Source: Deltaproteobacteria bacterium
Lineage (GTDB): Bacteria; Myxococcota; JADLHZ01
Direction of reading: 5' to 3'
DNA: 64,000 bases
Assembly (NCBI GenBank): GCA_020848545.1
Contig: JADLHZ010000025.1
Span: 62,001-126,000, forward strand
Part shown: piece by piece, positions 1-64,000 of the stretch
Layout of the letters: the number at the start of each line of letters is the position of its first letter
Numbering within the stretch: position 1 is the stretch's first letter
Program-made: the position numbers and the translations under genes
Notes under the pieces: generated by a model
Told to the model about the DNA's origin: nothing
Database searches by the model: none
Seen by the model: the letters and a program-made list of their open reading frames with translations, nothing else

Positions 1-595
1 GCGCATGCGCGTCGTGCGCCTCCAAGCGCGTGTGGGCTCGACTCGACGCGCGCTGAAACGCGAGGATCGCCTCCGCCATGTGCTCCAATCGATTGCACTC
101 GCTGACGCCCTGCGCGAGGAAGCGCGGGACGTCGGGCTGAGGGATCGATCCGAGCGCGAGGCTCTGCAAGAGCGCGCGCACGCCGGCGATTGGGGTCTTC
201 AGCTCGTGGGTCGTAAACTGCAGCACACGCTCCATCCGATCTTTGGCCTGACGCTTGTCTCGGGCGACGACGAAGAGCACGACCACGCTGACGAGCACGA
301 GGCAGACAAAGAGCGAGCCTTCGCCTTGGATCATGAACAGGCGGCGCTCGAGCCGGCCGTCGAGCAAGCGCAGCTCCTCCGCCAGCCGGGCCGGGTCCTG
401 AATGCGGGTCGTCAGCTCGGCGCGCACGAGGTTGAAGTAATCCCCCGACAGGCGGCGCGCCAGGACGTACCACCAGCCAACCAGCACCGCGAGCGTGAAC
501 ATCGTCACGGCGAAGACGATGTGCTCGACGTGGCGCGCCATGAACCGGCGAATGCGGTTCGTCGCCGAATACGAAACCCGTTGCGAAAGGCTCAT
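1..595 (-). CDS. Sensor histidine kinase, N-terminal part (runs off window)
   Basis: This is the first 198 residues of a membrane sensor kinase; the ATPase domain lies beyond the window edge. Translating the minus strand from the ATG at 595 gives a membrane segment at about residues 25-45, a short periplasmic stretch of about 45 residues with no recognisable sensor fold, and a second membrane segment at about 94-111. A HisKA dimerisation helix follows, with the phospho-acceptor His at about residue 130 in 'FTTHELKTPIAGVRALLQS'. A GTG sits directly upstream of the ATG and could also start the gene. The gene is divergent from the lytic transglycosylase gene at 642, so the 46 bases between them must hold both start regions. 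The ligand and partner regulator cannot be told. HisKA identity is clear; the rest is inference. Confidence 0.85.
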   Translation of the reverse strand, partial: MSLSQRVSYSATNRIRRFMARHVEHIVFAVTMFTLAVLVGWWYVLARRLSGDYFNLVRAELTTRIQDPARLAEELRLLDGRLERRLFMIQGEGSLFVCLVLVSVVVLFVVARDKRQAKDRMERVLQFTTHELKTPIAGVRALLQSLALGSIPQPDVPRFLAQGVSECNRLEHMAEAILAFQRASSRAHTRLEAHDAHA

Positions 596-641
596 CACGA
601 GAGAAAAGGGCACGCCGCTCCCCATTTGGCAAGATTGACAC

Positions 642-2579
642 GTGCCCCTGGCGTTGCTGATCTCGACCTGCTTGTTCGCCGCCGATCTGCGCGTCGTCAT
701 CCACGGCCGCCCGGACGATCTGCCGCGCGACGACTCGCCGAAGCTCGAGGATCTGAGCAACGCCGACGCGATCGCGGCGCGGCTCTCGGTCTCGCTGAGC
801 GTGCACTACGTGAGCGAACGCCGCGAGCTCGAAGCCCTGTTGCAGAGCGGCGAAGCCGATGTGGCGATCACGCCGAGCCTGCAAGGGGCCATGCGCGCGC
901 GCGGCTTGAAAGAGACGCTGCCCGTGCGCGCCGGCGAGGTGGTGCTCGTGGTCCGCCGCGGTGCCACGAACGCGCCGAAGACGAAGAGCGAGATCACGCG
1001 CGTGCGGGTGGCGTCGAGCCGCTTCGATGGCGTGCTGAAGGCGCTGTCGCTCGAGCTCGGGCGGCCGATCGCGACCGAGCCGGTGCAGGCGCTCGATGAG
1101 CTCGACGCGATCGCACGCGTCGGCAGCGGCGACGTCGAGAGCTGCGTCGCGCTCGGCGAAGACGTGCAGGCGTACCGTGCGTTTCGCGACGACGTGGACG
1201 TTGGGCTCGTGCTCGCGAAGGTACCGCTCACCTGGGCGGTGCGCGACGACGCCACCTTGAAGCGCGTCAACGAGTACTTCTCCGAGCGATCGCTCACGCA
1301 GCACAGGCGTGCGGCGGAGCAGGGCGATCTGCAGGACGTCAAGCGGAGGAAGGCCTTGCGCGTGGCGATGCTGAACAACTCGGCGTCTTACTTCGTGCAT
1401 CGCGGCGAGGAGGTAGGCTTTCAGTTCGAGCTCGCGCGCGTGCTCGCAGAGCGCTTGGGCGTGCGCCTCGAGATCGTGGTGCCGGACAAGCCGAGCACGA
1501 TCACCGAGCTGTTGAAGAAAGGTCGCGCCGATCTGGCGGTCGCGTCGACGCAGACCGACGCCGACGTCGCTTACTCGCAGCCGTACATGTTCGCGAACCA
1601 AGTGCTCGTGCAGAAGGAAGGTCAGCCGCCGATCACCGACTTTGCTGCGCTGAAGGGGCGCACGATCACGGTGAGGAAGAGCTCGGCGTATTGGCCGGTG
1701 CTCGAGGCGGCGAAGGCGAAGGGCGGCTTTCTGCTCGCGGCGGCGGACGAAACGCTCGAGACCGAGGACCTCATCGATCAAGTGGGCAAGGGCACCGTCG
1801 CGCTGACGGTCGCGAACTCGAGCCTCTTCGAGCTCGAGCAGCGGATGCGGGACGAAGGCGCCGGCGTGCAGTCGTCGCTCGTGTTCGCCGAGGCGAAGCC
1901 CTTGGTCTACGCTGCGCGCAAGAGCTCGCCCGCGCTCCTCGCCGAGGTGAATGCGTTCATCAAAGAGAGCTACCGGGGCCGCATCTACAACACGCTCTAC
2001 AACAAGTACTTTCGCGACGAGCGGCGCATCACGCGGCTCGACCAAGCGAGCGCCAGTGGCATTTCTCCTTATGACGACGTCGCCAAGAAGTACGCGGCGC
2101 AGTATGGGCTCGACTGGCGCTTCGTCGTCGCCCAGATGTACGCCGAATCGCGCTTCGATCCCGCCGCCAAGAGCTGGGTCGGCGCCGTCGGGCTCATGCA
2201 GGTGATGCCGCGGACGGCGGCGTCGCTCGGCTTCGCGAAGCTGACGCAGCCGGAAGACCAAGTGCACGCCGGCGTCCGTTACATGGCCGACCTCTTGAAG
2301 CGAATCGATCCCGCGATGGAGCTGCGCCAGCGTTTGCGCTTCGCCTTGGCCGCCTACAACGCCGGGCTCGGGCACGTGCTCGACGCGCGCGAGCTCGCCA
2401 GGCAGCGCGGCCTCGACCAGAGCCGGTGGTTCGACAACGTCGAGCAGACCATCTTGCTGCTCGAGAAAAAAGAGTTCGCCGACCGCGCGCGGCATGGGTA
2501 TTGTCGCGGCCGAGACGTGGTGCGTTACGTGAGCCAGATTCAATCGAAGTACGACGCCTACGTGGTGCTGCAGCCATGA
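642..2579 (+). CDS. Lytic transglycosylase with two solute-binding-like modules (MltF-like)
   Basis: Probable murein lytic transglycosylase acting on peptidoglycan outside the inner membrane. It starts at GTG 642 with a short signal sequence (MPLALLISTCLFAA). Residues of about 15-230 look like a periplasmic binding-protein fold, residues of about 236-460 are a second family-3-type solute-binding module, and residues of about 480-640 are the SLT catalytic domain. The catalytic Glu is near residue 502 in 'YAESRFDP', followed by 'GAVGLMQVMP' and 'ALAAYNAG', the usual SLT motifs. Known MltF has one binding-protein module before SLT, so the extra N-terminal module is unusual. At 645 aa it is longer than MltF (about 500 aa). 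Its stop overlaps a possible ATG (2576) of the next lipoprotein gene, so the two may be co-transcribed. Confidence 0.88.
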   Translation: MPLALLISTCLFAADLRVVIHGRPDDLPRDDSPKLEDLSNADAIAARLSVSLSVHYVSERRELEALLQSGEADVAITPSLQGAMRARGLKETLPVRAGEVVLVVRRGATNAPKTKSEITRVRVASSRFDGVLKALSLELGRPIATEPVQALDELDAIARVGSGDVESCVALGEDVQAYRAFRDDVDVGLVLAKVPLTWAVRDDATLKRVNEYFSERSLTQHRRAAEQGDLQDVKRRKALRVAMLNNSASYFVHRGEEVGFQFELARVLAERLGVRLEIVVPDKPSTITELLKKGRADLAVASTQTDADVAYSQPYMFANQVLVQKEGQPPITDFAALKGRTITVRKSSAYWPVLEAAKAKGGFLLAAADETLETEDLIDQVGKGTVALTVANSSLFELEQRMRDEGAGVQSSLVFAEAKPLVYAARKSSPALLAEVNAFIKESYRGRIYNTLYNKYFRDERRITRLDQASASGISPYDDVAKKYAAQYGLDWRFVVAQMYAESRFDPAAKSWVGAVGLMQVMPRTAASLGFAKLTQPEDQVHAGVRYMADLLKRIDPAMELRQRLRFALAAYNAGLGHVLDARELARQRGLDQSRWFDNVEQTILLLEKKEFADRARHGYCRGRDVVRYVSQIQSKYDAYVVLQP

Positions 2580-2596
2580 TGTTCAAGAGACTGAGG

Positions 2597-2602
2597 TACA
2601 GT
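2597..2602 (+). promoter_or_regulatory. Possible -10 element of a near-leaderless promoter
   Basis: TACAGT lies 6 bases before the ATG at 2609. It fits the TAnnnT-like hexamer seen at the same distance before several other starts in this window. It is inside an otherwise co-directional junction, so it may be an internal promoter or chance. Confidence 0.35.
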
Positions 2603-2608
2603 GTAGGA

Positions 2609-4027
2609 ATGCGCTTCTTCTACGGCGTTTGCTTCTTGGTGCTCGTCGCCTGCCCGAGCACGAGCGACATCACCGTCTCGGTGCCCAAAGAGATCCCGGC
2701 CGACAATCGATCGCCCGTCACCGTGCGCGCGACCGTGAAGTTCCGCGGCGTCGCCGTCGCCGACGGCACCGACGTGCGCTTCAAGGCCGCCGCCGGATCG
2801 TTCGCGGCCGACAAAGCGCAGACCGACGCCACGGCGCGCGCGACCGGCGGCGAAGCCACGGTGACTTACTTTGCGCCGACGACGCCGGGTGACGTCGACC
2901 TCACCGTCAGCTTCACGAACCCGAACCGAGAGTCCATCACCAGCACGACGAAGCTGAAGATCGTGCCGCTTCCGCCCGCCGACGCGAGCGCCGTGAGCCT
3001 CGGCTGCGAGAGCTACAACTTGGGCGCGCTCGTCTCCGGATCGCCGCGCCTCGAGATCACCTGCACGCTCACCATGCGCGACAAGGCGGGCAATGCGTTG
3101 GCGTCGGGGCAAGCGCAGTTCTTCGCCGAGGCCGGCGCCGTCTCGGACAAAGGCGGCCAAGCGAACGGCACGCGCCGCTTCGACTACGTGATCGATCCGG
3201 GCGCGACGCCGCCGGTCGACGTCAGCGCCAACGCCGCCGAGCTCGAAGCGAACGACGACATGTCGAATCAGCTCGTGCGGATCATCGGCAGCAAAGAATT
3301 CAATCCGCGCGACGGCCTGGCGACGGTGTTGGCGGTGGTGCGCGGCCACGAAGCGTTCGACGACACGAACGGCAACGGCGCCTTCGACGACGGCGAGAGC
3401 TTCACCGACGAAGGCGAAGCGTTCCTCGACGTCGACGACGACGGGATCCTGACGCCCGCGTTCGGCGATTTGTTCCTCGCGGCCTTCGACAACAACGGCA
3501 ACGGAGTTTGGGACGGGCCGAACGGCGTCTTCGACGGCGATACGAAGCTCGGCCGCGTGACGCACGTGCTGTGGACGGGCGCGCCGGTCATGTACGCCGA
3601 GCCGACCGGGCCGCTGCAAGTGGCGCCGAAGGGACCGCCGACGACGATCAGCGTGTTTCTGCGCGACGACAACGGCAACGCGCCGGCGGGCTACGACTCG
3701 AGCGACAAGATCGAGCTCACGGCGGACAGCCGGAGCGGCGTCTTGGTCTCCGGCACCGGCGTGCGCACGCTGTCGACCGACCTCGGGATGACCTTCGACA
3801 GCGCCGGGCGCTTCTTGGACTTGGCCAAGGACGCGGTGCAGTTTCCGGTCAACCGCCGCTTCAACGTGGCGATCAACGACGCCCGCACCGACGCCCAGAT
3901 CGCGATGGCGTCGAACGGCGTCACGCTCTCGGTGAACGGCAGCGTCCGCTATACGCCGGGCCCGAAGGACGCTAGCGTGCCGTCGCGCACCGTCACGCTG
4001 ATCAAGGTCGACGTGACGATCAAATAG
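2609..4027 (+). CDS. Invasin-like Ig-domain lipoprotein with Asp/Asn-rich loops
   Basis: Predicted surface or periplasmic lipoprotein of unknown role. The start at 2609 gives a textbook lipoprotein signal, MRFFYGVCFLVLVAC, with Cys 15 as the lipidation site. An upstream in-frame ATG at 2576 overlaps the previous stop and cannot be excluded. Residues of about 20-125 resemble a bacterial Ig-like (Big_1/invasin-type) domain. The middle carries two Asp/Asn/Gly-rich loops, 'DTNGNGAFDDGE' and 'DNNGNGVWDG', which resemble EF-hand or dockerin calcium loops. The remainder is beta-rich. Adhesion or envelope structure is a guess from the fold type; no catalytic motif is visible. Confidence 0.8.
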   Translation: MRFFYGVCFLVLVACPSTSDITVSVPKEIPADNRSPVTVRATVKFRGVAVADGTDVRFKAAAGSFAADKAQTDATARATGGEATVTYFAPTTPGDVDLTVSFTNPNRESITSTTKLKIVPLPPADASAVSLGCESYNLGALVSGSPRLEITCTLTMRDKAGNALASGQAQFFAEAGAVSDKGGQANGTRRFDYVIDPGATPPVDVSANAAELEANDDMSNQLVRIIGSKEFNPRDGLATVLAVVRGHEAFDDTNGNGAFDDGESFTDEGEAFLDVDDDGILTPAFGDLFLAAFDNNGNGVWDGPNGVFDGDTKLGRVTHVLWTGAPVMYAEPTGPLQVAPKGPPTTISVFLRDDNGNAPAGYDSSDKIELTADSRSGVLVSGTGVRTLSTDLGMTFDSAGRFLDLAKDAVQFPVNRRFNVAINDARTDAQIAMASNGVTLSVNGSVRYTPGPKDASVPSRTVTLIKVDVTIK

Positions 4028-4045
4028 ACAGACGCAATAGAGACG

Positions 4046-5020
4046 ATGGCGAAATTCGAGATCTTCATCCCCGCGCACGACGCGAGCAGCTTCAACATGA
4101 CGCTGCGGGTGACCGCTGACACGTGGATGGTGGCGTTGAAGCTCGGGCTCGCGAAGCTGCAGTTGCCGATCGTGATCTCGGACGTCGTCGTCGACGTGCG
4201 CGAGGATCACTCGGTGCACGTGACCGAGCCGACGAGCGGCCGGGTGTTTCGGATCAGCGAGGTGCAGGAGGCGGCGACGACGCTGCCGCCGCTCGTGGCG
4301 CCGGTGACCGGACCCTTGCCGCCGCCGCCGCCGATCGCGCCGGCAGCGCCAACGTTGAACGAGTCGTTTCTGAAGCAGGCGATGAGCGAGAGCCGCGCGT
4401 TGCCGGGGCCGCCGCCGGAAGCGAAGAAGCCCGAGCCGAAGAAGGCGGAAGCGAAGAAGCCCGAGCCGGCGCGCACCGAAACGCCGCCGCCGCCCGTTCG
4501 CCCGCGTGATGAAGCGCAGGAAGAGCGGCTGGCGACCGCGTTCCATCGCGTCAGCGAGATTGTGATGCGCGCCAAGAACCCGGCCGACGCCGCGAACCTC
4601 TTCCTCGATCTCGCGCTCGAGATCGTGCCGGCAGAGGCCGCCGCGGTCTTCTACGCGCACCTGCACGAGCAGGACTTGCACGTCGCCGCCGCACGCGGTC
4701 CGTCTGCGGCGTATGCGCTCGTGCAACGCGTGCCGATGGGCCTCGGCATCGTCGGCGCCGCGGTCGACAGCGGCGTGACGATCGCCGTGAGCCACGTGCA
4801 GAACGATCCGCGCTACTCGACCGAGGTGCCCGAGAGCCTCGGCGTGCGGCCCGAGAGCATCGTCTCAGCGCCCGTGCACAAGGACGGGCGATCGTTTGGC
4901 GCGCTGCACCTCGTCAACAGTAGGGGCGGCACGTTCTCGCAGGACGAGGCGGAAGTGCTCGGGTACTTGGCGCAGCGCTTGGCAGAGTACCTCGATCGGT
5001 ACTTCGCCGTCGCGGCCTAA
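4046..5020 (+). CDS. GAF-domain protein with Pro/Lys/Glu-rich linker
   Basis: Cytoplasmic protein of 324 aa with no signal peptide. Residues 1-80 form a small unidentified N-terminal domain (MAKFEIFIPAHDASSFNMTL...). Residues of about 95-160 are a low-complexity linker rich in Pro, Lys and Glu, including 'EAKKPEPKKAEAKKPEPA'. Residues of about 165-320 form a GAF domain ('NLFLDLALEIVPAEAAAVFY', 'SIVSAPVHKDGRSFGALHLV'). GAF domains bind small ligands or mediate signalling; no output domain is attached here. It begins 18 bases after the invasin-like gene and overlaps the caspase gene tail to tail by 4 bases. Confidence 0.8.
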   Translation: MAKFEIFIPAHDASSFNMTLRVTADTWMVALKLGLAKLQLPIVISDVVVDVREDHSVHVTEPTSGRVFRISEVQEAATTLPPLVAPVTGPLPPPPPIAPAAPTLNESFLKQAMSESRALPGPPPEAKKPEPKKAEAKKPEPARTETPPPPVRPRDEAQEERLATAFHRVSEIVMRAKNPADAANLFLDLALEIVPAEAAAVFYAHLHEQDLHVAAARGPSAAYALVQRVPMGLGIVGAAVDSGVTIAVSHVQNDPRYSTEVPESLGVRPESIVSAPVHKDGRSFGALHLVNSRGGTFSQDEAEVLGYLAQRLAEYLDRYFAVAA

Positions 5021-6717
5021 AATCTCCCGCTGAACGACACCGCCGCCCCCGTCGCCGCGGTCGCGTCACTCGCGCGCGCGTACGGGTACACCGCAAAGCC
5101 GCTGATGAAGCCGCCGGCCGCGAGCGCGCCGAACAGCCCCGCGAACGCGCGCGAGGCTTCGTAGCGATCGGCCGCCGCGTACGCTGGGCGCTGCAGGTTC
5201 GTCGCGGCGAAGTCGTTCGCCGCGGCGATCATGCCGAGGCCGCTGCCGACCGAGGCCGCGGTGAAGACAGAGGCTAGGACGAAGCACGCGATCGCGGCCG
5301 ACTTCCTGGCGCCGTTTGGCCTCGCCGTGGCCACGGTCGCCGCGGGCTCTACGGGCGTGACCGGCGTGATCACCGGAGAGACCGAGGTCGGGTTTTCGAC
5401 CGGCCAGCCCTGCGCTGCTGGGACGATCTTCGGCTTCTTCGCCTTCGCCTCGCGCGGCGCGGGCGACGGCAACATCGGCGGCGCCTCAGCGGTGAGCGAG
5501 AAGTCGACCGACGCGACGCCGGCGCTGTCGACGAAGCCGCGGTAGTAGCTGACGCCGAACGGCGCCGCGAAGAACGCCGTGCGGTAGTCGGCCTCCAAGC
5601 TGCCGCGCGCGGTCTGCGTGCGCCGCTTGAGCCGCAGATCGCTGAAGCTCAGCGCGCTGCCGGTGCGCCCGTCGATCTCAGCTTCGAAGTCGTCCGTCCT
5701 CAGATAGGCGAGCACGCCGTCCGGCAAGACGAGGCGCATGAAGAAATCGCCCGTCACGTGCGCGTCGAGCACGCGCTGGCCGTTGCTCAGCTCGATGAAG
5801 AAGTGACCGAGCGCGCTGGCGACGCCGCTCAAAGCGAAGCCACGCTGCGGCGCCTGCCGATCGAGCAGCGCCGCGTGCATGTTCGTGCGCGGCGGCATGG
5901 CGACGACGCGCGGCCGGTTGCGTGGATCGCTGAAGGTGCGGGTGGCCGAGGCGACGAACGCGTGCAGCTCCGAGTACTCGATGCGGCCGTCGAGGTTGAC
6001 GTCGGCGGCGCCGGACAGCGCCGAGAGCACCGCGTGGCTGAAGACGCCGCCCTGGATCTTCGACCACTCGTGCGTCTCGTGATCGATCGTGGTGCCGACG
6101 ATGGTGCCGACGCTCTGGTAACGCTCGCGGTACGTGCCTTGGGTGAAGCTTTGCGGCTCGATCGGGCTGACCTTCGCAGTTTTCTCCTTCTTGTCCTTGT
6201 CGAACATCCCGCGCGCGCCGACGATCGCCTCGGCGTGGCACGCGTCGATGATCAGGTGGTGGTACTTCGCCGGCACGCCCGCGACGATGCGATCGTAGAG
6301 CGCTTGCTGCGTGATGGCGCCGTCCTTCAGCGTGAGAAAATAATTTCCGCGCGCGTCTTTGGCGCCGTGGCCGCTGTAGGCGAAGTAGAAGACCGCTTCG
6401 CTGTCGCCGTCCATGCGCTTCTTCAAGTCGGCGAGCGCAAGGTCGATCGCCTTCCATGTCGGCGCGCTCGTCTCTTCGGCGGCGCTCGGTGAGCGGTGCT
6501 GTGTCTCTTCGTCGAGGACGGAGAGTAAGTGCGTCTTGTCGGTGAACGACTGAAAGTGCGCGGCGTAGCGAAGGGCGTCGTCGTCGGCGTAGCGCAGCGT
6601 CGCCAAGTCCTTCTGGCCGTCGGGCGGCGCGTTGTAGCCGATGACGAGCGCGTAGCTCGCCGCTTCGGCCGGCGCCGCGGTCAGGAGCAAGAGGACGATG
6701 GCGGCGGCGCGTTTCAT
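5017..6717 (-). CDS. Exported caspase-family (peptidase C14) protease with C-terminal membrane segments
   Basis: Caspase-like cysteine protease of 566 aa. The ATG at 6717 gives a signal peptide (MKRAAAIVLLLLTAAPAEA), so the protease is predicted to be outside the cytoplasm. The catalytic dyad is visible: His near residue 117 in 'FAYSGHGAKD' and Cys near residue 160 in 'LIIDACHAEA', with a caspase-type N-terminal strand 'YALVIGYN'. A calcium-loop-like stretch 'DVNLDGRIEYSEL' follows. After a beta-rich region and a Pro-rich linker come two hydrophobic segments near the C-terminus. Its start overlaps the preceding stop (ATGA), making it the last gene of a four-gene operon headed by a sigma factor. 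Substrate is unknown; bacterial caspase homologues often cleave after Arg or Lys, but specificity cannot be read here. Confidence 0.88.
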   Translation of the reverse strand: MKRAAAIVLLLLTAAPAEAASYALVIGYNAPPDGQKDLATLRYADDDALRYAAHFQSFTDKTHLLSVLDEETQHRSPSAAEETSAPTWKAIDLALADLKKRMDGDSEAVFYFAYSGHGAKDARGNYFLTLKDGAITQQALYDRIVAGVPAKYHHLIIDACHAEAIVGARGMFDKDKKEKTAKVSPIEPQSFTQGTYRERYQSVGTIVGTTIDHETHEWSKIQGGVFSHAVLSALSGAADVNLDGRIEYSELHAFVASATRTFSDPRNRPRVVAMPPRTNMHAALLDRQAPQRGFALSGVASALGHFFIELSNGQRVLDAHVTGDFFMRLVLPDGVLAYLRTDDFEAEIDGRTGSALSFSDLRLKRRTQTARGSLEADYRTAFFAAPFGVSYYRGFVDSAGVASVDFSLTAEAPPMLPSPAPREAKAKKPKIVPAAQGWPVENPTSVSPVITPVTPVEPAATVATARPNGARKSAAIACFVLASVFTAASVGSGLGMIAAANDFAATNLQRPAYAAADRYEASRAFAGLFGALAAGGFISGFAVYPYARASDATAATGAAVSFSGRF

Positions 6718-7295
6718 TTCACCTCGATCTTCCGCGTGACGAGCTCGACGGATCCTGCTTCGACGGCCGCGCGGATCTGCGCCCGCGTCAGCGGCGTCTT
6801 CGAGAACACGCCGTGCACGACGTGCGTGCCGGGCTGCGCGTCGACGGCGGCGGTGATCGCGAGCCAACCGTCTGTTGCCGGCGTGCTCGTCGCGGCTTCG
6901 TCCTGCGGAATGACCCAAGAGACGCTGCCGTCCGGGAGCAAGACGAACGCGGCGAAGTAGGGCGCCCCGGCTTCGAGCTCGAAGCGCATCCCTTCGCCCG
7001 GTGCGCAGCGAAGGTCCGTTGGCTCGCCACCGACGACGTGGCAGGCGACGCGCAGGTTGCTCTCGTGCTTGCCGCGCGCGCTGAAGGCCCCGTCGTCGCT
7101 TTGCACGGCGATGATCAACGCGGCGGCAGACGCAGCGATGGCCAGCGGAGCGGCGAAGACGAACCACGGCCGCTTCTTTTTCGGTGGCGGCGCGACCACG
7201 CGCTCCAAGATCGCGTCGCTCTCGTCGGCGGAGAGCGCGGGATCGCCAGCGAGCAGGCGGTTCAAGGTGGCATCATCGGCGCGTAGTTTGGTCAT
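6714..7295 (-). CDS. Single-pass membrane protein in the sigma/caspase operon, possible anti-sigma factor
   Basis: Protein of 193 aa. A cytoplasmic N-terminal segment of about 45 residues ends in a basic patch (PPPKKKRPW), then one membrane helix at about 46-70 (FVFAAPLAIAASAAALIIAV), then an extracytoplasmic domain of about 120 residues. The latter ('MRFELEAGAPYFAAFVLLPDGSVSWVIPQD') resembles DUF4384-like domains seen beside bacterial caspases. The layout is that of an anti-sigma factor, but no zinc-finger (HxxxCxxC) motif is present. The start at 7295 was chosen because it lies 12 bases after the lipoprotein stop; a longer reading to 7364 would overlap that gene. It shares ATGA with the caspase gene. 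The anti-sigma role is inference from operon order and topology. Confidence 0.75.
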   Translation of the reverse strand: MTKLRADDATLNRLLAGDPALSADESDAILERVVAPPPKKKRPWFVFAAPLAIAASAAALIIAVQSDDGAFSARGKHESNLRVACHVVGGEPTDLRCAPGEGMRFELEAGAPYFAAFVLLPDGSVSWVIPQDEAATSTPATDGWLAITAAVDAQPGTHVVHGVFSKTPLTRAQIRAAVEAGSVELVTRKIEVK

Positions 7296-7306
7296 GCGAT
7301 CCTCAA

Positions 7307-8278
7307 CTATTCCAGTGGGCATGTCGGGACGAACGGCACGCAGGTGCCCTCCGTCTCGCTGCACATGTACCCAGACGTGCAGGGATCGAAGACAGGATCA
7401 TTGGCGTAGGACTGTAACGAGCAAGGTTTGCCTGGCTCGATGCGGCGGCGGCAGGTGCCGTTGCCGCCCATGTCGCAATAGAGCCCGCTCTTGCAGGGAT
7501 CTTTGATCTGCGCGAGCAGGCCGCCGGTCGAGTAGCGATCCATGCACGTCTCGCCGAACTCGGCGAAGGGATAGATGCACGGCCACTCGCCGGTCGCGTT
7601 CGTGAGGGGCTTCGAGCAGTAACGACCGACCGAGCACTCGATCTGCCCCGCCGAGCACTTGCCGTCGTAGTCGCCCTGGATATCGCCCATCTGCACGCAG
7701 GCGTCCGGAAGCGACGAGAAGCTCCTCGCGCGCAGGCCATAGACGAGCATGGCGCGCGTGTCGGCGACGCAAGCGGCGGCGGCTTTGGCGTCCCACGAGC
7801 CGATCGCCACGGAGCTCGGGCCGATCGTCAGGTGCCACGGCGCGTCCTTGGCGGTCTGGCATCCGGACGCGTCGCTCGCGCCGTAGGTCGACTGCATCTT
7901 CGCTTCGCCGCAGATGTCGAGCGCCGCCTTGCAGACGACGGCGCGAAAGGCCGCGCGCGTGCTGTCGTAGTCGCGTTCTTGCATCGGCACGCAGGCGCCA
8001 TCGACGCAGACGTCCGTGCCTTGGCACTCGCTCGCTTCCAGGCACTTCTTCTGGACGATGCCGCCGGTCGTCGAGCTCGTGCCCGTGGGGCCGCTGTAGC
8101 CCGTGTAGCCCGTCGGCGGCGTGTACAGCGAGCCGAACAAGCCGACGCACACCTTGTTCTCGCAGCGCGCGCCGAGGCCCACGCAGTCGAGCGAGGTGTC
8201 GCACGCCACCTTCGTGCTGCGATCGAGCGTCTGACAGCCGGCGAGGACTGCGAGCGCAAGGAAGGCCGCGCGGATCAT
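7307..8278 (-). CDS. Cysteine-rich lipoprotein in the sigma/caspase operon
   Basis: Exported lipoprotein of 323 aa. MIRAAFLALAVLAGC is a clear lipoprotein signal with Cys 15 lipidated. The mature protein begins with Cys-rich 'Dickkopf/EGF-like' stretches typical of myxobacterial lipoproteins ('CDTSLDCVGLGARCENKVCVG', 'CLEASECQGTDVCVDGACVP'), then an alpha-helical middle, then further Cys pairs to the end. About 24 cysteines suggest a disulfide-stabilised extracytoplasmic protein. No enzyme motif is visible. The ATG at 8278 overlaps the sigma-factor stop. Its position between sigma factor and membrane protein suggests an envelope sensor or substrate, but this is inference. Confidence 0.82.
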   Translation of the reverse strand: MIRAAFLALAVLAGCQTLDRSTKVACDTSLDCVGLGARCENKVCVGLFGSLYTPPTGYTGYSGPTGTSSTTGGIVQKKCLEASECQGTDVCVDGACVPMQERDYDSTRAAFRAVVCKAALDICGEAKMQSTYGASDASGCQTAKDAPWHLTIGPSSVAIGSWDAKAAAACVADTRAMLVYGLRARSFSSLPDACVQMGDIQGDYDGKCSAGQIECSVGRYCSKPLTNATGEWPCIYPFAEFGETCMDRYSTGGLLAQIKDPCKSGLYCDMGGNGTCRRRIEPGKPCSLQSYANDPVFDPCTSGYMCSETEGTCVPFVPTCPLE

Positions 8279-8901
8279 GCGGCCTCCACGAGCCCGCGCT
8301 GCGTGAGGTAGCCCTTCAACGCGTCGCGGATGCGCTCTTCCACCTTGCGCGCTTGCTTGCGCGACATGCCGAGCTTCTCGCCGGCGTCGGTCTGCGACTG
8401 CCGCTCGACGAAGCGCAGCTCGACGTAGCGGCGATCGCCGTCCGGGAGCGCTTGGATGAACTGCTTCGTCGCCGCGGCGGCCGCTTGCCACTCGGGATCG
8501 CGATCGAGATCGTCGCCGAGGCCGTGATCTTGCGTGAGCTCGTTCATCGAGATGGCGGCGTCGTCTTGCCGGCCGAGCACGTGGCGATCGGTCTTCCTCG
8601 CGCGATCGATCAGGAGGTTCTTGGCGATGCGCAGAAGATACGGGCGGTAGAGCTTCAAGCCGTCGTAGGCCAGGCGGGCCGGCTCGGCGAAGGCGCGCAG
8701 GAAGACTTCCTGCACGTGCTCTCGGTGCTCGGCGATCGCTTGCACGCCGGGCACGCTCACGGCCTTCTCAGCGATGTAGAACCCCCGGCGCACGAGCGCG
8801 TCGACCTCTCTGACGTAGTGGCGATAGACGTCCGTCAATGCCGCGCGATCGCCGCGTCGAAACGCGTCGAGCAGCGCGCGATTGCCGTCGAAGATCGTCA
8901 T
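8275..8901 (-). CDS. RNA polymerase sigma factor, ECF-like sigma-70 family
   Basis: Sigma factor of 208 aa heading the caspase operon. Region 2 is recognisable at residues of about 10-100 ('HVQEVFLRAFAEPARL', 'LRIAKNLLIDRARKTD'). Region 4 helix-turn-helix is at about 150-200 ('LPDGDRRYVELRFVERQSQ', then 'DAGEKLGMSRKQARKVEERI'). The two-region architecture and size fit the ECF group, though region 2 has an insert (residues of about 45-60) not typical of it. The gene overlaps the lipoprotein start by 4 bases, so the sigma factor is translationally tied to the envelope genes. Autoregulation is likely for such loci but not demonstrated by sequence. Confidence 0.88.
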   Translation of the reverse strand: MTIFDGNRALLDAFRRGDRAALTDVYRHYVREVDALVRRGFYIAEKAVSVPGVQAIAEHREHVQEVFLRAFAEPARLAYDGLKLYRPYLLRIAKNLLIDRARKTDRHVLGRQDDAAISMNELTQDHGLGDDLDRDPEWQAAAAATKQFIQALPDGDRRYVELRFVERQSQTDAGEKLGMSRKQARKVEERIRDALKGYLTQRGLVEAA

Positions 8902-8954
8902 CTATGTTCCCAAACGACTGGGCGGCATCGGTTTTTGCGCGAAAAAAAGCAACG

Positions 8955-8980
8955 AAAAAAAGGTCCCTGGGACCATTTTT
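8955..8980. repeat. A/T-flanked palindrome GGTCCCTGGGACC
   Basis: A perfect 13-base palindrome (8962-8974) flanked on the left by seven A and on the right by A then five T. It lies in the 115-base divergent region between the sigma factor and the Crp-family gene. The same core with a different central base occurs at 41341-41353. It could form a terminator or attenuator hairpin in the Crp leader, serve as an operator, or be a dispersed repeat. Confidence 0.6.
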
Positions 8981-9016
8981 GGGGCCAAGATCGCGCCGCC
9001 GCGTACCCCGCTCGCC

Positions 9017-9697
9017 ATGATGCAACTACGAACGTCCGAGAGTGCCCAGTCGTTGCCGATCTCCCTGCTGCCCTGCGCCCGCCCGGGCCCGGGCCCGGCG
9101 CTGCGCCTGACGTCTGCGGATGCCGACGAGCGCAGCGAAAGCCACCCGGCCCGCAGCGTGATCTTCGACGGCGAGGACCGCCCGCAGCCGATGAGCGTCA
9201 CCCGCGGCTTGGTCGAAGTGCGGCTCCTGCGCTCGGACGGGGCGACACCGTTGCTCCGCCTATGCCCGCCGGGTCGCTGGATCCTGCCGGTGCCCGTACA
9301 GAACGTCTTCGCCGTGGCGCGGGTGCCGTCGGAGATTCGTGTGCTGTCGACGCGCGAGCAGGCCGAGAACGACTCGCACGAGCAGTGCTCGCTCTTTGCC
9401 TTCGACGTGGCGCAGATGACCGAGGTGCATACGGAGTCTGCGGGCCTCGCGAAGTTGGCGAAGCTGCTCCTGCTCTACGCGTCGGCGTTCGGGCAGACGA
9501 GAGGGAAGTTCACGACGGTGCTGCCGTTGACGACGATCGACCTGGCGACGGCGCTCGGCATCGAGCTGCGGACGGTGAGCCGATGCCTGTCGACGCTGCG
9601 GGCGCGGCGGTTGGTCAAGCGGGAGGGGCAAGGGCTGCTGAGTTTGCAGGATCTCGAGGGGTTGGCGGCGCTGTGTCACTTGGGGATGAAGGATTGA
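9017..9697 (+). CDS. Crp/Fnr-family transcriptional regulator
   Basis: Regulator of 226 aa. The C-terminal third carries the Crp-type winged helix-turn-helix ('TTIDLATALGIELRTVSRCL', 'RARRLVKREGQGLLSL'). The N-terminal region is shorter and more divergent than a typical cyclic-nucleotide domain but keeps its beta-strand pattern ('DRPQPMSVTRGLVEVRLL', 'LLRLCPPGRWILP'). No FNR-type N-terminal cysteine cluster is seen. The open frame extends upstream to 8882, but that would cross the A-tract palindrome; two adjacent ATGs at 9017 and 9020 are more natural. It is divergent from the sigma/caspase operon and could control it; that is inference. Confidence 0.82.
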   Translation: MMQLRTSESAQSLPISLLPCARPGPGPALRLTSADADERSESHPARSVIFDGEDRPQPMSVTRGLVEVRLLRSDGATPLLRLCPPGRWILPVPVQNVFAVARVPSEIRVLSTREQAENDSHEQCSLFAFDVAQMTEVHTESAGLAKLAKLLLLYASAFGQTRGKFTTVLPLTTIDLATALGIELRTVSRCLSTLRARRLVKREGQGLLSLQDLEGLAALCHLGMKD

Positions 9698-9723
9698 GTG
9701 CGAGGCGAAGGCTGAGTGCGAGG

Positions 9724-11136
9724 CTACGCGCCCGCCATTGCCGCGCCGAGCTTTTCGTCGGTCCACTCCCCGATCGCCAGCGCCTCGCCGATCTTCCCGC
9801 GGTACATCACGGCCATCCGATCCGACAGCGCCCGCAATTCGTCGGTGTCGCTCGAGATGACGACCACGCTCGCGCCGGCGTCGGCCAACGCGGCGAGCGC
9901 AGACCAGATGCGATCGCGCGCGAGAAAGTCGATGCCGCGCGTGGGTTGATTCGCGACGATGAGCGACGCGGCGCCGCCGAGCTCGCGCGCGAACATGATC
10001 TTCTGCTGATTGCCGCCGGAGAAGCTCTCGATCGCGAGATCGGGATCCAGCGGGCGCACGTCGAAGCGCTCCATCGCTTCACGGATGGCGGCGTCGCTCG
10101 TCACATGGCCGAGGCGCGCGTTCTCGCCGGCGCTCATGTGCGGCAAGACGGCGTCGATGTGGCGGTCGCTGGCGATCGCGCGCACGCCGAGCGCGCGAAG
10201 CTTCGCGGGCGACGCCGGCGCCGGCTTTCCGTCGAGCGAGAGCGTGCCGCGCGCCGGCGCGTCGAGCCCGACGATCACGCGAAAGAGCGCCTCTTGGCCG
10301 TTGCCCTCGACGCCGGCGACGCCCATGATCTCGCCGCGCCGAACCGTGAGGGACGCGTCGCTCAGCTCGCCCGTGCCGACGCCGGCGAGCTGCACGCGCA
10401 CTTCAGCGCTCGGTGCGCTCGCCCGTGGCACGCGCGGCGCCAGGGCCTTTTCGCCGTTGCCGCCGCCGCCGACCATGGCGTCTGCCAGCGCGGGCAAGGC
10501 GGCGAGCGTGGGCGCTTGGTCGGCGACGATGCGCCCTTTGTGCAGCACGACCGCGCGCGAGCAGACCCGCGCGATCTCCTTCAGCTTGTGCGTCACGAGC
10601 ACGATCGCGATGCCGCGCGACTTCAGCGTTTGCAGCAGCTCCAAGAACGCGTCGGTGTCTTGCGGGCCGAGCACCGCGGTCGGCTCGTCCAATAACAAGA
10701 GCTCCGTCTCCGTGCGCAGCGCTTTCAGGAGCTCGACGCGTTGCTTCTGGCCCACGGAGAGATCTTCGACGACGGCCTGCGGATCGATCGTCATGCCGAG
10801 CCTCTTCGCCAAGGCGACCGTCTGCGCGGCGGCGGCGTCACGATCGAAGGACAAGCGGCGCATCGGCTCGCGCCCGAGCCACACGTTCTCGGCGACCGTG
10901 AGCGCCGGCACGAGCGAGAAATGCTGGTGCACCATGCCGAGCGACGCAGTGGTCCGCACCTCGCCGCCGTCCGGGCGCTCGAGGCCCATGATGATCCGCA
11001 GCAGCGTCGTCTTGCCGGCGCCGTTCTCGCCGCAGAGGCCGACGCACTCGCCGGCCGCGACCGAGAAGGTGACGTCCTCGAGGACCGGCCGCCCGCCGAA
11101 GGCCTTCTTCACGTGCGCGAGCGCAAGGCTAGTCAT
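9724..11136 (-). CDS. ABC importer ATPase with two nucleotide-binding domains (RbsA/NupO type)
   Basis: Double-domain ABC ATPase of 470 aa, as used with BMP-family binding proteins for nucleosides or with sugar importers. Domain 1 has Walker A 'GENGAGKTT' near residues 36-44, signature 'LSVGQKQRVE' and Walker B 'LLLLDEPTAVL'. Domain 2 has a degenerate Walker A 'GVEGNGQE', signature 'FSGGNQQKIM' and 'LIVANQPTRGID', the expected asymmetric pattern. ATG 11136 overlaps the end of the upstream BMP gene by 8 bases. The cognate membrane permeases, normally next in such operons, are absent; the next gene is the convergent Crp regulator. Confidence 0.9.
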   Translation of the reverse strand: MTSLALAHVKKAFGGRPVLEDVTFSVAAGECVGLCGENGAGKTTLLRIIMGLERPDGGEVRTTASLGMVHQHFSLVPALTVAENVWLGREPMRRLSFDRDAAAAQTVALAKRLGMTIDPQAVVEDLSVGQKQRVELLKALRTETELLLLDEPTAVLGPQDTDAFLELLQTLKSRGIAIVLVTHKLKEIARVCSRAVVLHKGRIVADQAPTLAALPALADAMVGGGGNGEKALAPRVPRASAPSAEVRVQLAGVGTGELSDASLTVRRGEIMGVAGVEGNGQEALFRVIVGLDAPARGTLSLDGKPAPASPAKLRALGVRAIASDRHIDAVLPHMSAGENARLGHVTSDAAIREAMERFDVRPLDPDLAIESFSGGNQQKIMFARELGGAASLIVANQPTRGIDFLARDRIWSALAALADAGASVVVISSDTDELRALSDRMAVMYRGKIGEALAIGEWTDEKLGAAMAGA

Positions 11137-12148
11137 GGCTCGGCACCTCGATCGCGCCGTCGACGATCTTCCTCCGATACGCGTCGAGCACGGCGACGCG
11201 CTCCTCGGTGAAGAACTTCGCGTTCGTGGCATTCCGCGCGAGCTCGAGGCCGTCCTCCTTCAAGCCGAGGCTGACGACGCCGCCTTTGAACGCGCGGCTC
11301 TTCGCCCGCGCGATCGCGTCGAAGACGGCGGTGTCGATGCGCTTCACCATGCTCGTCGCGACGACCTCGGGCGCTTCGCTCGTTTGATCCGCGTCGACGC
11401 CGATCGCCAGGCGCTTCTGCTCGCGCGCCGCTTGAAACACGCCGAGCCCAGTCGAGCCCGCCGCGTGAAAGATGATGTCGGCGCCGCTCTGATATTGGCT
11501 GAGCGCCATCTCGCGGCCCTTTCCCGGATCTTTGAACGCGTGCGGCGTGGCGCCGGCGAAGAGCACGTCGACGCGGCAATCGGCGCACTGAGCCATGACG
11601 CCGGCGCGGTAACCGGCCGAGAACTTGTGAATCAGCGGGATGTCCATGCCGCCGACGAAGCCGACGTGCTTCGTCTGCGAGACGAGCGCGGCAAAGACGC
11701 CGGCGAGGAAGGAGCCTTGTTCCTCCTTGAACTTCAGGCCGAGCACGTTCGCTGGCAGCGCTTGGCCGTCGCGCACCGCCATGTCGAGGCAAACGAACGC
11801 GACCTTCGGATAATCGCCGGCGACCTGCAGCACGTCGTCGGTGAAGATGAAGCCGACGCCGATCACCATCCCGGCGCCGGACGCGGCGAGCATGCGCAGC
11901 GCCGCCGCGCGATCGCTGCCGTCGCCGGGCTCGATCGTGGTCGTGCCTATTTGCAGCTCCTTCTTCGCGCGCATGAGGCCGAGGTACGCGCTGTCGTTGA
12001 ACGACTTGTCGCCGAGCCCGCCGACGTCGAACACGAGGCCGACCGAGAACTCGGCCTGCGCACCCTCGTTGCTGGACGGCATGCGCCAGACCAAGGTGAT
12101 CGCGAAGAGCACGAGCAAAACGGCTGCGGACTTCGCCGCAGCGCTCAT
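11129..12148 (-). CDS. BMP-family (PnrA/Med-like) substrate-binding protein
   Basis: Periplasmic binding protein of 339 aa anchored or secreted by an N-terminal hydrophobic segment (AAVLLVLFAITLVW). There is no lipobox cysteine, so it is likely membrane-anchored or cleaved. The start of the mature protein, 'FSVGLVFDVGGLGDKSFND', is the hallmark BMP motif, and the rest keeps the family pattern ('GVGFIFTDDVLQVAGDYP', 'VGFVGGMDIPLI', 'HAAGSTGLGVFQAA'). Known members bind purine nucleosides. The start overlaps the ABC-2 permease stop by 4 bases and the stop overlaps the ATPase start, so the importer parts are translated in one chain with an exporter. Confidence 0.9.
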   Translation of the reverse strand: MSAAAKSAAVLLVLFAITLVWRMPSSNEGAQAEFSVGLVFDVGGLGDKSFNDSAYLGLMRAKKELQIGTTTIEPGDGSDRAAALRMLAASGAGMVIGVGFIFTDDVLQVAGDYPKVAFVCLDMAVRDGQALPANVLGLKFKEEQGSFLAGVFAALVSQTKHVGFVGGMDIPLIHKFSAGYRAGVMAQCADCRVDVLFAGATPHAFKDPGKGREMALSQYQSGADIIFHAAGSTGLGVFQAAREQKRLAIGVDADQTSEAPEVVATSMVKRIDTAVFDAIARAKSRAFKGGVVSLGLKEDGLELARNATNAKFFTEERVAVLDAYRRKIVDGAIEVPSHD

Positions 12149-13317
12149 CGCGAGGTCGGCTGCCGGCGGAGCAGCAAGACCGAAAGGCCGAAGGTCAGGA
12201 CCGCGAACGCGAACATCGCCAAGAGATCGAAGCCGACGTCGCTGAACGTCGCTTGCCGCAAGAGCGCTGCGCGGAACGAGCGGCAGAAGTAGGTCAACGG
12301 AAAGAGATAGGCGATCGGCCGCACGTTCCCGGGGAGCGTCTCGAGCGGTGCGAACGCGCCCGAGAGGACGAACACCGGCATCGTGTAGAAGATCGCGAGC
12401 TGCACCGCCTGCGCCTGGTTCTTCGAGACGACGCTAATCAATTGGCCGATGCCGAGCGAGCCGAGCACGAACACGACGACGAGCGCCGTCACGACGCCAT
12501 AGTGGCCGGACAGGCTGACGCCGAAGAGCACGCGCGCGACGATCATCACGTTCACCGTGTCGATCAACGAGAGGATGAAGTAGGGGACGAGCTTGCCGAT
12601 GAAGATCTCGGCGCCCTTCAGCGGCGTGACCGAGAGCTGCTCGAAGGTGCCGCGCTCGCGCTCTCTGGCGATCGACGTCGCCATCACGATGACCGTCAGC
12701 AGCTGCAGGATCAGGCCGATGACGCCGGGCATCGTGAAGTTCTGCGCTTTGAGCTCCGGGTTGTAACGGACGTCGATCTTCAAATCGACCGGCGCCACCC
12801 GCAGCTTCGCCTGTTGCTCGCTTTTGACGATGCCTTCGTAGAGCAAGAAGCCGGCCGCGAGCTTCATGTTGTGCCGCACGGCGACGCCGCCGAGCTCGCG
12901 CAAGACCGCGGGCGCGGCGAAGGTGTCGCTGCCGTCGACGATCGCTTTGACTTCGCCGCCGGCGCCGTCCATGAGGTTCGTCGTCAGATCCTTCGGCAAG
13001 ACGACGATCGCTTTGATCTTGTCCCGATCGAGATCCTCTTCGGCTTGCGTCAAGTCGGCCTCGGTGGCGTTCGCTTTGATCTCGAGCGCGAAGGTCTCGG
13101 CGGCGCCGATGTCCTTCAAGTACTCCTCGGCGATCTTGCCGTGGTCGAGATCGACGACACGCATCTTGATGCCGGTGACCTTGCTGTTGCCGACCGCCGA
13201 CGCGAAGACCACCGTGAGCACCGTCGGCATCAAGAGCAAGAACACGAGCGTCCGCCGATCGCGGATCATGTGCAGGAACTCTTTGACCGACAGATGGTAG
13301 ACGTTGCGCAGCCTCAT
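12145..13317 (-). CDS. ABC-2 type transporter permease
   Basis: Exporter permease of 390 aa of the YhhJ/YbhR type. It has one membrane helix at about residues 25-45, a long extracytoplasmic region of about 130-150 residues, then five or six helices in the C-terminal half. The conserved stretches 'ATSIARERERGTFEQLSVTP' and 'LSGAFAPLETLPG' are family hallmarks. ATG 13317 overlaps the stop of the partner ATPase. The substrate is unknown; homologues export drugs or hydrophobic compounds. Confidence 0.9.
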   Translation of the reverse strand: MRLRNVYHLSVKEFLHMIRDRRTLVFLLLMPTVLTVVFASAVGNSKVTGIKMRVVDLDHGKIAEEYLKDIGAAETFALEIKANATEADLTQAEEDLDRDKIKAIVVLPKDLTTNLMDGAGGEVKAIVDGSDTFAAPAVLRELGGVAVRHNMKLAAGFLLYEGIVKSEQQAKLRVAPVDLKIDVRYNPELKAQNFTMPGVIGLILQLLTVIVMATSIARERERGTFEQLSVTPLKGAEIFIGKLVPYFILSLIDTVNVMIVARVLFGVSLSGHYGVVTALVVVFVLGSLGIGQLISVVSKNQAQAVQLAIFYTMPVFVLSGAFAPLETLPGNVRPIAYLFPLTYFCRSFRAALLRQATFSDVGFDLLAMFAFAVLTFGLSVLLLRRQPTSR

Positions 13318-14282
13318 GACGCCTCGGCCTGCGCTTCGGCGGACGTCGCCGCGCTCGAGCGCTCGTACGCCATGAACAGATCTTCGAGCGTGGGCTCGAC
13401 CGCGTAGACGCGATCGATCTTCACGCTGGCTTTCTCCGCGGCTCGGCGCAACGCGCCTTCGACGGCCTGCGGCGTGCTCGCTTCGCGCATGAACACGCGC
13501 AGCTCGTAGCCGTAGATCGTCACGTCCGACACCTGCGGCAGCGTCTTCAGCGCGCGCATTGCGACGACCGACTGCTCGCTGTAGACGCCGATGATCTTGC
13601 CGCGCAGCGTTTGCCGGAGCGCGTGCGGTGCGCCTTTGTCGATGAGCTCGCCGCCGAGCATGAAGCCGACGGTGTGGCAGCGCTCGGCTTCGTCCAGGTA
13701 GTGTGTCGTCACGAACAAGCTCGTGCCTTCTTGGCAGAGGTCGTAGAGCAGGTCCCAGAGCTTCTGGCGCTGCGCCGGATCGACGCCGGCGGTCGGCTCG
13801 TCGAGGAACACGAGCTGCGGCTTGTGGACGAGCGCGCAGGCAAGGGCGAGGCGCTGCTTCAAGCCGCCGGAGAGGCGCCCGGCCTGCTCCTTCCTCTTGT
13901 GCATGATATCGACGCGCTCGAAGAGCTCCTTCAAGCGCTGATCGGCTTCCTTGCCGAAGATCCCGTACACGCCGGCGAAGAAGCGGAAGTTCTCGTCGGC
14001 GGTGAGGTCCGGATAGAGCGAGAAGTGCTGCGCCATGTAGCCGGTCGCGCGCTTGATCTCGTCGCGCTGCGTGCGGATGTCGTAGCCGACGACGGTGCCT
14101 TTGCCGTCGCTCGGGGCGATGAGGCCGCAGAGCATCTTGATCGTCGTGGTCTTGCCGGCGCCGTTCGGGCCTAGGAAGCCGAAGATCTCGCCACGCTTGA
14201 CCGTCAGCGTCAGGTTCTTCACCGCCTCGAGGGTGCCAAAGCGCCGGCTGAGCGCTTCGGTCGAGATCACATCGTCGGCCAT
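13314..14282 (-). CDS. ABC-2 type transporter ATPase
   Basis: Cytoplasmic ATPase of 322 aa. It has Walker A 'GPNGAGKTTT' near residues 38-47, Q-loop 'YMAQHFSLY', signature 'LSGGLKQRLA', Walker B 'LVFLDEPTAGVDP' and switch His in 'FVTTHYLDEAE'. The C-terminal extension of about 90 residues ends in 'EPTLEDLFMAYER', typical of exporter ATPases. It is the promoter-proximal gene of a four-gene chain in which all junctions overlap. The 68 bases to the divergent lipoprotein gene hold its promoter, which I could not define. Confidence 0.92.
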   Translation of the reverse strand: MADDVISTEALSRRFGTLEAVKNLTLTVKRGEIFGFLGPNGAGKTTTIKMLCGLIAPSDGKGTVVGYDIRTQRDEIKRATGYMAQHFSLYPDLTADENFRFFAGVYGIFGKEADQRLKELFERVDIMHKRKEQAGRLSGGLKQRLALACALVHKPQLVFLDEPTAGVDPAQRQKLWDLLYDLCQEGTSLFVTTHYLDEAERCHTVGFMLGGELIDKGAPHALRQTLRGKIIGVYSEQSVVAMRALKTLPQVSDVTIYGYELRVFMREASTPQAVEGALRRAAEKASVKIDRVYAVEPTLEDLFMAYERSSAATSAEAQAEAS

Positions 14283-14336
14283 GCCGCGAGCGTGATGCCC
14301 ACAGAAGAAAGGGCGGGGTCAAGGTCGCGGGCGGCG

Positions 14337-14342
14337 TATACT
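14337..14342 (+). promoter_or_regulatory. -10 element TATACT, near-leaderless promoter
   Basis: TATACT ends 8 bases before the ATG at 14351, with no Shine-Dalgarno sequence between. A transcript starting at the usual +1 would begin at or within a few bases of the start codon. Confidence 0.6.
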
Positions 14343-14350
14343 TTCTACCG

Positions 14351-17293
14351 ATGCGTTCGGCGGCTCTCGGTGCGCTCTTGCTCAGCGCTTGCGTGGTCGA
14401 TCTCGAGGTCGACGACGGCGCCGAGATCGTTTGTCACGAGGCGAACGATTGTCGTGCGCCGCTGCATTGCGAGCTCGCGATCGAGCGCTGTGTCGGCGCC
14501 GGCTACGTGCCACGTGAGCCCGCTCGGCCCGTTGTTGCGTTCATCACGCCGGAGAACGGCGCCATGGCGATCACGCGCACGCCGGTGTTCATCGTCGTAT
14601 TCACGCTGCCGGTGGAGCGGGCGTCGCTCGAAGCGCACGTCACCCTCGCGGCAGGTGAGGACTTGGTCCCTCTGCGTATCGACGCGACGGGCTCGGACAA
14701 CACCTGGGCCCTCACGCCGCCGAGCGCGCTGTCCTACGCTACGCCGTACACACTCACGATCGCGGCCGGGGTGCTGCCGACCGATCCCACCGCCGTTGAA
14801 ATGGCCGAGGACTTCGTCGCGCGTTTTACGACTGAGGCCGCGCCGGACACGACGCCTCCAGGACCCGTGAGCGCGCTGTCGCTGGCGATGTCGCCCACGT
14901 TTCGCACCTTGCGCTTCACACTCCCTGCGGACGGGGACTTCGCCGGCGTGCTCGTGTTGCGCTCGGAGAACGCCGTCGTCGCGGCGGCGCCGGCGCCCGG
15001 CGTGACCTACGCCGCTGGCGCGACCATCGGCAACGCGAAGGTCGTCGGCGCCACGCAGGACACCGCGTTCGTCGATCTCGTGGAGGGCGGCGCGTTCGCC
15101 GAGTACGCGCTCGTCGCCTTCGATCGCGCGTTGAACTACGGCGAGGCGCGGCGGCCGCCGCGGATCGCGGGCGAGTCCTTGCGCTGGTGCCCGGATCAAT
15201 CGCTGCGCTACCTCGCCGACTCGCCGGACGTCGTCGCGCAGCACGTCCACCTCGCGGCAAGCCCCGGCACCGAGCCGCTCATCGGGAACGCGCAGGCCGC
15301 GGGCGCGCTCGGCGTTGAAGCCGCCGCGTCGCTCGCCGGCTTTGCGCTCGGCCAGACGGCGTATGCGCGGGTGGCGATCAGCGGCCCGGACGGGGTGGCC
15401 TTCGGCGTCGAGGCGCCGATCGTGCTCGCGAGCGCCACGCTGGCGGCGAGCATGCAGCCGAAGCCGATCGGGCCGGGCGGCACCACGCGCTTCGTCGTCG
15501 CGCGCGGACCTTGGCCGGCGCTCGAGGCCGAAGTCGACGCATCGCCGCTGCCGAACGTGCTCGATTGGGGCAAGGGAGGTCTCATCCAGACGGAGACGCA
15601 GACGGGCGCTCAGGCCGTCGGCAGCTTCCCGCTCGCGGGCAAGTACGCGTTTCGCTTTCGGCCGGTCGACGACCACTGCCCGCCTGGCCTGTGGACCGAG
15701 AGCGATCCCGTACAGGTCGGCTCGTTCGCGTACGTCGTGCCCGGCGGAGCCGGCGACCAGAGCGGAAAGGATCCGGAGAACGCCGAGGACAGCATCGACG
15801 GCGCCTACAACCGGGTCGATCCGAACGGCGAGATCTACGTGGCTGCGGGCGTCTACGATGAGGCGTTGACGCTGGTGAAGAACGTGAGCGTCAGCGGCGG
15901 CTGGGATCTCGCGTTCACGGCGCAGGATCGCGGGCGGGTCTCGAGGATCAACGGCACCCCGTCGACGCCGCAGACCGTGAGCGGCGCGAGCGTGACGCTC
16001 GACATGTTGCACTTCGGCGTCGCTGTTCCAGCGGGCTCGCCGCCGCCGGGCAACAGCGCGCTCGCGGTGTACGCCGGCGCCACGCTCATGCTGACGCGAT
16101 CGACGATCATCTGCGGCGAGGTGCTCGCAGGCTTCGGGCTCAACTCGCTCAACACCGGCACGATCACCGCGGAGGACAACGACTTCTTCACGCCGGCGAC
16201 GACCGGTAGCTGCGTCCTCTTCCATTTCGCGGGGCAGACGCTCACGGCGAAGAACAACCGCTTCGTGACGCCGCAAGGGGCGAGCGGCATCGGCGATCAG
16301 CTGGCGCTCAACGTGCAAAGCGGCGACGCGGACGTGCTCGGCAACGAGGTCAACTTCGCTGCGTTCGCCCCCGCGCTCAACGGCTTTCGCTGCGTCGGCC
16401 CCGGCCGTTGCAAGATCGAGGACAATACGATCACGCTCGGCAACGGCGGCAGCTCGGTCGGCCTTCGCATCGGCGGCGTCAGCGTCGGGCACGTGGCGAA
16501 GAACCGCGTGTATGGCGGCTTTGGGGTCGGCGAGACGCGCGGCTTCGAGGTCGACGATACCGCGCGGCCGGCGTCGACGATCGTCGTCGAGAACAACTTC
16601 TTTCACGGCGGCGACGGCACGATCATCCGGGGCGCGATCCTCGGCGGCGGCGCCCGCGTGCGCTTCTCGCACAACGTGGTGCTTGCCGGCGGCACCGGAC
16701 CTGGCGGGGACAGCGCCGCGCTGGTCCTCAGCAACCCCGCGGCGCCGAGCGTCGCTGACAACGTCTTGTTCACCGTCGGCACGGCCGGCGTGCGCCAGTG
16801 TGTGCGCGAGCTCAGCGGCGGCGCGGCGGATCCGCTGGCGTTCGTCCACAACTTGCTCTTTGCGTGCCCGAGCGATCTCTACGTCGACGAAGATTCGCCG
16901 AGTGCCCTCGATATCGCCGGGGTCAACGCCCTGGTCGGCCAGGATCTTCCGAACGAGCCGGATCAGTGCAGCACGGCGATGCCGGTGAATTGCGAGCACC
17001 AGCGCTTCGCCGGCAACATCACGACGGCGCTGACGCCGGCCGAGGTGTTCTTCGACCTCGACGGGCCAGACAATCAGCTCAAGACCGTCAAGGACGTCGA
17101 CCTGCGGCTGTTGACGAGCGCACCCGCGACGATCCGCGGCGGCGGCAGCGATCCTTTGATGATGAGCTGCGGCACGCTCGACGCGCCGGCGCTCTGCTCG
17201 CCGAACCTCGCGGACTACGCCGGCGTCACCCGCACCTGCGGCGGCGTGGGTGTGTGCACCGCGATCGGCGCGCGTGAAGAGACGGCGCCATAA
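14351..17293 (+). CDS. Large lipoprotein with parallel beta-helix domain
   Basis: Secreted lipoprotein of 980 aa. MRSAALGALLLSAC is the lipoprotein signal. Near residues 50-165 is an SbsA-type Ig-like domain ('VVAFITPENGAMAITRTPVF'), followed by two fibronectin-like beta regions. From about residue 455 comes a DUF1565/beta-helix module ('PNGEIYVAAGVYDEALTL', 'VSVSGGWDLAFT'). Repeated right-handed beta-helix turns with Asn ladders continue to the end ('LGNEVNF', 'IEDNTITLGNGG', 'VENNFFHGG', 'VADNVLF'). Such helices often bind or cleave polysaccharide, but no lyase residues can be assigned. The gene is monocistronic, with a promoter abutting its ATG. Confidence 0.85.
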   Translation: MRSAALGALLLSACVVDLEVDDGAEIVCHEANDCRAPLHCELAIERCVGAGYVPREPARPVVAFITPENGAMAITRTPVFIVVFTLPVERASLEAHVTLAAGEDLVPLRIDATGSDNTWALTPPSALSYATPYTLTIAAGVLPTDPTAVEMAEDFVARFTTEAAPDTTPPGPVSALSLAMSPTFRTLRFTLPADGDFAGVLVLRSENAVVAAAPAPGVTYAAGATIGNAKVVGATQDTAFVDLVEGGAFAEYALVAFDRALNYGEARRPPRIAGESLRWCPDQSLRYLADSPDVVAQHVHLAASPGTEPLIGNAQAAGALGVEAAASLAGFALGQTAYARVAISGPDGVAFGVEAPIVLASATLAASMQPKPIGPGGTTRFVVARGPWPALEAEVDASPLPNVLDWGKGGLIQTETQTGAQAVGSFPLAGKYAFRFRPVDDHCPPGLWTESDPVQVGSFAYVVPGGAGDQSGKDPENAEDSIDGAYNRVDPNGEIYVAAGVYDEALTLVKNVSVSGGWDLAFTAQDRGRVSRINGTPSTPQTVSGASVTLDMLHFGVAVPAGSPPPGNSALAVYAGATLMLTRSTIICGEVLAGFGLNSLNTGTITAEDNDFFTPATTGSCVLFHFAGQTLTAKNNRFVTPQGASGIGDQLALNVQSGDADVLGNEVNFAAFAPALNGFRCVGPGRCKIEDNTITLGNGGSSVGLRIGGVSVGHVAKNRVYGGFGVGETRGFEVDDTARPASTIVVENNFFHGGDGTIIRGAILGGGARVRFSHNVVLAGGTGPGGDSAALVLSNPAAPSVADNVLFTVGTAGVRQCVRELSGGAADPLAFVHNLLFACPSDLYVDEDSPSALDIAGVNALVGQDLPNEPDQCSTAMPVNCEHQRFAGNITTALTPAEVFFDLDGPDNQLKTVKDVDLRLLTSAPATIRGGGSDPLMMSCGTLDAPALCSPNLADYAGVTRTCGGVGVCTAIGAREETAP

Positions 17294-17336
17294 ACGTCAC
17301 AGTTCACACGCGGCGCCGATCGTGGTTTAGCGAGGC

Positions 17337-18350
17337 GTGTTCTTCTTCGTCTCGCTCGTCCTGCTTGCGCCCGAGCCCGGCCAATACCCCGGCGGTCCGA
17401 ACACCGGCTATGTGCCGCCGCCGCAAGAGCAAGAGCGCCCGAAGGTCTACGACGAGCCGTCGAGCGAGCCCGTCGACCCCGACGCCTACGTGCGACCAGG
17501 CAGCGTGCCGCCGAGCGCGAGCCAGAGGAAGGTGCGTGACGACATCGAGCTCGGCTACCGGCGCATGCTGCGTAAAGACCCCTTCGGTGCGTTGAGCGCC
17601 TTCAAGGACGCGTTACGCAAGAACCCGAACGACAAAGGCGCGCAGATCGCCATCGCCGAGGCCAACTACGCGATCGCGCTTTTTTTCCAACGCCGCGGCC
17701 GCGTGAACGAAGCGCGGCGGGCCTACGCCGAGGCGCTCGCCGCGGATCCGAGCTTCTTCGAGGACGAGGACTTCCGTTGGCACTACGAGCTTGCGCACGA
17801 TCCGGCGTCGCTGCCGGCGTCGCTGCCGGCGCGTGCGAAGCAGGCGGAGAAGAAGAAGCCGAAGCTCGTCGACGACGGGCGCGCGTCGTTCCTACAACGC
17901 CCGTGGATTGGACCGCACATCGTCGTCGGGCCGGACTCGCTCGTCGGTGTCGGCGCCGGCGCGGCGTTCTTTTCGTTCTGGCGCAACGAGCTCACGTTTG
18001 ATCCGATCTTCGTCGCGCTGTGCGCCCGCATGCTCTTCTACGTGCCGAGCTGGAGCTTCACGCCCTATCTGTCGGTCGGCGGGCGGCTCGCGTTCTTGAA
18101 CCCGCCGATCGGGCGTGCGCCGCAGCGGCCTGGGCTCGAGATCTGGGGCACGAGCTTCGGCTCGGTTGGCGCCGGCCTGCAGTACTCGCACGCGATCGGC
18201 TTCTACGCGACGCTCGGCATCGAGATGCTGTTCATCGGCAACCAGCGGGTCGGCGCGGTCAACGCCGATCCGTCACCGTTCAATCCGGGGACCATCGTGT
18301 ATCCGCTGCCCTTGCCGCAGCTGTCGATCGGCTGGTTATTCGGCGGCTAG
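17337..18350 (+). CDS. Exported TPR plus outer-membrane barrel protein
   Basis: Protein of 337 aa starting at GTG 17337, with a short hydrophobic leader (MFFFVSLVLLAPEPG) and then a Pro-rich segment. Residues of about 75-150 form TPR-like helices ('GYRRMLRKDPFGALSAFKDA', 'RRGRVNEARRAYAEALAADP'). From about residue 190 onward, alternating hydrophobic strands rich in Gly and aromatics ('IGPHIVVGPDSLVGVGAGAA') end in '...SIGWLFGG', consistent with a small membrane beta-barrel. The function is not recognisable. The barrel is an inference from the strand pattern. Confidence 0.7.
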   Translation: MFFFVSLVLLAPEPGQYPGGPNTGYVPPPQEQERPKVYDEPSSEPVDPDAYVRPGSVPPSASQRKVRDDIELGYRRMLRKDPFGALSAFKDALRKNPNDKGAQIAIAEANYAIALFFQRRGRVNEARRAYAEALAADPSFFEDEDFRWHYELAHDPASLPASLPARAKQAEKKKPKLVDDGRASFLQRPWIGPHIVVGPDSLVGVGAGAAFFSFWRNELTFDPIFVALCARMLFYVPSWSFTPYLSVGGRLAFLNPPIGRAPQRPGLEIWGTSFGSVGAGLQYSHAIGFYATLGIEMLFIGNQRVGAVNADPSPFNPGTIVYPLPLPQLSIGWLFGG

Positions 18351-18442
18351 GCCACCAGGGCGCCCGCGCCTGAGACTAGCGCATTTTCGACGCCAATTGT
18401 CGCTTTCCAATCTTGGGCGAAAGCTGTAAGGAGCGCGCCCTT

Positions 18443-19906
18443 ATGATCCGTCCTTGGCTCGTTGCCGTGCTCTTTGCCCTCGCGTCTCATGCGATTGCGT
18501 CGTGCGCCGTCGAGACGGCGCCACCCGAGGAAAACAAGAAGGTCAAGGTCGCGCAGGGCACCTCTGCGCCGACGAGCGATGACGTTGGCGACGACACGAG
18601 CGACCCGACGCCGAACAAGAAGGACGATGGCGACACTGACGATCCGGATCCGACGCCGGATCCCGATCCGACGCCGCAACCGCAGCCGAACCCGAATCCG
18701 CAGCCGAATCCGCAGCCGCAGCCGTCGCCGACGAACCCGCACCAGAACGCTGAAGGATTGGGCAACGCCTGCACCGCCTGCAAGGCTGGCCAGTATTGCT
18801 TGACGTCCGATGGCGAGAAGTACTGCTCGCGCGACTGCACGCAAGCGTCGCCGTGCCCGGCGTATTGGGAGTGCGTCGGCCTCCAAGGCGGTGGCAACAC
18901 CTGCGTGAAGTCGGACCAGTACCCGATCGACAACCCGACGCCCCCCGTCGCCGCCGAAGCGGTGCTGACCACCGAAGATCCGAAGAACGGGCAAAACTGC
19001 GCCACGCAATCGTGCGGCACGGGCTTTTCGTGCGTGACGAGCGGCACGACCAAGACCTGCGCCAAGACGTGCAAGCGCGACATCGAGTGCCCGGCCGCGC
19101 GCGTCTGCGATCACTTCCAGCCGGACGTGTCGTTGTGTTGGCCGGGCGCGCCGCCGGCGACGGTCTACGCGATGGATCGCGATTGCACGCAAAACTGCAG
19201 CACCATCGAGACGTTCTGGGAGCCGCATAACGGCGACGGTTACCTCGTCACGCACTCGCCGCAGTATTCGTTCCTGCGCAAGGACTCGATCATGTTCATC
19301 CGCTACGCCGCGCGCATGGTCGAAGACTACATGCCGTCGCCGCACGGGGACCTCGCGCTCATGGACATGGGCCAGGCCGACGGCAACGTCCCTGGCGCCG
19401 ATCAATGCGGCTGCACGCGCGCCGACGTGAGCTGCAGCGAGAACTGCAACAAGCTGCGCCACCCGTACGGCTCGCACATGGACGGCTTCGATCTCGACGT
19501 CGCGTACTATCAGAACGCGCAGAACGCCGGGCGCGAAGTGTGCGGGAACAACGGCCAGTTCTGCACGGCGACGCCGAACATGGACTACCGCCGCACCGCG
19601 TACTTCTTCGCCCGCCTTTACGAGACCGGCCGCGTGCGGGTCATCGGCGTCGACACCGCGATCGCAGCGCCGCTGAAGGCCGCCGCCGATCAGCTGGTGA
19701 CGGAGGGTTGGATCTCGACCGGCGTGCGCAAGCGCTTCGACTCAGCCATCGCGTACGGCAACGGCTGGCCGTTTCACTTCCACCACTTTCACGTGAGCTT
19801 TGCGCCACCGTTGAGCAGCGGCCCGGGCCGTGATGAGCCAGCGTTTTTGCCGCATCCGCTCGTCGGCTGCGGTTTCGATCTCGACAAGCACGGCACCGGC
19901 TTCTAA
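18443..19906 (+). CDS. Lipoprotein murein endopeptidase, MepA (M74)-like, with long Pro-rich linker
   Basis: Lipoprotein of 487 aa starting at ATG 18443 with a good ribosome site (AAGGAG at 18428-18433). The signal ends at the lipobox 'IASC'. Residues of about 60-100 are a low-complexity DP/QP/NP linker. A Cys-rich middle follows ('ACTACKAGQYCLTSDGEKYC'). The C-terminal domain has the LAS/MepA metal-binding pattern: 'GSHMDGFDLDVAYY' near residue 345 (His and Asp ligands) and 'FHFHHFHVSF' near residue 445. MepA cleaves D-Ala-mDAP cross-links in peptidoglycan. Attachment through a flexible linker suggests it reaches the wall from an outer-membrane or inner-membrane anchor. Confidence 0.82.
   Translation: MIRPWLVAVLFALASHAIASCAVETAPPEENKKVKVAQGTSAPTSDDVGDDTSDPTPNKKDDGDTDDPDPTPDPDPTPQPQPNPNPQPNPQPQPSPTNPHQNAEGLGNACTACKAGQYCLTSDGEKYCSRDCTQASPCPAYWECVGLQGGGNTCVKSDQYPIDNPTPPVAAEAVLTTEDPKNGQNCATQSCGTGFSCVTSGTTKTCAKTCKRDIECPAARVCDHFQPDVSLCWPGAPPATVYAMDRDCTQNCSTIETFWEPHNGDGYLVTHSPQYSFLRKDSIMFIRYAARMVEDYMPSPHGDLALMDMGQADGNVPGADQCGCTRADVSCSENCNKLRHPYGSHMDGFDLDVAYYQNAQNAGREVCGNNGQFCTATPNMDYRRTAYFFARLYETGRVRVIGVDTAIAAPLKAAADQLVTEGWISTGVRKRFDSAIAYGNGWPFHFHHFHVSFAPPLSSGPGRDEPAFLPHPLVGCGFDLDKHGTGF
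18646..18740 (+). repeat. Low-complexity coding repeat (DP/QP/NP linker)
   Basis: Imperfect 6-base GAtCCg/CAgCCg/AAtCCg repetition inside the MepA-like gene encodes alternating Asp-Pro, Gln-Pro and Asn-Pro dipeptides. It forms an extended spacer and could vary in length by slippage without changing frame. Confidence 0.75.
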
Positions 19907-19915
19907 GCGCGTCGC

Positions 19916-20878
19916 ATGCGCAGGCTCGCGGGACTCTTCTACGGCGCGGCGCTCGGCTTCGTCATGATGGTGGCGCTCGCCGCCGTCTCGTTCAAGCAGA
20001 TCACGAAGAAGGCGGTGCCCGCCGGCGGCCTCGAGTACTTGGCGCCGGGCAGCGACGAGTGGCAGCCGATCGCGGCGCCGGGCGCGGGCGCGCTCGGGCA
20101 GATGTGGATCGGAAAGGCCGGTGAGCTGCTCGTCTCGACCGGCGCGTCGCCCTACGGCGCGGCGTGGAACGCGCAAACGGCGAAGTGGCAGACGACGCAA
20201 GAGCTGCCGCCCACCTTCGCGACGCATCCGACGATCACCGATGTGTCGTGGCGAGCGCTCCCGGGCGAAGCGTGGCTCACGACGACGACCGGCGACTGCG
20301 CGCCCATGCTCGAGCCGGAGAAGACGCGGCTGCCGGCGATCGCGCGCTGCGATCCCGAGAAGATCAACTATCGGCTGAGCGCGGCGACGAAGGCGAGCGA
20401 CGGTGCGTTGCTCGTGACCTACTACCACGATGACGATCAGACGACGCGCGCGTGGCGCCTCGATCCCGGCGCGCAGGCATGGATGGACACCGGCGTGCTG
20501 CCGTTGGTCGCAGCGTCGGAGGTGCTCGTCGCCGGCACTCACGGCGACGCGCTTGTCGTCGGCGGTGACGGTCGAATGGTGCGCTACGACAAGAAGACGT
20601 GGGCCGCCTTGCCGAGGATGCGGAGCGATCGCATCGGTTGGCAGGCGGCACTGACGAAGGACGGCGGCGTCATCGCCGGCGGAGGCTTTCCGAACGAAGA
20701 GCCGATGAATCGCTTCTGGCTCTCGGCGATCGTCGTCGGCTTTGTCGCGCTCGCCTTGTGGCTGGCGAAGAAGAAGGCCATCGGCTTCGTGGCGCTGATC
20801 TTCGGCGGCACTCTCGGCGTCGCGCTGGCGATCGCCGCGTTCTTCATCCTCTGGATCGCGATAGGCGCGCGCTTCTGA
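19916..20878 (+). CDS. Membrane protein of unknown function with beta-propeller-like repeats
   Basis: Protein of 320 aa. It has one N-terminal membrane helix (LFYGAALGFVMMVALAAVSF), an extracytoplasmic region of about 230 residues with repeated short strands and Trp/Gly turns ('GKAGELLVSTGASPYGAAW', 'GGDGRMVRYDKKTW') that resemble Kelch or propeller blades, and two C-terminal helices (about 265-318). No family recognised. It starts 9 bases after the MepA-like gene and is probably co-transcribed, so an envelope role is plausible. Confidence 0.65.
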   Translation: MRRLAGLFYGAALGFVMMVALAAVSFKQITKKAVPAGGLEYLAPGSDEWQPIAAPGAGALGQMWIGKAGELLVSTGASPYGAAWNAQTAKWQTTQELPPTFATHPTITDVSWRALPGEAWLTTTTGDCAPMLEPEKTRLPAIARCDPEKINYRLSAATKASDGALLVTYYHDDDQTTRAWRLDPGAQAWMDTGVLPLVAASEVLVAGTHGDALVVGGDGRMVRYDKKTWAALPRMRSDRIGWQAALTKDGGVIAGGGFPNEEPMNRFWLSAIVVGFVALALWLAKKKAIGFVALIFGGTLGVALAIAAFFILWIAIGARF

Positions 20879-20984
20879 CGGGTTGCGCCGTCTCGCAACC
20901 GGTTGTCGAAGCGACGTTTTTTCGCCCTTGCCGATAAGCTCAGTTGAAAAAGACCTCGGCCGCATGTAAAGACTGGGTGAGCAG

Positions 20985-21719
20985 ATGAAAGTGATTTTCA
21001 AATTCACTCGTCACGCCAGCCGCCGGGCCCGCCTCACGTTGGCGATGCTCGTCGCCACGGCTTTGCACGTGGGCCTGCTGCGCTTTTCGCCGTCGGACGC
21101 CTCGGGGTTTGCCCCACGCCCGCGCGTGAGCCTCGCGATCGTCGTGGCGAAGACGGTGGCGCCGCCGCCGCCGGCACCCGTGGCACACGCGAAGAAGCCC
21201 CGGGCGTTGCACCCCGAAGTCGCACCCGTGGCCGCACCGACACCAGTCCCACCCGATGCGGCCGCGCCGGAAGCCGCGCCGCGCGAAGTCTCGATCGACG
21301 CCGTCGTTACCGCGCCCGCGCCGAGCGGCGTGGCGGTCGCCGTGTCTGGCAACGGCGTTGGCGAAGGAACCGCTACGCCGACGCCGGCCGTCGCACCAAC
21401 GCCCGGACCGAGCGCTGCGAAAGTGCGTGAGTCGATCGGCCACTACTCCGGCTGGCTGCGCCAAAAGGTCGACGCGTTGAAGCGCTATCCGCTGCAAGCG
21501 CGGCGCATGCACGTGCAAGGCACGACCATCGTCAGCGTGCGCGTGCGTCGCGACGGGCAGCTCGCTTGTGCGCCGCAGATCGTCACCTCTTCGCACCCGA
21601 TCTTGGACCAGGAAGCGCTGCGCATGGTCTCGCAGGCGGCGCCGTTTCAATCGCTGCCCGAGGGCTCGGGCGACGTCGTCGAGTTCACCATCCCGATCGA
21701 TTTCTCGCTCACGTCCTGA
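20985..21719 (+). CDS. TonB-like energy transducer
   Basis: Protein of 244 aa. A single N-terminal anchor helix (LTLAMLVATALHVGLLRF) is preceded by basic residues. A long Pro/Ala/Val-rich periplasmic spacer (about 40-145) follows, and then a TonB C-terminal domain ('YSGWLRQKVDALKRYPLQAR', 'GTTIVSVRVRRDGQLACAPQ', 'SSHPILDQEALRMVSQAAPF'). Known TonB proteins pass proton-motive force from ExbBD to outer-membrane receptors; no exbB or exbD is seen nearby. The start is supported by a weak ribosome site (GTGAG) 5-9 bases upstream. Confidence 0.88.
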   Translation: MKVIFKFTRHASRRARLTLAMLVATALHVGLLRFSPSDASGFAPRPRVSLAIVVAKTVAPPPPAPVAHAKKPRALHPEVAPVAAPTPVPPDAAAPEAAPREVSIDAVVTAPAPSGVAVAVSGNGVGEGTATPTPAVAPTPGPSAAKVRESIGHYSGWLRQKVDALKRYPLQARRMHVQGTTIVSVRVRRDGQLACAPQIVTSSHPILDQEALRMVSQAAPFQSLPEGSGDVVEFTIPIDFSLTS

Positions 21720-21752
21720 CAGGCTTTTCGCTTTAGGGCAGGCTCGCCGGCC

Positions 21753-22250
21753 GTGCCCTTTCAGCTCGACGCCCCGCTCGCGCATCCACCGAAGCCGCAC
21801 TTCGCTTGGCCGCTGCGCGCGCTCGCGTTCTGCTTGCGTCGCGTCGCCGTGTTCATCGCGATCATCGGCGTATGGCAGCGCGTGATCTTGCGGCGCGCCC
21901 ACGGGATCGAGTGGACGCTCGACGGCACCTGCAAGTCGTGCGGCCGCTGCTGCGAGAACCTGATGCTGCCATCGGGCAAGCTCGCCTCGTGGCGCATCGT
22001 CGTCTGGCTGCGGCGCTTCTGGCACGAAGGCGTCAACGACTTCTATCCGAAGGCGATGTTCATCGAGAGCGAGGGCCGATCGTTTCAAGCGTACGGTTGC
22101 CGCAACTGGACCGCTGAGAAAACCTGCGCGCGCTACACGCTGCGACCGTTCGTCTGCCGCGTGTATCCGGCGCTGGCGTTGCTCGATCGGCCGACGCCGG
22201 CTCAGCACTGCGGCTATCGCGTGCGCGAGCGGTTGCGGGTCGTCGAGTGA
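21753..22250 (+). CDS. YkgJ-type cysteine-cluster protein
   Basis: Protein of 165 aa starting at GTG 21753. It has the CxxCxxCC cluster ('GTCKSCGRCCENL', residues of about 58-70) and further conserved Cys ('YGCRNW', 'TCARYTLRPFVCRVYP'), the pattern of the YkgJ zinc/iron-binding family. A hydrophobic segment at about 27-46 suggests membrane association. The biochemical role of the family is not settled. It overlaps queG by GTGA, so it may work with or near that Fe-S enzyme. Confidence 0.8.
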   Translation: MPFQLDAPLAHPPKPHFAWPLRALAFCLRRVAVFIAIIGVWQRVILRRAHGIEWTLDGTCKSCGRCCENLMLPSGKLASWRIVVWLRRFWHEGVNDFYPKAMFIESEGRSFQAYGCRNWTAEKTCARYTLRPFVCRVYPALALLDRPTPAQHCGYRVRERLRVVE

Positions 22251-23404
22251 GGGCCAGGCTCGCGATCACCGACGGTCGCCGCGCGCTGCTTCCCGTGAGC
22301 GACGTGGCGCGATCGACGCTCGCGATCGACGACGCCGACGCGTTCGAGGCGGCGTACGGCGTGCTCGCGCGCGTGCTCTCGCTCGAGCGGCACCAGGCGA
22401 ACTTCCTCGCGGTGCGCGCCGGCGATCCGCCGATCGTCACCTTTCGCGTCTCGCGCGAGCTCTCTGCGCCTGCGGGCTTTCGCTGGGCGCGCGCAGAGGA
22501 TGTGCCGGCCGACGCGAAGGCCGACATCCTCGCCTGCGCGGCCGTGCTCGGCTTTTCGCGGGCCGGCGTGACGACGCCCGTACTACCCGAGCGCTACCTC
22601 GATCGCTTCGACGCGTGGCTCGCGAGCGGCGCTCATGCGGGCATGGACTTTCTTGCGCGCAAGGCGGCGCCGCGCCGTGATCCTGCGCTCGTGCTTCCGG
22701 GCGCGCAGAGCGTCATCGCGCTGGCGACGGCGTACGCAGCAGATGACGCGAGCGATCCGCGCGCGCGCATCGCCCGCTACGCGCAGAGCCGTGACTATCA
22801 CGAGGTCATCGAAAAGCGCCTGCACGTCCTGAAGGCGTTCATCGAGCGCACGTTCTCGGCGCGCTGCTACAACTCTGTCGACACCGGCCCGGTGCTCGAG
22901 CGTGCGTACGCCGAGCGCGCTGGCCTCGGTTGGATCGGCAAGAACGGGCTGCTCATCTCGCGCACGCAGGGCTCGTACGCGTTCCTCGCGACCTTGTGGA
23001 CGACGCTCGCGCTCGCACCGGACGCGCAGCACGACGAGCACTGCGGCACTTGCGACGCGTGCCTCACCGGCTGCCCGACGCGCGCGATCACCGCGCCCGG
23101 CTTCGTCGACGCACGCCGCTGCATCTCGTACTGGACCATCGAGCACGAAGGCGCTTTGGACGATGCGCCGCCGTCGCACGGGTGGCTCTTCGGCTGCGAC
23201 GTTTGCCAAGAGGTGTGCCCGTGGAACCGCTTCGCGGGATCGCCGACGATGGCCGAGCTCGCGACGAAGCGCACGTTGACGGTGGACGTGGCGCACGCCT
23301 CCGACGGCGAGATCGACGCTGCGATCGCCGGCACGCCGTTGCGCCGCGCCGGGGCGGCGGGCCTCCGTCGGAACGTGCGCAGGATCCTGCCGATCGTCGA
23401 GTGA
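22247..23404 (+). CDS. queG: Epoxyqueuosine reductase QueG with N-terminal extension
   Basis: Cobalamin and Fe-S enzyme that reduces epoxyqueuosine to queuosine in tRNA anticodons. Recognised by the catalytic-Asp stretch 'YNSVDTGPVLERAYAERAG' near residue 212, the Fe-S motif 'CGTCDACLTGCPTRAI', 'RRCISYWTIEHEGAL' and 'GCDVCQEVCPWNRF'. The QueG core begins at about residue 90 ('ADAKADILACAAVLGFSRAG'). The first 85 or so residues are extra and resemble no domain I know. The start at GTG 22247 overlaps the YkgJ-type stop. The C-terminal end is shorter than in QueG proteins that carry HEAT repeats. Confidence 0.9.
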   Translation: MRARLAITDGRRALLPVSDVARSTLAIDDADAFEAAYGVLARVLSLERHQANFLAVRAGDPPIVTFRVSRELSAPAGFRWARAEDVPADAKADILACAAVLGFSRAGVTTPVLPERYLDRFDAWLASGAHAGMDFLARKAAPRRDPALVLPGAQSVIALATAYAADDASDPRARIARYAQSRDYHEVIEKRLHVLKAFIERTFSARCYNSVDTGPVLERAYAERAGLGWIGKNGLLISRTQGSYAFLATLWTTLALAPDAQHDEHCGTCDACLTGCPTRAITAPGFVDARRCISYWTIEHEGALDDAPPSHGWLFGCDVCQEVCPWNRFAGSPTMAELATKRTLTVDVAHASDGEIDAAIAGTPLRRAGAAGLRRNVRRILPIVE

Positions 23405-23429
23405 GGACCTTGCTCAGTCCTCGTAGGCT

Positions 23430-25157
23430 CTATTTCGTCCCGATCGCCGCCAACGCGTTCTTCAGCGCCTCTTGTAGACACTTGAGATCCGCCTGGCCCT
23501 CGAGCGCCTTCAAGAGCGGCGCCGCGCCGACGATCTTGCGCTCGGCCACCGCCTGCACGGTCTTCTTCTTCTCGACGCACGTCGTCGCGACCTCGAGATC
23601 GATCTCGGCGACGTCTTCGTAGTCGAGCTCGTCTTTTCCGCCGAGCTTCTCGACCGCGTCGACGACGGCCCAGCGATCGATCTTCGCTTCCTCTGTCGAG
23701 CGATCGACGAGGCGTCCGATCGCCGGCGGGCCGATCTCACCGATGAGCACCGACTTCGCCTTGCTGCTCCCGTGCGCCGTCGCTTCGATGAGGTCGCTGA
23801 CCAGCACGTCGTTGTCGCGGTGCAGCGCGTTCCTCTTGATCGCTGCTTTGTGCGCCTCGGCCGACGCGTCCCAGGCGCCGGTGCCGATCAACGCGTGGCC
23901 GCGCCAGAACCAGTAGTCCGAGTGCTGCTGATAGCCCTTCACCTTGCCGAGGTCGTCGAGCCGCGAGAGCGCCGTCGTGAACGCGCGATCGACGATCAAG
24001 CTGCGCACCTCGCGGTAGGGATCGTAGCGCAGTCGATCCGAGATGACGAACGCGAGCCAGCCGAAGAGCACGAGCGCGACCGAGACTGTGATGACGATGC
24101 GCCGCCGGCCGAAGCGTGCTTCGAGGTGCCGCATGCGCAGCGTCATGTCGTCGGTCGCGCGCGAGAGCCAACGTTCCTTCTGCGGGACGTCAGTCGGCGC
24201 CGTGATCGGCGTCGTCGTCTCGCCGAACACCGGCCCGGTCGAAGGGTCCGGCATCGGCATCTCAGGCGCCACCGCCAGCCCGACGAGCCCGAGCGAGAGC
24301 GCGTCTTTTCGGATGCCGCTCATCAAGCCGTCCTCCAGCTGATCGAGGAGCTTGTGCAGCTGCCGTCGCTGCACGCCGCCCACGCGCTGCAGCGGCTCGA
24401 GCACCGCGCTCAAGACGACGCTGAAGACGCCGAGGCCGACGATCAGGAGCGCGATCGACACGAACACCTCGCTCGGCGACGGATCCGGCGGAAAGATGTC
24501 GTAGAACACGCTGCCCGCGCGCTTGCCGAGGAAGAAGCTCGAGCTCTTGTCGTCTTTGGCGTGGCTCTGCGCCACCTTGTTGCCGATCGCGTAGACGTCG
24601 AACGCGACTTCGCCGAACACCATGCGCGCGGCGAGCAAGAGGAGCGCCGAGCTCAGCGCCTGAAAGATCGTCCAGCGCGCGTTGACGAGCTCCTTCATCG
24701 GCCAGCTCAAGCGATCGAAGAAGTGCTCCGCGCTCGCGAGGCGGCGCAGGGCTGGGTGCAAGGGCCAGAGCGCGCGCAGTTTTTCGTCGGCGTAGATCGC
24801 TTGTGCGTAGGCGTGCGTCTGCTCTTGCGGCGACGCCACGCCGAGGAGCTCTTTGGCCACGAGCGCCTCGATGCGCTTCTCCGCCGTCGGCTTCAGCGAC
24901 AACGGCAAGTCGAGCAAGCGCTTCGCGAGCGCGTCCCAACCGAGCTTCTCGAGCCAAGAGCCGAGCTTGCGCGCGGCGAGCGCCGGGATCGCAAACACGA
25001 AGTTGAAGAGGTGCTTGAAGGCGTCGCGCAGGAAGGTCTCGCGCAGGCGAAGCAGCGTCGCCTTCCACGAGAAGTACTCGGCGACGAACGCGTCGACGCG
25101 CTTGCGCCGGTCGGCGATGTAGCTCTGCGTCGCGGCTTCGAGCGCGATGAAGCTCAC
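23430..25157 (-). CDS. Multi-pass membrane protein of unknown function with HEAT-like C-terminus
   Basis: Protein of 575 aa, third gene of the PBP1A operon. The start is set at GTG 25157, 7 bases after the upstream stop; a longer reading would overlap the coiled-coil gene. It has an amphipathic helical N-terminus with a possible hydrophobic hairpin near 55-75, clear membrane helices near 175-200 and 240-265, and another near 355-375 (ITVSVALVLFGWLAFVIS). The region after that (about 200 residues) has TPR/HEAT-like helices ending in a Cys-containing alpha-rich tail. No family recognised. Co-transcription with PBP1A suggests a cell-wall or envelope role, by inference only. Confidence 0.7.
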   Translation of the reverse strand: MSFIALEAATQSYIADRRKRVDAFVAEYFSWKATLLRLRETFLRDAFKHLFNFVFAIPALAARKLGSWLEKLGWDALAKRLLDLPLSLKPTAEKRIEALVAKELLGVASPQEQTHAYAQAIYADEKLRALWPLHPALRRLASAEHFFDRLSWPMKELVNARWTIFQALSSALLLLAARMVFGEVAFDVYAIGNKVAQSHAKDDKSSSFFLGKRAGSVFYDIFPPDPSPSEVFVSIALLIVGLGVFSVVLSAVLEPLQRVGGVQRRQLHKLLDQLEDGLMSGIRKDALSLGLVGLAVAPEMPMPDPSTGPVFGETTTPITAPTDVPQKERWLSRATDDMTLRMRHLEARFGRRRIVITVSVALVLFGWLAFVISDRLRYDPYREVRSLIVDRAFTTALSRLDDLGKVKGYQQHSDYWFWRGHALIGTGAWDASAEAHKAAIKRNALHRDNDVLVSDLIEATAHGSSKAKSVLIGEIGPPAIGRLVDRSTEEAKIDRWAVVDAVEKLGGKDELDYEDVAEIDLEVATTCVEKKKTVQAVAERKIVGAAPLLKALEGQADLKCLQEALKNALAAIGTK

Positions 25158-25164
25158 GTCACGC

Positions 25165-25500
25165 TCAGGGGACCGCTTGGCGGAGCTTCTGAATGCCTTC
25201 GGCCGCGCGCTGCGTGAGCGTCGCAACTTCGGCGAGCCTCGTCTGTACGCGCTTCGCTTCGTCCTGCTGCTCGTCGGTGTCCTCCGCTAGCGCGTCGAGG
25301 GTGTCGAGCACCTCCGAGAGATGCTCCTGGGCGAGCAGCACGTCGCGGGCGATGCGCGAGCCTTCGCGCGCGTAGACGAGGCCGCTCTCGAAGAGCTTCT
25401 GCAGCATCGCCCGCAGATTGCCGAGCACGGTGACGAGCATGGCGCGGTTCTGCTTCAGCTGGCGGACGGTCTTCAGCGCGGCGAAGGAGACGACGCTCAT
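25165..25500 (-). CDS. Small coiled-coil protein in the PBP1A operon
   Basis: Protein of 111 aa, almost entirely helical and without signal peptide or membrane helix ('LLAQEHLSEVLDTLDALAED', heptad-like spacing through about residue 105). Its ATG overlaps the PBP1A stop (ATGA) and its stop lies 7 bases before the membrane-protein gene. It could be a scaffolding partner of either neighbour. No family recognised. Confidence 0.7.
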   Translation of the reverse strand: MSVVSFAALKTVRQLKQNRAMLVTVLGNLRAMLQKLFESGLVYAREGSRIARDVLLAQEHLSEVLDTLDALAEDTDEQQDEAKRVQTRLAEVATLTQRAAEGIQKLRQAVP

Positions 25501-27968
25501 TGGTCTTGCTCGTAGAAGTCTTTGCGCACCGCTTGGCTCGCGGCTTCCTGGGGCTCGGTGCCCGTGAGGAAGGGCAGCAACATCGAGCCAGGCGCACCGA
25601 CTTCGGCGACGTAGCCGCTCGCGAGATCGACGTTGACCATGGCGACGCCTTCTTCTGGCATCGTGAAGTCACGGTTCGGCAGGTTGATGATCGCCTGGCG
25701 CATGGTGCCGATCCAGATCGGCAGCGCCGCCGAGCCGCCGGTCTCCGGGCCCATCATCGTGTTGTCGTCGAAGCCCGTCCACACGCCCATCACGATGTCT
25801 GGCGAATAGCCGACGAAGAGCGCGTTGCGATGCTCGCTCGAGGTGCCGGTCTTGCCGGCGAGCGGCCGCTCCAGGCTCTGCGCTTTGCCGGCCGTGCCAC
25901 CGGGCTCGATGATCGGCGCCGTCAGCAACTGCGTGGCGACGTACGCGACCGCGGGATCGACGCGCTCTTCGCCGAGCTCCGGCTGGTTCTCTTCGAGCGA
26001 GACGTTGCTGCGATCGACGACCTTGCGCACATAGATCGGCGCGGCGTAGCGGCCCTGAGAGGCGAGCGTCGTGTACGCGTTGACGAGCTCGAGCAGCGTC
26101 ACGTCGCCCGAGCCGAGCGCGATCGTCATGTTCCTCGGAAGCTCGGTCTCGATGCCGAGCGCTTTGGCCATCGCGATCGTCTCGTCGACGCCGATCTTTT
26201 CGATGAGCTTCACCGAGCACGTGTTCTTCGACTTCGCCAAGGCACGGCGCAGAATCAGGTCGCCTTCGTAGACATCGCTCTCGAAGTTCTGCGGCTTCCA
26301 CGCTTCGCCGGTCGTCGGATCGCGGAAGACGACCGGCGTGTCGCTGCAGACGAAGCCGTTCGTCACTTGCTTGCTGTTGATCGCCGCGGCGTAGAGGATC
26401 GCCTTGAACGAGCTGCCCGGCTGGCGCTTCGACTGCACCGGCCGAATCAGCCCCGTGCTCTCGAGCGCGTCGCCGCCGACGATCGCGCGGACGAAGTGCG
26501 TGTTCGGATCGATGGCAACGAGCGAGCCTTCCACCTTCGGATCTTGGCTCAAAGTGCCGGAGACCTTCAGCTGCGCGCCGAGCGTCCTCTGGAGCGTGAC
26601 CGAGTCGATGCGCACCGCCACGAGATCGCCCTGGCGCACGACCTCGGAGGGCAGGCGTGGCGGCGGCGTCTTCTCGGTGGGGTTGAACTTGCGCGCCCAT
26701 GCGTAGCCGTCTTTGCCGATGACGACCTTGGTGCCGCCGAGGTGCACGGTGATCGAGAGCTTCGCGTTGTCGACCGTGTCGACGATGCCGACGAGCTCGT
26801 CGCCTTCGGTGAGCTGGCGGATCGCGAGCTTGTCCTTCATGCGCTCTTGTTGCCGAAGATCGTCGCCAGTGAAGCCGACGAGATCCCAGACCATCGGCGC
26901 GTCGGCGGCGTCCTTGATGCCGCGGTAACGTAGCAGCGCGTCGCGGCGCTCCGAGAACGCTTGCGTCACTTGCTGCATCACGCGCGCGTAGGCGTCGGCC
27001 TCGACGCGCAGCTTCGGCCCGCGAAAGCCTTGGCGGCGATCAATCGCGCGCAAGCCCGAGCGCACCGCTTGATGCGCGGCCGATTGCAGCTTCGCGTCGA
27101 CGGTCGTGTAGATCGTGAGGCCGCCTGAGTAGAGCCGCTCGCCGCCGTACTTCGCCTCCAATTGGCGGCGCACGATCTCGGCGAAGTGCGGGGCTTTTCC
27201 GAGGTAAGGGTAGGGCTCCTTCGGCGAGGCGATCGGCTTGTTGAACGCGGCGTCTGCCGTCGCCTGATCGATGTAGCCCTTCTCGACCATCTGCGTGAGC
27301 ACGTACTTCTGCCGCTCTTTGACCGCGGCGAGATCGCCCTTCGGGTTGTAGCGCTCGGGGTTCTTCGGGATTCCGCCCAAGATCGCGGCCTCGGCCACGT
27401 CGACCTCGGACACGCTCTTTCCGAAGTACGCGCGCGCGGCTTCCTCGATGCCGTAGTTGCCGCGGCCGAAGACGATCTGATTGAGATAGATGTTGAGGAT
27501 GTCGTCCTTGCTCAGCATGTCCTCGAGCCGCTTCGTCAGCACCGCCTCGCGGATCTTGCGCCGCAGCGATCGCTCGGGCCCCGTCACCATGGTCTTCACG
27601 AGCTGCTGCGTGATCGTGCTCGTGCCCTTGAAGTGACCGCCGCGCGCGATGCCGCGGACAATCGCGCGGGCGAGGCCCAAGTAGTCGAGGCCCTTGTGCT
27701 CGTAGAAGTTGCCGTCCTCGGCGGCGATGAACGCGTGCAGCACGTGCGCCGGGATGCGATCCTTACCGACGACCGTGCGCCGCTCGTTGTAGAGCTGCGC
27801 GATCAGCTGGCCGTCGTCCGAGTAGACGCGCGTCACTTCGTTCGGGTGATAATCGGAGAGAGAGTCGAGCGCCGGCAGATCGCGGGTGTAGGCGAAGACG
27901 AGCACGATCGGCACGATGACCCCGAGCACCACGCCCGCGAGCAGCACATAAAGGACAAGTCGCTTCAT
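25497..27968 (-). CDS. mrcA: Penicillin-binding protein 1A, bifunctional transglycosylase/transpeptidase
   Basis: Class A PBP of 823 aa that polymerises and cross-links peptidoglycan. An N-terminal anchor helix (residues of about 4-27) is followed by a GT51 domain with catalytic Glu near 84 in 'AAEDGNFYEHKG' and 'TSTITQQLVKTMV', an OB-like insert, and a transpeptidase domain. The latter has SxxK in 'QPGSSFKAILYAA' near residue 518, SxN in 'AKSKNTCSVK' and KTG in 'LAGKTGTSSEHRNA'. ATG 27968 was chosen because it gives the basic-then-hydrophobic anchor. The gene heads a three-gene operon with two unknown proteins. Confidence 0.95.
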   Translation of the reverse strand: MKRLVLYVLLAGVVLGVIVPIVLVFAYTRDLPALDSLSDYHPNEVTRVYSDDGQLIAQLYNERRTVVGKDRIPAHVLHAFIAAEDGNFYEHKGLDYLGLARAIVRGIARGGHFKGTSTITQQLVKTMVTGPERSLRRKIREAVLTKRLEDMLSKDDILNIYLNQIVFGRGNYGIEEAARAYFGKSVSEVDVAEAAILGGIPKNPERYNPKGDLAAVKERQKYVLTQMVEKGYIDQATADAAFNKPIASPKEPYPYLGKAPHFAEIVRRQLEAKYGGERLYSGGLTIYTTVDAKLQSAAHQAVRSGLRAIDRRQGFRGPKLRVEADAYARVMQQVTQAFSERRDALLRYRGIKDAADAPMVWDLVGFTGDDLRQQERMKDKLAIRQLTEGDELVGIVDTVDNAKLSITVHLGGTKVVIGKDGYAWARKFNPTEKTPPPRLPSEVVRQGDLVAVRIDSVTLQRTLGAQLKVSGTLSQDPKVEGSLVAIDPNTHFVRAIVGGDALESTGLIRPVQSKRQPGSSFKAILYAAAINSKQVTNGFVCSDTPVVFRDPTTGEAWKPQNFESDVYEGDLILRRALAKSKNTCSVKLIEKIGVDETIAMAKALGIETELPRNMTIALGSGDVTLLELVNAYTTLASQGRYAAPIYVRKVVDRSNVSLEENQPELGEERVDPAVAYVATQLLTAPIIEPGGTAGKAQSLERPLAGKTGTSSEHRNALFVGYSPDIVMGVWTGFDDNTMMGPETGGSAALPIWIGTMRQAIINLPNRDFTMPEEGVAMVNVDLASGYVAEVGAPGSMLLPFLTGTEPQEAASQAVRKDFYEQDQ

Positions 27969-28061
27969 TTCGACCCACAACGCTACGCGCGAGTGCGATG
28001 GGATAAAAGCCCCGCGGCGAAAAAGTCATGGTGCCCCGGTGAGATGTCGGCCGCCACCCGA

Positions 28062-28082
28062 AAACGTCCCCGGTCCCTTTTC
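28062..28082. repeat. Possible degenerate copy of the A/T-flanked GGTCCC palindrome
   Basis: Four A, a 13-base core matching the 41341 palindrome at 9 positions, and four T. It lies in the divergent gap between mrcA and the small lipoprotein gene. Symmetry is poor, so it may be coincidental. Confidence 0.25.
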
Positions 28083-28086
28083 GAGG

Positions 28087-28092
28087 TATGCT
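28087..28092 (+). promoter_or_regulatory. -10 element TATGCT, near-leaderless promoter
   Basis: TATGCT ends 7 bases before the ATG at 28100; no ribosome-binding site fits between. The ATG at 28088 inside the hexamer is in frame but would make a poorer signal peptide. Confidence 0.55.
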
Positions 28093-28099
28093 TCACGCG

Positions 28100-28300
28100 A
28101 TGCGTGCTCTCTTCATCGTCGCTGCTTGCTTCGCCTTCGCCGGTTGCGCGGCCGGCCGCTGCTACACGAGCGGCGAGCCGATGTGCCTCACCGGCTCCAC
28201 GCGCTGCGAGTACGACAAGCAGCAAAAGTGCAAAGTGTGCACCTGCGACAACAATCCTGCGCTGAACGGTCCCGCGGCCAACACGAAGCCGGGGCCCTAA
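28100..28300 (+). CDS. Small cysteine-rich lipoprotein
   Basis: Protein of 66 aa. MRALFIVAACFAFAGC is a lipoprotein signal with lipidated Cys 16. The mature part of about 50 residues has six more cysteines ('RCYTSGEPMCLTGSTRCEYD', 'CKVCTCDN') and a Pro/Asn-rich tail. No family recognised. It sits 7 bases before the PAP2-like gene and may be co-transcribed with it. Confidence 0.7.
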   Translation: MRALFIVAACFAFAGCAAGRCYTSGEPMCLTGSTRCEYDKQQKCKVCTCDNNPALNGPAANTKPGP

Positions 28301-28307
28301 GCGAGCC

Positions 28308-28961
28308 GTGACGACGCGCTCGACATTTGCCGAGAGGTACGCGCTCGCGTGGCTGCTCGCCGCGGTCGCCCTCGGCACCTACGTCTGGGTCGGCGCCGTC
28401 GCCCAAGACCGCCCGCAGCTAGACCTGATGACCGACGTGGACCGCGCGATCGCGTTCATGCCGTGGACGGTCTGGATCTACCTCGGGCTCTTCATCGGCA
28501 TCTTTCACGCGGGCGTCTTCATCGTCGACTCGCGCGAGCACTACATGCGGATGTGGCTGAGCCTCGTGCTCGCAGGGGTGGTCGCTTACCTCTTCTTCTA
28601 CATCGTGCCGGCGACCTATCCGCGGCCGGACGTGAGCGGCGACGGCGCCAGCATGGCGTTCCTGCGCTTGGTCCACCGGATCGATCCGCCGAACAACACC
28701 TTCCCGTCGCTGCACGTCGCGTACATGACCCTGGTCGCGCTCGGCATTTGGCGCTTCGATCATCGCGTTGGCCGGCTGATCATCGGGCTGGCGACCTTGC
28801 CGTCCCTCACCATCCTGACGACGAAGCAGCATTACCTCGCCGATCTCGGCGGCGGCGTCGTGCTCGCGGTGCTTTGTCACTGGCTGTGCTTTCTCGGATC
28901 ACGCCGGAGCGAGGCTCAACACGACCCGCACCCGGGCGCCGCGCTCCCGCCGCTCGAATGA
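28308..28961 (+). CDS. PAP2-superfamily membrane phosphatase/transferase
   Basis: Integral membrane protein of 217 aa with about six helices, starting at GTG 28308. The PAP2_C-type active-site motifs are present: 'NNTFPSLHVAYMT' (His) and 'TKQHYLADLGGGVVL' (His and Asp), separated by about 45 residues. This version resembles inositol-phosphoceramide-synthase/Aur1-type enzymes that move phospho-headgroups between lipids. The substrate is unknown. The 3' end overlaps the convergent kinase gene by 63 bases. Confidence 0.85.
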   Translation: MTTRSTFAERYALAWLLAAVALGTYVWVGAVAQDRPQLDLMTDVDRAIAFMPWTVWIYLGLFIGIFHAGVFIVDSREHYMRMWLSLVLAGVVAYLFFYIVPATYPRPDVSGDGASMAFLRLVHRIDPPNNTFPSLHVAYMTLVALGIWRFDHRVGRLIIGLATLPSLTILTTKQHYLADLGGGVVLAVLCHWLCFLGSRRSEAQHDPHPGAALPPLE

Positions 28962-30071
28962 CATCTCGCCCCCGGCGGATCGCGCGCGCGCCCGCATGTT
29001 CTCGAGCCCGTGGCCGTCACTCTCGCGCGCTTCGTCGCGCCAGACGCCGTCGTCCTCGATCACGAGCTCGAGGGTGTCGCCCGTGCACCGCAAGCTGACG
29101 TTCGTGTGCTCGGCGCGGCCGTGCTGAACGCTGTTGGTGATCGCCTCGCGCGTGATCGCCAGCAGCGCTGCGCTCGTGGCCGGCGACAACGGCCGCGTGA
29201 CCGGGTCGATCGTAAACTCGATGCCGACGCCCGCGCTCGTGCAGATGTCTTCAGCGTAACGGCGGAGGCGCGCCAAGATCTCCTGGGGATCGCGCTTGGC
29301 GTCGGACAGCGCCCACACCGTGTCGCGCAGCTCGCCGATGCAGCCGCTGATGCTCTCTTGTAGCCACGCGAGCGCGGTCGCGGCCTCGGGGACGCGCTGC
29401 AGGTCGCGCTCGGAGCGTAGCGCGATGCCGGCCAGGCGTGCGCCGATGTGGTCGTGCAGATCGCGGGCGAGTCGCTTGCGTTCGCGGTCGAGCGCCGAGC
29501 GTTCGGTCTCGTCGCGCAGATCCCGGCGCGTGCGCACCGCCTCGACGTAGGTGCGGAACTGCACCCAGCTCGCCGCCGCGGCGACCAGCGTCGCGATCGC
29601 AGCGATGCGAATCAACGTCGACGTGTTGGTTCCGGCTGGGAACAGGAGGACGAACGTCACGAAGGCGACGAAGCAGCCCGTGAAGAACGCCGCGCGCGCC
29701 ACGCCGGGGAGCGGCAGGAGCTGCGGCATGACGCCGAGCACAACGAAGAAGAACGGGAGCTCCTCGCTCGCCGCGCCGCCGGTGGCTGCCAGGACGAGCA
29801 GCACGTAAGCGAGTGTGATGAAGGCGAGCGCGATCGCCAGAAAGTAGGGGATCTCTGGGCGCTTCGGCCGGTAGCTGATCGCCGCGAAGCAAATCATGAC
29901 GAGGGACAGCCCGTGGCGCAGCCAGTCGAGATCGCTCGACACCTGCTTCCAAACGTCGAGGATCGTGTAGAGCGCGTCGTAGATGATCGCGAGCGGCGCC
30001 GACGCGAGCAGCGCGCGCCGGGCACGGGCCGAAATGTCGCGAAAGAGATCGCGCTCGAGATCCCGCGTCAC
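28899..30071 (-). CDS. Orphan NarL-type sensor histidine kinase
   Basis: Sensor kinase of 390 aa starting at GTG 30071. Five or six membrane helices span about residues 20-175. A HisKA_3 segment follows with phospho-acceptor His in 'RKRLARDLHDHIGARLAGIA', then an ATPase domain with N box 'REAITNSVQHGRA' and G box 'GHGLENMRARARSAGG'. HisKA_3 kinases usually pair with LuxR/NarL-type regulators, but none is adjacent. No extracytoplasmic sensor domain is present, so sensing is probably within the membrane. Confidence 0.9.
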   Translation of the reverse strand: MTRDLERDLFRDISARARRALLASAPLAIIYDALYTILDVWKQVSSDLDWLRHGLSLVMICFAAISYRPKRPEIPYFLAIALAFITLAYVLLVLAATGGAASEELPFFFVVLGVMPQLLPLPGVARAAFFTGCFVAFVTFVLLFPAGTNTSTLIRIAAIATLVAAAASWVQFRTYVEAVRTRRDLRDETERSALDRERKRLARDLHDHIGARLAGIALRSERDLQRVPEAATALAWLQESISGCIGELRDTVWALSDAKRDPQEILARLRRYAEDICTSAGVGIEFTIDPVTRPLSPATSAALLAITREAITNSVQHGRAEHTNVSLRCTGDTLELVIEDDGVWRDEARESDGHGLENMRARARSAGGEMSFERRERGARVRVVLSLAPA

Positions 30072-30104
30072 GGAAAGGAACCCCCCGCCTTCAGGTTAGT
30101 CGCT

Positions 30105-31073
30105 TCAACGTCGCCAGGCAAACGCGAGCGTGGCGCCTACATATTGATCGAGCGCGCCGCCGAGCACGTAGCGATCGCCCGGCTGCGCGCCCATGGCGAA
30201 GAAGTAGTGCGCGTACTCCACGGTCGCGCGCGCTTCGAAGCCGAGGGCGATCGGGACGGCGCCGCCGAGCGCGACGTCGAAGCCGCCGCCGTTCGAGCGC
30301 GGAAAGAGCGTGCGCACTTGGCCGCTGCCGACGATCACGCGGTAGCCGCCGTCGAGCGAGAGCCACAGCCGCTCGATCACCTTCACGCGCAGCGCTACCG
30401 CCGGACGCAACGCCAAGTAGCTCACCGACAGCGACTGCGCCGCTGTGACGGGCGCGGTCGCGGGCAGATCGGCGAAGGTGAACTGGTGGCCGAGGACGCC
30501 GAAGTCGACGCGGCCCTCGAAGCGATCGTTCTGGTAGCGCGCGCTGACGCCGCCTCCTGCTTCGAAGGTCGTCACCGCGCGGACGGATCCGTCGGGCGCT
30601 CGCACGCGCAGGCCCGGCGCGAAGTTGGCGAACGCGTGCACGCCGAACGCTTGCGCGACGCCGCCGCGAAAGTGCGCGCCCGGGAACCATTGCAGGCGGA
30701 GGCTCGGCGCGGCGGCGAAGGGTTGGCGGTGCGGAAAGAACGCCCCGAAGAGATCGTCGGTGAGCGAGAGGCTTCGGGTGTAGAGGCGCACGCCGAGCGC
30801 GATGTCGATCGCCGCCCAGCGCGCGGACGGCGGCGGAGCGCTGGCCGAAGCGTTCGCGGTCGTGGCGACCGAGGGGGGCGGCGGCTTGTCCCGCTCGAAG
30901 AGCTCTTTGACGTTCACTGGCGGTGGCTCGTCGTCTTCGTCGTCCTCGTCGTCTTTGGTCGGCTTGGTCTTTGACGGTGGCTTTGCCTCGCTGCGCTTCT
31001 TCTTCTTCGCGAAGGCGTCGCTCGCGGTGAAGGCGATGATCAGCGCGAGCAAGACCGACAGCGTGCGCGTCAT
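30105..31073 (-). CDS. Outer-membrane beta-barrel protein with charged linker
   Basis: Protein of 322 aa. The signal peptide (MTRTLSVLLALIIAFTASDA) is followed by Lys- and Asp/Glu-rich blocks ('KKKKRSEAK', 'KDDEDDEDDE') and a Pro-rich stretch. From about residue 85 onward there are alternating strands with aromatic ends ('WAAIDIALGVRLYTRSLSL', 'YVLGGALDQYVGATLAFAW'), consistent with a small outer-membrane barrel. Its ATG overlaps the preceding lipoprotein stop, so the two are coupled. Function unknown. Confidence 0.75.
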   Translation of the reverse strand: MTRTLSVLLALIIAFTASDAFAKKKKRSEAKPPSKTKPTKDDEDDEDDEPPPVNVKELFERDKPPPPSVATTANASASAPPPSARWAAIDIALGVRLYTRSLSLTDDLFGAFFPHRQPFAAAPSLRLQWFPGAHFRGGVAQAFGVHAFANFAPGLRVRAPDGSVRAVTTFEAGGGVSARYQNDRFEGRVDFGVLGHQFTFADLPATAPVTAAQSLSVSYLALRPAVALRVKVIERLWLSLDGGYRVIVGSGQVRTLFPRSNGGGFDVALGGAVPIALGFEARATVEYAHYFFAMGAQPGDRYVLGGALDQYVGATLAFAWRR

Positions 31074-31507
31074 CGCATGTCCGCCGCGGCTTCGAGCTGC
31101 TCAGCGAGCCAAAGGTGCAAGCAGGCCGCCTCGGCGTCGGTGATCTTCGCGCCGGTCAAGGGCATGCGACTGCCGCAAGACGGCTTGTCTTGGCTCATCT
31201 TGTCGAAGAAGTAGCCGCCAAACGGGTTCTGCGGATCGAGCAGGAGCTCTTTGGGGCAGAAGCTCGAGCGCTCGCCGAAGAGGCGCAGGGCGACGCCTGG
31301 GGTCTCAAGATCGAGCCCGGCCGCAGGGGCGCTCGCGTTGTGACAGCCGGAGGTCGAGCAGCGTGGCGCGATGACGTCTTTGGCGATGTCGATCGAGGGA
31401 TCGCAGGAGAACGCGAGCGTCGCGTCGGTGAAGCGTTCTGGGCTCGTCAGCCTTCCTGGGCAGGCCGAGAGCGTCACGAGCGTGAGGAGAAGACCCGTGC
31501 GGGACAT
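31070..31507 (-). CDS. Lipoprotein with C-X4-CH haem-like motif
   Basis: Protein of 145 aa with lipoprotein signal MSRTGLLLTLVTLSAC. The mature domain contains 'PRCSTSGCHNASAPAAGLDL', a C-X4-CH motif seen in planctomycete/myxobacterial cytochrome-like lipoproteins, plus Cys in 'SSFCPKELL' and 'KPSCGSRMPLTG'; the Met in the last could be an axial haem ligand. Covalent haem normally uses C-X2-CH, so haem binding is not certain. It is divergent from the DUF1592 gene by 28 bases and shares a symmetric -10 region with it. Confidence 0.75.
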   Translation of the reverse strand: MSRTGLLLTLVTLSACPGRLTSPERFTDATLAFSCDPSIDIAKDVIAPRCSTSGCHNASAPAAGLDLETPGVALRLFGERSSFCPKELLLDPQNPFGGYFFDKMSQDKPSCGSRMPLTGAKITDAEAACLHLWLAEQLEAAADMR

Positions 31508-31517
31508 CGGCTGGAGC

Positions 31518-31525
31518 TATATACT
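31518..31525. promoter_or_regulatory. Symmetric TATATA(CT) serving divergent near-leaderless promoters
   Basis: TATATA at 31518-31523 reads the same on both strands. On the plus strand TATACT (31520-31525) is 10 bases from ATG 31536; on the minus strand TATAGC or TATATA is 8-10 bases from ATG 31507. Only 28 bases separate the two start codons. Confidence 0.55.
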
Positions 31526-31535
31526 TCCTGTCTCG

Positions 31536-33191
31536 ATGCGCAAAGGTTGGATCATGTTTTGCGCCCTTGGCTGCAGCTGCGATGGCTTCTTCGCCACGCC
31601 GCCCGCGGCCAAGACTGCGTCGGCGGTGGCGCGAGACGCCGCGCTTCCCGCGCAAGGCAGCGACGGTCGCTATGTGTGTGATGACAAGATCTACCCGGCC
31701 GCGAGCGACGCTCGGCGCCTGACCAAGCGGCAGTACCAGAACGCGGTGCGCGACATCTTCGACGGCCGCGTCGCTGCGAGTGATGTCTATCCCAGCAGCT
31801 ACGGCGCGCCGAACACCGGCTACTCGACCGAGCCCGCGGTCAACGGCGTCGGCGAGCAGGACGCCGAAGCGCTGATGCTCGCGTCTGAAGAGGTCGCCGA
31901 GCGGATCGCAACCAACGCGGCGGCGCTCCTCCCGTGCGCGGCGCAGGCGAGCCCGGACGCCGCGTGCGCGGGTGCCTTCATCGACAAGTATGCGCGCCGC
32001 GCGTATCGCCGGCCGGTCGCGAGCGAGGAGCGCGCGCTGCTCCTGAAGTCGTACTCCGAGGGCCGCGCGTCCGGCGCGAGCTTCACCGAAGCGCTGGCGA
32101 TGCTCTCGGTGAACCTCTTGCAGAGCGCGCCCTTCCTCTACGCCGCCGAGTGGAGCGCCGGCGATCAGCGCGCGCTCGACGGGTACGAGATCGGAGCACG
32201 CTTGGCGTTTCTCTTGTGGGACAGCGTGCCCGACGACGCGCTCCTCGACAAAGCCGCCACGCTCGGCGACAAGGCCGTGCTCGCGGCCGAAGCGAACCGC
32301 TTGCTCGCCGATCCGCGCGCCGACTCCGCGCTCTCTCGCTTCTTTCGCGAGTGGTCGCAGACCGAAGAGCTGTCGAGCGCCGACAAGGACGCCGCAGCCT
32401 TCCCGTACTTCGACGACGCGTTCGCTGCGTCGATGAACGCCTCGTTCGATCGCTTCGTCGTCGGTGTCATGCGCGACGGCGGTACGCTCTCGGCGTTGCT
32501 CACCGATCGATCGGTCTACGTCGACGCGCGCCTCGCCGGCTTCTTCTCCGTGCCGGCGCCGGCGTCGGGCTTCGCCAAGGTCGCGCTCGATCCGGCGATC
32601 TACAGCGGCATGCTCACGCAGCCGGCGATGCTCGCGTCGCTCGCGCACTCGACCGAGCCGTCGTACGTGTTTCGCGGGCGCTTCATCCGCAAGCGCTTGC
32701 TCTGCGACGTGCTCGGGCTGCCGCCAGGGAACGCGATGGCCGAGTTCGCCGAGATCGAGAAGCCGGCCGACCCGACGGCGAAGGATCTCTCGGCCGCGGT
32801 GCGTGCGCGCTCGCAGTGCACGAGCTGCCACTCGCTCATGGATCCGGCGGGCCTCGCGTTCGAGCGCTTCGACGGCGCCGGTCACTACCGGCAGAGCTAC
32901 GCGAGCGGAAAGGCGATCGACCCTTCGGGCACGCTCGACGCCGTCGGCACGCAGCAGCTCGTCTTCTCCGATCACGTCGCGCTCTTGGGACAGCTCGCCG
33001 CCGAGCCGCGCGTCGCCGAGTGCTTCGCCAAGCAGGTGTTCCGTTTCTCGCTCTCGCGCGAGGAGACGGCGGCGGATGTGTGCGCGTTGCAGGCGGTTTC
33101 TGATGCGCTAGCGGCGAGCGGCGGTGGCTTGGCTTCGGCGTGGCTCGCCCTCGTCACGAGCGACGCGTTCTTGAACAGGCGGGACCCATGA
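31536..33191 (+). CDS. DUF1592/DUF1588-type (cytochrome-like) protein
   Basis: Protein of 551 aa with an exported N-terminus (MRKGWIMFCALGCSCDGFFA, possible lipobox 'ALGC'). Domains follow the DUF1587/1595/1592/1588/1585 series: 'RRLTKRQYQNAVRDIF' near residue 60, 'KYARRAYRRPVASEERALLL', 'LAFLLWDSVPDDALL' and 'FRGRFIRKRLLCDVLGLPPG'. Near residue 425 is a C-X2-CH site, 'SQCTSCHSLMDPAGLAFE', which could bind haem c. These proteins occur widely in Planctomycetes and Myxococcota, next to DUF1552 genes; their biochemical role is not established. It shares ATGA with the next gene. The ATG was chosen over upstream in-frame codons because those fall inside the divergent gene. Confidence 0.88.
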   Translation: MRKGWIMFCALGCSCDGFFATPPAAKTASAVARDAALPAQGSDGRYVCDDKIYPAASDARRLTKRQYQNAVRDIFDGRVAASDVYPSSYGAPNTGYSTEPAVNGVGEQDAEALMLASEEVAERIATNAAALLPCAAQASPDAACAGAFIDKYARRAYRRPVASEERALLLKSYSEGRASGASFTEALAMLSVNLLQSAPFLYAAEWSAGDQRALDGYEIGARLAFLLWDSVPDDALLDKAATLGDKAVLAAEANRLLADPRADSALSRFFREWSQTEELSSADKDAAAFPYFDDAFAASMNASFDRFVVGVMRDGGTLSALLTDRSVYVDARLAGFFSVPAPASGFAKVALDPAIYSGMLTQPAMLASLAHSTEPSYVFRGRFIRKRLLCDVLGLPPGNAMAEFAEIEKPADPTAKDLSAAVRARSQCTSCHSLMDPAGLAFERFDGAGHYRQSYASGKAIDPSGTLDAVGTQQLVFSDHVALLGQLAAEPRVAECFAKQVFRFSLSREETAADVCALQAVSDALAASGGGLASAWLALVTSDAFLNRRDP

Positions 33192-34696
33192 GCCAGCGCA
33201 TCGATCGGCGCCGCTTCCTCCTCGGCTCGGGTGGGGCCATGCTCGCGCTGCCGATGCTCGAGTACTTCGCGCCGCGTACAGCGTTCGGAGCCGCGGCGCC
33301 GCCGCCGAAGCGCTTCGTGCTCCTCGTGCACTCACACGGTCGGCTCACCGGCAACGGCCGCGGATCGCCGCGCCAAGACGAGTGGGTGCCGGCAGCCGCA
33401 GGCGCGCTGCCGGCCGGTGCGCCGTCGCCGATGCTCGCCGCGCTCGCGCCGATCCGTGATCAGATCGTGATCGTCGACGGCGTCGACAACATCGTGCGGC
33501 ACGCGACCGGGCACGGCGACGGTCACTACTCCGCCGAGCGCACGTGCCTCACCGCGATGCGCCAGAAGGCAGACGGCTCCGGCGGCGGTCCTTCGATCGA
33601 CTACGTCGTCGGCACGCGGATTCGGCCGAACGCGAGCGCGCGCACCTCCGTCGTGATCCCGGCCAGCGTGGCGCAGGCCGAGTGGTCCTACGACGCGCAC
33701 CACTTCTTCGGCAGCGGTGGCTCGTCGCCCACGCGCATCAGCGTCGATCCGAAGAAGGCGATCACCGAGCTCTTCGGGCCGCCCGTCGTCGCGGGCCCGC
33801 CGCCGGCGCTGATCCTGCACGATCGCTTGGTCGCACGCCGCGCCAGCATCTTGGACGACGTGGCGGGCTCGTTCACCGCCCTGCGCGGAAAGGTGAACGC
33901 CGCCGATCGCGCGCGCCTCGACGCCCACGCCGAGTTCATCCGCAGCCTCGAGACGCGCTACGCGGGCGGCGCTGGAGGCGGAGTCACGGCGCAAGGCTAC
34001 GTGCGGCCGAGCGAAGCGGCGGTGTTCGACTACAAGAGCACGAGCTACTCACGCGGCCGCGTCGACGAGCAGACCGTGCCCTCGCAGATCGAGAACCTGG
34101 TGATGGCGCTCGCCGGCGACGTCGTGCGCAGCGCGAGCCTGCACTTTTACATCGGCTACGATCCGGTGTTCCCATCGGAGTTCTCTCCGGCCACGAGCCC
34201 GTTCGAGGCAGGGAACTTCCACGCGATGATCCACGACACACCGCAGGTGACGCTGCCGAACGCGCCGAGCTTGCGCAAGGCGTTCAACTTCTACGCGCGC
34301 ATGTTCACGCGTCTCGTGCAGCGCTTGGGCGAAGTGACCGACACCGACGGCTCGAAGCTCATCGACAACACGCTCGTCCTCTGGGTGAGCGACATGGGCT
34401 ACGGCGCGGCGCACCACGACTTCAATATTCCGGTGGTGATGGCTGGTATGCCGAACGCGTTTCCGAAGGGCCGCGGGCGGGCGGTGTTTCACGATCGCCG
34501 CACGCTCGGCGACTTGTACGCGCACGTGCTCAGGATCTTCGGCGGCAGCGACACGACCTTCGGCGAAGTCGGGACGCTCGGCAGCGTGACGGGGCGGGCG
34601 GATACGGGAAACGACGGCTTCTACAGCGGGTGGTCGGGGTACGACAACTACATTGGCTGGGGCACACCGCTGCACCGAGGGGCGATCGATTTGTAG
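33188..34696 (+). CDS. DUF1552 protein with Tat signal
   Basis: Protein of 502 aa. The N-terminus carries a twin-arginine motif (RRRFLLGSGGAMLALPML), so it is exported folded. The body matches DUF1552, a family related to the alkaline-phosphatase/sulfatase-like DUF1501 group: 'RFVLLVHSHGRLTGNGRG', 'VIVDGVDNIVRHATGHGDGH', 'LVLWVSDMGYGAAHHDFNIP'. DUF1552 genes regularly follow DUF1592 genes, and here the two overlap by 4 bases, so they are likely a functional unit in the envelope. Activity unknown. Confidence 0.9.
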   Translation: MSQRIDRRRFLLGSGGAMLALPMLEYFAPRTAFGAAAPPPKRFVLLVHSHGRLTGNGRGSPRQDEWVPAAAGALPAGAPSPMLAALAPIRDQIVIVDGVDNIVRHATGHGDGHYSAERTCLTAMRQKADGSGGGPSIDYVVGTRIRPNASARTSVVIPASVAQAEWSYDAHHFFGSGGSSPTRISVDPKKAITELFGPPVVAGPPPALILHDRLVARRASILDDVAGSFTALRGKVNAADRARLDAHAEFIRSLETRYAGGAGGGVTAQGYVRPSEAAVFDYKSTSYSRGRVDEQTVPSQIENLVMALAGDVVRSASLHFYIGYDPVFPSEFSPATSPFEAGNFHAMIHDTPQVTLPNAPSLRKAFNFYARMFTRLVQRLGEVTDTDGSKLIDNTLVLWVSDMGYGAAHHDFNIPVVMAGMPNAFPKGRGRAVFHDRRTLGDLYAHVLRIFGGSDTTFGEVGTLGSVTGRADTGNDGFYSGWSGYDNYIGWGTPLHRGAIDL

Positions 34697-34756
34697 GCGC
34701 TGTGCGAGCCGTTGCACCTACGCGAGCCTTCGACGGCATCTCCGCCGGCCTCTTGT

Positions 34757-35875
34757 TCAACGTGTTGTGCTCGACCCTGCCCTGAGTCGGGGCTCCATGC
34801 CGGGCGGGTAAGTGAGGCCGTCTTTCAGGTCTTCCGTCACGCCCTCGTTCGGCAGCTTCGTCGCCGGCGATCGCTTCATCATGTCATTCGCCCATTCGCC
34901 GATCTTCCGGGTCAGCTCCGCGGGTGTGTAGCGTCGCTCATTCGTCTTCGGGTCGCGCTCGTCGATCGCCGAGACCAGCGTGCGCAGCTCGCCGAAGATC
35001 GTCGAGTCCTGAATGTACCAAGGCACGTGGTTGGCGACGCCGGTCGTGAACACGCTCGTGATGTGCTCGAACGCCGGCTCGGGCAGCGCCATCGCGCGCT
35101 CGAAAATGAGCTCCATCGTGCCGCGCGCACCCTCGGTGCGAAAGCTCTGAAACTGCGGCAATTGCAGCACGAAGAGCAGGCGCCGGAGATCTTGGATGTG
35201 CTTGACGTCCGGGGCGTGCGCGGCTCGCGTGAGCAAACCCGTCCGCGTCCCGGCGGGGAGCTTGTCGCCCGCCGCGTTCAGCTCCACGTTGAACATGCGC
35301 AAGCTCCGCACCATGAGCAGGTCGTCGCCGAGGTGCAGCGCGATCGCCCGCTGCAGCTCCTGACGATCACCCTTGTCCATCTTCAGGTAGCCGCCCTCGT
35401 CGGCGAAGAGCGCGGCGACATCGGCTGCGTTCGCGCGCAGCGCCGGCTTGATGTCGAACGCGTGCAGGATCGCCTCGTGCGCCGCCACGTCTTTGTTCGC
35501 GAGCGCGCGCATCCCGGGCGAGCTCATCAAGCGCGCGAGCTGATCGAGCATCTCGCGATCGCCGCGCGCCTGCGCTTTGCTGATGAGCGACGACAACGGA
35601 AACTGCGACTTCTCCGGCGCGCTCTTGGCGATGCGTTCGAGGCGCGCGACGCTCTCTTCGCGCGATGGCGATGGCGATGGGGTTGCGGCGCCGGGCGCGA
35701 TCCGTCTATTTTCGTGCTCGACGACGCTCGGCAAAGGGTACGGACGCTTCGGCGTCATGGCGTCTTTCGCGCCGGAAACCGCCGCTGTCTTTGCTGCCGG
35801 TTGCTCCGCCGGCGCCTCGAAGTGCGGTGGCAAGGTCGCTGGTTTCGTCTTTGGTCCGTCGACAGGCGAGCCCAT
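34757..35875 (-). CDS. Alpha-helical protein of unknown function
   Basis: Protein of 372 aa with no signal peptide or membrane helix. The first 75 residues are Pro/Ala-rich and probably disordered. The rest is helical, with phrases such as 'LSSLISKAQARGDREMLDQL' and 'FEHITSVFTTGVANHVPWYI', reminiscent of myxobacterial cytoplasmic proteins that follow a disordered leader. I recognise no family. It is monocistronic and has a -10-like TAGAAT 6 bases before its ATG. Confidence 0.65.
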   Translation of the reverse strand: MGSPVDGPKTKPATLPPHFEAPAEQPAAKTAAVSGAKDAMTPKRPYPLPSVVEHENRRIAPGAATPSPSPSREESVARLERIAKSAPEKSQFPLSSLISKAQARGDREMLDQLARLMSSPGMRALANKDVAAHEAILHAFDIKPALRANAADVAALFADEGGYLKMDKGDRQELQRAIALHLGDDLLMVRSLRMFNVELNAAGDKLPAGTRTGLLTRAAHAPDVKHIQDLRRLLFVLQLPQFQSFRTEGARGTMELIFERAMALPEPAFEHITSVFTTGVANHVPWYIQDSTIFGELRTLVSAIDERDPKTNERRYTPAELTRKIGEWANDMMKRSPATKLPNEGVTEDLKDGLTYPPGMEPRLRAGSSTTR

Positions 35876-35881
35876 AGGTGG

Positions 35882-35887
35882 ATTCTA
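35882..35887 (-). promoter_or_regulatory. -10 element TAGAAT, near-leaderless promoter
   Basis: Read on the minus strand, TAGAAT ends 6 bases before the ATG at 35875. No Shine-Dalgarno sequence fits between. Confidence 0.5.
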
Positions 35888-35910
35888 AGCGATCCGGCTC
35901 AGGAGCGCCG

Positions 35911-37608
35911 CTAGTAGGATTGCAGCGCCAACGCCTCGAGCAGCTCTTTGGCTCGCGCGACGCCGCGTTGGCGGACGGCGAGCACGTCGGCCTCGAAGGG
36001 CATCTTCACGTCGCAGTAGATCTTCACCTTCGGCTCGGTGCCGCTCGGCCGGACGAGCATGCGTGCGCCCGACGCGAGGTGCAGCGCGATCATGTCGGTG
36101 CTCGGCAGCTCGCCGCCCGGAAGATAGTCGATCGCGCGCGTCACCGCCTCGCCGGCGACCTGCTTCGGCGGCGAGGCCCGCAGCGGCTGCATCAACCCGG
36201 CGATCGCGGCGTTCACGTCGCCCTTCAGCGCGATCGTCTTCTGCGCGCTGGCGAAGACGCCGACCTTCTTCGCGATCTCGCGTTGATAGTCGAGGACGCT
36301 CATCCGCCGCGTCTTCAACCACGCCGCGAGCTCGACGAAGAGCAGCGCCGCAGTGATGCCGTCCTTGTCGCGCACGAGCGTGCCGACCGTGTAGCCGAGC
36401 GCCTCCTCGAAGCCGAACACGAAGCGCAGCGCCGGATCTTTCGCTTCGGCCGCGAGCGCCGCGTTGGCGATCCACTTGAAGCCGGTGAGCGTCTGCAGGT
36501 AGCGCGCGCCGAACGCTTCGGCGATCGCCGAGAGCTCGGGCGAGCTGACGATCGACGCTGCGACGAGCGCGCGCTTCGGATCGCTGTCGCGCTCGAGCAG
36601 GTAGTGGCCGAGCAGCGCGCCGACCTCGTTTCCGGTGAGCACCCGTTGCCCGCTGCCCTCGCGCACGGCGACGCAGAAGCGATCGGCGTCGGGATCATTG
36701 GCGATCGCGAGGTCGGCGTCGATCGCTTTTGCCAGCGCGAGGACTTGGTCCATGGCGCCAGGCTCTTCTGGATTCGGAAACTTCACCGTGGGAAAACGCG
36801 CGTCTGGCTCGAACTGCGCCTTCACCGACGCGAGCCCGGTGGCGCCCGCGCGATCGAGGAGCTGCGCTAGCACGCGCCCGCCGACGCCGTGCATCGGCGT
36901 GTAGGCGATGCGCACGTCGCGCAAAGACAGCGCCGGCTGTTTGCGCAGCGCGAGCGCGCCGGCGAGGTACGCGCGTAGATCTTCGCTCGGCGCGGTGTGC
37001 GGGATGGCCCGCGCCGCGGCGGCGACGATCGCCTTGGCGCCGACTTTGGCGCGCGTATTCATCGCGTCCTTGATCCACGCGTCGACCGGCGGGACGATCT
37101 GGGCGCCGTTCGACCAATACACCTTGTAGCCGTTGTCCTTCGGCGGGTTGTGGCTCGCGGTCACCATGATCGCGGCGGCGAAACCGCGCGCGCGGGCGGC
37201 GAACGCCAGCAGAGGCGTCGGCACCACGTTGTCCCAAACCCCGGGGCCGAAGAGCGTCGCGCGAAAGCCCCGGCTGGCGCAGATCCTCGCCGCGAGCGCG
37301 GCGAACTCTTGGCTCTTGTGACGCGCGTCGTGGCCGATGACGATGCCTTTTTCCTTCGCCCCGGGCTCCTTCGCCTCGAGCACGTCGCAAACGGCCGCTG
37401 TCGCGAGCGCGACGACGGCGAGGCTCATGCGCGACTCGCCGGCCGCGACGACGCCGCGCAGGCCGGCGGTGCCGAACTCGAGCAAGCCGGAGAAGCGCGA
37501 CGAGAGCTCTTGCACGTCATTCTTGGCGACGAGCTCCTCGATCTCCTTTTGCGCGGCGAGATCCGGGTCCGTTTCGATCCAAGCGCGGGCGCGGGCGGTG
37601 ACGTCCAT
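35911..37608 (-). CDS. Phosphoglucomutase/phosphomannomutase (alpha-D-phosphohexomutase)
   Basis: Enzyme of 565 aa that interconverts hexose 1- and 6-phosphates. The phospho-serine loop 'VTASHNPPKDNGYKVYW' is near residue 150, the metal-binding loop 'ANDPDADRFCVAV' near 305, the sugar-binding loop 'FGFEEALGY' near 395 and the phosphate-binding loop 'VRPSGTEPKVKIY' near 530. Length and loops fit the PgcA/PGM2-like branch rather than the shorter bacterial GlmM or AlgC. It supplies sugar nucleotides or glycogen metabolism. It appears monocistronic. Confidence 0.93.
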   Translation of the reverse strand: MDVTARARAWIETDPDLAAQKEIEELVAKNDVQELSSRFSGLLEFGTAGLRGVVAAGESRMSLAVVALATAAVCDVLEAKEPGAKEKGIVIGHDARHKSQEFAALAARICASRGFRATLFGPGVWDNVVPTPLLAFAARARGFAAAIMVTASHNPPKDNGYKVYWSNGAQIVPPVDAWIKDAMNTRAKVGAKAIVAAAARAIPHTAPSEDLRAYLAGALALRKQPALSLRDVRIAYTPMHGVGGRVLAQLLDRAGATGLASVKAQFEPDARFPTVKFPNPEEPGAMDQVLALAKAIDADLAIANDPDADRFCVAVREGSGQRVLTGNEVGALLGHYLLERDSDPKRALVAASIVSSPELSAIAEAFGARYLQTLTGFKWIANAALAAEAKDPALRFVFGFEEALGYTVGTLVRDKDGITAALLFVELAAWLKTRRMSVLDYQREIAKKVGVFASAQKTIALKGDVNAAIAGLMQPLRASPPKQVAGEAVTRAIDYLPGGELPSTDMIALHLASGARMLVRPSGTEPKVKIYCDVKMPFEADVLAVRQRGVARAKELLEALALQSY

Positions 37609-37678
37609 GGGGACCGGCTGCCTACGCCTGGCGGCGCGGCGAGGGCAAGTGCTTGTGATTCTCGGCGTGATGGGTCCG

Positions 37679-38093
37679 TTAGAGATCGAAGCGAATTTCC
37701 AGCCCGGCAGTGAGCTTGCCCTCGAGGAAGAGGTCGACGCCGAAGTGCGGAAAGCACAAGCCCGCGTAGCAGCTCTTTGGCGTCAAGGTGGCGGCCATGC
37801 CGGCGCCGCCCTCCAATTGGGTGAAGAGCTCGACCGGGCCAACGCTGATACCGCCCCGGAGCTGGACACCGGTCATGATGCCGCCGCCGCCCCGCAAACC
37901 ACGACCGACCGCTGTGCCGAACGAGGTGCCGGTGGCGGACGCTCAGCTCTGCGACGGGCGCGTCGTAGCCCCAGCTCGGGTGATCGACGCGGACGACTCC
38001 ACCCGACAGCGACACGCCGAGGCTTTTCTCATGCTCGGGCTCTGGCGCGGCAGTAACGACTGTCGAAATCACGCGTGCGGAGATGGACGTCAT
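37679..38093 (-). pseudogene. Frameshifted outer-membrane barrel-like gene
   Basis: Two minus-strand frames together read as one small Gly-rich beta-strand protein. Frame 1 from ATG 38093 gives 'KSLGVSLSGGVVRVDHPSW' and 'GYDAPVAELS'. At about 37940 the pattern continues only in the next frame as 'SATGTSFGTAVGRGLRGG' and then 'LRGGISVGPVELFTQLEGG', ending at 37679 with 'KLTAGLEIRFDL', a typical barrel C-terminus. One extra base near 37935-37945 would explain this. A recent frameshift or a sequencing error are both possible. No clear signal peptide precedes ATG 38093, so the 5' end may also be incomplete. Confidence 0.55.
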
Positions 38094-38172
38094 GGGGCCT
38101 GCACGATTGTTATCGTCCCTGCCGCGCTAGGCGGCCGCCAAGCGCCTCGGATCAGGCGCCAGCAGCGGGTGA

Positions 38173-39609
38173 TTACGGCATCTCGCCGAAGGTGCTCGGC
38201 GGCACCACCGCGCCGATGTCGAAACGATCCGGCATGTCGTCAACGGCGTTCTCTTCTTCGAGGCACTCGCCGAAGGCGTTCTTGTAAAAGAGCCGGACGG
38301 GAGGCGTCGTGTGCTTCGCGCCGACCGCGACGATCGTCGAATGATCGCCGCACGAGTCTTCTAAGATGGTCGCGTACTTCCCGACTGGCTCGCCCCGCAG
38401 GTCGCCGGCGAGCTCGGCGGTCTGGCACTGTGGCTCGGTGTACAGGCGGCGCAGCCAGCTGCTGGTCGGCACGCAGCGCATGGTGCCGTCGGAGGCGTCG
38501 ACCGCGTAACAGCCGACGCCGTCGGCCTCGCTGTCGATGTGCTGCACGAGGAACGACAGGCCGTCGATTTCGACCCGCTCGTCGCGCACGCGACCGGTGC
38601 CGACCGTCGTCAGCTTGCCGGTCGCCTGCGTCACTTTGGCGCCGAAGGTCACGACGTAGCGCGGCGCTGGCGCCGCTGCGCACGTCCCGCTTTCATCGTC
38701 GTACACAGGCTGCGCGGTGGCCGAGGTCGTGATCTTGCGAATCTCGCCGCTGGCATTCTTCGCGAGCTTACGCGGGCTCGACACCGTGCTGACAGCGTTT
38801 TTGCAAAGATTGTCGGAGAACGCGCTCGTCGCTTGCGAGACGCTGAGCGTGCACGCGAAGGTCGTGTCGACCATGCACGAGGCGTCGGCTTCGTAGTCGA
38901 ACGCTTGGCCGATGAAGAAGTCGGCGATTGGGCCTGCCTCGTCGGGCACGATGCGCGCTTGGGCGATGCGGCCGCTCGTGCCTTTCTTCCACTCGAACTT
39001 TCCGTGTGCGAGCGCGGCGCCATCGTCGGCGGTGAGCGTGTAAGGGTCGCCGAGCGGCGTTTGCTCGGGCGGCTCACAGCTGCCGTCGTAGCCGCGACTG
39101 TAAATCGTCGCCGGCGCCGACGTCTTCGCTCCGACGCGATAGAGATCGACGCGCATCGCCCAAATGCGGTGGAAGGCATCGTTCGAGGGCGTCCATTTGC
39201 GCGCGTAGGTCGGGACTTTGGCGCCGCACGCCGAGCGCCAGAACGCGATCGGCTGCTTGCAGTCCGTGTCCTTGAAGTAGACGGCGCCGGTCGCGTTGCG
39301 CGGGATGCAACGCCAATCGCCGGCGTCGTTCACTTGCTCGAAGCTGCAGTCGACGCCGAGCGTTTCATCGCGAAAGGTGTACGACTCTTCCGGATCTGTC
39401 CCCGCCGCCGCCGGCTTTCCGTTGAGGCGCAAGCGGGTGAGCCGCGATGCGGCGGGCGGTGGCGTGGGATCGACACTCGGATCGGTCGTCGCCCGCTCGG
39501 TGCCCGTCGATCCGGTCGGGCCGGTGGTGCCGGTCGCGACGGCTGGGCCGGGCGCCTTCTGAATGCAGGAGATGAGCAACGAGAGAGCGATCGCACCGAG
39601 GGTTCGCAT
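38173..39609 (-). CDS. Lipoprotein of unknown function with Cys pairs
   Basis: Protein of 478 aa with lipoprotein signal MRTLGAIALSLLISC. A Thr/Gly/Pro-rich linker of about 45 residues is followed by a folded part with an internally repeated theme of 'W(R)CIP...VYF.D..C' type: 'DAGDWRCIPRNATGAVYFKD' near 105-125, and again 'DGTMRCVPTSSWLRRLYTEP' near residue 385. This suggests two or more related beta modules, each with Cys. No enzyme motif and no family recognised. A GATAAC hexamer lies 6 bases before the ATG. Confidence 0.75.
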   Translation of the reverse strand: MRTLGAIALSLLISCIQKAPGPAVATGTTGPTGSTGTERATTDPSVDPTPPPAASRLTRLRLNGKPAAAGTDPEESYTFRDETLGVDCSFEQVNDAGDWRCIPRNATGAVYFKDTDCKQPIAFWRSACGAKVPTYARKWTPSNDAFHRIWAMRVDLYRVGAKTSAPATIYSRGYDGSCEPPEQTPLGDPYTLTADDGAALAHGKFEWKKGTSGRIAQARIVPDEAGPIADFFIGQAFDYEADASCMVDTTFACTLSVSQATSAFSDNLCKNAVSTVSSPRKLAKNASGEIRKITTSATAQPVYDDESGTCAAAPAPRYVVTFGAKVTQATGKLTTVGTGRVRDERVEIDGLSFLVQHIDSEADGVGCYAVDASDGTMRCVPTSSWLRRLYTEPQCQTAELAGDLRGEPVGKYATILEDSCGDHSTIVAVGAKHTTPPVRLFYKNAFGECLEEENAVDDMPDRFDIGAVVPPSTFGEMP

Positions 39610-39615
39610 GGTCCG

Positions 39616-39621
39616 GTTATC
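39616..39621 (-). promoter_or_regulatory. -10-like GATAAC, near-leaderless promoter
   Basis: On the minus strand GATAAC ends 6 bases before the ATG at 39609, matching the spacing at other exported-protein genes here. The first base departs from TAnnnT. Confidence 0.35.
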
Positions 39622-39716
39622 GTCAGCGCATTCCCCCAGGTTGACGCCAACCACATGCCTTCGCCCGCCACGATGACATATGGCACTGCAGGGCCGCCGC
39701 GTAGTAGGCCGCGCGC

Positions 39717-41330
39717 ATGAGCTGGCTCATCGTCCTTTGCCTCGCCGCGACGCCGGAAACGCCGGAACAATTATATGTGCGGCTCGGTGGCAAGCTGGCG
39801 ACGGACGCGGTCTTGACGCCTGATGTCATCGCGGCGGGGGTGCAAGATCCGAAGCTTCGCTACGCGGCCGTCGCGGCGGCCGCGCGCGTGAAGAAGGCCG
39901 ACGGTTTTGCGGCGGCGGTGGCGCCGGCTGTTTCGGACTCGGATCCCGAGACGCGCGCGATGGCGACGAAAGCGATGGCGAAGCAGGGCGCGGCGCCGGA
40001 GAGCTTCATCGCCTTGCTCGCCGACACCGATTGGCGCGTGCGTGTCGAAGCGATGCGCGGCGCGCTGCCGGCGCCGGCCAAGGCGGATCGTGCCGCGGTG
40101 ACGAAGAAGTCTGTGGCGAAGCCTGAACCCAACAAGACGGCCGCGTTCGCAGCGACGGTGCTGACGCGCGCCTGGCTCGAAAGCAGCACGGCCCCGGGGG
40201 CGATGCATCCGGTGTTCGTGGGGCTCGAAGCCGCGCTGCCCTACGCGAAGGAGCCGGCGATCAAGGCGATGTATGAAACTGTTTACGTCCAGTCATTGGT
40301 CTCGATCGACGTCGATCGCAAACGGGCCGGCTGCTTGGCCGCGTACGGGCGCCTGCTCGGTGGCGGCGGCACCTTGGCGCAAGTCGCCTCGTGTGCCGAT
40401 GCCGACAGCGGCGCGTTGATCGCCGCACGCGCGATCGAGGAAGGGCAGGGCGCCAGCGAGCGCGCGGGCGTGCTCCTTGCGCTATGGAAGCATCCGGCCG
40501 AGCGCGTGCGAGCGGCGGCGGCTGCCGCGGCGGTGTTCGCGAAGGTGCAGCCACAGATCGTCGATCAAGCGTTGGGCGCAAAGGAGACGAGCCTCGTGGC
40601 GTTCGCCGCCGACGCCATGGCCCGCGCGGCGGCAGAGAAGAAGATGCCGGCGCCGGCGTGGCTGGCGAAAGCGGCGAAGCGCCTGACTGATCCTGCGCTC
40701 GAGGTCGACGCGAAGCTCTCGCTGCTCGAAGCCGTGAGCGCGGCGGTCTACAAGCCGGCGCTCCCGGCGTGTCAGGCGCTCGTTGCCGACCTGACGCTGC
40801 GCACGCAGGCGGAGGGGTGCGTCGCGGCGCTCTCCGGTGGGAAGCCCGCGTCGGCGCCTGTGTCTGGCGCTGGCGCGTCGAGCTTGCCCTTCGATCCGGC
40901 GTCACTGCGCGGCAAGAAGATCGATCTGAAGGTGGTGACGAACAAGGGCGCGTTCACGATCCGCTTGGATGGTCGCGTCGCGCCGCACGCCGCGTCGTCG
41001 TTTGCGCACCTCGCGGCGACGAAGTTCTTCGACGGTACGATCTTTCATCGCGTGGTCGCGAACTTCGTGATCCAAGGCGGCGATCCGAGCGGGACCGGGA
41101 CGACGGGCGCCGGGTACGCGCTGCCAGCCGAGCCGAGCCTGCAAGCGTTTTCGCGCGGCGCCGTCGGCATCGCGGACTCAGGGCCAGACACCGGCGGCAG
41201 CCAGTGGTTCGTCATGCACTCGCGATCGCCGCACCTGGAAGCGCGCTACACGTGGGTCGGGACGGTGGTCGACGGCATGGACGTCGTGGATCGGATTCAG
41301 GTGGGGGATCGGATTGAGACGGTGCGGTAG
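39717..41330 (+). CDS. Exported HEAT-repeat protein fused to cyclophilin-type peptidyl-prolyl isomerase
   Basis: Protein of 537 aa with a short signal (MSWLIVLCLAATPE). Residues of about 20-380 are Ala-rich helical HEAT-like repeats ('LRYAAVAAAARVKKADGFAA', 'DWRVRVEAMRGALPAPAK'). Residues of about 398-537 form a cyclophilin domain: 'KVVTNKGAFTIRLDGRVAPH', 'FHRVVANFVIQGGDPSGTGT', 'GSQWFVMHSRSPHLEARYTW'. The catalytic Arg is in 'FHRVV'. It probably assists folding of exported proteins, with the HEAT part binding partners; the latter is inferred. It is convergent with the oxidoreductase gene. Confidence 0.88.
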   Translation: MSWLIVLCLAATPETPEQLYVRLGGKLATDAVLTPDVIAAGVQDPKLRYAAVAAAARVKKADGFAAAVAPAVSDSDPETRAMATKAMAKQGAAPESFIALLADTDWRVRVEAMRGALPAPAKADRAAVTKKSVAKPEPNKTAAFAATVLTRAWLESSTAPGAMHPVFVGLEAALPYAKEPAIKAMYETVYVQSLVSIDVDRKRAGCLAAYGRLLGGGGTLAQVASCADADSGALIAARAIEEGQGASERAGVLLALWKHPAERVRAAAAAAAVFAKVQPQIVDQALGAKETSLVAFAADAMARAAAEKKMPAPAWLAKAAKRLTDPALEVDAKLSLLEAVSAAVYKPALPACQALVADLTLRTQAEGCVAALSGGKPASAPVSGAGASSLPFDPASLRGKKIDLKVVTNKGAFTIRLDGRVAPHAASSFAHLAATKFFDGTIFHRVVANFVIQGGDPSGTGTTGAGYALPAEPSLQAFSRGAVGIADSGPDTGGSQWFVMHSRSPHLEARYTWVGTVVDGMDVVDRIQVGDRIETVR

Positions 41331-41336
41331 CTTCGG

Positions 41337-41357
41337 AAAAGGTCCCAGGGACCTTTT
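41337..41357. terminator. Bidirectional terminator-like palindrome
   Basis: Four A, the core GGTCCCAGGGACC (41341-41353) and four T form a perfect palindrome between two convergent genes, touching the oxidoreductase stop codon. As RNA it can form a stem with a CAG loop followed by U residues in either direction. The same core occurs at 8962. Confidence 0.65.
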
Positions 41358-42367
41358 CAATTCCAGCTGAGCAAGACCTTCCCCTTCGCCTGTTTCGTTT
41401 GAATATATTCATGCGCCGCCGGTGCCTCCGCGCTCGAAAACACCCGATCGACGTGCGGCGCCAAGCGCATCTCTTCGACGAGCACGAGCGCTTCGGTGAG
41501 CTTCTTCACCCACTTCGGATCCTGCAGCACGCGCAGCGCGTTCAACGCGAAGACGCCTTGATTGCGATTGAACAGCGCGAGCACCGGAAAGATCGGCATC
41601 GTCAACAGCGTCTTCGCCATCCGCCACAGCGAGCGCTTGCCGTTCGCGATGCCCGAGCTCATGCCGATGCACACGATGCGGCCGGTCAAGCCGAGCCGCG
41701 CCATTTGCTGCTTCACGCTGCGACCGCCCGATGAATTGAGGACGAAGTCGAAGTCCTTCAGCGTCTTGTCGGCGAGGAATTCCTCGCTCGTGTACGCGCG
41801 CGCGCCGAGCGACTCGATGTACGCCTTCTTCCTCGGGCTCGTCGTGAGGCCGACGACTTCGGCGCCGAGGTGCTTGGCGATCTGCACGGCGATCGTGCCG
41901 ACGCCGCCGGTCGCGCACTCGATGAGCACGCGATCGCCCTTCCTCACGCGGCCCATGTCGACGAGCGCCAGGTGCGCGGTGAAGAACGCGACCGGCAGCG
42001 CGGCGCCTTGGGCGAGATCGATGTGCCGTGGCAGCGGAAACAGGTTGTCTTCGGCGAGCGTGATCTTCGAGGTGTAGCCGCCGAACAAGGTGCCGGCGAC
42101 GACCTCGTCGCCGATCTTGAAGCGCGTGACGCCTTCGCCGACGGCGGCGACGATGCCGCTCACTTCGTAGCCGGGCACGAACGGTTTTGGCGGCGCTTCG
42201 GGATAGAGCCCGAGCCGCATCTGAATGTCGGCGAAGTTGATGCCGGAGTAGCGCACGTCGATGGTGACTTCGTGCGGGCCGGGCTCGTCGGCCGCGCGCG
42301 CGCGCAGGGTGAGGCGCTCGGCGGGACCATATTTTGCGATGACGATTTCGTTGGCGGTGGCTTCCAT
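41357..42367 (-). CDS. Zinc-type alcohol dehydrogenase/quinone oxidoreductase family enzyme
   Basis: MDR-superfamily oxidoreductase of 336 aa. The start at ATG 42367 has a strong ribosome site (AAGGAGAG). The N-terminal GroES-like domain has 'FVPGYEVSGIVAAVGEGVTR', and the Rossmann domain has 'VLIECATGGVGTIAVQIAKH' for NADPH. The catalytic-zinc cysteines of alcohol dehydrogenases are absent, so it belongs to the zinc-independent quinone-oxidoreductase/VAT1-like branch. An inverted repeat identical in layout to that of the upstream ArsR gene lies 23-38 bases before its start, so it is probably repressed by that regulator. Confidence 0.9.
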   Translation of the reverse strand: MEATANEIVIAKYGPAERLTLRARAADEPGPHEVTIDVRYSGINFADIQMRLGLYPEAPPKPFVPGYEVSGIVAAVGEGVTRFKIGDEVVAGTLFGGYTSKITLAEDNLFPLPRHIDLAQGAALPVAFFTAHLALVDMGRVRKGDRVLIECATGGVGTIAVQIAKHLGAEVVGLTTSPRKKAYIESLGARAYTSEEFLADKTLKDFDFVLNSSGGRSVKQQMARLGLTGRIVCIGMSSGIANGKRSLWRMAKTLLTMPIFPVLALFNRNQGVFALNALRVLQDPKWVKKLTEALVLVEEMRLAPHVDRVFSSAEAPAAHEYIQTKQAKGKVLLSWN

Positions 42368-42389
42368 GGGGACTCTCCTTTTTCTACGT

Positions 42390-42405
42390 TTCGACAACTA
42401 TCGAA
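42390..42405. promoter_or_regulatory. Predicted ArsR-family operator upstream of the oxidoreductase
   Basis: TTCGA-N6-TCGAA inverted repeat (TTCGACAACTATCGAA). The same arms and spacing occur at 42759-42774 before the ArsR gene. Confidence 0.65.
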
Positions 42406-42440
42406 GTATTTGGACAAAAATTTTTCGGGTCAGCGCGCCT

Positions 42441-42746
42441 TCAGATCGTGCCTTCGAAGAGCGACTTCAGCTCCTGCACCATCGCAGGGTTGATCGCGCA
42501 GGTGAGCTGCTTGCCGTCCTTGCTCGTCGTGATGAGGCCGGCGCTCTCGAGCTCGCGCACGTGGTGCGAGACGGTCGGCGCGCCGATCTTCATGTTGTGC
42601 AGCAAGGTGACGAGGAAGCACTCGTGCGTGCGGCCCTTTTGCAGATCGAGCCGGCTCTCGTTCCAGAGGTTCAAGAAGAGCTGAAGGCGGTTCGGATGCG
42701 ACAGCGCCCGAAAGGCCTTGCTCAGATGCTTCACGTCGCGGCTCAT
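42441..42746 (-). CDS. ArsR-family transcriptional repressor
   Basis: Winged-helix regulator of 101 aa. It has the ArsR N-terminal helix 'LSKAFRALSHPNRLQLFLNL' and recognition helix 'APTVSHHVRELESAGLI' followed by a beta-wing 'TTSKDGKQLTCAIN'. A Cys in 'THECFLVTLL' is at a place used for metal sensing in some relatives, but the ELCVCDL box is absent, so a metal ligand is doubtful. A TTGACA -35 (42778-42783, minus strand) and a perfect inverted repeat overlap its promoter, indicating autoregulation. The oxidoreductase 73 bases downstream has a matching operator. Confidence 0.9.
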   Translation of the reverse strand: MSRDVKHLSKAFRALSHPNRLQLFLNLWNESRLDLQKGRTHECFLVTLLHNMKIGAPTVSHHVRELESAGLITTSKDGKQLTCAINPAMVQELKSLFEGTI

Positions 42747-42757
42747 CGATGTGTATG

Positions 42758-42775
42758 ATTCGATACTTATCGAAT
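42758..42775. promoter_or_regulatory. Predicted ArsR-family operator upstream of its own gene
   Basis: Perfect inverted repeat ATTCGATA-CT-TATCGAAT. It lies between the -35 TTGACA (minus strand, 42778-42783) and the ATG at 42746, so a bound repressor would block the promoter. Confidence 0.7.
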
Positions 42776-42814
42776 TATGTCAACACCTATTTGAGCCTTG
42801 CCGGCGAAAGGCTT

Positions 42815-42828
42815 GCTAAAAATTTAGC
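42815..42828. promoter_or_regulatory. Predicted BlaI operator 1
   Basis: Perfect palindrome GCTAAAAATTTAGC. It overlaps the likely -10 (TTGAGC at 42791-42796, 17-base spacer, TGCTAA). Confidence 0.65.
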
Positions 42829-42832
42829 ACGT

Positions 42833-42846
42833 GCTAAAAAATTAGC
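42833..42846. promoter_or_regulatory. Predicted BlaI operator 2
   Basis: GCTAAAAAATTAGC, an imperfect palindrome ending exactly at the blaI-like start codon and offset 18 bases from operator 1, so two dimers could bind on nearly the same helix face. Confidence 0.65.
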
Positions 42847-43224
42847 ATGATCAGCGATCCTCTCTCTCGCCGCGAACGCCAAATCATGGACGTCGTCTTC
42901 AAGCTCGGCCGCGCCACCGCCGCCGACGTGCAGGGCGCGCTCGAGGATCCGCCGAGCTACTCGGCCGTTCGCGCGCAGCTGCGCATCTTGGAAGACAAGG
43001 GCCACCTGCGCCACCGCCAGGACGGCCAGACCTACGTGTACGAGCCGCTGCGATCGAAGGAGAGCAAGACGAAGACGGAGCTGCGCCGCTTGCTCGACAC
43101 CTTCTTCGCCGGCTCGACGCGCCGAGCGATCAGCGCGCTCGTGGATCTCTCGGACGGCGAGCTCGACGATGACGAGCGCGTGCGGCTCAAGAAGCTCATC
43201 GACTCCAAGAAAAACGGAAAGTAG
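42847..43224 (+). CDS. BlaI/MecI-family repressor
   Basis: Winged-helix repressor of 125 aa. The N-terminal pattern 'PLSRRERQIMDVVFKLGRAT', the recognition helix region 'PSYSAVRAQLRILEDKGHLR' and wing 'HRQDGQTYVYEPL' are those of penicillinase repressors, followed by a helical dimerisation region. In known systems a BlaR1-type membrane protease triggers BlaI cleavage; here the M56 gene lies 13 bases downstream. Two palindromes abut the start codon, so the gene is almost certainly autorepressed. Some bacterial relatives respond to signals other than beta-lactam. Confidence 0.92.
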   Translation: MISDPLSRRERQIMDVVFKLGRATAADVQGALEDPPSYSAVRAQLRILEDKGHLRHRQDGQTYVYEPLRSKESKTKTELRRLLDTFFAGSTRRAISALVDLSDGELDDDERVRLKKLIDSKKNGK

Positions 43225-43237
43225 AGGAGGGAACGCC

Positions 43238-45055
43238 ATGGACCTCACCCGCATCATCGCTGTCTCACTCGTCAAAAGCGTCGTGCTCTTCGGCTTGTTT
43301 GCCGTGTTCGTGCGTTCGGTGCAGGGACCACGCGCGCGCTTTTGGATCTGGTGGGCGTTGCCCTTCGTCCTCATGGCCGACGTGCCGCTCATGTATCTCG
43401 GCATGACCAGCGTCGCGCCGCCGGCGTCGTTGCAACCCTTGCTTTCGCCGCTCACCGGCCCGGTCGAGCAGGCGATGGTCATCTCGGCGACCGGCGCGAA
43501 GCAGATCCAAGCGGTCGTGCGCGCGACACCGTTCAGCCTGCCGTCGCTGTGGGAGACGGGCGCGCTGCTCATGCTGCTCTATTTGATCGGCGGCGCAATC
43601 TGGGCCCGCGCGCGGCTCTTCGGGCGCAGCGGTCCCGTGTCCGAGCGGTCGAACGGCCTTCTCGCTCGTCACGCGCCGAAGCTTCACGCGCGCGCTGCCG
43701 ACGTCGCCACGCCCTTCGTCCTCGGGCTCTTCCGCCCGACGCTGTACTTGCCGCGCGAAGTCGACGCGTGGAGCGAAGCCGATCTCACCGCGGCCATCCT
43801 GCACGAGCGCGAGCACATCCGCCGCGGTGACGCGTGGCTCGACCTCGTGCCGACGCTCGCGTGCGCGCTCTTGTGGTTCAATCCGATCGCGTGGGTGGCG
43901 CGCCGGCGCATCGATCTCGAGCGCGAGATGGCGTGCGATCGTGCCGCTGTGCGTGGGGGCGCCGATCCCGCGGCGTTCGCCGACATGCTCCTGCGCCTGA
44001 CGCCGCGCCGCCAAGTCGGCTTTGCGATGGCGGCGACGAGGAAGGCGTTGAGCCGGCGCATCGAAGCGCTCGTGCTCAAGGTGCGGCCGAGCAGCGCCCG
44101 GCAATGGATGGCGCTCTTGCTCGTGCCTCTCACCGCCGCGGTGATCATGTGCCGTCCAGGGCAAGGCGAGGCCGAGGCGAGCGGGCTCGGACCGGTCGTT
44201 GATCTCAACCGTCAGGGCCGGCACACGGACGCGGCCCAGGTCGGCGCCGCGGCGCTCGCGACCTTGCCGCCGGGACGCATCCGCTGCGAGACGCTCTCTT
44301 CGACGGCGTACTCGCACGCGATGGCGGATGACTTCATCGCCGCCCGGGCGAGGACGCGCGAGTTCGACGCCCAGTGCGGCGAGCTCTCGGACAGAAATTG
44401 GGCGAAGGGCCAACGCTTCGCGCTCGACAAGAAGCTCGATCCAAAGGCGCACGCGGCGCGCGTCGCGGCGGCGTCAGCCGATCAGCTCGCCGAGATCGCG
44501 CTCGACCTGCATCGCATCGGCGAATGGAAGGAAGCGGTGATCCTCGCGCAGTCTGCGCTCAGCGGAAAGCCGAGCCCGGCGAACGTGTGCGTCGCGTGGG
44601 CGGTGCTCTCGTTGTCCAAAGGCGCGCAGAAGGATCGCGCCGGCGTGCGCGAAGCGTGGGAAGGTTTCGACGCGGCGTGCCCGAACGGAGTCGCCGAGCC
44701 GTGGATCTACAAAGAGATGAAGGACGTCGCCAAGGACGTCGAAGCGATGAGCCACGCGGGCGATCGCGGCATGGTCTACGAAGCGATGCGCGGCGCGCGG
44801 CCGGCGATGCTGAAGTGCTACGATGCCCTGCTCGTGAGAACCCCTGGCGTTGGCGGCAAGCTCGTCGCGCGCTTCGTCCTGAAGAACGGCGACGAGCACG
44901 CCCGTGGCACCGACGTCGTCATCGAGTCTACGACGCTGAACGACGAGGAGTTCGTGCGTTGCGTGAGCGGCGTGATCGAAGACGTCCGCTTCGCCAACGA
45001 TCCGAACGGCGGCGCCACCAACGTGAGCTACCCGTTCGCGTTCACGCCCAATTGA
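43238..45055 (+). CDS. M56 (BlaR1-like) membrane metallopeptidase with AgmX/PglI-like C-terminus
   Basis: Membrane protease of 605 aa with ribosome site GAGGAGGG before ATG 43238. Helices lie near 5-30, 35-60 and 105-125. The zinc site 'AAILHEREHIRRGDAW' (HExxH, residues 189-193) and downstream 'DLEREMACDRAAV' define M56. After another helix near 285-300, the extracytoplasmic part is TPR-like and ends in 'ARPAMLKCYDALLVRTPGVG' and 'KLVARFVLKNGDEHARG', the AgmX/PglI C-terminal domain common in myxobacteria. BlaR1 instead has a penicillin-binding domain, so the stimulus here is probably different. With the upstream BlaI gene it forms a signalling pair. Confidence 0.88.
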   Translation: MDLTRIIAVSLVKSVVLFGLFAVFVRSVQGPRARFWIWWALPFVLMADVPLMYLGMTSVAPPASLQPLLSPLTGPVEQAMVISATGAKQIQAVVRATPFSLPSLWETGALLMLLYLIGGAIWARARLFGRSGPVSERSNGLLARHAPKLHARAADVATPFVLGLFRPTLYLPREVDAWSEADLTAAILHEREHIRRGDAWLDLVPTLACALLWFNPIAWVARRRIDLEREMACDRAAVRGGADPAAFADMLLRLTPRRQVGFAMAATRKALSRRIEALVLKVRPSSARQWMALLLVPLTAAVIMCRPGQGEAEASGLGPVVDLNRQGRHTDAAQVGAAALATLPPGRIRCETLSSTAYSHAMADDFIAARARTREFDAQCGELSDRNWAKGQRFALDKKLDPKAHAARVAAASADQLAEIALDLHRIGEWKEAVILAQSALSGKPSPANVCVAWAVLSLSKGAQKDRAGVREAWEGFDAACPNGVAEPWIYKEMKDVAKDVEAMSHAGDRGMVYEAMRGARPAMLKCYDALLVRTPGVGGKLVARFVLKNGDEHARGTDVVIESTTLNDEEFVRCVSGVIEDVRFANDPNGGATNVSYPFAFTPN

Positions 45056-45154
45056 TGGCGCGCCGTACGACATACGCCCGCACAATCGCTTGCGCGCCGC
45101 CGGCTTTCGTGGGTGACTCTCCCGACTAAATAAATCTTAAGCGAGGGGCGCGCG

Positions 45155-45304
45155 ATGAAGATTCAAGGGAAGCAGACCGTCAGCGAGCAACGGGCGCTGT
45201 CGGACGTGAAGGCGAAGCTCGAGCAGCTCATCGAGAACACGCCGGCCAAAGGCGGAAGTCGCGCACGTCTGCTTCGTCACCGCGCTCGAGCGCTTCGGCA
45301 ATGA
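45155..45304 (+). pseudogene. Detached 5' fragment of the acyl-CoA dehydrogenase-like gene
   Basis: ATG 45155 has a well-spaced ribosome site (GAGGGG at 45143-45148) and opens a 49-codon frame (MKIQGKQTVSEQRALSDV..., then 'AKLEQLIENTPA') that stops at 45304. From about 45255 the acyl-CoA dehydrogenase sequence ('AEVAHVCFVTALERFGNDAQ') continues in another frame with no start codon of its own before TTG 45336. A single-base indel near 45250, perhaps with loss of part of the N-terminal domain, would explain this. It could instead be a real 49-aa leader peptide. Confidence 0.5.
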
Positions 45305-45335
45305 CGCACAAAAGCGGGCGTGGCTGCCGCGGCTG

Positions 45336-46706
45336 TTGAGCGGGGCAGCGCTCGGTGCCGTGGCCAACAGCGAGCCCGCCGCGGGCACCGACATCATGAG
45401 CCTGCGCGCGATCGCCGAGCCTGATGCCGGCGGTGGTTTTCGCTTGTTTGCGAGGAAGCGCAGCATCACCAACGTGTCGGAGGCCGACGTCGCCCTGTGC
45501 TCGGCGCGGATCGCTGGCGTCGATGCGAAGCGCGCTCTGAACATCTTCCTCGTCGAGACGACGACGCCGCGAGTGTACGCGCGCCGGCTCGATGACATGG
45601 CGGGGCTCCGCACCTCGCCGACCGGCCACTTGTTGGTGCGGCGCGCGCGGCTCGACGCTTCTGCGCTGCTTGGTGAGCTCGGCGGCGGCGTCGATTTCTT
45701 CCGCTACTGCTTCTCGCTCGAGCGGCTCTTGATTGGCCACTTGTACCTTGCGGCGATTCGCCGTTGCCAAGCCCGCGCGATCGCGTTCGTGTCGAGCAAG
45801 GACCTTGGAAAGCACCAATACGTGCAAGAGAAGATCGTGCGCATGCGGGTGGCCGAGGAGCTGCTCGAGAGCGAGCTGCAGCGCACGCTCGCGCGCTTCT
45901 CGCGGGGCGAGGACGTCTTCGCGGCGCTGAGCGTCGTGAAGATCTACGGCGTCGACGCGGCGATGCAGGCGGCGCAGGATCTCATCGGGCTCCTCGGCAG
46001 CGCCGGCATGCAGAAGCGCGAGCCCGCGGAGAAAGATCTGCGCGATCTGCTCGGCCTCTCGATCCTCGGCGGCACGGCCGAGCTACAAAAGATCGTCGTC
46101 TACAGCGAGACGATGAAGCGGGCGAAGGAGAGCGCCAAGGCATCGGCGCGCGACCCCTTGGGCGTGCGCGTCAGCGTGCATCCCCGCGCCGAGATCTGTG
46201 ATGCGTTGGCCAAAGAGCTCGTCGCGTTCGTTGCCGCCGTGATGCCGAACGAGCCCGCGCTCGCCGGAAAGTACTATTTCGACACGCCGCCGGACTTCGT
46301 CTTGATCGCGCGCGCGGGCGAGCGCATCGCAGGGATTCGCGTGCTCGTTCGGCGCGTCGTCTGGCTCGAAGGACGCGAGGTGCAGCTCGCCGGCATCGGC
46401 GTCGCCGTGCATCCGGATCATCGCGGCAGGGGGGTCGGCACGGCGCTCACCCGGCGGGCGTTGGAGATCGCGGAGCAGCAAGGCGCCGAGCTCGTGCTTG
46501 CGTTTCTATTGAATAGAAATGCGGAGTCCCTGCTCGCACGCTACGGTTTTCGCCGCTTGAACGCGGCGGTCAGCTACTTGGACTCGAAGAGCGGCGGGCT
46601 CGTGCAGGAGACGATGCCGGGCTACGCGAAGGGGCTCCGCGGGAGCGCGATCGTCGACGAGATCGAAGCGCGGGGGACGCTGCATCTCGGGGCGGGGACT
46701 TGGTGA
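45336..46706 (+). CDS. Acyl-CoA dehydrogenase fused to GNAT acetyltransferase, 5'-truncated
   Basis: From TTG 45336 the frame encodes 456 aa, but the homology begins upstream at about 45252 without a start codon. Residues of about 1-260 are acyl-CoA dehydrogenase-like: 'GAVANSEPAAGTDIMSL' (flavin/substrate loop), 'EKIVRMRVAEELLESEL' helices and 'LGGTAELQKIVVY', the C-terminal GGTxEIQ motif. The usual first helical domain of about 100 residues is largely missing. Residues of about 275-430 are a GNAT acetyltransferase with the acetyl-CoA loop 'HPDHRGRGVGTALTRRALEI' and 'NRNAESLLARYGFRR'. The fusion is unusual. Whether it is made in full depends on the frame break at about 45250; it may be a decaying gene. 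Confidence 0.7.
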   Translation: MSGAALGAVANSEPAAGTDIMSLRAIAEPDAGGGFRLFARKRSITNVSEADVALCSARIAGVDAKRALNIFLVETTTPRVYARRLDDMAGLRTSPTGHLLVRRARLDASALLGELGGGVDFFRYCFSLERLLIGHLYLAAIRRCQARAIAFVSSKDLGKHQYVQEKIVRMRVAEELLESELQRTLARFSRGEDVFAALSVVKIYGVDAAMQAAQDLIGLLGSAGMQKREPAEKDLRDLLGLSILGGTAELQKIVVYSETMKRAKESAKASARDPLGVRVSVHPRAEICDALAKELVAFVAAVMPNEPALAGKYYFDTPPDFVLIARAGERIAGIRVLVRRVVWLEGREVQLAGIGVAVHPDHRGRGVGTALTRRALEIAEQQGAELVLAFLLNRNAESLLARYGFRRLNAAVSYLDSKSGGLVQETMPGYAKGLRGSAIVDEIEARGTLHLGAGTW

Positions 46707-46889
46707 GGGAGAGAGCGGGAGCGGGAGCCGGCGCGGGTGCGCTGCTAGACGGGTGCCTCGTCTTCGCGCGGTCTTTTTCGTAGGTTGTTGAAAAAGGGTA
46801 GCGACGCGCCGTCCGGGACGAAGAGTGATCGCTTTGGCGACGTGAATTCCGCTGCGCCAGGATTGCCATCTCCCCCGCGCTGAACCAAG

Positions 46890-48203
46890 GTGCTCGACGC
46901 AATGCTCGTGCGTCTTCGTCACACGCTGCTCGGGAGCGAGCTGCTCGCTGCGGGAGAGGACAGCGCGACGGCGCTCGAGACGGGTTGGTTCTTGCGCTTG
47001 CGCTGGTGGGTCGCCGCGGCCCTCGCGGTCGCTTTGCTCACAGCGCGCTTCTTGCTCGAGCTGTCGCCGCCGCTGCTCGGTGGCTTCGGCGTCATCGCTG
47101 CCGCCGTGATCTCGAACTTGGCGGCCGCGCGCTGGGCAAAGGAGTGGCCGCCGTTTCGACTGCGAGGCGTGCTCCTCGTCGCCGACACCACTCTGCTCAC
47201 CATCATGCTTCAGCTGACCGGCGGCCCTTCGAACCCGTTCAGCCTCGTTTACCTCGTGCATGTCACGCTGGCCGCCGCGTTGATCGACGCGCGCTGGACC
47301 TGGATCATCGCTGGCTATTCGATCACCGCCTACGGCGCGCTCTTTTTTTTCGCCGAGGGCAGCGGTGATCACCACCACATGAGCGGCGAAGAGTACGCCA
47401 CCCACCTGCGCGCCATGTGGCTGGCGTTGGCGCTCGCCGCGATCTTCGCCGCCTACTTTGCCACGCGGCTTTCCTCGGCGCTTCGTGCGCACGCGGCTCG
47501 CTCGGCCGAGCTCGGCAAACGAGAGGCGGCCGCGCGCCGCATGATGAGCATGATGACCTTTGCTGCCGGAGCGGCCCACGAGCTCGGCACGCCGCTCGGC
47601 ACCATCGGCCTCGTCGCGTCCGAGCTGGAGCGCGTGTTCGCCGAACGCCAACGCATGGCGGCGAGCCCACACGCCGCGAGTGAGCTCGAGGATGTCCAGC
47701 TCATCGGACGAGAGGTGGCGCGCTGCCGCCGGATCCTCGACCGCATGCGCCCCGAGCTCGCCGAGTCGCCGCCGCGCGAGCACGACGCCGAAGCGCTGCT
47801 GCGTGACGCGCTGCCAGCGCCTCGCCCCGGCGTGACGCTCGAGCTCACGAGCGCAGGACCGAAGCGCATCCGCGCTCAGGCTGTCGCGGTGCAGCAAGTC
47901 GTCGGCATCGTCGTGGCCAACGCGCTCGACGCCGCCCGCGGCAGGGTTCGCGTACACGTGGAGGTAGAGCCCTCGACGCTCGTCATCACCGTGCGCGACG
48001 ACGGACCAGGGATGGATCCCGCGATGCTCGCCCGTCTGGGAGAGCCGTTTTTCACCACGAAGGGCCCGGGTCGCGGCATCGGCCTCGGCTTGTTCGTCGC
48101 CAAGACGATCGTCTCCACGCTCGACGGCGCGTTGACGCACGAGTCCGCGGAAGGCCAGGGCACCACCGCGACGGTCCGCCTCCGCATCGAGGTGATCGCA
48201 TGA
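46890..48203 (+). CDS. regB: Redox-sensing histidine kinase RegB/PrrB family
   Basis: Sensor kinase of 437 aa starting at GTG 46890 (an ATG at 46902 is an alternative). Six membrane helices span about residues 38-195 and contain the RegB quinone-site motif 'GGPSNPFSLVYLVHVTLAAA'. The H box is 'GAAHELGTPLGTI' with His near 230. A Cys near 279 in 'EVARCRRILDRM' matches the position of the redox-active RegB cysteine. The ATPase domain has 'VVANALDAARG', 'DDGPGMD' and 'GIGLGLFVAKTIV'. In proteobacteria RegBA controls respiration, photosynthesis and carbon or nitrogen fixation genes in response to quinone redox state. It overlaps regA by ATGA. Confidence 0.92.
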   Translation: MLDAMLVRLRHTLLGSELLAAGEDSATALETGWFLRLRWWVAAALAVALLTARFLLELSPPLLGGFGVIAAAVISNLAAARWAKEWPPFRLRGVLLVADTTLLTIMLQLTGGPSNPFSLVYLVHVTLAAALIDARWTWIIAGYSITAYGALFFFAEGSGDHHHMSGEEYATHLRAMWLALALAAIFAAYFATRLSSALRAHAARSAELGKREAAARRMMSMMTFAAGAAHELGTPLGTIGLVASELERVFAERQRMAASPHAASELEDVQLIGREVARCRRILDRMRPELAESPPREHDAEALLRDALPAPRPGVTLELTSAGPKRIRAQAVAVQQVVGIVVANALDAARGRVRVHVEVEPSTLVITVRDDGPGMDPAMLARLGEPFFTTKGPGRGIGLGLFVAKTIVSTLDGALTHESAEGQGTTATVRLRIEVIA

Positions 48204-48727
48204 GCGCAGAAGCCTTCTTGTTGGTCGACGACGACGCAGTGTTCAGGTCGCGCCTCGCCCGCGCCTTTCGCGAGCGTGGCTACGATGTGCGCGAGGCCGC
48301 CACCGTAGAGCAAGCAGAAGCGGCGGCGTGCGAGGACTCGCCCGAGTTCGCCGTCCTCGACCTGCGCTTGGCCGAGGGCTCCGGCCTCGACGTGGCGCGC
48401 CGCCTGCTCGAGATCGATCCGGCCACGCGCATCGTCATGCTGACGGGGTACGGCAGCATCGCCAACACCGTGCAAGCGATGCGGCTAGGTGTCGTGGGCT
48501 ACCTGACCAAGCCCGCCAGCGTGGACGACATCCTGCGCGCGCTCGAGCTGCTGGCGCCCGGCGCCGCTGCCGAGGAGACGGTGCCGTCGCTCTCACGCGT
48601 CGAATGGGAGCACATCAATCGCGTGCTCGAAGACTGCGGCGGAAACGTTTCGGCCGCAGCGCGGATCCTCGGGCTGCACCGACGCTCGCTGCAGCGAAAA
48701 CTCCAGCGCTATCCGTCCGCGCGTTGA
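48200..48727 (+). CDS. regA: Response regulator RegA/PrrA/ActR family
   Basis: Regulator of 175 aa. The receiver domain has the acidic pair 'VDDDAVF', phospho-Asp near residue 54 in 'FAVLDLRLAEGSGLDVA' and Lys near 104 in 'GYLTKPAS'. The Fis-type DNA-binding end 'NVSAAARILGLHRRSLQRKL' is the strongly conserved RegA helix-turn-helix. Its start overlaps the regB stop. It is convergent, end to end, with a barrel/redoxin/YtkA operon, which is a candidate target by proximity only. Confidence 0.95.
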   Translation: MSAEAFLLVDDDAVFRSRLARAFRERGYDVREAATVEQAEAAACEDSPEFAVLDLRLAEGSGLDVARRLLEIDPATRIVMLTGYGSIANTVQAMRLGVVGYLTKPASVDDILRALELLAPGAAAEETVPSLSRVEWEHINRVLEDCGGNVSAAARILGLHRRSLQRKLQRYPSAR

Positions 48728-49531
48728 TCAGAGGGTGGTGTCGAAGGCCACGGTGCCAAGCGTCGCGCCGCCGCGCGAGAAAGTGAGCGTGGTGAGCCAC
48801 TCGCCGGTCATGGAGAACGAGACTGTGCCCACGTAGGTGCCGTCTCCTTGCGAAATCGGCGTGACGTTGCCGGACGAGCCGTGCCCCATGGTCGGCATCT
48901 CCGGGACCATCTCTATCTTGAGGTCCGTGACCGGCGTGAAGGTCATCATCCCGTCCATGCGGTGGACGGTGAACGTGACCTCGTTCAGCCCCACCACCGG
49001 CGCCGTCGCGAAATGCATGGCGACGAGGTGCTTCTGAGTCATGCCCATCGGCGCTTCGACGCTGAAGCTCTTGACGCGGTTCGAGGCGGCGACCTCGAGG
49101 TCTTTGAGCTCCACGGTGATGGCGTCGCGGCCCTCGCCTTGCGGAACGTCCACGCGCACGCGCCACGAGCCCATCTCTCCGCTCGCCATGCTCAGCACGA
49201 GGCGAGACGAATAGAGCCCCTCGTCCACGAGCTCTAGCTCACCTACCACCGGGGCGCTGTGCTCCTTGCCGCTGCTCATGCTCATGATCGGCACGAGCGT
49301 GGGCGCGAGGTCGCTGCGCAAGGCTCCGGTCGCGCTCTCCGTCACGCGCAGATAGACGCGATTCAGACCCACGCTCAGCGGCGCGTCGCTCAGCAGCTCG
49401 AAGCTCAGCGCCTCCGTCGCCTGCGCGGCCAAGGCAGACAACCTCGGCCCCGGCGCAGGGCCCGAGCGCGGCCCGCAAGCGCCCACCAAGAGAGAAAGGA
49501 TCAGCGAGATGACCGTCGTTGAAGCGCGCAT
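48728..49531 (-). CDS. Lipoprotein with two YtkA-like domains
   Basis: Protein of 267 aa with lipoprotein signal MRASTTVISLILSLLVGAC. Two similar beta-sandwich units are visible: residues of about 40-140 ('LSVGLNRVYLRVTESATGAL', 'PTLVPIMSMSSG') and about 155-265 ('PVVGLNEVTFTVHRMDGMMT', 'MPTMGHGSSGNVTP', 'GDGTYVGTVSFSMTGEWLTT'). Both match the YtkA/FixH-like pattern, and the Met/His-rich loops could bind copper. It is the last gene of a three-gene operon and follows the redoxin by 3 bases. Confidence 0.8.
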   Translation of the reverse strand: MRASTTVISLILSLLVGACGPRSGPAPGPRLSALAAQATEALSFELLSDAPLSVGLNRVYLRVTESATGALRSDLAPTLVPIMSMSSGKEHSAPVVGELELVDEGLYSSRLVLSMASGEMGSWRVRVDVPQGEGRDAITVELKDLEVAASNRVKSFSVEAPMGMTQKHLVAMHFATAPVVGLNEVTFTVHRMDGMMTFTPVTDLKIEMVPEMPTMGHGSSGNVTPISQGDGTYVGTVSFSMTGEWLTTLTFSRGGATLGTVAFDTTL

Positions 49532-49534
49532 TTT

Positions 49535-50188
49535 TTACTCCGTCACCGCGCGCGCCGACTCGCCCACCGCGGGCGCGCCATGACAACGCGTGGTCTTGCT
49601 AGCAAAGAGCGATCGCGTGATGGCGCAGCCATACACAGGCGCGCGAAGGAGCGGCGGCGCCGCGCCCGAGAGCAACGCCGCGAGGGCGTCCTCCGCGTAG
49701 GCGCGACGCCCCGGCTCTCCTGGCTGCCGCTCGTTGTCGAGCCAGCCGAGAAAACGCAGCGCGCCCGCGTCGTCCAAGATCGCCACCGTGGGCGTGCTGG
49801 TCGCGCCGAGCGCCGCGGCCACGCTTCCGTCTTCGTCTCGATAGATGGGAACGGCGACACCGCGCGCGCGCGCCGCGGCGACGATGTCCGCCATGGCTTC
49901 GCCGGCGTTGCTCGCGACACCCACCACGCGCGCGCCGGGATAGCCGGCGGCCAGCGCGTCCACCCGCGCCTGATAACGCTGCACACACGGACAGCCCGCG
50001 CTCCAGAACACGACGACGAGCGCGCGTTGATCCTGCCAGAGCGACGCGAGCGAGATCGTGTTGCCCTGCGCGTCAGTGAGCGCGAGCGATCCTTCCTCCT
50101 TCGGCGGGCTCCGAGCGCCGGTGGTTGCGCACGCCGACGCCAAGAGCAGTAGCGCGCCGCTGAGCCGCGCTGCGCTAGAAGTAGCCAT
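49535..50188 (-). CDS. Redoxin/TlpA-like lipoprotein with CPC motif
   Basis: Thioredoxin-fold protein of 217 aa with lipoprotein signal ending 'LLLLASAC'. The active-site region is 'VVVFWSAGCPCVQRYQARVD' (CPC rather than CxxC), with fold residues 'GVASNAGEAMADIVAAARAR' and cis-Pro 'ATSTPTVAILDD'. The C-terminus adds 'YGCAITRS' and 'KTTRCHGAP', extra Cys that may bind metal or resolve disulfides. CPC-type redoxins occur with copper/cytochrome assembly proteins. It overlaps the barrel gene by 14 bases. Confidence 0.83.
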   Translation of the reverse strand: MATSSAARLSGALLLLASACATTGARSPPKEEGSLALTDAQGNTISLASLWQDQRALVVVFWSAGCPCVQRYQARVDALAAGYPGARVVGVASNAGEAMADIVAAARARGVAVPIYRDEDGSVAAALGATSTPTVAILDDAGALRFLGWLDNERQPGEPGRRAYAEDALAALLSGAAPPLLRAPVYGCAITRSLFASKTTRCHGAPAVGESARAVTE

Positions 50189-51116
50189 AACGACCTCCGA
50201 GGTTGAACGACACCCGCGCGTCGCGGTTGGCGCCGAAGCCCCCCGGCCAAACGCTGCTCGAGATGCTGCCGAGGAGCGTCCAATGTGGCTCCACGCGCCA
50301 CGACAGCGAGGCCGCCACGGTGAAGGCGTAGGCCTCGGATCGCGCGACGAGTGCGCCGTTGATGCGCACTGGGCCTTCCCACTCGGCTTGCAGCGCGAGG
50401 CTGGCGACGAGCTTACCCGGCACGAGCTCGCGACCGCCCGATAACATCACCGACACGAGCGGGCCGTAGAGCTGCCACTCGCGGGTGTCGCTCCGTCGAA
50501 AGCCGAACGGCACGCTCACCGCGGCGTCCAAGCGCAAATACCAGGGCAGCCACGTGTACTCCGTCTCGAGCGCGAAGGTGAGCACCCATGCGCCGCGTCC
50601 GGTGACGCCGGCGCCCAAAGGCCCCGAGACTTGCTCGGCGCGTCTGCCGCTCGGCGCGGTGACGAGCGCATGAAACGCCAACGACGGTAGCTCTCGGAAT
50701 TGTCCGGGCGAGAGAGCCTCCACGCGTGCGCCCGCCTGCACGTCGCCGAAACCGCCCGCCACCTGGTACATCCCCGCGCTCGACCGATCGTTGATCCGCA
50801 GCGGGACGCGCGCAGAGAGTTGCAACCGTTCGATCACGCGGACCATCGCGTAGGGCTCGAAGGTGGTGAGGCCGTCGGCGAAGCGGCCGTCATAGAGGCG
50901 CAGCTCGCGCGACGAGCTCCACTGGCCGACGCTCCGCGCGTGCCCGACGAAGAGCCCGACGGCGAAGTCCTCCCAGACGAGGAGCCTCCCCACCCCGAAG
51001 GCGGAGGCGGAGACGCAACAGGCCGCCGCCTGCGCGCTGCGCGCGGTCGCCGCTGTCGCGAGGAGCGCGATCAGCATTGCGATGCGACGCAGCGTCGACG
51101 AAGCGTAGAGGTTCAC
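50175..51116 (-). CDS. Outer-membrane beta-barrel protein, first gene of the redoxin operon
   Basis: Protein of 313 aa starting at GTG 51116, with signal peptide up to 'ATARSAQAAACC'. The mature N-terminus has a CC pair. The remainder consists of alternating strands with aromatic girdles ('LQLSARVPLRINDRSSAG', 'WVLTFALETEYTWLPWYLRL', 'DARVSFNLGGRYGYF'), ending in Phe as outer-membrane barrels do. It resembles metal- or hydrophobe-related transporter-like barrels found upstream of redoxin/YtkA genes. An in-frame ATG at 51077 is an alternative start. Substrate unknown. Confidence 0.78.
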   Translation of the reverse strand: MNLYASSTLRRIAMLIALLATAATARSAQAAACCVSASAFGVGRLLVWEDFAVGLFVGHARSVGQWSSSRELRLYDGRFADGLTTFEPYAMVRVIERLQLSARVPLRINDRSSAGMYQVAGGFGDVQAGARVEALSPGQFRELPSLAFHALVTAPSGRRAEQVSGPLGAGVTGRGAWVLTFALETEYTWLPWYLRLDAAVSVPFGFRRSDTREWQLYGPLVSVMLSGGRELVPGKLVASLALQAEWEGPVRINGALVARSEAYAFTVAASLSWRVEPHWTLLGSISSSVWPGGFGANRDARVSFNLGGRYGYF

Positions 51117-51347
51117 GATCGCAAACTAGACGCGTCGTGGCCAGCTGAACATGCGGTTTATTGTCGCAGGCCAGGTCGAGACGATCGGGTGTTGTCGAAC
51201 AGCGCCAAGCCTTCGATGCCGCGCCGACGATGATGATGGCGGAACAAGCGAGCGACATGATCTCGAGCCGCGCGCGCGAAGAGACCGAGGAAGCGGCCCC
51301 CGTGCCGCTCGCCGCCATCCGAAGGTGAAGCGGCGCAGCTTTGCGGC

Positions 51348-51353
51348 TATCCT
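51348..51353 (+). promoter_or_regulatory. -10 element TATCCT, near-leaderless promoter
   Basis: TATCCT ends 7 bases before ATG 51361. The rest of the 244-base gap 51117-51360 shows no other gene or repeat that I can support. Confidence 0.5.
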
Positions 51354-51360
51354 CGACGCA

Positions 51361-51948
51361 ATGCTGACAGCGTTCTTCCTCATGGCGGTCGCGGCAGATG
51401 GCGGTTGGGAGCTCGCCCGCGATGACGGCCGCAACGTCATCGAGCGACGCCGGCAGTCAGATGGTTTGATGGAGCTGCGCGCGTCGACGACGACCGATCT
51501 GGCGCCGGCCACCGTGGCGACCGCCTTTTGGAACCGCCGCGTCGCGTCGGTGAAGGCGATCAAGAAGTACGAGATCATCTCGCAGACCGACGTCGAAAAG
51601 GTGCTCTATCAGCAAGTGAAGATGCCGATCGTGAAGGATCGCGACTGGACCGTGCGCATCACGCGCTACGCCGATCCGGCAAACGAGCTCTATCAGTTCT
51701 TCTCGCGCTGCGATTCGAGCGCCGGGCCAGCCGAGAACGACGACCACGTCCGGGTAATGCGCTGTCACTCCGAAGTGACGATCGAGCGTATCGAGGGCGG
51801 ACGCACGCGCGTCTCGTACATCACCTTCGCCGATCCCGCCGGGAAGATCCCACACTGGATCGTCAACATGCTCGCGCCGAAGGCCGCCGCGGCGTTCCTC
51901 GACAAGCTGCTCGAGGAGTCGCGTGGGTTCGTGGCCGCGACGCCGTAG
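51361..51948 (+). CDS. Exported START-domain protein
   Basis: Protein of 195 aa with a short signal (MLTAFFLMAVAADG). The body matches bacterial START/SRPBCC lipid-binding domains: 'GWELARDDGRNVIERRRQSD', 'KDRDWTVRITRYADP', 'RVSYITFADPAGKIPHWIVN' and a C-terminal amphipathic helix 'AAAAFLDKLLEESRGFV'. START domains hold a hydrophobic ligand in a closed cavity; the ligand here is unknown. The start was chosen for its signal peptide and adjacent -10 box; an upstream GTG in frame gives no sensible leader. Confidence 0.85.
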   Translation: MLTAFFLMAVAADGGWELARDDGRNVIERRRQSDGLMELRASTTTDLAPATVATAFWNRRVASVKAIKKYEIISQTDVEKVLYQQVKMPIVKDRDWTVRITRYADPANELYQFFSRCDSSAGPAENDDHVRVMRCHSEVTIERIEGGRTRVSYITFADPAGKIPHWIVNMLAPKAAAAFLDKLLEESRGFVAATP

Positions 51949-51953
51949 CCTGC

Positions 51954-51959
51954 TATGCT
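51954..51959 (+). promoter_or_regulatory. -10 element TATGCT, near-leaderless promoter
   Basis: TATGCT ends 6 bases before ATG 51966 and only 5 bases after the START gene stop, so the LRR gene may have its own promoter. Confidence 0.5.
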
Positions 51960-51965
51960 CGCGGA

Positions 51966-52811
51966 ATGAACACTGCCTACCTCGTCGGTCTTCTCTTCAG
52001 CGTCGTCGCTGCACCACCGGAAGTCACGAGCCTCGAAGATGCGCTGAAGAAGCCTGCGGGCGTCGTGCGTCTGAACCTCACGCGCAAGAACGTGGCGGCG
52101 ATTCCGGCGGATGTTCAGAAGCTCAAGAAGCTGAAGGAGCTCGACCTCAGCTACCTGCCGATCGAAGACCTTCCGAAAGAGCTTGCGGCGCTGGACAAGC
52201 TCGAGGTGCTCGTCTTGCGCTGCACGGGCTTGAAGAAGCTGCCCGACGTCGTCGCGGAGCTGAAGGGCCTGAAGGTGCTCGACGTGTCGGCGGCGCAGGA
52301 CTGCGACGACTCGTTGAAGGCGAGCAAAGAGACGCTCGCGCTCATCGGCAAGATGACGGGGCTGAAAGAGCTGCGCATGCCGATGATGCGCCTGAAGACC
52401 GTGCCGGCGGAGATCCTGAAGCTCACCGCGCTGCGCGCGCTCGATCTGTCGTACAACGATCTTTCGGCGCTGCCGCCGGCGATCTCGGGGCTGAGCGAGC
52501 TCGAGGATCTGAACCTCGCCGGCAACGAGATCGCCAAGTTCCCGGCGGAGCTCGCGACGCTGAAGAAGCTCGCGTTCCTCAACCTCAGCGAGCAGCGGGA
52601 GAAGAAGCTGAAGACCGTCGGCGCCGAGCTCGGCGGCATGGTCACGCTGCGCACGCTCGATCTGACGGCGAACGACGTGGCGGCGTTGCCGACGGAGATC
52701 TCGGCGCTGAAGAAGCTGACGAAGGTGCGGCTGTCGGGAAATCCGCTCACGGACGATCAGATCGCGGCGCTGAAGAAGGCGCTGCCGAAGACCAAGGTCG
52801 AGTTCGAGTAG
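51966..52811 (+). CDS. Exported leucine-rich-repeat protein
   Basis: Protein of 281 aa with signal MNTAYLVGLLFSVVAAP. Ten or so LRR units of about 23 residues follow the bacterial pattern LxxLxxLdLsxNxLxxLPxxI: 'LKKLKELDLSYLPIEDLPKE', 'LTALRALDLSYNDLSALPPA', 'LSELEDLNLAGNEIAKFPAE'. LRR folds bind proteins; no other domain is attached, so it is probably a periplasmic or surface binding protein. It lies 17 bases after the START gene. Confidence 0.88.
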   Translation: MNTAYLVGLLFSVVAAPPEVTSLEDALKKPAGVVRLNLTRKNVAAIPADVQKLKKLKELDLSYLPIEDLPKELAALDKLEVLVLRCTGLKKLPDVVAELKGLKVLDVSAAQDCDDSLKASKETLALIGKMTGLKELRMPMMRLKTVPAEILKLTALRALDLSYNDLSALPPAISGLSELEDLNLAGNEIAKFPAELATLKKLAFLNLSEQREKKLKTVGAELGGMVTLRTLDLTANDVAALPTEISALKKLTKVRLSGNPLTDDQIAALKKALPKTKVEFE

Positions 52812-52854
52812 CTGCAAACGCCGCTCTCGGACTGATCCAGCTTGCGCGGTGCGA

Positions 52855-53415
52855 TCAAGCCGCCGGCGCGTGTAGCTGGCGCAGCGCGCTCATCACCGAC
52901 GCGTTCGCGCCCCACGCCGTGCGCATGCTCGCCGCCGTGCGCGGGCCGAAGATGCCGTCGACCGTGCCGACGTCGCAGGCGCCGTTCTGGAGCAGCACCG
53001 TTTGGATGGCGCGGATCGCGCGGTTCAACGCGCTGCGGGTGCTCGGGTTCATCGTGCCGGTGACGGTCACGCCGAGCAGCTGTTGCAGCTCGCGCACCTG
53101 CGTGGCGTTGTTCGGGTCGAAACCGAGGCCGGCGTTGACTTCGGCGCTCCGGCGGCGTTCGAAGGCGATGCCGCGGCGGCGACCTTCGACGATTGAGCAG
53201 CCGGCGCGCGGCGGCGGCGGCTCCGGACGAGCGATGGCGGCAGGCACCTCGCAGACGGCGGGCGGCGGCGCCTCCATGACGTCGACCGCGGGCGGCGCGA
53301 CGATGGTCGAGACGGCGGCTTCGACGCCGGGCTCGTTGGTGCAGACCGCGAGCTCGGCAGGGAGCTCGGCGGCGGCCGGAGCGATGCAGGTGGCGTAGAG
53401 CGGATTACAAGTCAT
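52855..53415 (-). CDS. Peptidoglycan-binding-domain protein
   Basis: Protein of 186 aa with a good ribosome site (GGAGGT) before ATG 53415 but no obvious signal peptide (MTCNPLYATCIAPAAAEL). The N-terminal half is Pro/Ala-rich with several Cys. The C-terminal half has a PG_binding_1-like helical unit, 'LQNGACDVGTVDGIFGPRTA', preceded by a related 'ATQVRELQQLLGVTVTGTMN' unit. Export is therefore uncertain; such proteins may leave by a non-classical route or the wall-binding prediction may be only structural. Confidence 0.7.
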   Translation of the reverse strand: MTCNPLYATCIAPAAAELPAELAVCTNEPGVEAAVSTIVAPPAVDVMEAPPPAVCEVPAAIARPEPPPPRAGCSIVEGRRRGIAFERRRSAEVNAGLGFDPNNATQVRELQQLLGVTVTGTMNPSTRSALNRAIRAIQTVLLQNGACDVGTVDGIFGPRTAASMRTAWGANASVMSALRQLHAPAA

Positions 53416-53499
53416 GAGCGACCTCCAAGAAAGGTATCGCCAAGACCTTCACTGCAGGCGCGGGCGCGGCGCACGGAGACCCCGACCTTTGCCGCCCCA

Positions 53500-53519
53500 A
53501 CGTCAACGTTCTTTGACGT
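53500..53519. repeat. Inverted repeat ACGTCAA-N6-TTGACGT
   Basis: Seven-base arms with a 6-base spacer in the 138-base divergent gap between the peptidoglycan-binding gene and the methyltransferase gene. Possible operator, or a promoter -35 region (TTGACG). Confidence 0.4.
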
Positions 53520-53553
53520 CCTTGCTCACGCCGGGCTAAGCGCCGCGCGCATC

Positions 53554-54723
53554 ATGACCGCCATCGCCAACGTCGCCATCTCGAAGAAGGGCCTGCAGCG
53601 CCTGCGCCAGGGCTTCGTGTGGATCTTCCGCTCGGATCTCGACGGCAAGACCGACGCCGAGCCCGGCGCCATCGTCAAGGTGATCGATCGCGGCAACAAC
53701 TTCTTGGCGTACGCGTTCTACAGCCAGAGCGAGCTCGCGCTGCGGGTGCTCACGCGTGAGGACCGCTTGCCCGATCGCGCCTTCTTCGGCCGCCGCTTGG
53801 ACGAAGCGATCGCCCGTCGCGCGCGCTACTTTCCGAAGAGCCGCGACGCGATGCGCGTGGTTCATGGCGAGGCCGACATGCTGCCTGGGTGGCTGGTCGA
53901 CAGGTTCGGCGACGCCCTCGTCGTGCAGTCGATGTCGCTCGCGAGCGATCAGCGGGAGCCGATGCTCATCGAGCTGCTGATCGAGCGTTTCAAGCCGCGC
54001 GCCGTCGTCTTTCGCGACGACGGCATGACGCGCGAATACGAAGGCCTCGACGATCGCAAGGGGCTCGCCCACGGCACCGACGCGCGCGCGGCGTTTCACG
54101 AAGGGGAGATCGCGTTCGAGATCGATCTGCTCGCCGATCAAAAGACCGGCGCGTTCCTCGATCAGTACGAGAACCACCTGCTCGCGGCGGAGTACGCCAA
54201 GGGCGAGGCGCTCGATCTCTTCTGCTACCACGGTGGCTTCGGGCTGCAGATGGCGAAGCGGGCGGCGCGCGTCACCTGCGTCGATCAAAGCGAGCTCGCC
54301 GTCAGCCGCGTCAAGGCGAACGCCGAGCGCAACGGCCTCGCCAATGTGACGGGCGTCGCTGCGAACGCGTTCGATCTCTTGCGCGAGCACGAGCAGGCCG
54401 CGCGCCGCTTCGACACGATCGTGATCGATCCGCCGGCCTTCGCCAAGCGCAAGAGCGCCATCGAGGCGGCGTACCGTGGCTACAAAGATCTCAACATGCG
54501 GGCGATGCGCTGCTTGGAGCCCGGCGGGATCCTGATCTCCTGTTCGTGCTCGGCGAAGATGACGCGCGACTTGTTCGAAGAGATGTTGATCGACGCGAGC
54601 CGCGACGCCAAGCGCCGGATGCTCATCCTCGAGCGGCGGGGCGCGTCGCGCGATCACCCGGGCCTCGCCGGCGTGCCGGAGACCGAGTACTTGAAGTGCT
54701 TCGTGCTGCAGGCGGTCGACTGA
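53554..54723 (+). CDS. Class I rRNA (cytosine-C5) methyltransferase, RlmI-like
   Basis: SAM-dependent methyltransferase of 389 aa. The N-terminal PUA domain (about 1-75, 'RLRQGFVWIFRSDLDGKTDA'), a central EEHEE-type domain (about 80-175) and a Rossmann methyltransferase domain are those of RlmI/YccW. Motif I is 'ALDLFCYHGGFGLQMAK', motif IV 'TIVIDPPAFAKRKS' and the catalytic Cys region 'GILISCSCS'. RlmI methylates C1962 of 23S rRNA in Escherichia coli; the same target is likely but not shown. Confidence 0.9.
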   Translation: MTAIANVAISKKGLQRLRQGFVWIFRSDLDGKTDAEPGAIVKVIDRGNNFLAYAFYSQSELALRVLTREDRLPDRAFFGRRLDEAIARRARYFPKSRDAMRVVHGEADMLPGWLVDRFGDALVVQSMSLASDQREPMLIELLIERFKPRAVVFRDDGMTREYEGLDDRKGLAHGTDARAAFHEGEIAFEIDLLADQKTGAFLDQYENHLLAAEYAKGEALDLFCYHGGFGLQMAKRAARVTCVDQSELAVSRVKANAERNGLANVTGVAANAFDLLREHEQAARRFDTIVIDPPAFAKRKSAIEAAYRGYKDLNMRAMRCLEPGGILISCSCSAKMTRDLFEEMLIDASRDAKRRMLILERRGASRDHPGLAGVPETEYLKCFVLQAVD

Positions 54724-54756
54724 CGTTTACCCCAGCGTTCGTGTTAGTCGGCTCGT

Positions 54757-57700
54757 ATGCTCCACGCTCTCGCGCTCGTATTGTCTCTCACAGCGGACGA
54801 CGGTCGCGTCGAAGTGCCGCTGCAGAAGTGGGAACAGATGCAACAAGAGCTCGCCCAGCGCGCCGAGCTCGAGAAGCCACCGCTGCCGGTCGCGCAGCTC
54901 GAGCGGCGCATCGACGGCACCTTCAAGCGCGGCGTCTTCACCGGCGACCTCGTCGCGCGGTTTCGCTACTTCGGCGGCGGCGGCCACGCGCGCGTCCCGG
55001 TGATCGACGGCACCGCGGCGGTGGCGTCGGTGACCTTGAACGGCAAGCGCACGTCGCTCCTGAAGGAAGGCGACATGTACACCGTCGGCCTCTCCGAGCC
55101 CGGCGTTTACGAAGTTCGTGCGCGGTTCTTGTGGGGCAAGGAGCAAGATCGCTTCGCGCGGCGGCTGCGCTTTCGCGTGCCCGAGGCCGGCACCACGGCG
55201 GTGAGTGTGCTCTTGCCGGAACCAGACATCGAGGCGCGGCTCGCGAAGGGGGCGATCGCAGCGCAGACGAATGCGCAAGGCGGCACGCTGCTGAAGACGC
55301 ACTTGGACGCCGCCGGCCGCTTCGATCTCACCTGGGCGCGCAAGCTGACGCACAAGGGGCAGGCGAAGGCGCGGCTCGAAGCGCGGCAGTACACGGTCTT
55401 CTCCCTGCAAGATGCCGTGACGAGCGGCGTGTCGGTGTTCGACGTGAGCGTGCTCGAGGGCGAGACCGATCGCGTGGATCTGTTGGTGCCGCCGGGCGTC
55501 GAGGTGTTGCGCGTCGAAGGCGAGGCGGTGCTGCAATGGCAGAGCGATCCGCGCGCGCCCGAGCTCTCCGTCTTGCTGCGCTACCTGCTCGAAGGAACCA
55601 CGCGCATCGCGGTGCACTTTCAATATCCGTCGGACGCGAAGGGCGCGACGCTGATGCTGCCAACGGCGAAGACGGCGACGCTCACTGCCGGCGCGCTCGG
55701 TGTGGCGGCGGCCGGAGGGCTGGCTGTGTCTGTCCGATCAGCGGAGCAGGCGACCGCGCTCGAAGCGCACGACATCCCGCCCGAGCTCAACGAGCTCACG
55801 AACGCACCGCTCGCGCTCGCTTACACCCACACGGCGGCGCCGAAGATCCAACTCGGCCTCGTTCGTCAGGAAGACGTGGCGGTGACGAGCACCGTCATCG
55901 ATGAGCTGCAGGCGTCGACCGTCCTCATCGAGAGCGGCCGCGAGATCACCAAGATCAAGCTGCGCGTGAGAAACAACGCGCGCCAGTACTTGAGCGTCGT
56001 GCTGCCGAGCGCCGCCGAGCTCACGCATTCGCTCGTCGACGGTCAGGCGGTGCGCCCGGCGGTCAGCGGGGCCAACACCTTGCTCTTCCCCTTGCGGCAA
56101 AGCGAGAAGCTCGGCGCCGGCAAGACGAAGAGCCACGCCGTGCGCGACGGCGAGACGCTGAGCAGCATCGCCAACCTCTACTACTCGGATCCGACGAAGA
56201 CGCGCTTCTTGCTCGAGCACAACACCGACGTGCTCGCCGACGAGAACGATCTGCAGGTCGGCAAGGTGCTGCGCATCCCGCAAAAATCCGGCGCCGTCGT
56301 CGAGGAGTCGAGCTTCGTCATCGAGCTCGCGTACAAGCAAAAGAGCGCGAGCATGGGTTGGCTCGGGCGCCGAGAGATCGCGCTGCCCAAGCTCGACGTG
56401 GCGATCACCGACGCGACTTGGCACGTGTATCTATCGCCCGAGCTCGAGCCGCTCTCGTTCGCGTCGAACTTGGTGCAGTACTCGGCGATTCGCTACGACC
56501 CCCTGCGGCGCTTGCGCGACTTTCTGCGACTTGGCGCCAAGAACGCCTGGGCCGGGGGCGGCTATCAGAGCATCTTGAAGCAGCGGCGCGGGATCTGGGA
56601 GGCCGAGGTCGAGCGCAAGAACGCCGCGAGCGACGCCGTGCTGACGACCTTTCCGCTGGTCGGCGAGCGCTACCGCTTCAAGCGCCTGTTGCTGAAGGAG
56701 GAGCAGCCACAGCTCGCCGTCGTCTACGTCGCGCGTGAGATCGCGGCGGCCATCCCGTGGATCGTCTTCCTCGCGAGCGCGGCCGTCGTCCTCTTCGTGC
56801 GCCGGCACCGGCGTTGGTTCGCGCGGCCGGTTGCCCGCGCTGGCGCCGCGGGCCTCGCCTTGCTCACGCTCTTCCTTGCGCACTACTTTCTCGGCGTGCA
56901 TCGGCGCGTGCTCTGGGGCGTCGATCTCGCGCTCCTCCTGTCTCTCCTCGCTGACGCCCGCCTCGGGTTTCTGGCGAAGGCGGCGCCCTACGCGGCGTCG
57001 CCCTGGCGCCTCTTCGAGCTCGTCAGCGTGCGCAACTGGCTCTTGCTCGTCGGGCTTTGTTGCGGCGTCCTCGTCATCCTGAGCTACCCGCTCTTGCTTT
57101 CGACCTTCACCCTCGTCGCGCTCGGCTTCCTGAGCTATCGTCGCGCGCGCTTTTTGCCCGCCGCCGCGGCGCTCTTGTTGCTGTGGGCGCCGGACAACCT
57201 GCGCGCGCAGGACGACGACGTGCAGAGCGATGACGCGCAGTTCGGCGAAGAGCCGCCCGAGCCCGCCCCAGAGCCGGCGGCAGAAGACGCGCAGCCGGCC
57301 GGCAAGAACGACGCGGCCTTCGATCAGCTCATGGAGCAGAACGAAAATCGCCGCCCGGTGCCCCGGCCGTCGCCGCAGGCGTTGGTGGCGCCGAGCGAAG
57401 GCAAGGCCACGGTGCCGCTCGTCGAGTACATGCGCGTCGTGCGCGCGCTCGAAGCGGCGCGCAAGAAGGACACGGTGAACCCCGGGCCGGCGGTCGTGCT
57501 CGGCGCGGCAGACTATTCCGGCGAGGTGAAGAACGGCGCGCTCGCGTTGACCATGCGCCTGCAAGCGACGCTCGGGCAACCCGGGCGGTGGAAGAGCGTG
57601 CCGCTGATTGGCGAGTCGGTCGTGCTCGCGAGCGCCAAAGACGAGCACGGCCAGGCGCTGCCGATCGTGCGGCAAAACGGCTACCACGTCTGGCTCACGC

Positions 57701-59565
57701 AAGCGGCCGCCGAGACCTCGTTGACGGTAGAGCTCCTGGTGCCCGCACGCGGCCCTCGCGGCTCGATCGAGTACGACTTCCCGGTGCCGCGCACGCCGGT
57801 GACGCACGTGCGCACACACTTTGCGCAAGCGGGGCTCGAGCCTCGCCTCGACGCCGCGGTGCAAGCCAAGGTGGAGCGCAGTGGCGCCGGCACGACGCTC
57901 GACGCGACGCTGCGCCCGACCACGCGGCTGCACCTCGTCGGCTTTCGTGAGGTCGCGGACGCCGGCGGCCAGAAGGCGAAGGTCTACGCCGAGACCTTGA
58001 ACTTGCTCTCGGTCGACGCCGGCAGCCTCGAGCTCTTCAGCGTGCTGCGCTACACGATCCTCTACGGCGGCGTGAAGGACTTTCACGTGCTCGTGCCAAA
58101 GGGGTTCACCGTCGTCTCGGCGGAAGGAGAGGGCGCCTTTCGCTATGTCGTCGAGGCGAGCGACGCAGGCACGCTCGTCCGCGGCGAGACCGAGCTGCCG
58201 ATCAGAAACGCGTACGAAGTGTCATTGCGCCTGCGCCGGGAGCTTCCGCGCGCGACCGACGAAGCGCTCAGCATCGACGCGCCCTTGCCGCGGCCGCAGC
58301 GGGTCGAGCGTGACGCCGGCTGGCTCGGCATCGAAGTGCCGGGCAAGCTGCAGCTGCAAGAGAAGGCGATCGCCGGCGTGCTTCCCGTCGATGTTCGGCA
58401 ACTACCGCCAGACATGGTCGAGAGCTCGGTCAGCCCTATCTTGAAGGCCTATCGTTACCACGCGGCCGACGCGGCGGTGACGCTCGCGGCGACGCGGCTG
58501 CCAGAGAAGGACCCGAAGGGCGCGTCGATCGACCGCCTCGTCGCGTCTTCGCTGCTCTCGCCCGAAGGCACGCTGCTGACCGATCTGAGCGTCACCTTGC
58601 GCAATCGCCTGCGCCCGAGTCTGGTGCTCGCGTTGCCCGAGGGCGCCACCGTGGTGTCGGCGCTGATCGACGGTCAGCCCGTCAAGCCGAGCCGAGATGC
58701 CGGCGGACGCTTGACCTTACCGCTCGTGCGCTCGGGCGGCGACGATCGCCTGCGGCCCTTCACGGTGCAGCTCGCGCTCGAGCAGAACGTGGGCCGGCTC
58801 GGATGGATAGGCCGCCCCACGCTCGCGCTGCCGAGCGTCGATCTGCCGATCTCGTCGTTGCGCTGGGTGGTCTACGTGCCCGAGCGCAACGTCTATTCGC
58901 GGCTCGAAGGCGATCTGGACGGCCAAGTGCTCGCCGGAGAAGCGAGCTGGCACCAGCCGTCGACGCACAGCGAAGTGCTGCGCGCCCAGGCGACCGTGGC
59001 GCCGCTCGCCCGCGCGGGCCTGAGCGCGCCTGCGACCGGCGGCGGCGGCGCGATGTCGGTGCGCCCGGCGGTGCCGCACGTGGGCCGCCCGCTCGCGCAC
59101 CGGCGTTTTTGGATCGAGAATGATCAGCCGATGACGGTGCATTTTTGGTACCTGCGCAACGCGCTCACGCTACCGATCGGGTGGCTGTCGGCGCTGCTCG
59201 TTGCCGTCGCTGTGGCGGTGGTGAGCTTGGTCAACGATCGCCGGCGGCGCTTGGCAGGAGCGACGCTCGCCGTGCTCTCGTGCATTCCCGCTTACAAGCT
59301 CATCGGCAGCGACGCGGTCGTGCTCGCGCTGCTCTGCGGCGGCCTGTTCGCGGCGGCGCGGCGCGGCCTGCTTCAGCGTGCATGGACGAGCTTCATCGGC
59401 GAGGTGCGCGCCATGCCGCAGCGCTTCGCCGCAAGGGCGCGGCCGCAGCGGACCAAATGGCAATGGCTCATGCATGCGGCCGTCACAGCCGCGATGGCGG
59501 TGACGGGTTGCTTCTTCATCATCTTGTTGCTGCGCGTCGTCTGGCTGCTTGGCCGCCCGCTTTGA
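54757..59565 (+). CDS. Giant internally duplicated envelope protein with one LysM domain
   Basis: Protein of 1602 aa with a short N-terminal signal (MLHALALVLSLTADDG). It consists of two homologous beta-rich modules. Module 1 spans about 15-660 and module 2 about 875-1460. Matching pieces are 'VPLQKWEQMQQELAQ' with 'VPLVEYMRVVRALEA', 'SVVLPSAAELTHSLVDGQAV' with 'VLALPEGATVVSALIDGQPV', and 'MGWLGRREIALPKLDV' with 'LGWIGRPTLALPSVDL'. Module 1 alone carries a LysM domain (about 456-510, 'AVRDGETLSSIANLYYSDP') for peptidoglycan binding. Several membrane helices lie between the modules (about 661-812) and at the C-terminus (about 1465-1600), so both modules should be periplasmic. An acidic/Pro-rich linker (about 815-860) joins them. 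I know no named family of this architecture. Confidence 0.8.
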   Translation: MLHALALVLSLTADDGRVEVPLQKWEQMQQELAQRAELEKPPLPVAQLERRIDGTFKRGVFTGDLVARFRYFGGGGHARVPVIDGTAAVASVTLNGKRTSLLKEGDMYTVGLSEPGVYEVRARFLWGKEQDRFARRLRFRVPEAGTTAVSVLLPEPDIEARLAKGAIAAQTNAQGGTLLKTHLDAAGRFDLTWARKLTHKGQAKARLEARQYTVFSLQDAVTSGVSVFDVSVLEGETDRVDLLVPPGVEVLRVEGEAVLQWQSDPRAPELSVLLRYLLEGTTRIAVHFQYPSDAKGATLMLPTAKTATLTAGALGVAAAGGLAVSVRSAEQATALEAHDIPPELNELTNAPLALAYTHTAAPKIQLGLVRQEDVAVTSTVIDELQASTVLIESGREITKIKLRVRNNARQYLSVVLPSAAELTHSLVDGQAVRPAVSGANTLLFPLRQSEKLGAGKTKSHAVRDGETLSSIANLYYSDPTKTRFLLEHNTDVLADENDLQVGKVLRIPQKSGAVVEESSFVIELAYKQKSASMGWLGRREIALPKLDVAITDATWHVYLSPELEPLSFASNLVQYSAIRYDPLRRLRDFLRLGAKNAWAGGGYQSILKQRRGIWEAEVERKNAASDAVLTTFPLVGERYRFKRLLLKEEQPQLAVVYVAREIAAAIPWIVFLASAAVVLFVRRHRRWFARPVARAGAAGLALLTLFLAHYFLGVHRRVLWGVDLALLLSLLADARLGFLAKAAPYAASPWRLFELVSVRNWLLLVGLCCGVLVILSYPLLLSTFTLVALGFLSYRRARFLPAAAALLLLWAPDNLRAQDDDVQSDDAQFGEEPPEPAPEPAAEDAQPAGKNDAAFDQLMEQNENRRPVPRPSPQALVAPSEGKATVPLVEYMRVVRALEAARKKDTVNPGPAVVLGAADYSGEVKNGALALTMRLQATLGQPGRWKSVPLIGESVVLASAKDEHGQALPIVRQNGYHVWLTQAAAETSLTVELLVPARGPRGSIEYDFPVPRTPVTHVRTHFAQAGLEPRLDAAVQAKVERSGAGTTLDATLRPTTRLHLVGFREVADAGGQKAKVYAETLNLLSVDAGSLELFSVLRYTILYGGVKDFHVLVPKGFTVVSAEGEGAFRYVVEASDAGTLVRGETELPIRNAYEVSLRLRRELPRATDEALSIDAPLPRPQRVERDAGWLGIEVPGKLQLQEKAIAGVLPVDVRQLPPDMVESSVSPILKAYRYHAADAAVTLAATRLPEKDPKGASIDRLVASSLLSPEGTLLTDLSVTLRNRLRPSLVLALPEGATVVSALIDGQPVKPSRDAGGRLTLPLVRSGGDDRLRPFTVQLALEQNVGRLGWIGRPTLALPSVDLPISSLRWVVYVPERNVYSRLEGDLDGQVLAGEASWHQPSTHSEVLRAQATVAPLARAGLSAPATGGGGAMSVRPAVPHVGRPLAHRRFWIENDQPMTVHFWYLRNALTLPIGWLSALLVAVAVAVVSLVNDRRRRLAGATLAVLSCIPAYKLIGSDAVVLALLCGGLFAAARRGLLQRAWTSFIGEVRAMPQRFAARARPQRTKWQWLMHAAVTAAMAVTGCFFIILLLRVVWLLGRPL

Positions 59566-59566
59566 T

Positions 59567-60799
59567 TCACTTCTTGAACAACTTACTGAAGATCCCGCCG
59601 CCCCCGTTCTTCACCGGCTGATGCTTGCCGCTGTCGGCGCGCATCGCCATCAAGCGAAGCTCACGCTGCGCGTTGATGTTCTTCGGATCGAGATCCAAGC
59701 ACTTTTGAAAGTTATTGCGGGCCTTCTGGTTCTCGCCTTCGGCCTTGTGGATGCGGCCGAGGCACTCGAAGGCCCGTGCGAGCTGTGGCTGGATCTCGAT
59801 CGCTTTATGCACCGCGGCGATGGCTTCAACCGCCTTGTGCTCGGCGGAATAGAGCGCCAGGCCGTACAAGGCCCAAAATTCGGCCTCGCCAGGGTTGATC
59901 TCCTTCGCCAGCGTGAGCTCCTTGAGCGCGCCTTGGAATTCGCCGCGGGTGAGCAGCGCGTCGCCGCGCTTGAACGCCGACTCGGCGCGCATAATCTCGC
60001 TGACGTCGGTCGGGAGCCCCTTCTTCTTTCGGTCCATGATCGCGTCGTAGTCGCTGCGCTTCCGTGGATCGGAGAGGGTGTTGAACGCGTCCGAGACCTT
60101 GCCGAAGAGGCTCTCGAGCTGCAGCTTCGCCTCTTCGCCGAGATCGAGCTTGCCGTAGCGGTCGGTGTGCCAGAGCTTGGCGAGGTCGAAGTACTTCTTC
60201 TTGATCTCGTCGGCGCTCGCCTTCTCGCCCACGCCGAGCACCTCGTAATGCCCCTGCGTCTTCTGCTTCTCGAACGCCTCGCGGATCTCTTGGCGCGCTT
60301 TGGCGACCTGCGGATCGAGCGCGACGTCGCTGATCTCGTCGCGTGCGAGCAGCGCCAACGTGTCGACGAGCTCGCCCTTCATGCGCGTACGCAGGCCGGG
60401 CTTCGACGTGAGCTTGTAGCTCCCGCTCTCCTCGCTGACCGATTGTGTGATCAAGAGCTCGACGAGCGCGCGCAAGGTGTCGACGGCGTCCTTCTCGGAG
60501 ACCTTGCCGCTGTCGATCGCCGCGAGCTCGAGCGGGAGCTTCTTGTCACGCGCGACCTGCAGGATCACTGCCTTGTCTTCGGCGCGCAGCAGCCGGCGGG
60601 TGACCAGGAGATCGGTCAAGCTCTCGCCGGGGACGCTGCTCTGGGCTGAGAACGGCTTGCCCTCGTCGAAGAACACCCGGCGCTTCTTCGTCGCGAGGTC
60701 GAAGTCGACGAAGCCGCTGAAGCGCTCGCCGAGCAAGCGCATGAAGAAGCGGCGGACGCTCTCTCCGCCCTGAAACTGTGCCGACTCGGGGATGGCCAT
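59567..60799 (-). CDS. DUF4388/PATAN-like, J-domain and TPR protein
   Basis: Cytoplasmic protein of 410 aa. Residues of about 10-140 resemble the DUF4388 (PATAN) domain of myxobacterial signalling and motility proteins. A J domain at about 183-255 ('GHYEVLGVGEKASADEIKKK') carries HTD at 211-213 in place of the HPD needed to stimulate DnaK. TPR repeats (about 275-385, 'AEFWALYGLALYSAEHKAVE') follow. The altered J motif suggests a scaffold rather than an active Hsp40. It is convergent with the giant gene, separated by one base. Confidence 0.87.
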   Translation of the reverse strand: MAIPESAQFQGGESVRRFFMRLLGERFSGFVDFDLATKKRRVFFDEGKPFSAQSSVPGESLTDLLVTRRLLRAEDKAVILQVARDKKLPLELAAIDSGKVSEKDAVDTLRALVELLITQSVSEESGSYKLTSKPGLRTRMKGELVDTLALLARDEISDVALDPQVAKARQEIREAFEKQKTQGHYEVLGVGEKASADEIKKKYFDLAKLWHTDRYGKLDLGEEAKLQLESLFGKVSDAFNTLSDPRKRSDYDAIMDRKKKGLPTDVSEIMRAESAFKRGDALLTRGEFQGALKELTLAKEINPGEAEFWALYGLALYSAEHKAVEAIAAVHKAIEIQPQLARAFECLGRIHKAEGENQKARNNFQKCLDLDPKNINAQRELRLMAMRADSGKHQPVKNGGGGIFSKLFKK

Positions 60800-60859
60800 G
60801 CCGTCTCGAAGGCTCCGTTTCCTTGCTACGTAGGAGGCGTTGCGTTAGACCGCGAGCAA

Positions 60860-61171
60860 GTGCGAGTCAAACCACTGATCGCCTCCGTGAGCGTGCTGCT
60901 CGCCTTCGGGGTGACTCTGACCACGGTGTTCTCCGCGAAGAGCGCGACGCAGATCGAAGATCTCCGCGCCGACATCGAGCGCAAGCAACAAGAGAACGAA
61001 CGCCTCGCGCGCGAGATCGACGAGATCAAGACGAAGCTCCGCGCGCTGAACGAGCGGACCGACGTGAAGGAGAAGCTGATCCGCGAGGACACCGGCTTCG
61101 TGCGCGCCGACGAGCTCTTGTTTCAATTCAAGGACAAGGACGGTCCGAAGTCGGAGCCGGGGTCGCCTTGA
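60860..61171 (+). CDS. ftsB: FtsB/DivIC-family septum protein
   Basis: Bitopic membrane protein of 103 aa. GTG 60860 is the only start in this frame after the upstream stop; an AGGAGG at about 60831 is too far for it. One membrane helix (LIASVSVLLAFGVTLTTVF) is followed by a leucine-zipper coiled coil ('QIEDLRADIERKQQENERLA') and the DivIC/FtsB ending 'KEKLIREDTGFVRADELLFQ'. The family bridges FtsL and FtsQ in the divisome. It lies 5 bases before the GGDEF gene. Confidence 0.85.
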   Translation: MRVKPLIASVSVLLAFGVTLTTVFSAKSATQIEDLRADIERKQQENERLAREIDEIKTKLRALNERTDVKEKLIREDTGFVRADELLFQFKDKDGPKSEPGSP

Positions 61172-61176
61172 GAGAA

Positions 61177-63498
61177 ATGACAGATCGCGCGCGCACCAAT
61201 GCGACCAATGCGACCAATGCGACCAATGCGAACGACGACGCCGATGAGCTCGCCCGTGAGCCCGCCGCCGCGCCGCTTCCCGAGCGCGGCCTGTTTCGCC
61301 CAAAGGGCTTGCTGGGACGGGCGCCGAAGCCGCGTTGGCCGGCCGTGCAACGCATGGCGATCACGCTCCTGCGTAGCGTCGCCGCGGCGTTCTCGCGCAC
61401 CGCGGCCGGAATGCTCGCGTTTCTTGCTGTCCTTTATATGGCCCTCTCCGGCAGGCTGCGCTCGCCACTTCCGAGCGAAGCGCTGATCGTCTTCGCCGGT
61501 GTGTGGTTTGCGCTGCTCTGGCGCACCTTTGCCATCTACGCCGCGGCCATCGAGCGCGGCGCTCTTTCCAGGGAACGCGCCTTCACCCGCAGCGCGCAGC
61601 TCGAGCTCGGGCTCCTGTTCATCGCCGCGACGGCGAGCCTCACCGCGACCCTCGGCGGCTACGGCGGCCCGCTCTATCCTTTGTTCTACGCGCTCGTCGC
61701 GTACTTCGCGGTGTTCCTCCCGTGGCAAGAGGCGTCAGCGCTCTTTCTGCTGATGATCGGGCTCGAAGCGGCGCACACCTTCGTCGCGGGGGGCGGGCGG
61801 GTCGAGACCTTCGCCTCGCACGCGACCTTCAACGCCTTCTTCGCGGTGCTCTACGCGGTGTTTCTGCGCGGCGACATCGCCCAGCGCCGCTTCCAAGTCC
61901 GCTCCAGCGTGACGCGCGAGCTCGACGCCGTGTTCGAAGACGCCCGTGAGTATCGCTTGGTCGGCGCGCTGCACGTGCATGACGAAGGCATCAGCGAAAA
62001 GCGGCGCATCTTGGGCTCGGTGTCGGCGGTGCGGGAAGCCCTCTTCAACCTGCTCGTCGTCGGCGAGAAGGCGCTGCGCCCGCGCAACCTCGCGGTCTTC
62101 GTGCTCGATCCCGCCGGCGCGCTCTTACACATGAAGGAAGTTCGGGGCTTCGGCGAAACGCTCGCCAAAGATCCGGTGCCGGCCAAAGAAGGCGTCTTCG
62201 GCGGCATTCTGACGAAGAAGGCGCCGCTGTGCTTGACGCGCCTCCACGCGTACCGCGGGCTCGCGTACTACGCGCCGGGCGAGATCGCCGCCGACGCCGT
62301 CACCGACTTCATGGGCGTGCCGATCTTCGAAGGCGAAGGCGGCCACAACGATCGGCACGTGCGCGGGGTCATCGTCTGCGATCGCACCGACGGCGACGCG
62401 TTCTTGCCGCAAGAGCTCGACTTGCTCGAGGCGCTCGCCCGCGAGGTGGCGCGGACGCTCGAGGTCGAGCGGCTCTTCGCGCAGATGGATCGCGAGCGCC
62501 GCGGCCGCGAGAAGTTCTTCAAGGCGAGCGCCGCGTTTGCGTCGACGCGAACGATCGAAGACGTGGCCGAAGCGGCGATGGCGTCGGCGAGCTCGCTGTG
62601 TGAGCCGGCGATCATGTGCCTGACGACGTGCAACGCCGATCAAAGCGAGCACGCGGTGCGCGCCGTTCGCGGCAAGCTCGCGGACTCGGTGACGCCGGGC
62701 GCGCTGCTCCGCGATTCGAGCGCGCTCGTGGCGACGGCGCTGAAGACGAAGAGCGTGCTGCCGTTGCCCGGCGTGCCGATCGGCGAGCACAGCCTGTTCG
62801 GCAAAGAGATCGCCACGTCCGGGCTCAGCGCCGCGCGGGTCTTCCCCTTGTTCGCGCAAGCGGAGCCCATCGGTTGCTGGGTCGTCGGGCTGAAAAAGGG
62901 CCCCTTCGCCGCGAACGTCGAAGGCATGTTGCATGCGCTCTCGCAGCAGGTCGCGACCAGCCTCGCCAACGCCAAGATGAACGAGGCGATGGAGAAGATG
63001 GCGACGACCGACGCGTTGACGGGTCTCTGCAACCGGCGCTTCTTCAACCAGGTGTTCGCCGAGCGCCTCGGGCTCGCCGAGCGCTACGGCCGAAAGCTCA
63101 GCGTCGTGCTCTGCGACATCGACCACTTCAAGCACGTCAACGACACCTACGGTCACCCGACCGGCGACGCGGTGTTGAAGGTCATCTCGAAGCTCTTGGC
63201 CCAAGAAGCGCGCAAGGCCGACGTCGTCGGGCGGCTCGGCGGCGAGGAGTTCTGCGTCTTGATGTCCGAAACCGACGGCGTCGGGGCCAAGCTGACGGCG
63301 GAGCGCATGCGCGAGCGGATCATGCGTGAGACCATTTTGACGGAGCACGGCAAGCTCAAAGTGACGCTCTCGCTCGGCATCGCCACCTTCCCAGATGACG
63401 CGCCCTCGGCCGACCTCTTGATCTCGCGGGCGGATGAGGCTCTTTATAGGGCCAAGCACGGGGGACGCAATCGCAGCGTCGCCTACGGAGTCAGATGA
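61177..63498 (+). CDS. Membrane diguanylate cyclase with GAF-type sensor regions
   Basis: Protein of 773 aa. A short cytoplasmic start contains a 'TNATNATNATNAN' repeat. About six membrane helices (55-215) follow, then two GAF-like regions (about 275-430 and 450-600), then a GGDEF domain with active 'GGEEF' near 688-692 and a product-inhibition I-site 'RKAD' five residues upstream. It should make cyclic di-GMP and be feedback inhibited. No EAL domain is present. It follows ftsB by 5 bases and overlaps the PhoH-family gene by ATGA, an unusual neighbourhood linking division, c-di-GMP and RNA metabolism genes. Confidence 0.92.
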   Translation: MTDRARTNATNATNATNANDDADELAREPAAAPLPERGLFRPKGLLGRAPKPRWPAVQRMAITLLRSVAAAFSRTAAGMLAFLAVLYMALSGRLRSPLPSEALIVFAGVWFALLWRTFAIYAAAIERGALSRERAFTRSAQLELGLLFIAATASLTATLGGYGGPLYPLFYALVAYFAVFLPWQEASALFLLMIGLEAAHTFVAGGGRVETFASHATFNAFFAVLYAVFLRGDIAQRRFQVRSSVTRELDAVFEDAREYRLVGALHVHDEGISEKRRILGSVSAVREALFNLLVVGEKALRPRNLAVFVLDPAGALLHMKEVRGFGETLAKDPVPAKEGVFGGILTKKAPLCLTRLHAYRGLAYYAPGEIAADAVTDFMGVPIFEGEGGHNDRHVRGVIVCDRTDGDAFLPQELDLLEALAREVARTLEVERLFAQMDRERRGREKFFKASAAFASTRTIEDVAEAAMASASSLCEPAIMCLTTCNADQSEHAVRAVRGKLADSVTPGALLRDSSALVATALKTKSVLPLPGVPIGEHSLFGKEIATSGLSAARVFPLFAQAEPIGCWVVGLKKGPFAANVEGMLHALSQQVATSLANAKMNEAMEKMATTDALTGLCNRRFFNQVFAERLGLAERYGRKLSVVLCDIDHFKHVNDTYGHPTGDAVLKVISKLLAQEARKADVVGRLGGEEFCVLMSETDGVGAKLTAERMRERIMRETILTEHGKLKVTLSLGIATFPDDAPSADLLISRADEALYRAKHGGRNRSVAYGVR
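61195..61230 (+). repeat. Four perfect 9-base tandem repeats (ACCAATGCG)
   Basis: Located in the first codons of the GGDEF gene, encoding Thr-Asn-Ala repeats. Because the unit is 9 bases, gain or loss keeps the frame. Confidence 0.85.
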
Positions 63499-64000
63499 AA
63501 AAGACTTACGTTCTGGATACGAACGTCCTCCTGCACGATCCACAGTCGCTCTTCGCGTTCGAAGACAACGACGTCGTGATCCCGATCTACGTGATCGAGG
63601 AAGTGGATACGTTCAAGAAGGACATGTCCGAGCTCGGCAGGAACGCGCGGCAAGTGGCGCGCCACCTCGATGCGATGCGCGAGCAAGGCAAGCTCTCCGA
63701 AGGCGTCGCCAACGAGACGGGCGGCCGCTTGTTCGTGGCCTATACGAGCCGCGAGCTGCAGCGGGAGTTCTTCGCCGACGGTCACATGGCCGACAACCGC
63801 ATCTTGGCGACCGCACTCGAGGTGCAGACCAAGAACAAAGATCGGCCGACGATCTTCGTGACCAAGGACATCGCGCTGCGTATCCGCGCCGACGCCCTCG
63901 GCATGAAGGTCGAGGACTACGAAGCCGACAAGATGGACAGCTCCGAGCACTACTCGGGCATCATCGAGGTCGATACCGAGGGCGATCAGATCGACGCGTT
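63495..64000 (+). CDS. PhoH-family protein, N-terminal PIN domain (runs off window)
   Basis: First 168 residues of a PIN-PhoH (PhoH2-type) protein. The PIN domain shows acidic active-site residues in 'YVLDTNVLLHDP', 'PIYVIEEVDTFKK', 'HMADNRILATALEVQ' and 'FVTKDIALRIRADALG'. In full-length homologues a PhoH ATPase domain follows, giving an RNA helicase/RNase. The ATPase part lies beyond the window, so the second half is inferred. ATG 63495 overlaps the GGDEF gene stop. Confidence 0.88.
   Translation, partial: MKKTYVLDTNVLLHDPQSLFAFEDNDVVIPIYVIEEVDTFKKDMSELGRNARQVARHLDAMREQGKLSEGVANETGGRLFVAYTSRELQREFFADGHMADNRILATALEVQTKNKDRPTIFVTKDIALRIRADALGMKVEDYEADKMDSSEHYSGIIEVDTEGDQIDA

What the first reader, a model, noticed from the sequence alone, without database searches (positions are those of the whole stretch)
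45155..46706. Acyl-CoA dehydrogenase-GNAT fusion with a broken 5' end
A well-signalled start at 45155 opens a frame that dies after 49 codons while dehydrogenase sequence begins in another frame near 45252. Most of the N-terminal dehydrogenase domain is missing, yet the C-terminal GNAT domain is intact. This may be a decaying gene, an assembly error, programmed frameshifting, or a fusion being reduced to its GNAT part.
Basis: partly seen in the sequence, partly recalled or inferred. Interest (0 to 1): 0.5.

Follow-up and report, generated by a model that had tools for sequence, protein, structure and literature searches.

The report
Broken dehydrogenase-acetyltransferase fusion gene
A two-domain enzyme gene has lost its beginning and a short piece of its likely cofactor-binding site, and now starts with the first codons of an unrelated reading frame; it looks like an ordinary, fairly recent gene disruption and not a new mechanism.

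Summary
ATG 45155 opens a 49-codon frame. Codon usage switches to another frame at about 45250, where dehydrogenase (ACAD) homology begins, at the last 27 or so positions of the Pfam N-terminal domain; no ATG/GTG/TTG lies in that frame before 45336. Relatives were found in 7 of 194 other genomes of the phylum: six fused ACAD-GNAT proteins and one split pair. All seven keep the N-terminal domain: 81-86 residues (72 in the split ACAD) precede the point where the window's homology begins. The window copy also lacks five residues containing R-x-x-F-G, present in all seven. The GNAT half is intact. Neither half evolves unusually fast, so the lesions look recent. The opening 32 codons have no recognised relative. 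Best reading: a deletion joined the start of another gene, out of frame, to codon ~82-87 of a fusion gene and disabled the dehydrogenase. An assembly error cannot be excluded. Programmed frameshifting is not supported; reduction to the GNAT part is unsupported but not excluded.

The parts
45141..45150 (+). Shine-Dalgarno-like stretch before ATG 45155
   Evidence: duplex energy -6.7
45155..45304 (+). 49-codon ORF (with stop); codons 1-32 (to about 45250) look like the start of an unidentified gene, the rest is ACAD sequence read in another frame
   Evidence: no family match; single copy in own genome
45249..45258 (+). junction where coding frame and homology switch
45252..46130 (+). ACAD body: end of N-terminal domain, middle and C-terminal domains; first usable start TTG 45336
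   Evidence: Pfam PF02770, PF00441; alignment
45798..45803 (+). site of a 5-residue in-frame loss that removes the R-x-x-F-G motif present in all 7 relatives
   Evidence: alignment
46158..46706 (+). GNAT acetyltransferase domain, intact, with the H-R-G-R-G-V-G loop
   Evidence: Pfam PF00583, PF13527, PF13508; alignment

Best explanation
This is a disrupted copy of an ACAD-GNAT fusion gene. A deletion removed the first ~81-86 codons of the dehydrogenase together with the remainder of a different gene that starts at 45155, and joined the two out of frame at about 45250. A second, in-frame loss of 15 bases removed the R-x-x-F-G motif, which by recall lies at the FAD site. Translation from 45155 ends after 49 codons; any product of the rest would need an internal start (TTG 45336 or later) and would carry a dehydrogenase without most of its N-terminal domain, so dehydrogenase activity is most likely lost. 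Shown: the frame switch, the missing residues, the lost motif and the relatives that have both. Inferred: that a deletion caused it, that the first 32 codons come from another gene, that the enzyme is inactive, and that the event is recent.
For: All 7 relatives found (6 fused, 1 split) have the N-terminal domain. The codon signature changes frame at one point that coincides with the start of homology. The junction cuts inside the N-domain, not at its border. R-x-x-F-G is present in 7 of 7 relatives and absent here. No start codon in frame before 45336, and the three nearest have weak computed SD pairing (-2.6, -4.7 and -2.6 against -6.7 at 45155). Substitution pace is normal in both halves, as expected if the lesions are young.
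Against: The 484-codon remainder is free of frameshifts and stops, and both halves are conserved, which would also fit a product still in use. Further inside, TTG 45444 has strong computed SD pairing (-9.5) and GTG 46176 has -5.4, so a still shorter product is conceivable. The donor of the first 32 codons could not be identified, so the size of the deletion is unknown. Every relative listed is of the same phylum only, so no close relative showed the ancestral state of this locus.
Confidence: 0.6

Rival explanations
1. Assembly or sequencing artefact: the true locus carries a complete gene, and sequence was dropped or mis-joined at about 45250.
For: Draft assembly of 163 contigs; the ACAD body looks uneroded apart from the two gaps; reads are not available.
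Against: The junction region is single copy, and among the 40 matches reported (its own place included) none elsewhere is long enough to suggest a repeat-driven mis-join (longest exact one 25 bases). The missing N-terminus is not elsewhere in the assembly: all 8 matches (best 31% identity) lie at the ACAD genes already listed. A second, independent 15-base gap lies about 550 bases away.
Confidence: 0.22
2. A still functional, shortened protein: the ACAD body survives as a non-catalytic scaffold carrying the GNAT domain, made from an internal start. One route is re-initiation: the 49-codon frame ends in ATGA (45301-45304), a 12-codon mini-ORF from that ATG ends at TGA 45337-45339, which overlaps TTG 45336, the first in-frame start.
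For: Open frame with normal codon usage throughout; GNAT intact; ACAD body conserved; the two stop-start overlaps are in the sequence; strong computed SD pairing at TTG 45444 (-9.5).
Against: Such overlaps and G-rich stretches arise by chance in a 67% GC sequence; TTG 45336 itself has weak SD pairing (-2.6); the truncation cuts through a folded domain, and a start at 45444 would remove more of the middle domain; none of the 7 relatives has such a form.
Confidence: 0.13
3. Programmed frameshifting joins the 45155 frame to the ACAD frame to make one protein.
For: The two frames overlap between 45210 and 45304.
Against: No recognisable slippery site seen by eye; none of the 7 relatives has the arrangement; the joined product would still lack the N-terminal domain, because the first 32 codons do not resemble it (14%, 72% and 19% of shuffles reach the score against three ACAD N-termini).
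Confidence: 0.02

Closest known systems
ACAD-GNAT fusion proteins of the same phylum (loci L038, L055, L056-L059)
   Same: Same domain order (ACAD then GNAT), 48-58% identity in the ACAD body and 38-50% in GNAT, same C-terminal ending L/I-H-L-G-x-G
   Different: The relatives are full length (567, 571 and 570 aa as read here for G022, G102 and G096) with the N-terminal domain and the R-x-x-F-G motif; the window copy lacks both
L-prolyl-carrier-protein dehydrogenases (RedW NF045652, PigA NF053553, PDB 4irn) and isovaleryl-CoA dehydrogenase (PDB 4kto)
   Same: Best named matches of the ACAD part; E-R at the place of isovaleryl-CoA dehydrogenase's E-R in the helix that holds its catalytic base (role recalled), and G-G-T where the short-chain enzymes have E-G-T
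   Different: Scores are far below the family cut-offs (205.5 against 650 bits for the intact G102 relative); the models and chains are only 376-416 long, with no room for a GNAT domain; the substrate here is unknown
Bacterial pseudogenes formed by deletion between neighbouring genes (general knowledge)
   Same: Two coding sequences joined out of frame at one point, remainder uneroded
   Different: The donor of the first 32 codons is unknown and no ancestral locus was available

Membership tests
Acyl-CoA dehydrogenase | N-terminal helical domain (PF02771) | tested here: not met
   Only positions 86-112 of 113 remain, below the cut-off
Acyl-CoA dehydrogenase | Middle and C-terminal domains (PF02770, PF00441) | tested here: met
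   45.4 and 69.8 bits, above cut-offs
Acyl-CoA dehydrogenase | R-x-x-F-G motif near FAD (role recalled) | tested here: not met
   Absent in the window, present in 7 of 7 relatives. The motif is not strict in the wider family: PDB 4irn has H-K-Q-F-G at this place
Acyl-CoA dehydrogenase | Enzymatic activity | not testable with these tools
   Needs expression and assay
GNAT acetyltransferase | GNAT fold profile and the Q/R-x-x-G-x-G/A loop (loop rule recalled) | tested here: met
   PF00583 44.8 bits, PF13527, PF13508, all above cut-offs; H-R-G-R-G-V-G
ACAD-GNAT fusion (this phylum) | One open frame with a full ACAD followed by GNAT | tested here: not met
   5' part missing and out of frame; the remainder aligns to its last residue
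Programmed frameshift gene | Conserved frame arrangement in relatives | tested here: not met
   All 6 fused relatives are in a single frame without stops

The most novel reading that the evidence does not exclude
The locus makes a shortened, non-oxidising ACAD body fused to a working GNAT domain, translated through two successive stop-start overlaps (ATGA, then TTGA) or from another internal start, so that a dehydrogenase has been turned into a carrier or scaffold for acetyl transfer.
Probability: 0.1. Interest if true: 0.45.

Novelty: new member of a known kind. Interest (0 to 1): 0.15.

Why it matters
As a broken gene it matters little beyond correct annotation: the 456-aa ORF should not be called a working dehydrogenase. 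The relatives are of more interest. They define an ACAD-GNAT fusion that in two genomes (G022, G102) is encoded with an ATP-grasp ligase and an alpha-oxoamine synthase. Two narrow full-text searches for that gene set and two for the fusion returned no paper.

Tried and rejected
Identity of the first 32 codons: no Pfam or NCBIfam match; one copy in the genome; a scan of 195 genomes gave matches at E up to 0.5 in 7 others, best E 0.048. One search printed the frames of those seven loci at the default match position; that position was not checked for each and is probably wrong for at least the short locus L076; none of the frames read suggested a gene that starts like this peptide. Pairwise comparison with small upstream ORFs, ATP-grasp, AOS and ACAD N-termini gave nothing firm (nine comparisons, lowest shuffle fraction 4%, with the 162-aa upstream protein of G022). 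I had suspected that the peptide was the start of a small gene ahead of the ATP-grasp gene in G022/G102, because of a shared 'KGG'; the test did not support it. A 25-base exact match elsewhere lies at the end of a 167-codon frame that reads like a YqeY-type protein (name recalled) and was judged a chance match of common codons; no probability was computed for that beyond the E-value (2.4e-5, which takes no account of codon bias).

Relaxed selection on the ACAD half: not seen. Shared gene order: five flanking window proteins against the seven relatives' loci gave two matches, both generic dehydrogenase and kinase-ATPase similarities. Missing N-terminus elsewhere in the genome: not found. Alpha-oxoamine synthase partner in own genome: two distant matches only (30% and 27% identity). 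Since the four g59 genomes have the fusion with no match to that synthase or to the ATP-grasp protein in the ~20 kb fetched around it, its absence here is not evidence of deletion. Plasmid records hold no near DNA match, and no record has a place that covers 80% of the fusion. One genome-contig scan gave two hits, 30% and 29% identical, in Paraburkholderia and Burkholderia. Phyla other than the window's were not scanned with the fusion beyond. The GNAT part has only weak matches among solved structures (best E 2.1e-5). Papers: five searches returned no papers; no paper was read.

Not done: structure prediction. The homologues come from the genome search, which the tool does not list as an allowed source, and a single-sequence model of a truncated protein would not settle the question.

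Full report
Observation. The window is G000:C25:62001-126000 of a 7.99-Mb, 163-contig genome. ATG 45155 has a good ribosome-binding stretch and opens 49 codons ending at TGA 45302-45304. The dehydrogenase frame is open from 45210, but its first ATG/GTG/TTG is TTG 45336. Codon usage, trained on nine neighbouring genes, favours frame 2 for 45155-45250 (+0.65 per codon; other frames -0.71 and -0.62) and frame 0 from 45252 on (+0.66 over 17 codons); a larger training set, which included this ORF, puts the start of coding in the ACAD frame at 45249. As a control, 52 well-coding ORFs of the window were scored with this ORF left out of training; it has the strongest coding signal ahead of its first possible start (14.0; next 8.3). 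So two stretches that both look coding meet at about 45250, out of frame.

What is missing. Pfam finds positions 86-112 of the 113-position ACAD N-domain (sub-threshold), then middle and C-terminal ACAD domains and a GNAT domain. A search of 195 genomes of the phylum, the window's own included (limit 1e-40), gave 8 genomes with a match: the window's own and 7 others. Six of the others hold a single-frame ACAD-GNAT fusion (G022, G095, G096, G098, G099, G102); in G054, ACAD and GNAT are separate genes. All seven start with the N-domain. Residues before the first window-aligned column: G022 84, G102 81, G096 85, G099 86, G098 85, G095 85, and 72 in the split G054 protein; start codons were taken as read, not proven. 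Pfam confirms the N-domain in G022, G096 and G054; for G102 it follows from full-length matches to named ACAD families and PDB chains, for the other three from the alignment. None of the seven starts near 45336.

A second lesion. In the ACAD C-terminal domain the window reads F-V-S-S-K-D-L-G-K-H-Q where all seven relatives have five more residues including R-x-x-F-G. By recall from medium-chain acyl-CoA dehydrogenase, this Arg and Phe contact FAD; this was not tested here, a paper search for it found nothing, and one solved relative (4irn) has His in place of the Arg. The Glu in the F-S/T-x-E-R helix (putative catalytic base, recalled) and the G-G-T loop are unchanged; isovaleryl-CoA dehydrogenase aligns with E-R and G-T at the same places.

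Age and selection. Identity of the window to G102 is 58% in the ACAD body and 45% in GNAT; to the g59 group 53-55% and 48-50%. In trees the window tip is 0.44 (ACAD) and 0.51 (GNAT), against 0.41 and 0.61 for G102; deep nodes are weakly supported, several at 54-57%. Of positions invariant in four other lineages the window changes 12 of 86 in ACAD (G022 14 of 88, G102 7 of 81, G096 18 of 92, G054 11 of 85) and 4 of 37 in GNAT (13 of 46, 4 of 37, 4 of 37, 9 of 42). Neither half has drifted, so the lesions are young on this scale, or else the whole remainder is still constrained; these data cannot separate the two, and they give no sign that GNAT is kept while ACAD decays.

The opening 32 codons. 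They match no Pfam or NCBIfam family, occur once in the genome and have no convincing relative in 195 genomes. They do not resemble an ACAD N-terminus or the other proteins of the relatives' clusters beyond chance. The simplest reading, inferred, is that they are the start of another gene, placed after the BlaR-type gene that ends at 45055, whose remainder was lost in the same deletion.

Artefact or real. The junction is single copy and none of the matches reported elsewhere is a long repeat; the missing N-terminus is not elsewhere in the assembly. This argues against a simple mis-join but does not exclude dropped sequence. Without reads or a close relative the question stays open.

Expression of the remainder. 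The 49-codon frame ends in ATGA (45301-45304); a 12-codon frame from that ATG ends in TGA 45337-45339, overlapping TTG 45336. Re-initiation could thus deliver a 456-aa product, but TTG 45336 has weak SD pairing (-2.6 kcal/mol) and the overlaps may be chance. Against a simple 'no start' reading, TTG 45444 has strong computed pairing (-9.5) and GTG 46176 has -5.4; the first would give a product lacking part of the middle domain, the second a GNAT domain alone. Nothing here shows that either is used.

Verdict. An ordinary disrupted gene, correctly spotted. The relatives are the more interesting lead: in G022 the fusion directly follows an ATP-grasp and an alpha-oxoamine synthase gene; in G102 the same three occur in the same order, with one more ORF carrying an ASH domain between the synthase and the fusion. 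In G054 all four activities are clustered with ACAD and GNAT split. In the four g59 genomes the fusion has neither of the other two in the ~20 kb fetched.

Noticed in passing
L038:4139-8613; L055:3911-9406 (minus strand); L039:129-4155: Recurring set of ATP-grasp (D-Ala-D-Ala ligase-like), alpha-oxoamine synthase (BioF/serine palmitoyltransferase-like) and ACAD plus GNAT (fused in two genomes, split in one; in L055 an ASH-domain ORF lies between synthase and fusion); possibly an undescribed biosynthetic route. A GNAT and an alpha-oxoamine synthase also occur together in the saxitoxin enzyme SxtA (recalled).
   Followed up: partly
L038:3608-4096; L055:9411-9668 (minus strand): Small proteins of unknown family upstream of the ATP-grasp gene in both G022 and G102, 34% identical over 64 residues; further upstream, longer ORFs ending in S/G-W-L/I-N.
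   Followed up: partly
L056-L059: Four genomes of one genus (about 12.5-13.8 Mb) carry the full ACAD-GNAT fusion without a match to the ATP-grasp or alpha-oxoamine synthase proteins within the ~20 kb fetched; in two of them (G095, G098) a 46-47% identical synthase lies elsewhere.
   Followed up: partly
window 42847-45055: BlaI-type repressor followed by a BlaR1-type M56 peptidase gene with a long C-terminal part that matches no Pfam family at 1e-5; no search was made for a beta-lactamase.
   Followed up: no
window 46890-48727: Histidine kinase with a PilS-like membrane domain and a Fis-type response regulator as an overlapping pair just downstream.
   Followed up: no

Follow-up and report, generated by a model that had tools for sequence, protein, structure and literature searches.

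The gene at 54757..59565 on the forward strand of the window, the 64,000-nucleotide stretch of DNA that was analysed, joins in one reading frame two homologous proteins, A and B, that relatives encode as separate genes. The A–B pair forms an envelope system of two genes, conserved among Myxococcota that are mostly uncultured; none of the family libraries searched has a name for it. In the reading that we judge most likely, and to which we give roughly even chances, the fused gene encodes an obligate inner-membrane pair, derived from an ancient duplication and a later fusion, that is tethered to the cell wall through A and acts as a scaffold. A stress sensor comes next in the ranking, an Ost1-like handler of polypeptides is possible, and an artefact is unlikely.

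The open reading frame is intact, encodes 1602 amino acids and has strong coding statistics; no second copy of the fused gene was found elsewhere in the source genome (8 Mb, 163 contigs). The earlier note on this DNA described two diverged copies with motif pairs recurring in the same order, and comparison of the halves bears this out. Half A (residues 15–700) matches half B (861–1500) with a phmmer full-sequence E of 3.9e-30 and a BLASTP E of 2e-22, at 27% identity across 328 amino acids. Alignment of the A and B family profiles by hhalign, whose failure the note had named as a refutation, is significant (probability 100, E 5e-48) over 481 colinear columns. The sub-modules match in register, with profile probabilities of 97% for A1–B1, 98.6% for A2–B2 and 99.8% for A3–B3, and all off-register pairs fall below 3%; the duplication thus took in the three modules as one unit. 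Profile comparison also relates the beginnings of the two membrane parts (100 columns, probability 88%), and comparison of the sub-modules detects no additional sequence repeats within either half. The predicted folds agree as well: strand order is identical, and secondary structure coincides at 89.5% of 513 aligned core positions, against 46–57% once the alignment is slid. Because the AlphaFold jobs for A and B had most alignment rows in common, the two models are not fully independent.

Each half is probably a Sec-exported inner-membrane protein with three periplasmic β modules followed by a bundle of membrane helices, a fold and topology predicted from the models. All features lie on the forward strand. 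Half A would begin with a short signal peptide (residues 1–14, 54757..54798, MLHALALVLSLTADD), as judged from the hydrophobic, signal-like segments that open full-length A orthologues in the alignment and from low pLDDT over residues 1–16. Module 1 (residues 42–198, 54880..55350), β-rich and predicted to be periplasmic, takes in the AlphaFold strands at 45–195; the similarly β-rich module 2 (200–350, 55354..55806) and module 3 (351–575, 55807..56481) follow, the last split by a LysM domain (461–508, 56137..56280). The membrane domain of A (660–795, 56734..57141), assigned from AlphaFold, sequence and conservation among relatives, contains a conserved HRRxxWGVDLAL stretch and corresponds to the block of membrane helices that the earlier note had placed between the halves. 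About five membrane helices and a short C-terminal tail are predicted.

Beyond the fusion junction (57142..57219), B opens with a flexible linker (822–907, 57220..57477), recognized by alignment and low pLDDT and bearing a conserved short motif, which here reads FDQLMEQN. Module 1 (910–1069, 57484..57963), module 2 (1070–1229, 57964..58443) and module 3 (1225–1389, 58429..58923; free of LysM in the Pfam scan) are delimited by AlphaFold and by their profile pairing with A, and the membrane domain (1468–1599, 59158..59553) by AlphaFold and sequence. At 57313-57342 in the flexible arm the motif reads AAFDQLMEQN, and most orthologues have a form like ANFDAIMxxQN; it is possible that this motif is a docking peptide.

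LysM is confined to the first copy, as had been noted earlier. PF01476 matches solely at residues 461–508, with 22.4 bits against a Pfam curated cutoff of 20.9, and the domain lines up exactly with a gap in B (A 468–518 against B 1332/1333), as a clean insertion in module 3. Of the 12 A members, 11 match the profile, and LysM sequence is visible in the remaining A row, making 12 of 12; among B members the Pfam scan gives none of 11. The best PDB sequence match of this LysM is Kbp (7pvc, E 1e-7), and the full-length Kbp/YgaU model NF008399 reaches 31.6 bits, over the LysM part only, short of the cutoff of 134 for membership. The presence of LysM in A alone suggests that A may anchor the A–B pair to the wall. 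LysM domains can bind other ligands, and Kbp binds K+. Apart from LysM, neither half matches any family in Pfam or NCBIfam, where LysM-type models of NCBIfam score below their cutoffs, so that the earlier statement that no named family applies still holds. A PDB sequence search gives convincing matches for A to LysM chains only and none significant for B, and literature searches found nothing on the A–B family.

The relatives argue against the intragenic tandem duplication that the earlier note had proposed. Homologues of the single halves do exist: at least 10 other Myxococcota genomes encode A and B separately, in neighbouring genes of roughly 750–890 codons each, which adjoin on one strand wherever the contig of a relative allows the test. 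In nine unfused pairs the two genes share 8 nt (ATGNNTRA or GTGNNTRA), and a GGAGGTG-type Shine–Dalgarno sequence precedes the B start in unfused pairs. In the tree, A and B form separate clades, each at 100/100, whose inner branching broadly matches. Because each is monophyletic, the duplication is ancient and the window gene is a later fusion; the broadly matching topologies indicate that A and B were inherited as a pair. The unfused pair is the majority state among relatives. An origin of the duplication inside one gene is therefore rejected, and the order of events is tandem gene duplication, then LysM insertion in the A lineage and, much later, fusion, here and separately once more. Contig searches found no relatives with a single-protein query and 13 with an alignment query; a profile search across 195 Myxococcota genomes gave family members in 23. 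The named records of relatives are MAGs of uncultured Deltaproteobacteria/Myxococcota, and most relatives are metagenome-assembled or draft genomes.

At the junction the Shine–Dalgarno sequence, the B start and the A stop present in unfused relatives are missing, and the frames are joined. Between the PLLLS motif and the A|Q site lie 120 nt in the window and 145 nt in the relative L021. The signal peptide of B is kept as a hydrophobic stretch inside the fused protein, RARFLPAAAALLLLWAPDNLRA|Q: Arg-rich residues at the end of A, on the predicted cytoplasmic side, are followed by a short signal-peptide-like h-region and then by LRA|Q, a putative signal peptidase site. A second fusion, of 1625 amino acids, occurs in genome G010 (locus L032), where the equivalent site is ASA|QE; the sister genome G037 is unfused. 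It might be argued that an assembly or sequencing indel has joined two genes that are separate in the organism, given a source genome that is a 163-contig draft and relatives that normally have separate frames. Such an artefact is very improbable: the whole Shine–Dalgarno/start/stop segment is gone (about 25 nt net relative to L021) rather than a single base, the reading frame is clean throughout, and the fusion in G010 is a different one. Fusion in two lineages, each with unfused near relatives, points by the Rosetta-stone argument to an interaction of A and B, and its repetition is evidence that their products work together.

In the tether reading, A and B would form obligate pairs in a 1:1 ratio. 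We infer physical pairing from their adjacency, the conserved overlap of the genes, the parallel trees and the repeated fusion. A would grip peptidoglycan through the LysM inserted in its module 3, B would extend its flexible N-terminal arm, and the pair would serve as a scaffold that ties an inner-membrane complex to the cell wall. If the modules are periplasmic, A should end in the cytoplasm, which fits its Arg-rich tail. What was once the signal peptide of B would, in the fusion protein, pass back into the membrane from the cytoplasm, and both ectodomains would thus remain periplasmic. Cleavage by signal peptidase at LRA|Q, yielding two chains, is still possible; the gene is a natural case in which to see whether bacteria process a fusion protein at a signal peptide that has stayed inside it. 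The envelope location proposed in the earlier note is supported, and a peptidoglycan-anchored scaffold seems a reasonable candidate function.

The neighbouring genes give no functional label, as TldD, DUF4388, GGDEF and dapF are conserved as neighbours in a single family of relatives only. A DnaJ-TPR protein that matches DUF4388 weakly is encoded at 59567-60799, convergently with the fusion gene and separated from it by 1 nt, and a DUF4388 gene also adjoins the A–B pair in several relatives. A GGDEF protein encoded at 61177-63498 has, close to its N-terminus, a run of (Asn-Ala-Thr)n.

Genomic context raises the alternative that A and B serve mainly to sense envelope stress: strain or ligand binding at the ectodomains would be relayed by the membrane helices to a partner in the cytoplasm. 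In four genomes the gene for a large anti-sigma-like protein is followed immediately by a single-gene paralogue of about 880–1040 amino acids, with an ECF sigma gene alongside in three of them, and A–B adjoins response-regulator/DUF4388 and GGDEF genes in one family of relatives. However, no sigma or anti-sigma gene stands beside A–B itself, and the predicted cytoplasmic parts of A and B are only short; we consider a sensor conceivable but unlikely.

The paralogue loci L037:2582-9236, L038:7286-13712 and L039:3920-10282 each encode an ECF sigma factor and an anti-sigma-like protein of 860–1000 amino acids, followed by a paralogue of about 1030 amino acids. The anti-sigma-like protein has a zinc-finger-like N-terminus and a long C-terminal region that is VWA-like by eye, and these loci look like an undescribed envelope signalling cassette. 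Other adjacent paralogous pairs (L034–L036) overlap by 4 nt.

Genomes of family f8 contain short secreted homologues of 378–396 amino acids (L085–L091) with the regions of modules 1 and 3. They occur in a two-gene unit, with a membrane protein of 422–438 amino acids, at L085:5352-7826, L086:7464-9962, L089:5888-8344, L090:7000-9510, L091:4713-7223 and L088:1614-4039; the Pfam scan gives no match for the membrane partner in L085 and L088, the two scanned. A separate observation concerns VIT domains split by an insertion of ~40–50 residues between profile positions 51–54 and 55–59, in open reading frames of about 1150–1240 amino acids (G034:C402:19052-19489, G019:C5:141323-141793, G021:C7:260038-260496 and G003:C12:123678-124136).

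The AlphaFold models of A (pLDDT 80.0, pTM 0.46) and B (pLDDT 77.6, pTM 0.42) leave the orientation of the modules uncertain, given these pTM values. In Foldseek searches of the PDB, ribophorin I/Ost1 ranks first for both halves (E 5.4e-10 and 4.9e-10), and M1-aminopeptidase N-domains, integrin alpha chains and PIG-T appear further down both lists. Whole-length TM-scores to ribophorin I/Ost1 are only 0.17 and 0.30, with an rmsd of about 20 Å, so the likeness is one of modules. Sequence homology to the M1 N-terminal domain was rejected, since the best profile-profile probability for PF17900 is 8%, for module A1 only, and is not significant; the catalytic motifs HExxH and GxMEN are absent from the fused protein. 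A VIT domain (PF08487) was likewise rejected for module 3, at a probability of 0.1–0.2%, no better than shuffled sequence.

Ost1, too, has two luminal domains that resemble each other and are mainly β-sheet (PMC7226087); according to a published survey, OST1 occurs in eukaryotes and in TACK/Asgard archaea (PMC11417166). The pair might be a functional analogue of ribophorin I/Ost1, a non-catalytic handler of exported or modified polypeptides at the translocon, as the leading Foldseek matches of both halves would allow. This seems improbable: the Ribophorin_I profile (PF04597) matches nothing in the source genome, in 193 Myxococcota genomes or in the Pfam scan, a sequence-level match to the M1 N-terminal domain is missing as well, the structural likeness is confined to modules, and LysM points to the cell wall. 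The single transmembrane helix and cytosolic four-helix ribosome-binding domain of Ost1 are absent from the predictions for A and B. It would be a long shot that Myxococcota hold a ribophorin-I-like ectodomain family as an obligate A–B pair, made in the fused lineages as a polyprotein cut by signal peptidase at an internal signal peptide, and that the Ost1 luminal modules come from a wider prokaryotic pool. We treat the fold link as a lead and do not assign a family on it; were that link more than fold convergence, it would bear on the origin of the eukaryotic/archaeal OST subunit.

Among known sequences the unnamed Myxococcota A–B pairs (for example on JAUXGL010000011.1, JAKLGA010000008.1 and JAFCZJ010000010.1) are closest to the tether candidate described here, with the same domains in the same order, LysM in A only and, in most, 43–51% identity per half; they comprise two genes, mostly with the 8-nt overlap, whereas the window has one. 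The G010 homologue is likewise an A–B fusion with an internal signal-peptide-like segment, about 36% identical to the window protein, and by the tree a separate event. The short f8 homologues share the N-terminal VPL motif and the regions of modules 1 and 3, with 97% profile probability to B, but lack a module 2 match, LysM and membrane helices. Kbp/YgaU has the LysM subtype closest to that of A; it combines LysM with BON, a domain not found in the fused protein, which is a membrane protein of 1602 amino acids. The peptidase M1 N-terminal domain matches at the level of module folds (Foldseek probability 1.00), although HExxH and a profile match are missing here. Ribophorin I/Ost1, the best fold match of both halves, seems to share with them tandem β ectodomain modules and differs in its membrane part and in sequence membership, A and B being a bacterial pair with LysM.
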